Assembly (NCBI GenBank): GCA_019695095.1
Contig: JAIBAQ010000060.1
Span: forward strand, 1 to 32,659
DNA from: Candidatus Hydrogenedentota bacterium
GTDB lineage: Bacteria > Hydrogenedentota > Hydrogenedentia > Hydrogenedentales > SLHB01
DNA: 32,659 bases
Direction: 5' to 3'
Every line of letters starts with the position of its first letter. The stretch's first letter is position 1. The notes beneath the pieces were generated by a model. The model had not been told where the DNA came from, made no database searches, and worked only from the letters and a program-made list of their open reading frames with translations. Shown in pieces: positions 1-32,659 of the stretch. The translations under genes were made by a program, and so were the position numbers.

Positions 1-561
1 GGTCTTCACCAAATCTTCGTACCGGACGTGGAGGTGGGAAGTCTCATGTTGCCGCAGGAATGCGGCGATAGCCGGCACGTAGCGCTGGAGGATCGGGTTG
101 TGGTTCAGGGCCTGGGAGTAGTCGCCATCGAAGAACGAGTTCGCATACGACGAGAAGAGTGCCAGCGGATGACGGGTAAGTACCACGTATTTGGCATCTG
201 GAAAGACCTTGGCCATGAACGGGAGGACCAGGGCGTAAGCGGGGGTCTTGTCCAGGCAAATGGACTTGCCGGTTCCGTCGAGAAAACGGCCGTAGAGGAC
301 TTCGCAATAGGCGCGGCAGGCTTCCCAATAGTCCTGTTCTTTGTTGGGCAGCATGTCCACGAAGAGTTTCTGGGCCTCGGCGGCGAGAATATGGTCGTAG
401 GGCGCTTTGTCCACCTTTTCCCACACGCCCAAATGGGCAAGCGGAGTAATGAGGTGAGGTTCCGGTCCGCCCTTGATCATGGAATGGGACTCGAGCATGC
501 GCTCAAGCATGGTGCTGCCTGAACGAGGGGCGCTTATGACGAACAACATGGATACCGGCAT
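1..561 (-). CDS. Sulfotransferase family protein (3' part beyond window edge)
   Basis: This frame is open from an ATG at 561 to the left edge, so about 187 N-terminal residues are visible and the C-terminus is missing. The N-terminus carries the 5'-phosphosulfate-binding loop SAPRSGSTML (residues about 9-18). A 3'-phosphate-binding segment, YVVLTRHPLALFSS, follows near residue 130. Both are hallmarks of PAPS-dependent sulfotransferases, which move sulfate from PAPS to a carbohydrate, lipid or tyrosine acceptor. The start at 561 has GGAG seven bases upstream. An in-frame ATG at 549 would remove only four residues. The gene diverges from the surface-glycan operon that starts at 711, which suggests a glycan or glycolipid acceptor. 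That substrate is inference; the family assignment is firm. Confidence 0.85.
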   Translation of the reverse strand, partial: MPVSMLFVISAPRSGSTMLERMLESHSMIKGGPEPHLITPLAHLGVWEKVDKAPYDHILAAEAQKLFVDMLPNKEQDYWEACRAYCEVLYGRFLDGTGKSICLDKTPAYALVLPFMAKVFPDAKYVVLTRHPLALFSSYANSFFDGDYSQALNHNPILQRYVPAIAAFLRQHETSHLHVRYEDLVKT

Positions 562-650
562 AGAAAGACTCCACAACACGGGAAAAGGCATGGTATGCAA
601 GGACGCACGGGGATTCAAATGCCTCAGCGCTTTATCCCCATGTTCATGCA

Positions 651-659
651 TGCTAGACT
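651..659 (+). promoter_or_regulatory. Candidate extended -10 promoter for the 711-10805 operon
   Basis: TGCTAGACT at 651-659 matches an extended -10 (TGnTAnAnT) and lies 51 bases before the chosen start at 711. It resembles TGCTATACT at 10854 and TGCTATAAT at 13677. No convincing -35 hexamer is visible. The call rests on sequence resemblance only. Confidence 0.35.
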
Positions 660-710
660 CTGGGGTCGTCAATTGTTCGATGTGTGCAGATGTGTTTTGA
701 TGGGAGAAGC

Positions 711-3700
711 ATGGCAAAACGAGCACTATCTTTCCTGGTCAAAGTGGTTATTACGGGCGGCATGTTTGCCGTCTTGTTTTGGCCGGAGAAGTTTGGCCTA
801 TCGGCAGACCAGTTTAGGGGCGTAAAACCTGCTGACTTGCTCCGGGAACTGAGCCAGGTTGAAACGCATAACATCCTGTTGTGGCTGTGTTTGGCTGCGA
901 TGATGCGGATACTTGGAATGCTTTGCGGAATCCTTCGGTGGAGGCTGCTGCTCCTGGCGCAAGGTCTAAAGATCCCGTTCCTCTACTTGACACGGAGTTG
1001 GTTTATTGGCCGCGCCATAGGAATCTTCCTACCCGGCACCCTGGGGCTGGATGGGTACCGGCTCTTTGATTCATCTCGATACACCGGGGACGTAATCAAA
1101 TCGACCACGGTCATAGCCGTTGAGAAGCTGACCGGGTTCATCGCGCTGACGTTTCTTGTGTTCGTGACTTTCCCTCTCGGATTTCGCATGTTTGACATGA
1201 AGTTGCCGGTCTTACTGGGGATACTGGCAGTCCTCGGGACTTTCGTAGTTGTTTCGTTTGTGGCTTTACTGAACCCGCGTGTCATTCAAGTGGCCGTGGC
1301 CGTCTTGCCAACGCCGGGGAAGATTCGCTCCAAATTCGATCGCATCGGGGCTGCCGTGTCGGCATATAGCGGCAACCGCGCTCAACTTGTCTTGGCCGTT
1401 GGGCTCGGGATATGTGTCCATTTTGCGACCTGCCTTGTCTTCTTCTGCACGATGACCGCGATCCGTGCGCAGAATACGACAATGTCAGACATTCTCTTTG
1501 CAACGCCGCTTATGATCTACGGCACGGTGCTGGGGCCTTCCGTCGGGGGAGAAGGTATTCGCGAGATCATATATGTGGCGCTGCTGAGCACGAAAAGCGG
1601 GGCGGCGGCCTCGCTCCTCATGGCCCACTTGGGGTGGTGGGCCGGCGACGTCGTTCCGTTTGTCATTGGTACGGCAGTCTATCTGTTCGGGAAGAAGCCC
1701 AATCGCGAAGAGATTCAATCGCGCATGGCCGCAGCAAGGGCTGAGGTCAATGCCACGGATGTTAGTCTGCATCTTTCGACGGATGAGATACGCACGTATC
1801 GCGGCAACCTGATTGATTGCGCGGTTGCAGGAATTGCAGCGGGGCTGCTTTCAGGTGCGTTTATCGGGTTAGGCGAGGCGGGCTGGCTTGCACACCGACT
1901 TCAGGGGCTGGAGGAAGTGAATCTCTTTTGGTGGGGGCCGCTTGTCTACGGACTGCTGTTTGCGGGGATGGGTCTTGGGGTCGCGGGTGCGCTGGCCTTT
2001 CTCGCATTGGTTCGCGATCGATTCCCTCGCGCAGTGTGGACGCTTGCCCTGAGTACCTGGGGAACAATGTTTGTAGGTATTGTGGTCATCGGCAGATTCC
2101 GGATATTCAGGGACGTGCTGGGCGAACACCCATTGTCCATGAACCAAAATCTCCAGTTGCTGGGAGCGGCCGCGGGGATAGGTCTGGTTGTCGCCGTGGT
2201 ATTCGCGCTCCTCTTTGCAGTTCTGGGCTCTTCGCGTGTTCGGATGGCTGTGGTCGCTCTGTTGATCTACGGGCTACTCGTCGCCGGAGGCGCGGTTGCC
2301 GCTTCGCGCTACGTTCACACTTCCAATGCACCGGTCTTGGCGGATAAGAAGCCTACAGGTCCGAACATCATCCTGGTGGCCGTCGATACGCTTCGGGCGG
2401 ACTATCTGAAGGTGTATTCGGGCGATGCGGCTGTGGCGAAAACTCCGGCTGTGGATGCGTTCCGAAGCGATGCGGTACTTTTCCGGCACACGTTTGCCCA
2501 GTCGTCGTGGACAAAGGCATCGTTTGCCACGATATTTTCCGGACTGTATCCAGAGACTCACTCGGCGGTGCACAAAGATTCGATGTTGCCGAGTGCGGTA
2601 ACGACGTTTCCGGAAGTACTCCACGAGGCGGGGTACTTCACGCAGGGGTTCCCGAACAATCCGAATATTGCCGATGCATACAACTATGGACAAGGCTTCA
2701 CGGAATATACGTATCTGAAGCCAAGACTGTTGCTTGGGGCGACGGAGTCTGTTGACAAGCTGGCCTTGTACCAGGTCGTGAGACGTGTTTATCAGAAGTT
2801 TGTCGATAAGCTGACGGGCGGAAAACTGAATGTGATGGATTTCTACCAGCCCGCGGAGGTCGTGACAGACAAGGCGCTCGATTGGGTAGCGGGCGAGCAA
2901 CGCCCGAAGGACCGGCCCTTCTTGTTGTTTCTCCATTACATGGATCCTCACGATCCGTATATGGACCACGAGAATCCAGGGAAAGGATACGCACGTGCAC
3001 GCATGCCCAATCCCGATCCCGAGAAATACCTTGACGAGTTCAAGAAGTTGTACAACGGAGAGATCGAGTATTTTGACCAACACTTTGGGCGCTTGGTCGA
3101 GGGACTTAAGTCGCAGGGAGTGTACGACAACTCGGTGATCGTCTTCGTGGCGGACCACGGCGAAGAGTTCTACGAGCATCAAGGTTGGTGGCACGGATTG
3201 AGCCTGTATGATGAACAGATCGCGGTGCCACTTATCATTAAGCTGCCTGGCAACAACCTTTCAGGGAGCGAGACGTCGGGTCTATCGCGTTTGGTGGACA
3301 TTGCCCCCACTCTGCTTCAGACTGCGGGATTGCCCAAAATCGAAGCAATGCAAGGGGAATCGCTTTTTACCGTCGATCAGAGTTCGTTGGCTCCGAGCGC
3401 ACCTTCGTATGTGTATGGTCATCTGGATTTCGAGGGGATCCTGCTGCGCTCTGTACGTACAATGACGGAGAAGCTTGTTTTGGCAAATCCGGAGAACAAG
3501 CGGAAGTATCAACCCGTGGAATTGTACGACCTTGTTGCTGACCCCGGCGAGAAGACAAACATTGCAGGTCAAGGCAAAGAGTTTGAGAAGACGTTGTCGG
3601 ATACCGTGGCGGGAATGCAGGAGTTTGTTAAGGGTGGAGCGGTGCCGCCTGAATTCAACACCGACGATACCGACAACAGGCAGCAGTTAAAAGACATTGG

Positions 3701-3713
3701 TTACCTGAACTGA
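711..3713 (+). CDS. Fusion of LPG-synthase-type membrane domain and sulfatase-fold phosphotransferase/hydrolase
   Basis: This 1,000-residue protein has two parts. Residues 1 to about 310 are a polytopic LPG_synthase_TM (UPF0104-like) domain with the conserved GIFLPGTLGLDGYR and GPSVGGEGIRE segments. A second membrane block (about 365-540) links it to an alkaline-phosphatase/sulfatase-superfamily domain (about 550-1000). Metal ligands are visible as Asp559 (AVDTLRADYL) and Asp815-His816 (FVADHGEEF). The formylglycine motif C/S-x-P-S-R is replaced by TKASF with Thr601 at the nucleophile position, as in LtaS/EptA-type phosphotransferases. An actual sulfatase is therefore unlikely, and transfer or hydrolysis of a phospho-headgroup outside the membrane is the better guess. 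An upstream in-frame start at 684 exists, but 711 has GGGAG directly upstream and a clean hydrophobic N-terminus. It is the first gene of a five-gene operon, 28 bases before ugd. Confidence 0.85.
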   Translation: MAKRALSFLVKVVITGGMFAVLFWPEKFGLSADQFRGVKPADLLRELSQVETHNILLWLCLAAMMRILGMLCGILRWRLLLLAQGLKIPFLYLTRSWFIGRAIGIFLPGTLGLDGYRLFDSSRYTGDVIKSTTVIAVEKLTGFIALTFLVFVTFPLGFRMFDMKLPVLLGILAVLGTFVVVSFVALLNPRVIQVAVAVLPTPGKIRSKFDRIGAAVSAYSGNRAQLVLAVGLGICVHFATCLVFFCTMTAIRAQNTTMSDILFATPLMIYGTVLGPSVGGEGIREIIYVALLSTKSGAAASLLMAHLGWWAGDVVPFVIGTAVYLFGKKPNREEIQSRMAAARAEVNATDVSLHLSTDEIRTYRGNLIDCAVAGIAAGLLSGAFIGLGEAGWLAHRLQGLEEVNLFWWGPLVYGLLFAGMGLGVAGALAFLALVRDRFPRAVWTLALSTWGTMFVGIVVIGRFRIFRDVLGEHPLSMNQNLQLLGAAAGIGLVVAVVFALLFAVLGSSRVRMAVVALLIYGLLVAGGAVAASRYVHTSNAPVLADKKPTGPNIILVAVDTLRADYLKVYSGDAAVAKTPAVDAFRSDAVLFRHTFAQSSWTKASFATIFSGLYPETHSAVHKDSMLPSAVTTFPEVLHEAGYFTQGFPNNPNIADAYNYGQGFTEYTYLKPRLLLGATESVDKLALYQVVRRVYQKFVDKLTGGKLNVMDFYQPAEVVTDKALDWVAGEQRPKDRPFLLFLHYMDPHDPYMDHENPGKGYARARMPNPDPEKYLDEFKKLYNGEIEYFDQHFGRLVEGLKSQGVYDNSVIVFVADHGEEFYEHQGWWHGLSLYDEQIAVPLIIKLPGNNLSGSETSGLSRLVDIAPTLLQTAGLPKIEAMQGESLFTVDQSSLAPSAPSYVYGHLDFEGILLRSVRTMTEKLVLANPENKRKYQPVELYDLVADPGEKTNIAGQGKEFEKTLSDTVAGMQEFVKGGAVPPEFNTDDTDNRQQLKDIGYLN

Positions 3714-3741
3714 GGCAATTGCGAGAGGCTGCGAATAGACT

Positions 3742-5049
3742 ATGCGAATAGCAGTGATTGGTACCGGCCACGTAGGTTTGGTTGTCGGAACAGGTCTTGC
3801 TGACACCGGACACAACGTAACGTGCGTCGATATCGACGAGGAGAAGATTGCGGGCCTGAAGAACGGAAAGACTCCGTTCTACGAACCCGGACTGGAAGAA
3901 TTGATCACGCGGAATGTGGAAGAGGAACGCCTTCATTTTACAGCCGATCTGGAGGCGACAATTCCGAACGTGCTTCTCGCATTCATCTGTATTGCGACAC
4001 CAGGTCTGCCTGACGGCAGCGCGGATACATCGAACGTGTTCGAGGCCGTTGAACGGGTAGCGCGGGCCATGAACGGGTATTGCATCATCGTGCTGAAAAG
4101 CACGTGTCCGGTAGGTACAACGGAACTGATCAAAGAACGGCTTTCCTCCATCACCAAGCACCCGTTCGATGTTGTGGTCAACCCGGAGTTTCTGCGACAA
4201 GGTTCCGCCGTAGACGATTTCATGCGACCGGATCGAATCGTGGTCGGATGCGAAGACGTGCGCGTGCAGGAAATCATGAAGGAGTTGTATGCGCCATTCC
4301 TTAGAACGGGCAAGCCTCTGCTCAACATGAGCATCCGCAGCGCGGAGATGGTGAAGTATGCAGTAAACGGCATGCTGGCGGCGCGCATATCGTTCATGAA
4401 CGAATTGGCCGCCATTAGCGCGGCATACGGCGCTGACATCAGCGAAGTCCGCGAGGGACTCAGTTCAGATAGCCGTATCGGCGCTTCGTATCTGTTTCCA
4501 GGATTGGGCTTTGGAGGCTCTTGCCTGCCCAAAGACGTGGTAGCGTGTTCGCGGCTTGCTCAGGCCAAAGGCATTACAAGCCACATGCTCGATGCCATCA
4601 CGAGAGTGAACGATGAGCAGCAGATGCGATTTATCCACGCGATCAGGGACTTCTATGGCGCGGACATTTCGCAGAAGCGAATTGCCGTTTGGGGGGCAAG
4701 TTTCAAGCCTCGAACAGACGACCTTCGCAGCGGTCCTGCCTTGCGCGTGATCGATGCGCTGCTGGAAGCCAAAGCGACGGTTGTCGTCTATGACCCCGTG
4801 GCAGAGACCGGGTTGCGCGCCATGTACGGTTCACGAATAGAGATCGCGCCCAAGAACTATGCCGCTCTGGAGAACGCCAACGGACTTGTCATCGTGACGG
4901 AATGGAACGAATTCCGGCGCCCCGACTATGACCGGATGGCATCTCTGATGAAGGATAAAGTGATCTTCGATGGAAGAAACCTGTACACGCCCAAGACCTT
5001 GCGTGACCTTGGTTTTACTTATTTCAGCATTGGAAGGGCATCTTCGTGA
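3742..5049 (+). CDS. ugd: UDP-glucose 6-dehydrogenase
   Basis: The 435-residue product oxidises UDP-glucose twice with NAD+ to give UDP-glucuronate, a cytoplasmic precursor of acidic surface polysaccharides. The N-terminal Rossmann motif is GTGHVGLVVGTGLA (residues 7-20). The substrate-binding segment NPEFLRQGSAVDDF and the catalytic-cysteine motif GFGGSCLPKD are intact. The length matches the family. The gene lies 28 bases after the membrane fusion gene and 13 bases before the next SDR gene, so all are probably co-transcribed. The ribosome-binding site is weak: GAGAGG lies about 15 bases upstream. A UDP-ManNAc or GDP-mannose dehydrogenase is possible in principle, but the overall pattern fits the UDP-glucose enzyme best. 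Confidence 0.92.
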   Translation: MRIAVIGTGHVGLVVGTGLADTGHNVTCVDIDEEKIAGLKNGKTPFYEPGLEELITRNVEEERLHFTADLEATIPNVLLAFICIATPGLPDGSADTSNVFEAVERVARAMNGYCIIVLKSTCPVGTTELIKERLSSITKHPFDVVVNPEFLRQGSAVDDFMRPDRIVVGCEDVRVQEIMKELYAPFLRTGKPLLNMSIRSAEMVKYAVNGMLAARISFMNELAAISAAYGADISEVREGLSSDSRIGASYLFPGLGFGGSCLPKDVVACSRLAQAKGITSHMLDAITRVNDEQQMRFIHAIRDFYGADISQKRIAVWGASFKPRTDDLRSGPALRVIDALLEAKATVVVYDPVAETGLRAMYGSRIEIAPKNYAALENANGLVIVTEWNEFRRPDYDRMASLMKDKVIFDGRNLYTPKTLRDLGFTYFSIGRASS

Positions 5050-5062
5050 GGGCCGACCGTAG

Positions 5063-9776
<4,714 letters not shown>

Positions 9777-9791
9777 GCAAAAGAGGCGGGT

Positions 9792-10805
9792 ATGGAGACG
9801 ATCTCGCCCGTACATGGAACAGAGCCGTCCGCGGATGCGACACCTGCGGACGGCTTTCTCTCGCGCACGATGCGGGTGACGCGTACCGCGGCGATCGTAG
9901 TCATTCTGGCGTTGCTGCTGCTTGAGATCGTATTGCGAGTCATGGGCCTAGCCTCTCCTGTCTTGTACGTCGACGACGATGCTACCGGGTACCGGCTCAA
10001 GCCGGATCAGAAGGCTCGCTACCTCACCAACGCTATTTCGGTGAATCGCTGGGGTGTTCGCGACGCGAGGCCATTGAAGCAGAAGAATCCGAATACAAAA
10101 CGAATTGTTGTCTTAGGCGACTCGGTAACATGGGGAGGGATTCTGCTTCACCAGCAAGAGTTGTTTACGTCGCTTCTTGAACAGGCTTTGACCGGAACCG
10201 AAGTCATCAATGCCGGTATAAACGGGTATTCCGTTGCTCAAATGGCTCAGCTCTATCGCTCTCATTTGACCGGACTAGACGCGGATACGATTCTGCTGTT
10301 CGCCATTCCACGCGATTTTGTACGACCGATTCGCGTGTCGCTTGTTCGCGATAGCGTTTCATTCCCGAAGCGCAAGCCGCTCTTTGCGCTTTCCACGGCA
10401 TTGGGAGGGGCACTGGTTGAGCTGTATCGAAGAACGGGTTGGCACATCCTGGAACCTGCGCCCATCACGCATGAGGATTCGCCCCGGTTGTCGCCGCCCG
10501 AAGCCGTCGCTGAGAATGTTCGTGAGCTTGCCGATCTTGCTGAAGCGGTGCAGGGAAAAGCCCGGTTGCTGGTTGTTATCGCGCCGGTGCTCAGCGAATC
10601 GCCGGCCGGAGGCCCAGTGGACACCGTCAAGGATTCACTAGCCGCTCACGCGATCGATTTCGTTGACCTGGGCCAGAATCTTAAGGCGGAACCTTCTATG
10701 TTCGCCGATGGTGTTCACTTCTCCAAAGAGGGTCACCGGCGCGTTGCCGAGGCATTGGCTGCCTATCTAAATGAGACCATGCCTTCTGAGGCGCTTGCCG
10801 AGTAA
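9792..10805 (+). CDS. Membrane-anchored SGNH/GDSL-family hydrolase
   Basis: This 337-residue protein has one N-terminal membrane segment (about residues 34-52) followed by an SGNH esterase/acyl-transferase-type domain. Block I is VVLGDSVTWGG with nucleophile Ser111. Block II is NAGINGYS and block V is DGVHFS, with Asp306 and His309 completing the triad. Such enzymes add or remove O-acetyl or other acyl groups on glycans, or cleave esters. The domain probably faces the periplasm. AAGAGG lies about seven bases upstream of the ATG, and the gene follows the GH2 gene by 15 bases as the last member of the operon. A role in deacetylating or decorating the surface glycan is an inference from context. 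Confidence 0.85.
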   Translation: METISPVHGTEPSADATPADGFLSRTMRVTRTAAIVVILALLLLEIVLRVMGLASPVLYVDDDATGYRLKPDQKARYLTNAISVNRWGVRDARPLKQKNPNTKRIVVLGDSVTWGGILLHQQELFTSLLEQALTGTEVINAGINGYSVAQMAQLYRSHLTGLDADTILLFAIPRDFVRPIRVSLVRDSVSFPKRKPLFALSTALGGALVELYRRTGWHILEPAPITHEDSPRLSPPEAVAENVRELADLAEAVQGKARLLVVIAPVLSESPAGGPVDTVKDSLAAHAIDFVDLGQNLKAEPSMFADGVHFSKEGHRRVAEALAAYLNETMPSEALAE

Positions 10806-10853
10806 TCCAATACAATACGCCGCAAAGATATTCCCCTAAAGTGCCGATCGCTG

Positions 10854-10862
10854 TGCTATACT
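10854..10862 (+). promoter_or_regulatory. Candidate extended -10 promoter upstream of repeat copy 1 and the phasin-like gene
   Basis: TGCTATACT at 10854-10862 is a good extended -10. It shares the string TGTGCTATA with the promoter at 13675. Transcription from here would give a leader of about 235 nt for the gene at 11103, and that leader would contain the whole 182-bp repeat. A short GC palindrome (10866-10878) sits at the predicted start point. No -35 is obvious. Confidence 0.45.
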
Positions 10863-10890
10863 TTTCCCCGGACCGGGGGACCCCTAACCC

Positions 10891-11072
10891 GCGATTTGCA
10901 CCGGCGCAACCGAGCGCCGACGCAGATCGCTCACGTGCCAGACGTTGAGGTTATGCCATGAGGATTTCTCGCGAACACACGCTGTCCATGAAGACTTGTT
11001 CCTATTTTCGCTGCAACCCCATCAAACACAGCAATTGCGAGTTAGTCTCGTGTGTGTTCGCAAGGAATCCGG
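10891..11072 (+). repeat. Structured 182-bp repeat, copy 1
   Basis: This copy aligns without gaps to 15058-15239 read on the minus strand, with roughly 74% identity by hand count. It begins with a hairpin of 17-nt arms (10891-10907 and 10914-10930) around the loop AACCGA. A 33-nt core (10948-10980) is identical in both copies. It ends in a near-perfect palindrome, GGATTTCTCGCGAACACAC (10962-10980) against 11052-11070. The five bases CCTAA occur just left (10883-10887) and just right (11073-11077), which may be a target duplication or chance. It lies 85 bases after the SGNH gene stop on the same strand and ahead of the phasin-like gene. No known family is recognised. It could be a small non-autonomous mobile element or a structured RNA. 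Confidence 0.85.
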
Positions 11073-11077
11073 CCTAA
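10958..11077 (+). CDS. Possible 39-residue small protein encoded in repeat copy 1
   Basis: An ATG with GAGG seven bases upstream opens 39 codons ending in TAA. The product begins MRISREHTL and ends VFARNPA. The matching copy at 15053-15172 has the same length and keeps the N-terminal nine residues plus FR, KH, CE, VF and RNP. Base differences between the copies are spread over all three codon positions (about 10, 13 and 14 by hand count), which does not look like protein-level selection. The frame may only reflect nucleotide-level constraint on the palindrome, so the call is low confidence. Confidence 0.25.
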   Translation: MRISREHTLSMKTCSYFRCNPIKHSNCELVSCVFARNPA

Positions 11078-11102
11078 GACTCTGGAAAGGAGGTTCGCGA
11101 TT

Positions 11103-11645
11103 ATGGCGGAAGTGAAGTCGAATTCACCAAGTAGTAAGGGCGGATCAGTAAAAAAGAAGGGGGTGATCATTCCGATGTTTACGGCGAAGAAGCAGAAGAA
11201 GGCTGTCCAAAAGAAGGTGAAAGCGCTGAGCGACAACACGGTTCGCAGAGCGACCAAATTGGCGTTGAATCTGGTCGATTTTCAGAAGACCACTTTCGAC
11301 AACACCATTCGTGTATTCACGGCATTGCAGGAACAAACCGAAAAGCTCATTCAAGAGCTCACCGTGAAATCGACTTGGATGCCAAAGGAAGGTAAGAAAG
11401 TCGTCGAGGAATGGATTAAGACGGTCAATCGCAGCCGAAACGACTTTAAGAAGACCATGGACCGCAGCTTTGATTTGATATCGGCCTATCTCAAGCGCGT
11501 GCAGGAAGACGAAAGCGCAAAGGCGAAGCCTGCAAAACCGAAGGCCAAGGCGAAGGTCAAGGCCAAGGCGAAACCTCGGGCAAAAGCAAAGGCGAAAGTA
11601 CGCCCCAAGGCGCCGGCTCCTTCTGAGAGCCTTCCAAGCATGTAG
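11103..11645 (+). CDS. PhaF-like phasin with histone-H1-like basic tail
   Basis: This 180-residue protein has three parts. A short basic N-terminus ends in VIIPMFTAKK. A helical region (about 45-135) has the phasin-type pattern FQKTTFDNTIRVFTALQEQ, later WIKTVNRSRNDFKKTMDRSFD. The C-terminal tail (about 140-172) is built of Lys-Ala-Lys-Pro repeats. That layout matches PhaF/PhaI-type granule proteins, where the phasin part coats polyhydroxyalkanoate or lipid granules and the H1-like tail binds DNA. The start at 11103 has a perfect AAGGAGG nine bases upstream; a longer in-frame start at 11052 lacks one. No PHA synthase is in the window, but a wax/TAG synthase gene is next door, so storage-granule binding is a reasonable inference. 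A nucleoid-binding protein without granule function is the alternative. Confidence 0.7.
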   Translation: MAEVKSNSPSSKGGSVKKKGVIIPMFTAKKQKKAVQKKVKALSDNTVRRATKLALNLVDFQKTTFDNTIRVFTALQEQTEKLIQELTVKSTWMPKEGKKVVEEWIKTVNRSRNDFKKTMDRSFDLISAYLKRVQEDESAKAKPAKPKAKAKVKAKAKPRAKAKAKVRPKAPAPSESLPSM

Positions 11646-11666
11646 CTTTCGAAATCAAACATACGT

Positions 11667-11712
11667 TGCGCCGCGACTGGCAGAACCTGCCATCGCGGCG
11701 CATTTTGTTTTT
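11667..11712 (+). terminator. Rho-independent terminator after the phasin-like gene
   Basis: The stem TGCGCCGCGA plus TGGCAG (11667-11683) pairs with CTGCCA plus TCGCGGCGCA (11687-11702) around a three-base loop. TTTTGTTTTT follows directly. It lies 22 bases past the stop at 11645. Confidence 0.93.
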
Positions 11713-11784
11713 CGGATGGAAACGGTATCGCGCAGGCCCTTCGTTCTCATGGCGCGGCATTGCCGCAACCAAAAGAGACTCAAC

Positions 11785-11814
11785 CACTGATGGACACTGA
11801 TGAACTCCGATAAA
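11785..11814. repeat. Three 10-bp degenerate tandem units
   Basis: CACTGATGGA, CACTGATGAA and CTCCGATAAA follow each other directly. The stretch sits in the 11713-11963 gap between two convergent genes. Apart from a small ATCCTTCG/CGAAGGAT hairpin (11947-11964) at the end of the wax synthase gene, nothing else is seen in this gap. Confidence 0.5.
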
Positions 11815-11963
11815 CGAGGCAAAGCATCTACTCGCACAACACGCAACTGTCCGAGAACTTACTTCAGCAGCCGCTTGAAACTACGCAAATTTCAAACGAG
11901 CTTGAGAAATAGGGAGCTGGCGGGGCGACGGACTGCTCACGCACAAATCCTTCGAGCGAAGGA

Positions 11964-13517
11964 TCACATGACCGCCTGTCGGCCTGGGGGTGCAGCAGAC
12001 GGGGCTTGGGCTTGGGCGGCGGTCCGGGTGACAACGCGTGCTGCGGGGCGAAATGCGCGTGGAATCTCCACGTAGAGGCGTTCCTTGACCTCCGCTGCCA
12101 CCCGTAATTCGTGAAAACTGTCAGCAAGAAAATCGACAATCTTGTCGGAGTCAGGGGCCGCCTGAGCATCACCGATTATGGAGATATACAATCGTTGGTC
12201 GTAACTGGTCACCCCGCAACTGATTCCCATTTCCAGCGCGACGGGCAACAGGACGTAGTGCGTAAGCAATTGGTGTCCGACCGTGTACAACGGGATTTGA
12301 GGCCCGGGGACATTGGTGCAGATGAGGTGAGACGGCGGTACCTGCGCGAGCAGACCCAGCAGGAATTGTCCGCTTGACGAGGCCGCGTTACTGAGCGCAA
12401 TGGACTGCAACAGCGTAGGGGCTCCCTGCAAAACGTTGAACATGAGGCTGATGGCCTCGATGACTTTCGTTTCCTTGAGGTGCTGCGTAGTCTCGGCGAT
12501 GATCCGCAATCGTTCCACGGGGTCAAGAATGTCGAGAGGAATATCGACGGGTAGAAATGAGATTCGATTCCCCATCTCACCCCGCTCGTCTTCTTGACGG
12601 ATATTCACGGGTACAAGAATCCGGACGGTTTGCTTGCGAAGCGACTCGCCGTGCATCTCGAGATAGCGTTGAATAGCACCGCTCACGACGGTCAACGCGA
12701 CATCATTGACGGTGCCTCCGCACGCAGTCCGGATGTCGCGCGCCTCCGCAAACGAGAAGCTTCGGCCAATGATGGTCCTCTTCCCGCTAAACGGTTTGTT
12801 GAACGGGAAGCGTTTAATGGGTGAAAGGAAGTCCTTCATCGTCAGGCCGAATTCCTTCACGTCGGTGAGGACTTCCTTAATATCTTTGCCGTCACCGTAT
12901 TCAGCCAGATTTTTCTGAAACTTGGACCAATGCTCCAGCGTCTCCGATAGGCCATCCCACAGTGCGTCGTAAAGAAGTTGAGTCGGCGAGGGAATCGGAT
13001 CGGGGCGATAAGGCTGTTTTCGTGTCTTTTCCGGATTGGGCCACGCATCGAAGACAGCATGCATGAGTCCGACACCCGCGATTCCATCGATCATGCAATG
13101 ATGGACCTTGGCAAGCATGCCAGTGCGTTTCTGCGCCAACCCTTCGACGAGATGAATTTCCCAGAGAGGCTTGCTTCTATCGAGGGGCCCCGAGAACAAT
13201 TGTCCCGCGATGTCGTAGAACTGTTCTTCGCTTCCCGGCGAATCGATCTTCACCCGCTTGATATGGTTGCGAATGTTGAAGTTAGGATCGAATTCCCACG
13301 TGGGCAACCCGACGTTGAAGGGTGCCGGCGTAACAACCTGGCGGTATCGTGGAATGAGGTGAAGGCGTGATTCGATATTGCGGACAAACTTAGTGTAGGA
13401 AATCTTGCCTTCGAAGATGTCCACGCAACCCACGTTCATGGGCTGCTCTTCCGTTTCAATGTGCAGGAAGAAGGCATCCATTGCAGAAAGACGACGGCGC
13501 AACGAGTTCTGGGACAT
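11964..13517 (-). CDS. Wax ester synthase / diacylglycerol O-acyltransferase (WS/DGAT)
   Basis: This 517-residue bifunctional acyltransferase makes wax esters or triacylglycerol from acyl-CoA and a fatty alcohol or diacylglycerol, at the membrane or droplet surface. The condensation-type active site HHCMIDG is present (His139-His140, Asp144-Gly145). Other family landmarks are the N-terminal MDAFFLHIE, PLDRSKPLWEIHLVEGL, NDVALTVVSGAIQRYL and the C-terminal NVPGPQIPLY. Length and start are typical, although no strong ribosome-binding site precedes the ATG. It is convergent with the phasin-like gene and divergent from the hydrolase gene at 13739. A possible TetR-type operator lies between them. 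Together the neighbours suggest a neutral-lipid storage island. Confidence 0.95.
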   Translation of the reverse strand: MSQNSLRRRLSAMDAFFLHIETEEQPMNVGCVDIFEGKISYTKFVRNIESRLHLIPRYRQVVTPAPFNVGLPTWEFDPNFNIRNHIKRVKIDSPGSEEQFYDIAGQLFSGPLDRSKPLWEIHLVEGLAQKRTGMLAKVHHCMIDGIAGVGLMHAVFDAWPNPEKTRKQPYRPDPIPSPTQLLYDALWDGLSETLEHWSKFQKNLAEYGDGKDIKEVLTDVKEFGLTMKDFLSPIKRFPFNKPFSGKRTIIGRSFSFAEARDIRTACGGTVNDVALTVVSGAIQRYLEMHGESLRKQTVRILVPVNIRQEDERGEMGNRISFLPVDIPLDILDPVERLRIIAETTQHLKETKVIEAISLMFNVLQGAPTLLQSIALSNAASSSGQFLLGLLAQVPPSHLICTNVPGPQIPLYTVGHQLLTHYVLLPVALEMGISCGVTSYDQRLYISIIGDAQAAPDSDKIVDFLADSFHELRVAAEVKERLYVEIPRAFRPAARVVTRTAAQAQAPSAAPPGRQAVM

Positions 13518-13586
13518 AATCCATCACCCGGTGGTTCACAGAATGGTTGATACACGCACCTATACAGCTAGGCATAATTCCAACAT

Positions 13587-13600
13587 ACCGGACGGTCGGT
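13587..13600. promoter_or_regulatory. Possible TetR-family operator between the WS/DGAT and hydrolase genes
   Basis: ACCGGACGGTCGGT is an imperfect inverted repeat (ACCG...CGGT ends) resembling operators of TetR-type lipid-metabolism regulators. It lies 70 bases upstream of the wax synthase start and overlaps a TTGACG on the minus strand (13601-13606) that could be its -35. No regulator gene is nearby. Confidence 0.35.
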
Positions 13601-13676
13601 CGTCAAGTGTTACTTTATCCCTTCGAGATTCGCGAGATTCTCGCTGCGCACGTTGCCTGAGCCGGGGGAAGGGGTG

Positions 13677-13685
13677 TGCTATAAT
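13677..13685 (+). promoter_or_regulatory. Extended -10 promoter for the hydrolase-LRAT operon
   Basis: TGCTATAAT at 13677-13685 is a full-consensus extended -10. The predicted transcript start falls near 13692, inside the perfect hairpin GACACAG-CATCG-CTGTGTC (13687-13705). That hairpin would form the extreme 5' end of the message, just ahead of GGAGG at 13723. Confidence 0.6.
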
Positions 13686-13738
13686 CGACACAGCATCGCT
13701 GTGTCCGATTCTGTGTCATCCTGGAGGCGTCCTTGCCC

Positions 13739-14599
13739 ATGCCGGGCCGCGACAATCTGGTAGTCAATGAACTTGAGCCCGTTGACCTTCCCATCTGGCG
13801 GGAGGCGTTTGCGGGGACCGAATGGCTCCGCTTGAAGACATCCAGAGTCTACTACGGTTTCGGCATTCCTCGAGGAAACGGAGCAGCCGTCGTGCTGGTG
13901 CCTGGATTCCTTGCGGTAGACTGGTATCTGATCGAGCTGCACTGCTGGTTGCGTCGTATCGGACACAGACCCTATATGTCGCGTATCGGGCACAACGCCG
14001 AATGCCCTAATATCCTTATCGACTATCTCCTGAAGACGGTTCGCCGTGCGAAGAAGGACACGGGGCGCAAGGTGCACCTAGTCGGCCACAGCTTTGGCGG
14101 CGTGCTGGCCAGGAGCGTCGCTTCCTATCATCCGGAACTAATTGAGTCGGTGGTTACCTTGGCGTCGCCGTACCGTGGGGTACGCGTTCACCCGTGGGTA
14201 CTTGCGGCAAGCCGGGCAGTTCGCTGGAGTATTCATCAGCGCACTCAGCGGCGTCTTAACGGCCGGGTTGAAAAGGACTGCTACACGAGCCGATGCGCGT
14301 GCGGGTTCGCGTGCACGTGGCGAGATGGCTTTCCCGCGAATGTGAGACAGCTTTCGATCTACACGAAGACGGACGGAATCGTGGACTGGAAGGTGTGTAT
14401 AAGCGATTTCGCCAAAACCAACATCGAAGTACATGGAACCCATTCTGGATTGGCCTTCAATCCGGATGTCTACCGAATACTTGCGTATCACTTGGCTTCG
14501 GCGCCGATTGGCGGCACCAATGGTCGCACGGTGGCAGCCGTCAAGCCCGCCAGGGCCAAACGGAAGTCGCGGCGTCAGGTTCCGGCGAGCGCGGGTTAA
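13739..14599 (+). CDS. Alpha/beta-fold hydrolase (lipase/esterase-like)
   Basis: This 286-residue protein has the nucleophile elbow GHSFGG with Ser118. Asp212 in YTKTDGIVDW and His235 in GTHSGL complete a plausible catalytic triad. An oxyanion-type VLVPGFL lies near residue 54. A cysteine cluster, CYTSRCACGFAC, sits between the cap region and the Asp motif and may form disulfides or bind metal. An in-frame TTG at 13733 would add two residues; GGAGG at 13723-13727 serves either start. No signal peptide is visible. It stands divergently from the wax synthase gene and 15 bases before the LRAT gene, so turnover or remodelling of stored lipid is the likely role, inferred from context. Confidence 0.85.
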   Translation: MPGRDNLVVNELEPVDLPIWREAFAGTEWLRLKTSRVYYGFGIPRGNGAAVVLVPGFLAVDWYLIELHCWLRRIGHRPYMSRIGHNAECPNILIDYLLKTVRRAKKDTGRKVHLVGHSFGGVLARSVASYHPELIESVVTLASPYRGVRVHPWVLAASRAVRWSIHQRTQRRLNGRVEKDCYTSRCACGFACTWRDGFPANVRQLSIYTKTDGIVDWKVCISDFAKTNIEVHGTHSGLAFNPDVYRILAYHLASAPIGGTNGRTVAAVKPARAKRKSRRQVPASAG

Positions 14600-14614
14600 G
14601 ATTGGAGTGTTTGG

Positions 14615-15043
14615 ATGGCCCGAGGCGACCATATCCGCGTTAAGCGGTTCGGCTACTGGCATCACGGTATAGACTGCGGCGATGGCACGGTGATTCACTT
14701 TACAGGTGAGCCGCGTGACTATCGCAATGCCGCCATCCGAAGGACTTCGATTGAGGATTTCGCGAAGGGTGGCCGTGTGCGCGTCGTACGTCATCGCGGG
14801 TCGTACGACCCCGAGGTGGTTGTCGAGCGGGCGGAAAGCCGACTTGAAGAAACTGGCTACCATCCCGTTCGCAACAATTGTGAGCATTTTACGCGCTGGT
14901 GCGTGACTGGCGCTGCGGAAAGCAGGCAAATCCGCCGTGCGCTTTATGCACTAACCGGTTTTGCCGTCACGTTAGCGGGAACTGTGACGGCCGCCGCATT
15001 GTTGCACTCGGTACGACGCAGGTCACGACGGTCCGATGCATAA
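14615..15043 (+). CDS. LRAT-family (NlpC/P60-like) acyltransferase or thiol hydrolase with C-terminal anchor
   Basis: This 142-residue protein has the lecithin:retinol-acyltransferase signature. It starts GDHI, has WHHGID (His16/His17), GDGTVIHF (His28), and the nucleophile motif NCEHF with Cys89. Members move or cleave acyl groups on phospholipids or related amides through a cysteine intermediate. A single hydrophobic segment (about 110-131) followed by RRRSRR makes a C-terminal membrane anchor. GGAG seven bases before the ATG supports the start. It probably shares the message with the preceding hydrolase. The acyl donor and acceptor cannot be told from sequence. Confidence 0.85.
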   Translation: MARGDHIRVKRFGYWHHGIDCGDGTVIHFTGEPRDYRNAAIRRTSIEDFAKGGRVRVVRHRGSYDPEVVVERAESRLEETGYHPVRNNCEHFTRWCVTGAAESRQIRRALYALTGFAVTLAGTVTAAALLHSVRRRSRRSDA

Positions 15044-15052
15044 TGCCGGGTT

Positions 15053-15172
15053 CTATCCCGGATTTCTCACGAACACAAATGAACCTCTCTCGCAAGCATT
15101 GTGTTTACGAGATTTGCGGCGAAAAACAAGGCGGTTCTCCGAAAACAGAGTGTGTTCGCGAGAAATCCTCAT
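15053..15172 (-). CDS. Possible 39-residue small protein encoded in repeat copy 2
   Basis: This is the partner of the reading frame at 10958-11077, with the same length, the same start context (CAGG seven bases upstream) and a stop at the equivalent codon. It begins MRISREHTL and ends VFVRNPG, with a more basic middle than copy 1. It is downstream of and on the same strand as the GH36-like gene. The codon-position pattern does not favour protein selection, so this is a candidate only. Confidence 0.25.
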   Translation of the reverse strand: MRISREHTLFSENRLVFRRKSRKHNACERGSFVFVRNPG

Positions 15173-15239
15173 GGCATAACCTGAATGTCCTTCACGTGAG
15201 CAATTTGCGTCGGCGCTCAATCGCGCCGGTGCAAATTGC
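15058..15239 (-). repeat. Structured 182-bp repeat, copy 2 (inverted relative to copy 1)
   Basis: Read on the minus strand, this copy starts with a hairpin of 17-nt arms (15239-15223 and 15216-15200) around the loop GATTGA, then the invariant 33-nt core. It ends in the palindrome GGATTTCTCGCGAACACA (15168-15151) against 15077-15060, with 17 of 18 positions matching. Compared with copy 1, the third hairpin pair is A-T instead of G-C (both sides changed), and both copies keep an AC/AC internal loop. It begins only three bases after the stop of the GH36-like gene on the same strand. Confidence 0.85.
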
Positions 15240-15242
15240 GGA

Positions 15243-17225
15243 CTACTCCGGGTCTATGAAGAGAAGAGCGGATTGCCGCACAGTATCAAATGTCACCGCA
15301 ATCCCTTCCTTGTGCAGGCTCCGGCCCGAGACGGACTGCGGCTCGCTTTGAGAGGATGCATCTGCATCGGTTACGCGATAGTGGCCTCTTCCCGTCAATC
15401 CGGATAGTGGAACAGTCTGAGTAAACGCGCCAGCGCCGTCCCAGCGGCACAACAGGATGGCGGCCCCGTTCCCATTCGGGGCATAGAAGACGATACCTGC
15501 TAGGGACGAGTCCTTTTCTGGGTACAGCACGTCGTACACGTACCCCTCTTTGTACGGTGTGAGTCGTCTGTAGTTGGCGACTTCCTTCACGATAATGTCG
15601 CGTTGCCGCGGTTGAATCTTGGCGAGGTCGGCGACAATTCCCCAGGTTCCTGGAAAGGCGCTTCGGCAGTATAGCCGCGTGAACTCGTCGTCGTTTGGAT
15701 CGTTTTGATCGGGGTTATTGATCCAGCGATTACTGGTCCACGGAGGAAGGATGTAAAGAGACCCGAGGACCTCGCGGAGTATGGCCCGCGCGTGCTTGGG
15801 CCCGGTGCTCCCTCCATCGCGAATCCACTGATTCTGCGCAATGCCGAACGTGAATTCGTTGAGCATGCGTCCCCCACTCTGACAATTTTCGATCATGAGT
15901 TCCGGGTATTGGGCGCGGACGGCGCCAAGGGCATTCTGAAGCGCGACAACGTTCTTCATCACGCCGTGGCGAGTCTGATCAGTAAAGAAGTCCTGGTCGT
16001 ATTTCCACCAGTCGGCCTGATACTGCGAACGGAGAGCAGCCACGTGATTTAACAGGTAAGACGTGAAATCCGTACCGGCCATATCGATTAGGTGACCGTC
16101 GATGAACTTTCGGTAAAAGCCAGGCTGATCGACCTCTTTGGGCAGTTCCTTGACATCCTTCGGAACCCTCATGAACTGCGGGCATGTCCAAATCCCGATC
16201 TTGGGACCCTTCTTGCGCACTTCGGCGAGTATTCCCTCGAATTGCCCTGGAGCGAACTTCGCGGGGTCCGGTGTCCAGTCGCCGACGCACCGGTACCAGC
16301 CCGCGTCAACGATAAAGTAATCGAACGAATAGGGGTCGAGGTTATCAAGCTGGCGCTGCAGGAACGGCCCGTCTACTGCGAAGCGAGTCGTATACCAGTG
16401 GTTGTACGTAAATGGATAGCTCGGTGCTGGCCCGCCAAACAGGGCGCGTGCTAACGAGCAGCGCTGCGACAACCACGAGGCCCGGCTAAGGCGTTCCTCG
16501 GATTCGCGGACAATGGTGAGTTCGGCAATGGGGCCGACAATCCGTTCGCTTGGGGCCAGCTTTAGTTGGGTTTCGTTCTTTGGAAGACTGATCGAGAAGT
16601 GCAGAGCGGTATCTGTCCCGGAGAGACGCGCTTGCCAGCCGCCGCACCAGGCCAACGCGAAGTACAGTTGAGTCTTGCCATCTGAGATAACCCAGTACGG
16701 ATTCACGCCTTTCTCGATATCGTCGGAACTGTGCAGCCTGCTACCGATTTCGATCTTCTTTCCCTGTGACACATTCTCTGAGTAGGGTTCAAACGACAGG
16801 GCATGCCAATTGGTGAAGGTTCGCTTCTTCTTGGGCAGCGACCAGTCCGCTTCCCAAATGGGATAGGTCGCAACCGCGACTTCGGCGGACCCCGGGTTCG
16901 TCAGTTCGACGTACGTACGGAGGAGCGAGCCGCTTTTGGTTAGTTCCACAATGCGTTTCGCGGGTAAACCGGAAGGGCCTATGAATTCAGCCTCGGCACG
17001 CAAGAACACCGCGTCTTCACTCTGGCGCCACACAACCCCCTCCGTGTCATTGTGCAACTCCTTGAACACCGTGGAGGCCGATGGAATCCACTTAACACTG
17101 GCAATGCACGGCTCGCCTTTTTCGGATTGTCCGAGGTGGACAGCGACTGTACCGTTGTTTAGTTCGAGCGCAAGCGCGCCCAAACTTAGGAATGCACACA
17201 GAACGGAACCAACGAAACTTCTCAT
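15243..17225 (-). CDS. Secreted GH36-like (alpha-galactosidase-related) protein, catalytic acid position altered
   Basis: This 660-residue protein has a signal peptide (MRSFVGSVLCAFLSLGALA), a beta-rich N-terminal supersandwich-like region, a GH36/GH27-type barrel and a C-terminal beta domain. The barrel shows DYFIVDAGW near residue 304, KYDQDF with the expected nucleophile Asp410, and ENCQSGGRMLNEF. In classical GH36 enzymes the last motif supplies the acid/base Asp, but here the aligned residue is Asn456, followed by Glu. Activity, substrate or mechanism may therefore differ. The frame extends upstream to 17393, but the ATG at 17225 has a GGGAGGAG ribosome-binding site and starts the signal peptide. 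It diverges from the RMD1-like gene at 17351. Confidence 0.8.
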   Translation of the reverse strand: MRSFVGSVLCAFLSLGALALELNNGTVAVHLGQSEKGEPCIASVKWIPSASTVFKELHNDTEGVVWRQSEDAVFLRAEAEFIGPSGLPAKRIVELTKSGSLLRTYVELTNPGSAEVAVATYPIWEADWSLPKKKRTFTNWHALSFEPYSENVSQGKKIEIGSRLHSSDDIEKGVNPYWVISDGKTQLYFALAWCGGWQARLSGTDTALHFSISLPKNETQLKLAPSERIVGPIAELTIVRESEERLSRASWLSQRCSLARALFGGPAPSYPFTYNHWYTTRFAVDGPFLQRQLDNLDPYSFDYFIVDAGWYRCVGDWTPDPAKFAPGQFEGILAEVRKKGPKIGIWTCPQFMRVPKDVKELPKEVDQPGFYRKFIDGHLIDMAGTDFTSYLLNHVAALRSQYQADWWKYDQDFFTDQTRHGVMKNVVALQNALGAVRAQYPELMIENCQSGGRMLNEFTFGIAQNQWIRDGGSTGPKHARAILREVLGSLYILPPWTSNRWINNPDQNDPNDDEFTRLYCRSAFPGTWGIVADLAKIQPRQRDIIVKEVANYRRLTPYKEGYVYDVLYPEKDSSLAGIVFYAPNGNGAAILLCRWDGAGAFTQTVPLSGLTGRGHYRVTDADASSQSEPQSVSGRSLHKEGIAVTFDTVRQSALLFIDPE

Positions 17226-17350
17226 TTCGCACTCCTCCCGCCCAAAAGGCCAGGCGTCTCTCCTACTCCTCTGGCGGATTCCCCCAAAGCCCATGTATGC
17301 TAACGGCAAGGTACCATACGGAACCCACAGACTCCCAATTCGGAGAAGCC

Positions 17351-18148
17351 ATGGAGCCGCAACTGTTTCAAGGACACACCTCGATACATACAAGGGCGGT
17401 CCTGCTTGCGGACCGGCTTGATCTCACACTGTTCGACGCGACAGAGAAGATTGCGGCATCGCCGCTGCTGGTGCGCGCGGGTGAACATGGTTGCGCGGCC
17501 TTGTTTCGCTACGGAGCGGTCGTGCTCTTCGGGCTGCAGCCCGTGGAAGAGGCAGCGTTTCTGAGCGACTTGCGCAAGCTCATCAAGGAACCGCACGCGC
17601 AACCTTCCGAAGAGACGGCAGAGATACGTTTCGACGCGCAGGCCGACGAACAGATTGTCAACGGTGTGCTGATACTGCGCACGCCTTCCGTGGAGCGTTT
17701 GCAGCTTGTCGCGGACAGCCTCGCGGAAAGCGCCGTACTGCACCGGTACGAAGGAATTGTCGCGGCAACGTTCGATCGCGTCGAGCCGCTGGCCAGTCAA
17801 CTGCAGCAAGGAAGGAGCTCGGGCAAGGGAAGCCGTGAACTCTTACAGCACATTGGCGCTGCGTTGTTGATGGAACACCTCATGGTGGGTCGAATCGAAG
17901 TCGCGGAGAAACCCGAGGTGTTGTGGGAGCATGCCGAGCTCGAGCCGTTATACGCACGCATTGCCAGCGATTACGAACTGCGCGAGCGCAAACTTGCCCT
18001 TGAACGAAAGCTCATGCTGATTTCGCGCACTGTGGAGACAGTGCTCGACCTTCTTCAACATCGACGCAGCTTGCGGGTCGAGTGGTATATCGTGGGATTG
18101 ATTGTCTTCGAGATCATTCTGTCTCTTTACAGCATGTTCTGGGCGTAG
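17351..18148 (+). CDS. RMD1/DUF155-family membrane-anchored protein
   Basis: This 265-residue protein matches the RMD1/YagE (DUF155) layout. The N-terminal part has GAVVLFGL (about 57-64), a central helical region follows, and a single C-terminal membrane segment WYIVGLIVFEIILSLYSMF ends the protein. In eukaryotes, relatives (RMD1, RMND1) reside in organelle membranes and support mitochondrial translation. The bacterial role is not established. The frame is open back to 17192, but ATG 17351 has GGAG five bases upstream and avoids overlap with the divergent GH36-like gene. Nothing in the neighbourhood explains its function. Confidence 0.85.
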   Translation: MEPQLFQGHTSIHTRAVLLADRLDLTLFDATEKIAASPLLVRAGEHGCAALFRYGAVVLFGLQPVEEAAFLSDLRKLIKEPHAQPSEETAEIRFDAQADEQIVNGVLILRTPSVERLQLVADSLAESAVLHRYEGIVAATFDRVEPLASQLQQGRSSGKGSRELLQHIGAALLMEHLMVGRIEVAEKPEVLWEHAELEPLYARIASDYELRERKLALERKLMLISRTVETVLDLLQHRRSLRVEWYIVGLIVFEIILSLYSMFWA

Positions 18149-18154
18149 GCCAGT

Positions 18155-18216
18155 GGCGGAAAGCAGGGACAGACACGTCTTCGCTTCGCTGCGCTTGTGT
18201 CAGTCCCTGTTTTCCG
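18155..18216. repeat. REP-like long hairpin
   Basis: Arms 18155-18175 and 18196-18216 pair at 19 of 21 positions (GCGGAAAGCAGGGACAGACAC against GTGTCAGTCCCTGTTTTCCGC reversed), with a GC-rich inner loop. The GGGACAGACAC / GTGTC..TCCC core recalls repetitive palindromes associated with REP-associated transposases. It lies seven bases after the RMD1-like stop and could also end transcription, though no T-run follows. Confidence 0.65.
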
Positions 18217-18318
18217 CTGTAATTGACTCTTCCTTGGGTCTACCAAAATGTTGTCGTCTTTACGATTCACCACGCTAGGATTAGAAAGACAACTTTGTCG
18301 AATACGATTGGGGGGAGT

Positions 18319-19365
18319 ATGCGAAGCGCGCGTCGTCCGTTTGCCGTTGGGTTCCTCGTTTGTCTTGCCATTCTTGCCTCTGACGCGGTGCTCGGCGCGG
18401 AAGATGCCGCAGCTAGAACCCAATGGTTTCGTGACGCTAAGTGGGGAGTATTTACGCACTACCTTACAGCAGATACGATGACTCCCGACGAATGGAACAA
18501 GACGGTCGGTAGTTTTGACGTTACTCGGTTGGCAACGGACGTAGCATCTACGGGGGCGGGCTATTACGTCATCACGCTTGGCCAGAACTCGGGCCATTAC
18601 TGCACACCAAATGCCACGTACGACTCGATTGTGGGTATAACTCCAAGCAAGTGCGCAAAAAGGGACCTGATTGCGGAGTTGTACGATGCGCTGCACGCCA
18701 AAGGGATACGTCTCATGGTCTATCTGCCTGCGGGAGCGCCGGACAGAGATCCCGTTGCGATGAAGGCGTTGGAGTGGAAGAACGGCAAGTACCCGATCTG
18801 GAAGTATCCGGAAGGCGGACCCGACGGGGGCGACGACCGCCTGGTGAACTTCCAGCGCAAGTGGGAGTCCGTGATACGGGAATGGTCGGTGCGCTGGGGC
18901 GATAAGGTCTCGGGATGGTGGTTTGACGGGTGTTATTTCCCGATTGCCATGTACAAGCATGCGGACGCGCCCAATTTCGAGAGTTTTGCGGCTGCGGCGC
19001 GGGCGGGGAATCCAAACTCCATTGTGGCCTTTAATCCCGGCGTGCGCGACCCCATCATCTCGCTCTCGCCTGCGGAAGATTACACGGCGGGCGAAATTAA
19101 CGATGCCGACAAGCTGGTATGTCCCGGGCCTACGGTCGACGGCCGCCAATATCACATGCTGAGTTATCTCGGAAGATTCTGGGGACAGGCTCCTCCGAGA
19201 TACTCCGACGACCAAGTGGTTGCCATTACGAAGGGCATAACGGACAAGGGCGGAGTCGTGACCTGGGATGTCCCTATTCAGCACGATGGGACGATTCCCG
19301 AAGTATTCCTTCAGCAACTTCGTGTTCTGGGGCAGGCGATGCGAGAAGGTGCCGCGGCAAAATGA
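18319..19365 (+). CDS. Secreted GH29-like alpha-L-fucosidase
   Basis: This 348-residue protein opens with a signal peptide (MRSARRPFAVGFLVCLAILA, cleavage near AVLGAED). The GH29 barrel is recognised by WFRDAKWGVFTHY, GAGYYVITLGQNSGHY and WWFDGCY, where Asp203 is the expected nucleophile. GH29 enzymes release alpha-L-fucose by a retaining mechanism. The protein is shorter than many GH29 members and has no obvious C-terminal carbohydrate-binding domain, so it may be a divergent subgroup. A run of G plus AG ends one base before the ATG; the start was chosen for the signal peptide rather than the in-frame start at 18223. Neighbouring GH36 genes suggest joint degradation of a fucose- and galactose-bearing glycan. 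Confidence 0.8.
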   Translation: MRSARRPFAVGFLVCLAILASDAVLGAEDAAARTQWFRDAKWGVFTHYLTADTMTPDEWNKTVGSFDVTRLATDVASTGAGYYVITLGQNSGHYCTPNATYDSIVGITPSKCAKRDLIAELYDALHAKGIRLMVYLPAGAPDRDPVAMKALEWKNGKYPIWKYPEGGPDGGDDRLVNFQRKWESVIREWSVRWGDKVSGWWFDGCYFPIAMYKHADAPNFESFAAAARAGNPNSIVAFNPGVRDPIISLSPAEDYTAGEINDADKLVCPGPTVDGRQYHMLSYLGRFWGQAPPRYSDDQVVAITKGITDKGGVVTWDVPIQHDGTIPEVFLQQLRVLGQAMREGAAAK

Positions 19366-19457
19366 GGTTCTGAAAGCGGCGATTTTCGTTGAGTCGAGTA
19401 CCCTCCACTCCAGCCGACGGACATTGGCATTGACTACGAAAGTTAAATAGTATATGT

Positions 19458-19487
19458 TTCGGACACGGGTCCGGAAGCGTGTCCGAA
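19458..19487. other. Perfect 10-bp hairpin between the GH29 and GH36 genes
   Basis: TTCGGACACG and CGTGTCCGAA flank a 10-base loop. There is no T-run on either side, so a plain intrinsic terminator is unlikely. It could be an operator or an mRNA-end structure for the GH29 transcript. The rest of the 19366-19572 gap shows nothing recognisable. Confidence 0.45.
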
Positions 19488-19572
19488 GTCAATATAGGGC
19501 GCACTTCTCCGGAACCGCTAATCCGCATCGCTCGGGATGCGAAGGCCGTTGTACCAGATTCAGGGGGGTGTC

Positions 19573-22047
19573 ATGAGAAACTTGTCTTTGGTTTTCACGC
19601 TCGTTTCGATGCTGGGCCTCGCTGTAGCCATGGGCGACCCCGCTTCTGCGGAGGCTGACCGGGCTGCGGCCGACCGATGGTCTGCAGTCGTCTTTGAGGG
19701 GAAGGAACTTCCTGTTCCCGTGATTCCCCATCTCCATGTCGAGGCCAATAACGATCCGGTCCAACTCAATGCTCGCGGCGGAAAGCCGATGCGGCTGAGC
19801 GATGGCGAACACAAGAAGGGACTCTATTGCCACGCGTACAGCAAGGTCCATGCTCTCAATCTTGAGGACGCCGTGAAATTTGAGGCCGTTGTAGGAGTCG
19901 ATTCGAACGACAACACATCAGGCGGGCGCGGTTCGGTCGAGTTCATAGTCATCAGCGGCGAGAAGGAGCTTTATCACTCCGCGGTCCTCAAGGAAGGCAT
20001 GCCGGCTGTTCCCGTCTCGGTTGAACTTGGCGGCATCAACGAGTTGACCCTCGTGGTGACGGATGGTGGCGACGGCATTGCCTGCGATCAATCGGACTGG
20101 GCTGAGGCTCGCGTAACATTACGGGACGGTAGCGTGCTGTGGTTGGGCGACTTGCCCATGCAAGTCTCCCGCGAGGCGTACTCACTTGAAACGCCGTTCA
20201 GTTTCTCTTATGCGGGCGCGTCGTCGCGCGATTTCCTTGCAGACTGGACGCTCAAACGTTCCAGCAAGAAGCTGGACAAGGAACGGACGCAACACACACT
20301 TGTATGGACCGATCCCAAGACCAAACTTGAGGTGCGGTGTGAGGGTATCGCGTACAGCGATTTCCCGACGGTCGAGTGGACGTTGTATTTCAAGAACGGC
20401 GGCCCCGGCCCCTCCCCCATTCTCTCGGATATTCGCGCGATGGATGTCACGGTGTATGCAGATGGACCCAACGTCACGCTGCATCACTTCAAGGGGAGCC
20501 CGTGTCTACCGACAGACTACGAGCCGTTCGAGAAGACGTTTGCCGAGAAGGAATCCTTCAGTTTAGCGACGGCCGGCGGGCGCTCGACCAATAGCGTCCT
20601 TCCGAACTTCAACGTCTCCTGGAACGGTAAAGGCTTGATTGCCGTGTTGGGGTGGCCTGGCCAATGGGCAGCGCAGTTCACGCGAGTCGTTGACAACGGA
20701 TTGCGCATTGCTGCAGGGCAAGAACTGACGCATTTCTCGCTGCAACCCGGAGAAGAAGTCCGTTCGCCGTTGGCCGTGCTTCAGTTCTACAGCGGCGATT
20801 GGATTGGCGCTCAGAATGTGTGGCGGCGTTGGATGTTGGCGCACAACATGCCGCAACCGCACGGTAAGACCCCGCCTCCGGAGGTGGCCGCGTGTAGTTC
20901 GCACCAGTTTGCCGAGATGATTCACGCGAATACGCAGAATCAGATCTTTTTTGTGGACCGCTACCTTGAGGAGGGCATCAAGCTCGACTTTTGGTGGATG
21001 GACGCGGGGTGGTACATCAACCAGAGTGGCTGGCCGAATACTGGTACTTGGGAAGTCGACGAGAAGCGCTTCCCCGGCGGCTTGCGAGTGATCACGGATC
21101 ATGCGCGTTCCAAAGGCGTTCGCAGCATCGTATGGTTCGAGCCTGAGCGCGTGACTCCCGGGACCTGGCTCTACGATACGCACCCGGAATGGCTGCTGGG
21201 CAAAGACGGCGACCAGAAGCTCCTCAATCTAGGCAATCCAGATGCATTGAAGTGGCTGACCGATCATGTGAACGGGCTGATCGACAGTCAGGGGATTGAC
21301 TTGTACCGCAACGACTTCAATTTCGATCCGCTTGGCTACTGGCGGGCAAACGACGCGGAAGACCGGCAGGGGATTACGGAAATCCGATACGTTGAGGGAT
21401 TCCTTGCGTATTGGGATGGCCTGCGGGCAAAGCATCCGGACATGCTGATCGATACGTGCGCGTCGGGTGGACGCAGGAACGATATCGAGACGCTACGCCG
21501 TTCGGTCCCGTTGCTGCGAAGCGATTTCCTGCTTGAACCGGTCAGCCAACAGCTACACACCTATGGGATTTCCTTCTGGATTCCGTTCTACGGGACAGGC
21601 GTGAATTCAACGAACTCCTATCTGTTCCGCAGCGTGATGTGTCCGCACATGACGTACTGCTACGACATGCGCAACCGAGAGATTGACTATGCGACATTGC
21701 GCACGTTGTATAAGCAATGGCTGAACGTCGCGCCGTGCCTGCTTGGCGACTACTACCCGCTCACGTCGTATAGCACTGAAGACGACCAGTGGATGGCCTG
21801 GCAATTCGATTTGCCTGAAGAAGGCCGTGGCATGGTTCAAGTTTTCCGGCGCGCCGGAAGCGCATACGAATCGGCCCGTTTCCCGCTACGCGGGTTGGAC
21901 GAAGCCGCCACGTACTCAATCGTTGACGCCGATACAGGTCAAAGCGTGGAGTACACGGGCAAGGAACTCATGGAGAAGGGAGTTCTCGCCGCCTGTGCTT
22001 CGAAGCCGCAGGCGTTGCTGCTGACATACCAGCGTAATGCTAAATAG
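19573..22047 (+). CDS. Secreted GH36 alpha-galactosidase with N-terminal NPCBM domain
   Basis: This 824-residue protein has a signal peptide (MRNLSLVFTLVSMLGLAVA). An NPCBM-type carbohydrate-binding domain (about 55-190; GEHKKGLYCHAYSKV, VEFIVISGEKELYHS) and a full GH36 unit follow. The barrel contains FWWMDAGWY, VWFEPERV, LYRNDFNFD with nucleophile Asp581, and TCASGGRRNDIE with acid/base Asp637. It should release terminal alpha-galactose outside the cell or in the periplasm. The ATG at 19573 follows GGGGGG by four bases and begins the signal peptide; the longer frame from 19537 adds no domain. With the GH29 gene upstream, it makes a small exo-glycosidase set. Confidence 0.9.
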   Translation: MRNLSLVFTLVSMLGLAVAMGDPASAEADRAAADRWSAVVFEGKELPVPVIPHLHVEANNDPVQLNARGGKPMRLSDGEHKKGLYCHAYSKVHALNLEDAVKFEAVVGVDSNDNTSGGRGSVEFIVISGEKELYHSAVLKEGMPAVPVSVELGGINELTLVVTDGGDGIACDQSDWAEARVTLRDGSVLWLGDLPMQVSREAYSLETPFSFSYAGASSRDFLADWTLKRSSKKLDKERTQHTLVWTDPKTKLEVRCEGIAYSDFPTVEWTLYFKNGGPGPSPILSDIRAMDVTVYADGPNVTLHHFKGSPCLPTDYEPFEKTFAEKESFSLATAGGRSTNSVLPNFNVSWNGKGLIAVLGWPGQWAAQFTRVVDNGLRIAAGQELTHFSLQPGEEVRSPLAVLQFYSGDWIGAQNVWRRWMLAHNMPQPHGKTPPPEVAACSSHQFAEMIHANTQNQIFFVDRYLEEGIKLDFWWMDAGWYINQSGWPNTGTWEVDEKRFPGGLRVITDHARSKGVRSIVWFEPERVTPGTWLYDTHPEWLLGKDGDQKLLNLGNPDALKWLTDHVNGLIDSQGIDLYRNDFNFDPLGYWRANDAEDRQGITEIRYVEGFLAYWDGLRAKHPDMLIDTCASGGRRNDIETLRRSVPLLRSDFLLEPVSQQLHTYGISFWIPFYGTGVNSTNSYLFRSVMCPHMTYCYDMRNREIDYATLRTLYKQWLNVAPCLLGDYYPLTSYSTEDDQWMAWQFDLPEEGRGMVQVFRRAGSAYESARFPLRGLDEAATYSIVDADTGQSVEYTGKELMEKGVLAACASKPQALLLTYQRNAK

Positions 22048-22071
22048 GACCTCTCCACGTTCCCACACATA

Positions 22072-22109
22072 GAAAAAGGCCGTCGCCGGGACACCCCGAC
22101 GACGGCCTT
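22072..22109 (-). terminator. Intrinsic terminator for the giant repeat-protein gene
   Basis: AAGGCCGTCG (22076-22085) pairs with CGACGGCCTT (22100-22109). On the minus strand the stem is followed by TTTTT, so it ends transcription of the gene whose stop is at 22122. It may also slow plus-strand transcription from the GH36 gene. Confidence 0.88.
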
Positions 22110-22121
22110 CGTTACGTACGA

Positions 22122-25100
22122 TTATCCCAGGTGGTTGCTGCGCGTGTTGCTTTCGCGCTCGTTGTGACAACACACCTGAGCCGACTTAGGTTCCTTTGAG
22201 CGGTATACGGCGACCATGCCCGCAATGAGCAGAACAACCGCAACAGACCAGGGCGATACCGGTACCGACTCGGGAACATCCAATTCCACGGTAAACGCGG
22301 AACCTGAATCATAGACTTTCGGGGAGAGATTTCCCGACGCGTCCTTACACACGCCCGCAGCGATCTCGATACCGAGGGTACCCGTGCCCGTGATGTTGCT
22401 CACAGTGACTGTTCGGGTTGTCGCGGATTTTGCCTCCGAGATTGACACTTCGCCGTTTGCGGTTCCCGACTTGATCAGCCGGACATCGTTTAAGGTCAAA
22501 TTCACTTCCACCGCATCAACAAAGGTCAAGGTGTAGGTGACGGGTCCATTCTGTGTCGTGCGAACGGAGGGCGAACTCACGACGACAGCGGGAAGCATGT
22601 CGTAGGTTACCTTCAGGGCGCTCGATGCCGTGCTTCCATTGCCTGATTTGTCGCGGGCCGCGTCTGCCTTGACAGAGATGGTGACATCCCCTTGCTGACT
22701 TGGCGTTATGTCAAAGGTATAGACCTTATCGCTGACGGCTTTGAATTTGCCGACTGCGCTTGGACCTGCAGCGATGTCATCTTGCGCGAATCCCGTGACG
22801 GACTCGTTAAACGTTGCAGTAACCGGAATCAGGGGCGTATTCACAACGGCGCTGCCGCTAGTCAAGACTACCGTAGGTGCAGTCTTGTCAATGGTGTAAA
22901 CTGGGCCGCTTGTATAATCACCATCATGATCTTCAGGCCCACCCAGCGGATTCAGATTGCTGTCAAGAATCGTCCCGTCATCAACGAGGTCGATGCCAAC
23001 TGAACCGCTTCCGGTACCGGTGCTGACTGCCACCGTGTATGTGTTGCCCGAACCCGAGATGCTTGTAACGGCTGCATCGGAAATGCTCCCGTCATGCAAC
23101 GTGAAGTCTGCGGAATCGACACCTGTCACAGGGGACGCAAATTCCACCTTAAAGCCGACGGAAGCCGCGTTACTCGGATTCGTGTTTTGCAGCGTTATCG
23201 CCGTTACCTGAACCGGCGTGCCCGTATTGACGGTCAACTCATTTGAGGTGGAGTCAGTCGCCGTGTTGCCTGCAACGTCTGTTGCGACAGCTTGGACGTC
23301 GTAAGTGTGTACGCCAAAGGGAAGCGCGTCAGTCACTTCGGCAGTCCATGCGCCGCCACCAACCGTTGCCGGGTACGTGTTGCCGTTCACCTGCACTTCA
23401 ACACTTGTTACACCGGTATTGTCAGAAACGGTTCCGCTGAGGACAGGTTGCCGTTTGGCTGTGGTCAAGGTATTGACGGTTACGACGGGATCTTCACCCA
23501 TACCACCGCCGAGGTCCGAGTCGGAATTGGCGGACGGATCGACCACATTACCGGCTATATCGTGTACCTCTTGTGCGGTGATCGTAACGTCACCGTTGCT
23601 GCGCATCTCGCCGGAAGTCCACGCGAGCAAGTACGTGTTGTCTCCCTGGTCGGTAACGGATTCAGGTGTGTCGCTAAGGCTTCCTTGACCTGATCCAGAA
23701 AGGGTGTAGTTGCCGGGAGTCAGCGCATCAGTTCTCAGCGATTCGCTGAAGCTTACGGATACGTGCAAAGCATCGACGACTGACACATCAATCACAGTCG
23801 GCAGCACGCCGATACCGCCACCAGTGATCGTGAACTGTCCGCCGAGAGGATTCACCGTATTCCCGGCACGATCCTGAACATTGGAAACGGAAACCGTAAC
23901 ATCTCCGCCCTTGGTCATCTCCCCTGCGTTCCAACGCAGGCGATAGACGTGATCATGATCGAGCACGGCTGAGTCGGGCTGGTCGGTCAGACTTCCCTTG
24001 CCGGAACCCGAAAGCGCGTAGTTCGACGCGCTAACCGCGGCCGTTGTCACAGCCTCGCTGAAGGTTACATCGATAAACAGACCGTCGCTTTCGCCAGTCT
24101 CCGCAAGAGCAATCGATGGAGCGGTCTTGTCGATTTCGTATTGTGGACCGTTGGTATAGTCGCCGTCATTGAGCGCGGCGCCGCCGAGGGAATTGGAGCT
24201 TTCATCGAGGATGCTATTGTCGTCGACGAGGTCGAGGCCGATAGTTCCGTCGCCGGTGCCGGAATTCACGCTGACCGTGTATGTAGTACCCGACCCGGTC
24301 ACGCCTGACACGGACGCATCCCCAATGCTCCCGGACCGGAGTGTGAAGTCGCTTTCATCGACGCCCGTCACGTTGGCAGAGAATATGACCTGAAACTCCA
24401 CCGTCGCAGCGTTGCTGGGCGTGGCGCCTACACGCACAATCCCTTCAACAATCGTTGGTTTGCTCACATCGATGGTAAGTTCGTTCGTCGTGGAGTCTTC
24501 GCCTACGTTCCCAGCGGTGTCAACAGCTTTGGCCTCTACATCGTAGGTTTGCGTAACGAAAGGCAGTGCATCCGAGACAAGCACGTACCAGGTAGTACCA
24601 GTTACAACGGCTGCATACGTATTTCCATTAACTGTGACGTTCACGCCTGTTACCGCGACGTTATCGGCGACGGTTCCAGTGAGCCGAGGTGTGCGGCCGG
24701 ATGTCGTGAGCGTATTGACAGTGACCGTTGGTGACTGGCCAATACCGCCGCCGGTCTGGGTGGCGCTGTTTGCGGCGCCAATGCCGTTACCAGCAAGGTC
24801 CTGAACATTCGCTACAGAAACGGTGACGTCGCCGCCGCTCTTCATCTCCCCGCTGCTCCAGGCAAGTCGGTACGTCGACTCATCCAAAGCCACTACGGCA
24901 GTTGGAGTCGCATTCAGCGTGCCCTTGCCGCTACCAGAGAGCGTGAAGTTGGATGCCGTCGCAGCACCTGTTCCAATCGCTTCGCTAAACGTCACATCGA
25001 CGTGAGTGCTGTCCACCGCTGAGACTGCGCTCACCGAGGGTTTCACGCCGACACCAGTCCCCTGTTCCGTTGCGCTGTTGCCCGTGCTGCCAATCGCGTT

Positions 25101-28100
25101 GCCGGCAAGGTCCGCTGCGTCACTGGAGGTTATGGTGATGGTTCCTCCGTCTTTCATTTCACCGCTGGACCACTCCAGACGGTACGTAGACCCGGAAGTG
25201 AATGTGACCAGATTAGGACAAAGCGAGAGGGTGCCTTTGTCGCCAGATATGGAATAGTTGTTGGCAACGAGGGCACTACTTCCCATCGATTCGCTAAACG
25301 TGACGCTTACGTTCGTGGCGTCGATGACATGTATCGAGGTCACCGTAGGCAGGGTTCCGATACCACCCTTCACGTGTGTCGCGGAATTGGAGGCTCCAAT
25401 CGTGTTTCCTGCGGTATCGGCAACATTTGTAGCTGTGATCGTGACATCCCCACCACTCACCATTTCGCCGGAGGTCCACGTCAGCCGGTAGGTGTTTCCG
25501 CTAACCAGAGCCACAGTCGCCGGGGTTGACGATAGCGTTCCTTTCGCACCTGAAATTGCGTAGTTGCTGGATGAAGTCACACCCGACCCCATAGGTTCAT
25601 TGAATGTAACGTCGACTTGAAGCGCGTTCACTACCTTGACTTCGGACAGGGCTGGAGCAGTTCCCACGCCAGTCCCCGTTGCGGTGTTGGGCGAGCCAAG
25701 TATGTTGCCAGCGGCGTCTTTTACATTCTGGACCGTGACAGTGAAGACTCCGCCGCTCTTCAGCTCACCGGAAGTCCAAGCAAGTTGATATACGCCACTG
25801 CTGACCTGCGAAACGCTGGCAGGAGCAGACGGCAATGTGCCCTTCTGTCCGGAAATTGCGTAGTTGGCTGCTGTGGTAACGCCCACGCCCATGGCTTCGG
25901 AGAAGACAACGTTGATGTGTGTTCCGTCGACGACATTTACGGATGCGACAGTCGGGGCGACACCAATTCCGCCTCCGACAACCGTTGAGGCATTGCCGAG
26001 AGGAGAAATTGTATTGCCTGCCGCGTCTTGAACGCCTGTCGCGGTAATGGTGATATCGCCGCCATTCAACATTTCTCCAGAGGGCCATCCCAGGCGATAC
26101 CTTCCATTTCCGAGAGACGTTACGGCGCTTGGATTTGCGCTCAAAGTACCCTTACCGCTACCTGAAAGGGTGTAGTTGCTTCCAGAAGTCGTCCCGCTTC
26201 CCATAGACTCGCTGAAGACAATGTCGATGTTGAAACCGTTGTAGACGGAGACTCCGGTGATAGTTGGCGGAGTGCCGATTCCACCACCCGTGTGTGTTCC
26301 ACTCTGGCCAGCTACTGCGATTGCGTATCCCGCCAGATCCTGAACGTTCGAGACCGTTATTGTGACGTTCCCTCCGTTCACCATTTCTCCGGACAACCAC
26401 GAAAGCCGATAGGTGTTGCCGCCCAAGGATGTCACGGAATCCGGGTGAAGTGCGAGGCTGCCCCTGCCTGTTCCCGAAATGCTGTAATTCGCCGCAGTCG
26501 TTGCGCCCGACGCCAGCTCCTCGCTGAACGTTACATCCACTTGATTAGCGCTCGTGACGAGCACCGTGCTTACACTTGGAGCATTGCGGTCCACGCGAAT
26601 TGAGTTGTCCGTGCTCAAGGAGGCTGTGTTGGCGTTTACCCCCAACAAATCGGTGCAGCGTCCTGCAGAAATAGAAACGGTTACCGTGCCGTCAGTCCCG
26701 ATAGTGTCGATACTAATGTCGTACGTGGCAGGACCGCCCGTTACCAGAACAGACCTCGTGCCTCCAGCGGTTCCGCCCAACGTTACGTCCGACGCGTCGA
26801 AGCCTGTCACCGATTCACTGAACGTCGCGGTGAAGTGTATCGGGGTTGTGTCGGTTGGGTCTGCCTGCCCGGCGGCCTGTGTTACGGCAACCGATGGTAC
26901 CGTCGTATCCACGTCGTATGAAGGTCCGACCCTATCCGAAGCGTTGCCGTTGGTGCCTCCCACGGGGAGTTTTCCGACGTCTTTCACCGAGTCATTGTCA
27001 ACGAATTTGAGTCCCACAGTGCCCACGCCGGTGCCCGATGAAATGGTTACAGTCCAGACTTTGCCAGAGCCGGTAACGCTGCCAATGGCAGGTTGGGTGC
27101 TGAAACTACCCGAGATGATCGGGACAAAATCTGCAGCATCCAGGCCCGTCACTGCTTCGCCGAATGTCACCGTGAATACCAGAGAAGTGGCGTTGGTCGG
27201 CGTAGCGCCAGCGAGGGATATCGATGGAGCCGCAGGGGTGGGATTGATGGCCAAACCAACCGAACTCGTGTTGGTTGACGGCAGAAAAGCGGTGTAAAGA
27301 GCGTTCTGTTTAGGGTTCCCCGAAGGGGCGATACCATCAGGGAATAAGCCATTGCTGCTGTCAGTCAGACTGAACTTGTTCAAGGTGTTTAGGGGGCCGC
27401 CGTTTACGACCCACAGAAAGCCGTCTTCGATCGCGCCACCCACCACACTATCCAGATTGCTCCCCGAGCTATTTCTCAATTGCTTCGAGACACCCATGGA
27501 CTGTCCGTTGGAGCGCTGATAGCGGTAGACCTTTCGATTGCCGGCCTTTTCCAGCACGTAGGCGTAGTCGGCGTCTAAGGCAAGACCATCGTTGCCCGTG
27601 GGACTGGAAATTGAACGCGACGCATTAAGGGACGTCGCTCCGCCTGAAGTCATCGCGTTCGTCAGGTTGTATACATGAAGGCGGCCGCCATTACCCTTGT
27701 CAGCAACCCACAGTTCGTTAGCGGCTTCGTCTACCGCAACACCCGCGACTATGCCTAATGCAACACCGGTTGAGGACCGAAGGATTTTGGAACTTGCCGG
27801 ACTGCTGCCGTCGTAAGAATAGCGAACGACTTTCTTGGCCGTGTTGTCGAGTACATACAGGTAAGCGTCGGACGCGCAGACATCAGCCTCGGAAATCGAA
27901 CCGGTAGAAAATGAGGTCTGAAGCGAAATCGACTCGTCGTACCCTCGCACGAGACTGTCTCCAGAGTCGACCGTCAGGTACTTCTGAATCTGGGCCGACG
28001 CTGGAATCGTCGCGGCCCACAATACGATTGCCATCTGGAAGAGGCAAGAAGAAATGCAGAGGGGCCCATTCCCCTTGAGGCTTCGGATACCGCCGATGCA

Positions 28101-28136
28101 GGGTACTGCGAGACTTTTATATAAACGTTGATTCAT
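22122..28136 (-). CDS. Giant secreted Ig-like-repeat surface protein (2,004 residues)
   Basis: A signal-peptide-like N-terminus (MAIVLWAATIPASAQ at about 35-49) leads into an NHL/propeller-like region (about 60-300; YVLDNTAKKVVRYSYDG, LWVADKGNGGRLHVYNL). Bacterial Ig-like domains with VTFSESVTGF motifs follow, then at least eight SwmB-like repeats of about 100 residues. These repeats have the pattern VDVTFSEAMGSG..NY..SG.KGTLS..P...YRL.W.SGEM..GGDVTI...VQD.AGN. Interspersed Ig modules read VTVNTLTT...VTVNGNTY. The C-terminus VPVSPWSVAVVLLIAGMVAVYRSKE looks like a tripartite sorting tail (motif, membrane helix, basic end), followed by a cysteine-containing stretch. It is probably a fibrous adhesin or matrix protein. 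The ATG at 28136 has GGTGGG nine bases upstream, but an internal ATG at 28034 would give a more normal signal peptide. Confidence 0.88.
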   Translation of the reverse strand: MNQRLYKSLAVPCIGGIRSLKGNGPLCISSCLFQMAIVLWAATIPASAQIQKYLTVDSGDSLVRGYDESISLQTSFSTGSISEADVCASDAYLYVLDNTAKKVVRYSYDGSSPASSKILRSSTGVALGIVAGVAVDEAANELWVADKGNGGRLHVYNLTNAMTSGGATSLNASRSISSPTGNDGLALDADYAYVLEKAGNRKVYRYQRSNGQSMGVSKQLRNSSGSNLDSVVGGAIEDGFLWVVNGGPLNTLNKFSLTDSSNGLFPDGIAPSGNPKQNALYTAFLPSTNTSSVGLAINPTPAAPSISLAGATPTNATSLVFTVTFGEAVTGLDAADFVPIISGSFSTQPAIGSVTGSGKVWTVTISSGTGVGTVGLKFVDNDSVKDVGKLPVGGTNGNASDRVGPSYDVDTTVPSVAVTQAAGQADPTDTTPIHFTATFSESVTGFDASDVTLGGTAGGTRSVLVTGGPATYDISIDTIGTDGTVTVSISAGRCTDLLGVNANTASLSTDNSIRVDRNAPSVSTVLVTSANQVDVTFSEELASGATTAANYSISGTGRGSLALHPDSVTSLGGNTYRLSWLSGEMVNGGNVTITVSNVQDLAGYAIAVAGQSGTHTGGGIGTPPTITGVSVYNGFNIDIVFSESMGSGTTSGSNYTLSGSGKGTLSANPSAVTSLGNGRYRLGWPSGEMLNGGDITITATGVQDAAGNTISPLGNASTVVGGGIGVAPTVASVNVVDGTHINVVFSEAMGVGVTTAANYAISGQKGTLPSAPASVSQVSSGVYQLAWTSGELKSGGVFTVTVQNVKDAAGNILGSPNTATGTGVGTAPALSEVKVVNALQVDVTFNEPMGSGVTSSSNYAISGAKGTLSSTPATVALVSGNTYRLTWTSGEMVSGGDVTITATNVADTAGNTIGASNSATHVKGGIGTLPTVTSIHVIDATNVSVTFSESMGSSALVANNYSISGDKGTLSLCPNLVTFTSGSTYRLEWSSGEMKDGGTITITSSDAADLAGNAIGSTGNSATEQGTGVGVKPSVSAVSAVDSTHVDVTFSEAIGTGAATASNFTLSGSGKGTLNATPTAVVALDESTYRLAWSSGEMKSGGDVTVSVANVQDLAGNGIGAANSATQTGGGIGQSPTVTVNTLTTSGRTPRLTGTVADNVAVTGVNVTVNGNTYAAVVTGTTWYVLVSDALPFVTQTYDVEAKAVDTAGNVGEDSTTNELTIDVSKPTIVEGIVRVGATPSNAATVEFQVIFSANVTGVDESDFTLRSGSIGDASVSGVTGSGTTYTVSVNSGTGDGTIGLDLVDDNSILDESSNSLGGAALNDGDYTNGPQYEIDKTAPSIALAETGESDGLFIDVTFSEAVTTAAVSASNYALSGSGKGSLTDQPDSAVLDHDHVYRLRWNAGEMTKGGDVTVSVSNVQDRAGNTVNPLGGQFTITGGGIGVLPTVIDVSVVDALHVSVSFSESLRTDALTPGNYTLSGSGQGSLSDTPESVTDQGDNTYLLAWTSGEMRSNGDVTITAQEVHDIAGNVVDPSANSDSDLGGGMGEDPVVTVNTLTTAKRQPVLSGTVSDNTGVTSVEVQVNGNTYPATVGGGAWTAEVTDALPFGVHTYDVQAVATDVAGNTATDSTSNELTVNTGTPVQVTAITLQNTNPSNAASVGFKVEFASPVTGVDSADFTLHDGSISDAAVTSISGSGNTYTVAVSTGTGSGSVGIDLVDDGTILDSNLNPLGGPEDHDGDYTSGPVYTIDKTAPTVVLTSGSAVVNTPLIPVTATFNESVTGFAQDDIAAGPSAVGKFKAVSDKVYTFDITPSQQGDVTISVKADAARDKSGNGSTASSALKVTYDMLPAVVVSSPSVRTTQNGPVTYTLTFVDAVEVNLTLNDVRLIKSGTANGEVSISEAKSATTRTVTVSNITGTGTLGIEIAAGVCKDASGNLSPKVYDSGSAFTVELDVPESVPVSPWSVAVVLLIAGMVAVYRSKEPKSAQVCCHNERESNTRSNHLG
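24740..26580 (-). repeat. Six contiguous tandem repeats of about 307 bp inside the giant surface-protein gene
   Basis: Six successive units each encode about 100 residues, from PSVSTVLV to the sixth GGGIG. Each contains a FSE/FNE-type motif, SGEM (or SGEL) and D.AGN. Two further units lie at about 23500-24115, separated by other Ig-like modules. The units differ at many positions, so recent amplification is unlikely. Confidence 0.8.
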
Positions 28137-28139
28137 AGA

Positions 28140-28735
28140 TTAATTCCCACCATTCACTTGGCCCACATTACTTAGGAAGACTAAGAGACCCTTCGTTATC
28201 GAGAACCGCTTTAGTGCACCTTCCGTGCCAACCCCGAATTGGTCAGTATGCCGTTAGGTCAGCGGTAGGGGTCTTGCCGAATCTGATCAGCTACTCCAAG
28301 TATCAGGCGTGGGCCAACTTGCCTGCTTTTCGGTGATAGCCGAGAGATATACTTTTTATGGTTTTCTGGATGATTGTAGGTACATATTCAATTTCTTGTT
28401 CATCTCCGAGGGGTTTGTCGAAAGTTATTCAAGGCTAGATAACACCCTTGAAAATATATTATTCCTGAATAATATTTGACATGATCTTGGATGATTGCTA
28501 TCTGAATTGATTGAATTTCAAGCTGAAGGTAATTTATAAATTACTTTAATTCAAAAACGTACGATCGACAACATATTCCCAAGATAGATTTTGAATTGAC
28601 TCCGAAATTATGACAATCCCCTCATTGCAGCCCAGTGACTATCGTGGAAATATTGTATATCCCGTATATTTGGCAAAATATGAATTCTGTATTTTATTGA
28701 ATTTGTGTTGATCTAGAGAGCCTGTCTGCCGCGTG
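28140..28735. promoter_or_regulatory. AT-rich upstream region of the giant surface-protein gene
   Basis: The stretch, especially 28340-28720, is visibly AT-rich against a GC-rich background and contains no plausible gene. It holds a perfect 16-bp palindrome, GTAATTTATAAATTAC (28529-28544), and a hairpin with 9-bp perfect arms, ATATTATTC-CT-GAATAATAT (28456-28475). Several TTGAATT-like words recur. This suggests a regulated promoter or a nucleoid-protein-binding region. No single promoter can be picked by eye. Confidence 0.5.
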
Positions 28736-28739
28736 GCGA

Positions 28740-29040
28740 ACAAGAATTGAACCGCATGACGAAATTCGGCTGGGCAGCTTGTGGGCCTCGAAATCGGCAA
28801 CAGGACTTAAACAGCAGACGCTGTCCCCTCAACCTCACCCCTGCCGGGGGTTCCGTCTTGCGTTTCACAGGGGGCGTGATGAAGACGGCTCTTGGAGGCG
28901 CAGTGTCAACCGAATTGGAGGTACTCTTGCCGCACATACGCGCAGGCGGTGCTCAAACCCCAATCACGAGTAGGGCCGATTTGCATAACGCGATGGAATA
29001 GCAACTGGAGTCATACCGTAGCAATTGGGAAGTGCGAGAG
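28740..29040. other. Unassigned stretch with three successive small hairpins
   Basis: The GC content returns to normal here, but no convincing gene is present; the short reading frames look unlike known proteins. Three perfect stems follow one another: ACAGC-AGAC-GCTGT (28811-28824), CCCC-TGCC-GGGG (28838-28849) and CCGTCTT...AAGACGG (28853-28888). It could be a structured RNA or a decayed gene. Confidence 0.3.
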
Positions 29041-29048
29041 TGGAAAAA

Positions 29049-29125
29049 TGGCGCGCCCGACTGGACTCGAACCAGTGGCCCACGGCTTAGAAGGCCGTTG
29101 CTCTATCCACCTGAGCTACGGGCGC
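29049..29125 (-). tRNA. tRNA-Arg (anticodon TCT)
   Basis: The minus strand folds into a full cloverleaf. The acceptor GCGCCCG/CGGGCGC is followed by the D arm GCTC...GAGC, the anticodon stem ACGGC/GCCGT with loop CTTCTAA, and the T arm ACTGG-TTCGAGT-CCAGT. The discriminator is G and the 3' CCA is encoded (29049-29051). Five T residues follow immediately (29044-29048 on the plus strand as A), acting as a simple terminator. It decodes AGA/AGG arginine codons. Confidence 0.97.
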
Positions 29126-29205
29126 GCGGTGTGTGGGCGGAGTACGTGTTATTATTTCATACGAGGCGATGACGTTTCTATGTGGAGTTACAAGATCGTC
29201 ATCGG

Positions 29206-29211
29206 TATAAT
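29206..29211 (+). promoter_or_regulatory. Consensus -10 box just upstream of bioY
   Basis: TATAAT ends only nine bases before the ATG at 29221, so a transcript from it would be nearly leaderless, which fits the absence of a ribosome-binding site. No good -35 is seen at the usual distance. Confidence 0.35.
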
Positions 29212-29220
29212 CTTCGCACT

Positions 29221-29736
29221 ATGAACAACACACACGCTATTGCCGTAGATCGTCCGCAGCTTCGTGACCGTTGGTGGGTGGCACTGGGAGAGATTATTGC
29301 CGTCGCAGGGCTGATCATGCTCGCGGCGCATGTTCGCATACCCTTGCCGTGGACACCCATTCCCGTGACACTTCAGACCTTGCCCGTGTTGGCGGCAGGG
29401 TATGTGGTAGGAAGGAACCGCGCAACCTGGGGCGTGCTGTACTACTTGGCGCTCGGGCTTGCCGGGGCTCCCATGTTCACCATGACTCTGGGTCCTACTG
29501 TCGGTTACCTGCTGGCTTTCATCGCTGTACCGTGGATCGTCACTTCGATCAAGTCACCGGCTTGGGGACTGCTTGCCGCCACGGCCACTATCTATATACT
29601 CGGCACCATTTGGCTCTGCCTGTGGCTCGGAATCGGCGTCGGCGCGGGTCTGCTTATGGCGGTTGTGCCCTTCGTGCCCGCGGACATCGTGAAGGCGGCA
29701 GTCGCTTACGGCATCGCCAGCCGATCAACCCGCTAG
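29221..29736 (+). CDS. bioY: BioY-family biotin transporter substrate-binding (S) component
   Basis: This 171-residue integral membrane protein has about six hydrophobic segments and the BioY signature PWTPIPVTLQTLPVLAAGYVVG, followed by LGLAGAPMF and a C-terminal PFVPADIVKAAVAYG. BioY captures biotin and either works alone or docks onto the shared ECF energizing module (EcfA/EcfT), neither of which is in the window. A GTG at 29182 could add 13 residues, but neither start has a clear ribosome-binding site. The gene is convergent with the oxidoreductase gene, with 19 bases between the stops. No BirA box is evident upstream. Confidence 0.92.
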   Translation: MNNTHAIAVDRPQLRDRWWVALGEIIAVAGLIMLAAHVRIPLPWTPIPVTLQTLPVLAAGYVVGRNRATWGVLYYLALGLAGAPMFTMTLGPTVGYLLAFIAVPWIVTSIKSPAWGLLAATATIYILGTIWLCLWLGIGVGAGLLMAVVPFVPADIVKAAVAYGIASRSTR

Positions 29737-29755
29737 AGTCGTCAGCAGCGATTCG

Positions 29756-30796
29756 TTAACCGCTAATGGCGGGTATCTCGATTTCGCCGCGTGCGTGCGC
29801 GGAATCGTAAGCGGCTTGGACCACCTGCATGTACTTCAGTCCGTCGAGGAAGTTCGGGTGATATTCGGTCCCGCGCCGGATAGCGTTCACGAAGTCTTCT
29901 TCCACGCGCCATTGGGCCAGATCGTACGCATCGGCCTCCTGGATCCGGACCTCGGACAATGTCGCTCCCGCTAGTCCGCCGTACAACTTGTCGTTGCTCA
30001 CGTCGTATCTCAGGGTTGCCCGGGAACCATAGATCCACACCGTGTCGCTGCCGTGATGCGCGACGGTACTGAACGCGTACTGGATTGGAAAGCCGGCTTC
30101 CATTCGCGCGGTGCACAGAATCTGGTCGGGCACTTCGACGCTATGCGTCGCTCCACCCTCGTCAACACGTGATTCGTAGAAGGTGTCCATTGTCGCGGAG
30201 ATGGATTTCGTCCACCCGAACCAACGATGCATAACTTCCACGTACATGCCGAACGTGTGCATATTCAATCCGGAGAACCGGCGGTCTTTTCGCCAGTTCA
30301 TCGGCGTTGCTGGATCGGCAAACACGCCGGACAGACTCTGCACCTGAACGTAGCGAACTTCTCCCAACCACCCTGACTGCATCAGGCCGCGAATGGTGGC
30401 GTCGACGGTGAGACCGATGGGAACCGGACACAGCGCGGCGACACAGCCGGATCGTTGCGCGGCCTTATACATCTCCCCCGCTTCCTCTCCGTTCATGGCC
30501 ATTCGAGCTTGACAGAAAACGTGCTTGCCGGATTCCAGTGCTGCGATGGACACGGCTTTATGCAGGTAAGGCCACGTGCCAACGAAGACCACGTCGATGT
30601 CCGGGCTCGAAACAAGTTCCTGCCAGGATTCGTAGACGCGCGGGACGTTGAACTCCCGGGCGGCACGTTCGCTCGACTCTCGTGAACGGTTGGCCACCGC
30701 GCATATCTCGATGTCAGGTAGTCTGCGCAGGCCTGGTATATGACGTAGGCGGCAGATCGCACCCAGACCTACAAATCCGACGCGCAGAATATCCAT
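29756..30796 (-). CDS. Gfo/Idh/MocA-family oxidoreductase with variant EKP motif
   Basis: This 346-residue protein has an N-terminal Rossmann fold, VGFVGLGAICRLRHIPGL, and a C-terminal alpha/beta domain. The family's usual catalytic-lysine segment EKP is QAR here (HVFCQARMAMN), so the standard proton-shuttle Lys is missing. Members oxidise or reduce sugars, inositols or related polyols with NAD(P). The variant motif may mark a subgroup with another chemistry. The ATG at 30796 has AGCAGG eight bases upstream and starts directly before the Rossmann strand; the longer frame to 30832 adds twelve unlikely residues. It follows the phosphodiesterase-like gene by 36 bases and is probably co-transcribed with it. 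Confidence 0.88.
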   Translation of the reverse strand: MDILRVGFVGLGAICRLRHIPGLRRLPDIEICAVANRSRESSERAAREFNVPRVYESWQELVSSPDIDVVFVGTWPYLHKAVSIAALESGKHVFCQARMAMNGEEAGEMYKAAQRSGCVAALCPVPIGLTVDATIRGLMQSGWLGEVRYVQVQSLSGVFADPATPMNWRKDRRFSGLNMHTFGMYVEVMHRWFGWTKSISATMDTFYESRVDEGGATHSVEVPDQILCTARMEAGFPIQYAFSTVAHHGSDTVWIYGSRATLRYDVSNDKLYGGLAGATLSEVRIQEADAYDLAQWRVEEDFVNAIRRGTEYHPNFLDGLKYMQVVQAAYDSAHARGEIEIPAISG

Positions 30797-30832
30797 AAAC
30801 GAACCTGCTTCCTGTCTTACGTGAGGGTCCAA

Positions 30833-32659
30833 TTACTTCTTTGTCGGCTCAAGCAAGAATGCCTGCAAGCGAGGCAATTGGTCCGTGTTCAGCAAGTCAA
30901 CACCTGTATCGCGCAACAACTGCCAGAGGTCCTCACGTTCGGGTGTTGCCCAGAATCGGACGCGGCAACCCTTCGCATGTGCCCGAGTCACGATATCCAC
31001 CAGTTTCGCGTGCTGGTCTTCCGGCATCGGGCCGTCTCCCCACCATTTGAAAAGGCTTCGCCAACTTTCGCTGATAAGAGGGACAAGATTGGGGTTGATG
31101 TCTCCGTCGAGGTCACCGGGGCGTCCATCGATGGCAACGTATCGTTCAGGCTCTTTACTTACCTGCTCACGCGGACTGTTACCCGAGAGAATGATGGTAA
31201 TGGCGCCTTCCTGCGTGGCGTCCGGTGTAAACCGCGTGAGGACGTCGCTGTATTTGGCGAGTACGTCGCGCAAGACCGCATACGTGGAGTCAGCTTCGGT
31301 CTTGAAGTCAATCAGCAAGGTCAGCGAGGTACCGCCGGGATACACGCGTCCCCCATTTTTCTTGACGCGTTCCTTGAGCGGGTCTAGATACAACGCCTGC
31401 AACGTGCGCTCCGGTTTCACGTCGCCGCGGTTGTGCGCGACCAAAAGCTGGCCTTCAACCAAATAGATGTCGGCCTCGACACTGCAGAAACCACGATCGA
31501 GCGCGTCCAACAATGGCCGCACATGCTCATAGTCATTGTGCGAGTGTGCGTTGGGCAGAGGAACAATCCCCTGTGATTGGGCTGCATCTGTTGTCGTTTG
31601 CGGCGCTGGACCACCGGCTTGCGCGAGAATCTGAGTTGCCTCCGCGCGCATTTCTGCTGAGACGTTTGCGGATGCGACGGTTTCGAGAAGACTCCTCGCT
31701 TTGTCCGTGTCACCCGTCGCGAGAGAGCTATCCGCTCGCTGGAGCAATAACCGCCCAGCATGCTCGCGAGTCCAAGGCGTACTCTTGAGAAGCGCCTCTT
31801 TAAGCTCGGCATCGCTTGGAGTCTCGCCAAGCGATTCGATTGCAGCCAGCCTGACCTCGGGTGCGGGGTCCTGCTTCATGGTCGCCAGCAACTCGCCAAC
31901 ATTCGGAGATTTGCGCGCCGCAAGAATACGGATCATAGTGGCGCGATTTGAGGGGTTGGTATACGTCAGTCCTTTGGAGAGTCGATCGTCGATCGAAGGA
32001 ATGTTCGCCGTAGTGAGCGTCTCGATTGCCGTATCGCGTATTCCGGGTTCAGCCAGATATCCAAGGGCATGTTCAATCAACTTGGGGGAATTTAGTTTGG
32101 CCAAGCCGATGAGCGCCGCGCACGCCTGGCTATCTCCAATCGGAAACGCCGCCAACGTCGCGAACATGTTCTCCGCGAGTTCGTTTTTCCCCAACACCAG
32201 ATTGGCGTATGCGGAAGTCACGAAGCCCGCCATGTAGCGCTGACGATTCTCACGAACGAATACCTGGGGAGATACGGGGAGGCTGTTGGGAGCGACACCC
32301 ATTTTGCAGAGGGACTCAAACGCCCGCCAGCGTGTCTCGCTATCCGAGTTGCCAGCGAACGGACCAATCGCTCGAATCGCGTTCTCCCTGCCCGCAGACA
32401 CGTCGCTGCCGCGCGACGCGCTTGCGCCGTCTTGGGATTCGACCGCCAGCCTCCGCGCGAGTGTGTCGAAAAGCGACAGGCGCACGTCCTGAGGTACTGT
32501 TGCCAGGGCAGAGATGAGCGCCTGGGTTGCTGCCGGTCCGGGGATGCGGTCAAGCGCGGTTCGCGCATCCTCTGCCAAAGACGGTTCCTGCAATAGCTTC
32601 GCGATCGCAGCAACCTCGCTATCGCCACCCGCAGTTTCCAGAAGGTGGAGCGCTGCGCG
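30833..32659 (-). CDS. HEAT-repeat protein with C-terminal PI-PLC/GDPD-like domain (N-terminus beyond window edge)
   Basis: The frame stays open to the right edge, so the true start is outside the window; the TTG at 32593 is only internal. The visible N-terminal part (about 360 residues) is alpha-helical HEAT/PBS-lyase-like repeats (VRLAAIESLGE, PEVRLAA). The C-terminal 240 residues match the PI-PLC/glycerophosphodiesterase superfamily of AIM6 type. NAHSHNDYEHVRPLLDAL carries the HxHNDY ligands, GFCSVEADIYL the acidic metal-binding pair, and VAHNRGD and FWATPE follow. Such domains hydrolyse phosphodiesters of glycerophospho-head groups with a metal ion. The HEAT part may bind a partner. The fusion is uncommon, and the substrate is unknown. 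Confidence 0.85.
   Translation of the reverse strand, partial: RAALHLLETAGGDSEVAAIAKLLQEPSLAEDARTALDRIPGPAATQALISALATVPQDVRLSLFDTLARRLAVESQDGASASRGSDVSAGRENAIRAIGPFAGNSDSETRWRAFESLCKMGVAPNSLPVSPQVFVRENRQRYMAGFVTSAYANLVLGKNELAENMFATLAAFPIGDSQACAALIGLAKLNSPKLIEHALGYLAEPGIRDTAIETLTTANIPSIDDRLSKGLTYTNPSNRATMIRILAARKSPNVGELLATMKQDPAPEVRLAAIESLGETPSDAELKEALLKSTPWTREHAGRLLLQRADSSLATGDTDKARSLLETVASANVSAEMRAEATQILAQAGGPAPQTTTDAAQSQGIVPLPNAHSHNDYEHVRPLLDALDRGFCSVEADIYLVEGQLLVAHNRGDVKPERTLQALYLDPLKERVKKNGGRVYPGGTSLTLLIDFKTEADSTYAVLRDVLAKYSDVLTRFTPDATQEGAITIILSGNSPREQVSKEPERYVAIDGRPGDLDGDINPNLVPLISESWRSLFKWWGDGPMPEDQHAKLVDIVTRAHAKGCRVRFWATPEREDLWQLLRDTGVDLLNTDQLPRLQAFLLEPTKK

Follow-up and report, generated by a model that had tools for sequence, protein, structure and literature searches.

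A 186-bp repeat with two palindromic arms in the genome of an uncultured bacterium, interpreted as a miniature transposon

The window studied here, i.e. the whole stretch of 32,659 nucleotides that was analysed, contains two copies of a repeat which we interpret, with a probability of roughly 0.92, as a non-autonomous miniature DNA transposon (MITE), 186 bp in length and built of two palindromic arms with a conserved linker between them. The family is new but of a familiar kind, and we do not take it for an RNA that is under selection at the lipid-storage genes. What is described is thus a new, lineage-confined miniature transposon that occupies more than 100 sites in the genome of a bacterium which is uncultured and probably belongs to the Hydrogenedentota. 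An earlier reading of the same DNA, made from the letters alone (the sequence-only reading), had offered a non-autonomous mobile element as the third of its guesses, and it is this guess that is borne out: the target sites are duplicated, the copies are numerous and form a star-like burst, and some of them are truncated or internally deleted.

Architecture of the two window copies

The two copies lie where the sequence-only reading had placed them, and they align without gaps over 182 bp at 75% identity (about 74% had been counted). The match of 182 bp stands, but the true unit is longer, 186 bp, with copy 1 (old subfamily) at 10888-11073 (+) and copy 2 (main burst) at 15057-15242 (-), both bordered by 4-bp duplications. 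The left duplication of copy 1 is CTAA (10884-10887, +), the same as its right flank CTAA (11074-11077, +). Between them are found the left arm, a hairpin of 9 + 6 bp with an AC/AC internal loop (10891-10930, +; from the sequence and the consensus fold), the conserved linker TCACGTG...GGTTATGCCATGA (10931-10961, +), the 5' strand of the 19-20 bp stem of the right arm (10962-10980, +), the variable centre (10981-11051, +; from the density of shared variants) and the 3' strand of the stem (11052-11070, +). Copy 2 is read on the minus strand, where its left duplication is GTAG (15243-15246, -), the TAG of which is the stop codon of a melibiase-like gene (15243-17393, -), followed by the left arm hairpin (15200-15239, -), the linker (15169-15199, -), the 5' and 3' strands of the right arm stem (15150-15168 and 15060-15078, respectively, both -) and the right duplication, ATAG as read on the minus strand (15053-15056, -).

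The long invariant core was confirmed, as was the left hairpin, in which the AC/AC internal loop is shared and the hairpin loops are unlike in the two copies, and the swap of the third pair between G-C and A-T is real (GCGATTTGC/GCAGATCGC in copy 1, GCAATTTGC/GCAAATTGC in copy 2). Two other details had to be corrected. The supposed palindrome of 18-19 bp at the other end exists, but it is a stem of 19-20 bp whose arms lie around approximately 70 nt of variable sequence. The copies do start shortly after a gene on their own strand, but the distance is 82 bp for copy 1 and 0 bp for copy 2, rather than 85 and 3.

The element ends in TCCGCAATTTGCAC and, reversed, YCCGGATTTCTCAC, which may count as a terminal inverted repeat, short and imperfect: the match TCCG...CGGA is perfect over 4 bp, and the ends are imperfectly alike over about 14 bp (TCCG-ATTT-..CAC), while each arm is palindromic in itself. 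This is unlike a classical MITE and counts against our interpretation. In the consensus RNA fold, two long arms meet in a closed junction (-82 kcal/mol, z -6.7 against shuffles). RNAalifold, applied to a 97-copy alignment, returned an uninformative structure of 9 pairs, and the pairs of the consensus fold were counted one by one instead. The element gives no coding signal in terms of codon-position bias; two frames are open in the consensus, and half of the young copies have stops in the open frame. At gathering score, Rfam gave only a tRNA for the window and no match for the element.

Copy number, target sites and stop codons

A search for the 26-nt core with at most 3 mismatches gave 107 matches in the own genome, as opposed to none for the reversed pattern that served as control, and the family size is accordingly taken as at least 107 copies. 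The element is absent from 146 other genomes searched, 24 of which belong to the same family, a BLAST search against 67 other genomes of the phylum gave no copy, and neither plasmids nor phages nor viral contigs contained a match. The search for further copies that the sequence-only reading had proposed thus found many in the own genome and none in the related genomes searched, i.e. the repeat family is confined to one genome among those searched. Some copies are truncated or internally deleted, and the unpaired ends, inspected singly, belong to such copies or are chance matches. One pair of ends lying 1.8 kb apart (C86) was considered as a full transposon, but it is really one whole and one truncated copy flanking an ordinary gene.

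The copies stand between direct repeats of 4 bp with the sequence NTAR (NTAG in most cases), in which the left and right sides match at exactly four positions. The agreement at N, T, A and R is 80, 82, 78 and 81%, respectively, against 29, 77, 75 and 47% expected from the column composition, and it drops sharply beyond the four positions, except for one weak offset. The two flanking 4-mers are identical for 44 of the 93 copies, whereas 5000 shuffles gave 8.6 on average and never more than 19. The base before TAG (C 36, A 25, G 17 and T 15 in the 93 copies) co-varies with the base on the opposite side, and the first target base is A or G in 42 of the 93 (45%), so the target is NTAR, looser than the strict YTAR of IS5. 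We regard this direct repeat as a target-site duplication, and the element therefore as a non-autonomous DNA transposon. It also has the general features of bacterial MITEs, i.e. a length below about 500 bp, non-coding sequence, many dispersed copies and a target-site duplication of fixed length. Presumably a transposase acting in trans recognises the palindromic ends and makes, in the manner of DDE enzymes, a cut staggered by 4 bases at the NTAR target; we take the IS5-group elements, whose duplication motif is YTAR (PMC10359306), as the nearest known model.

The full copies examined, 101 in number, lie without exception between genes, and in 33 of them the TAR of the left duplication is the stop codon of the adjacent upstream gene, as compared to about 9% expected from non-coding TAG sites (p ~3e-11). 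Copy 2 of the window is among these copies; note that relatives of the melibiase-like protein stop near the same C-terminal residue. Insertion on a stop codon spares the gene because the target holds TAG or TAA and is duplicated. The duplicated codon would thus keep the gene whole, and insertions within genes would be lost, which would explain both the exclusively intergenic position of the copies and the presence of a third of them on stop codons. The family provides a clear case in which target duplication turns a stop codon into a safe landing site.

In the same third of the copies, a strong hairpin starts 3 nt past the duplicated stop codon. It could be that in some genes such copies were later adopted as transcript 3' ends, a view that is compatible with a MITE and that can draw on the ERIC and Correia elements, which alter the stability of adjacent transcripts (PMC2229807). 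We consider this unlikely, in as much as all copies taken together show no purifying signal and no T run of the terminator type was found in the element.

The sequence-only reading had also pointed out that the two copies bracket a lipid-storage island (WS/DGAT genes). Judged by the spacing of the listed copies this is within chance, as 8 pairs of neighbouring copies lie at most 4.3 kb apart, against 5.4 at random (P = 0.17), and the bracketing has no special meaning.

The putative transposase and related repeats

Neither a search of the own genome for several transposase families nor one by the terminal motif gave an autonomous partner with the ends of the element; the assembly consists of 405 contigs, and absence is not proof. 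DDE_Tnp_1 is represented by a single gene (C133), located within an element that ends differently (GAGGCTGTCTCACAA...TTGTGAGACAGCCTC), and DDE_3 by one locus (C12) without the ends of the element. DDE_5, DDE_Tnp_1_2 and DDE_Tnp_4 had no match in the own genome and DUF4096 had one, below the threshold, while Y1_Tnp had four (two of them good), none of them near a copy of the element or its ends. The failure to find a transposase with matching ends in these families is a second point against a MITE; most bacterial MITE families are without a described partner (PMC2229807). A different possibility is that the enzyme is of a kind outside the families searched, that it recognises the two self-palindromic arms rather than a shared terminal inverted repeat, that it moves the element via folded (cruciform or single-strand) ends and that it prefers stop codons. 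We give this only a small chance.

In terms of architecture, the closest known repeats are CIR (Caulobacter CerM-associated intergenic repeats) and Bru-RS of Brucella, which also consist of two long palindromic arms and a linker, are intergenic, measure about 100-200 bp and occur in many copies (PMC2229807), the likeness being one of architecture by description. There are several differences. Firstly, CIR has GANTC methylation sites, whereas the element consensus has none. Secondly, CIR is common to several species, while the element is confined to one genome. Thirdly, the target duplication of CIR is listed as uncertain (PMC2229807), and that of the element is clear. The MITEs of the IS5 group, which are mobilised in trans by an IS, duplicate a T-A centred tetranucleotide as the element does, but the first target base of the element is not limited to C/T, its ends are palindromic, and no IS5-type transposase with matching ends was found in the assembly. 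RUP, Correia/NEMIS, ERIC and YPAL resemble the element in being about 100-200 bp long, mostly non-coding, intergenic and present in many copies; their transcripts are stable hairpins and most have TA at the termini (PMC2229807). In these repeats, however, the two ends (5' and 3') pair with each other, whereas in our element each end pairs with an internal arm of its own, and their target is TA-centred, as opposed to the 4 bp duplicated here.

Variation among copies and the rival readings

The tree of the copies is star-like, with a burst of 68 copies in which the inner branches are short and the end branches long, plus older subfamilies. Copy 1 falls in an old subfamily that comprises 6 copies (support 97/87) and copy 2 in the main burst, which is why the two window copies differ. 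The clustering of their differences, from which the sequence-only reading had argued for constraint, is real, but it is not peculiar to this pair and reflects the same division. Rare (recent) variants are evenly spread (2.6% per site in the stems and 2.3% in the centre, p = 0.33), whereas shared variants have a density in the centre eight times that in the stems (10.7 vs 1.3% per site, p ~1e-70). As the rare variants are even and the shared ones avoid the stems, we conclude that the arms are constrained in the moving lineage, while landed copies decay neutrally. The stems probably stayed alike because they are needed for movement, and the centre would be free to vary. It is this combination that tells a mobile palindrome from a selected RNA.

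A structured RNA, or a 3'-UTR processing or stability element, selected by the host at each locus is very improbable and mostly refuted. It could account for the fold, which is far better than that of shuffles, for the upstream gene on the same strand in 62 of the 101 copies, by which many would be transcribed as 3' UTR, and for some compensatory pairs that old copies have in their left arm (16 double changes, where about 9 would be expected). However, besides the even rare variants, the changed stem pairs of young copies comprise 63 broken, 27 wobble-keeping and 1 compensated, i.e. breakage is as free as under neutral change, and the covariation check proposed by the sequence-only reading gave no excess across the whole structure (score 0.098, shuffles 0.098). 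Orthologous copies are absent from the relatives searched, and the orientation bias loses its significance without the exact stop-codon copies (29 vs 18, p = 0.14). Moreover, two copies have an inverted arm, which shows that the palindromes are also remodelled as DNA, and such remodelling can look like compensation. The sequence-only reading had named a structured RNA and a 3'-end processing element as its other possibilities; selection for RNA structure within individual copies is thus not supported. A note of caution follows for similar cases: even a fold as strong as this one (z -6.7), together with a compensatory pair seen on comparing two copies, is on its own no proof of a functional RNA.

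To our knowledge, Y1 enzymes produce no target duplication. GTAG REPs and REPINs are, like the element, palindromes beside TAG that lie downstream of genes and often supply the neighbouring ORF with its TAG stop codon (PMC3733652), and with NTAG ahead of the palindromic arms and two good Y1_Tnp genes in the genome one might take the element for such a repeat, moved by a RAYT (Y1, single-strand) transposase and with its GTAG tag represented by the TAG that precedes the left hairpin, but this hardly deserves credence, as the base before TAG is variable and co-varies with the other side, the tetranucleotides are direct and not inverted, and the Y1 genes have neither copies nor ends of the element near them. 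REPs and REPINs themselves differ from the 186-bp element in that they are RAYT-linked and consist of inversely oriented units of 20-40 bp with a constant tag (GTAG...CTAC) and without a duplicated target.

Copies and target-site duplication

The two stretches reported by the sequence-only reading are present at the places claimed and align without gaps over 182 bp (75% identity), and Rfam has no model for either, in line with the earlier remark that no known family was recognised. Scanning the genome (6.77 Mb in 405 contigs) revealed about 40 extra copies, mostly aligned along all 182 bp. With as many as 3 mismatches allowed, a 26-nt core is found at 107 places in this genome and its reversed control at none, and from about 116 fetched regions 101 full-length copies plus fragments were extracted. 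This core was not found in 146 other genomes (24 of the same family, none of the same genus), and it has no exact match among the GTDB species collection. BLAST with the consensus gave no match in the phylum's 67 other genomes, in plasmids or in phages, nor did an exact 21-nt core match viral contigs.

Left and right flanks were compared per position across the copies. They carry a direct repeat of exactly 4 bases, NTAR (R being A or G), where left and right agree in 80, 82, 78 and 81% of cases, as against 29, 77, 75 and 47% predicted by column composition; at positions 1 and 4 the agreement exceeds all permutations, and there is practically none outside the four bases. Identical flanking 4-mers are found in 44 of 93 copies (expected 8.6, maximum 19 in 5000 shuffles). 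This repeat is a target-site duplication, the hallmark of staggered-cut transposition, therefore the unit is 186 bp: copy 1 at 10888-11073 (+), flanked by CTAA on both sides, and copy 2 at 15057-15242 (-), flanked by GTAG and ATAG.

The duplication, together with the features of a MITE, all found except long terminal inverted repeats and a known helper, bears out the earlier guess of a non-autonomous mobile element. RUP, Correia and ERIC are nearest to it in size and copy number and CIR/Bru-RS in the two-armed layout (PMC2229807), while GTAG REPs are nearest in supplying stop codons (PMC3733652). Tested against the features of REP and of CIR, it falls outside both; it represents a new family within the MITEs, a kind already known.

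Anatomy and the test for RNA structure

The consensus reads TCC, left arm, 31-nt linker, right arm and GGR, the left arm being a hairpin (9 and 6 bp) that contains an AC/AC internal loop and the right arm a stem of 19-20 bp around a variable centre of 71 nt. The ends resemble each other as a short imperfect inverted repeat, yet the partner of each in the fold is its own inner arm. Recurring forms lack about 46 nt of the centre (L064, L080, L092, L111 and L129, named by fetched region) or part of the left hairpin (16 nt smaller, leaving a shorter palindrome, in L061, L069, L143, L144 and L147), or are left-end fragments; the deletion forms are possibly separate subfamilies. Two copies (L068:6942-7129 and L096:2964-3151) carry the left hairpin inverted with respect to the rest, nearer its own reverse complement, which suggests that the palindrome was flipped as DNA.

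The consensus folds strongly, as RNA (-82 kcal/mol, z -6.7) and as DNA (z -5.8), and 88% of pair cells are standard in 97 copies scored on this fold. A test for covariation, which the sequence-only reading had suggested, gave a score no higher than in shuffles (0.098 in both), and two-sided pair changes exceed the shuffles only slightly (24 vs 19.6, with 39 of 500 shuffles reaching 24). Among the changed stem pairs of young copies, 63 are broken, 27 kept as wobble and 1 compensated, which, on our own estimate using a transition share of about 58%, is what neutrality predicts. Old copies show some excess in the left arm (16 compensated doubles vs about 9 double changes expected), made up of a few events, among them the G-C to A-T exchange noted earlier; either selection for intact arms in elements that move or correction between palindrome arms would account for them.

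History and constraint

The tree places 68 copies in a burst whose inner branches are very short, alongside older subfamilies. Copy 2 falls in the burst and copy 1 in an older group of six (support 97/87), and this explains the uneven conservation of the pair: the clustering noticed earlier is real, but it is not specific to these two copies. Burst variants present in at most 2 copies are spread evenly (stems 2.6%, centre 2.3% per site, p = 0.33), whereas commoner ones are 8 times denser in the centre (10.7% vs 1.3% in the stems, p ~1e-70). Alignment positions of about 66-91 were left out of this comparison, since most copies were found via a pattern there, which lowers divergence. Constraint therefore acted in the copied lineage, and landed copies decay neutrally.

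Landing sites, putative helper and neighbouring genes

With genes called by our own codon model, all 101 copies are intergenic. The left duplication holds the in-frame stop codon of the upstream gene in 33 copies and the right one in 6; as background, stop codons make up only 9% of non-coding TAG sites (left excess p ~3e-11). In copy 2 the left duplication carries the stop codon of the melibiase-like gene (15243-17393, -), and since relatives of its protein, from genes that lack the element at their ends, match it as far as residues 643 and 646 of 646, the insertion left this gene unshortened. The upstream gene is on the same strand in 62 vs 24 cases, and in 29 vs 18 (p = 0.14) without exact stop-codon cases, so the excess is mostly due to the latter. 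Among the fetched regions our gene calls gave 221 TAG, 153 TGA and 122 TAA stops; TAG as the commonest is unexpected at 56% GC, and the element accounts for part of it.

The element has dispersed with a 4-bp duplication at NTAR, and a transposase supplied in trans would move it. Duplication of a TAR target keeps the stop codon after insertion, insertions in genes are lost and some intergenic ones hit promoters, which makes stop codons a safe landing site. The excess may reflect such safety, with or without an added preference of the enzyme for stop codons.

The best-known enzyme with a T-A centred 4-bp duplication is that of IS5 (YTAR, PMC10359306); IS711 has the same target and duplicates TA (PMC2266754). 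We do not assign the helper to IS5, because the first base of NTAR is A or G in 45% of copies and the transposase families searched for in the 405 contigs yielded no enzyme whose ends match. The genome yielded a single DDE_Tnp_1 transposase gene (L152:1932-3401 on contig G000:C133, 490 aa open), which lies near a contig end, within an insertion sequence with ends GAGGCTGTCTCACAA that we take to be IS1182-like. Two Y1 (RAYT-like) transposase genes (L180 and L181, on G000:C43 and C22), one near a strong perfect hairpin, are a possible separate REP system.

The bracketing of a lipid-storage island noted earlier is within chance: neighbouring copies at most 4.3 kb apart number 8 vs 5.4 by chance, so their position around the WS/DGAT, alpha/beta hydrolase and LRAT-domain genes has no special meaning. 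These three genes adjoin one another at 11964-15043, and the presumed phasin at 11103-11645 had no match in Pfam. Among named relatives, those nearest to one of the window's proteins are MAGs labelled Hydrogenedentota and Acidobacteria, which makes a Hydrogenedentota host likely. Elsewhere in the window, the DNA for a 2004-aa protein (22122-28136) has internal repeats at intervals that are multiples of about 309 bp, i.e. repeated domains, and a tRNA gene lies at 29052-29125 (-; Rfam, 68.8 bits).
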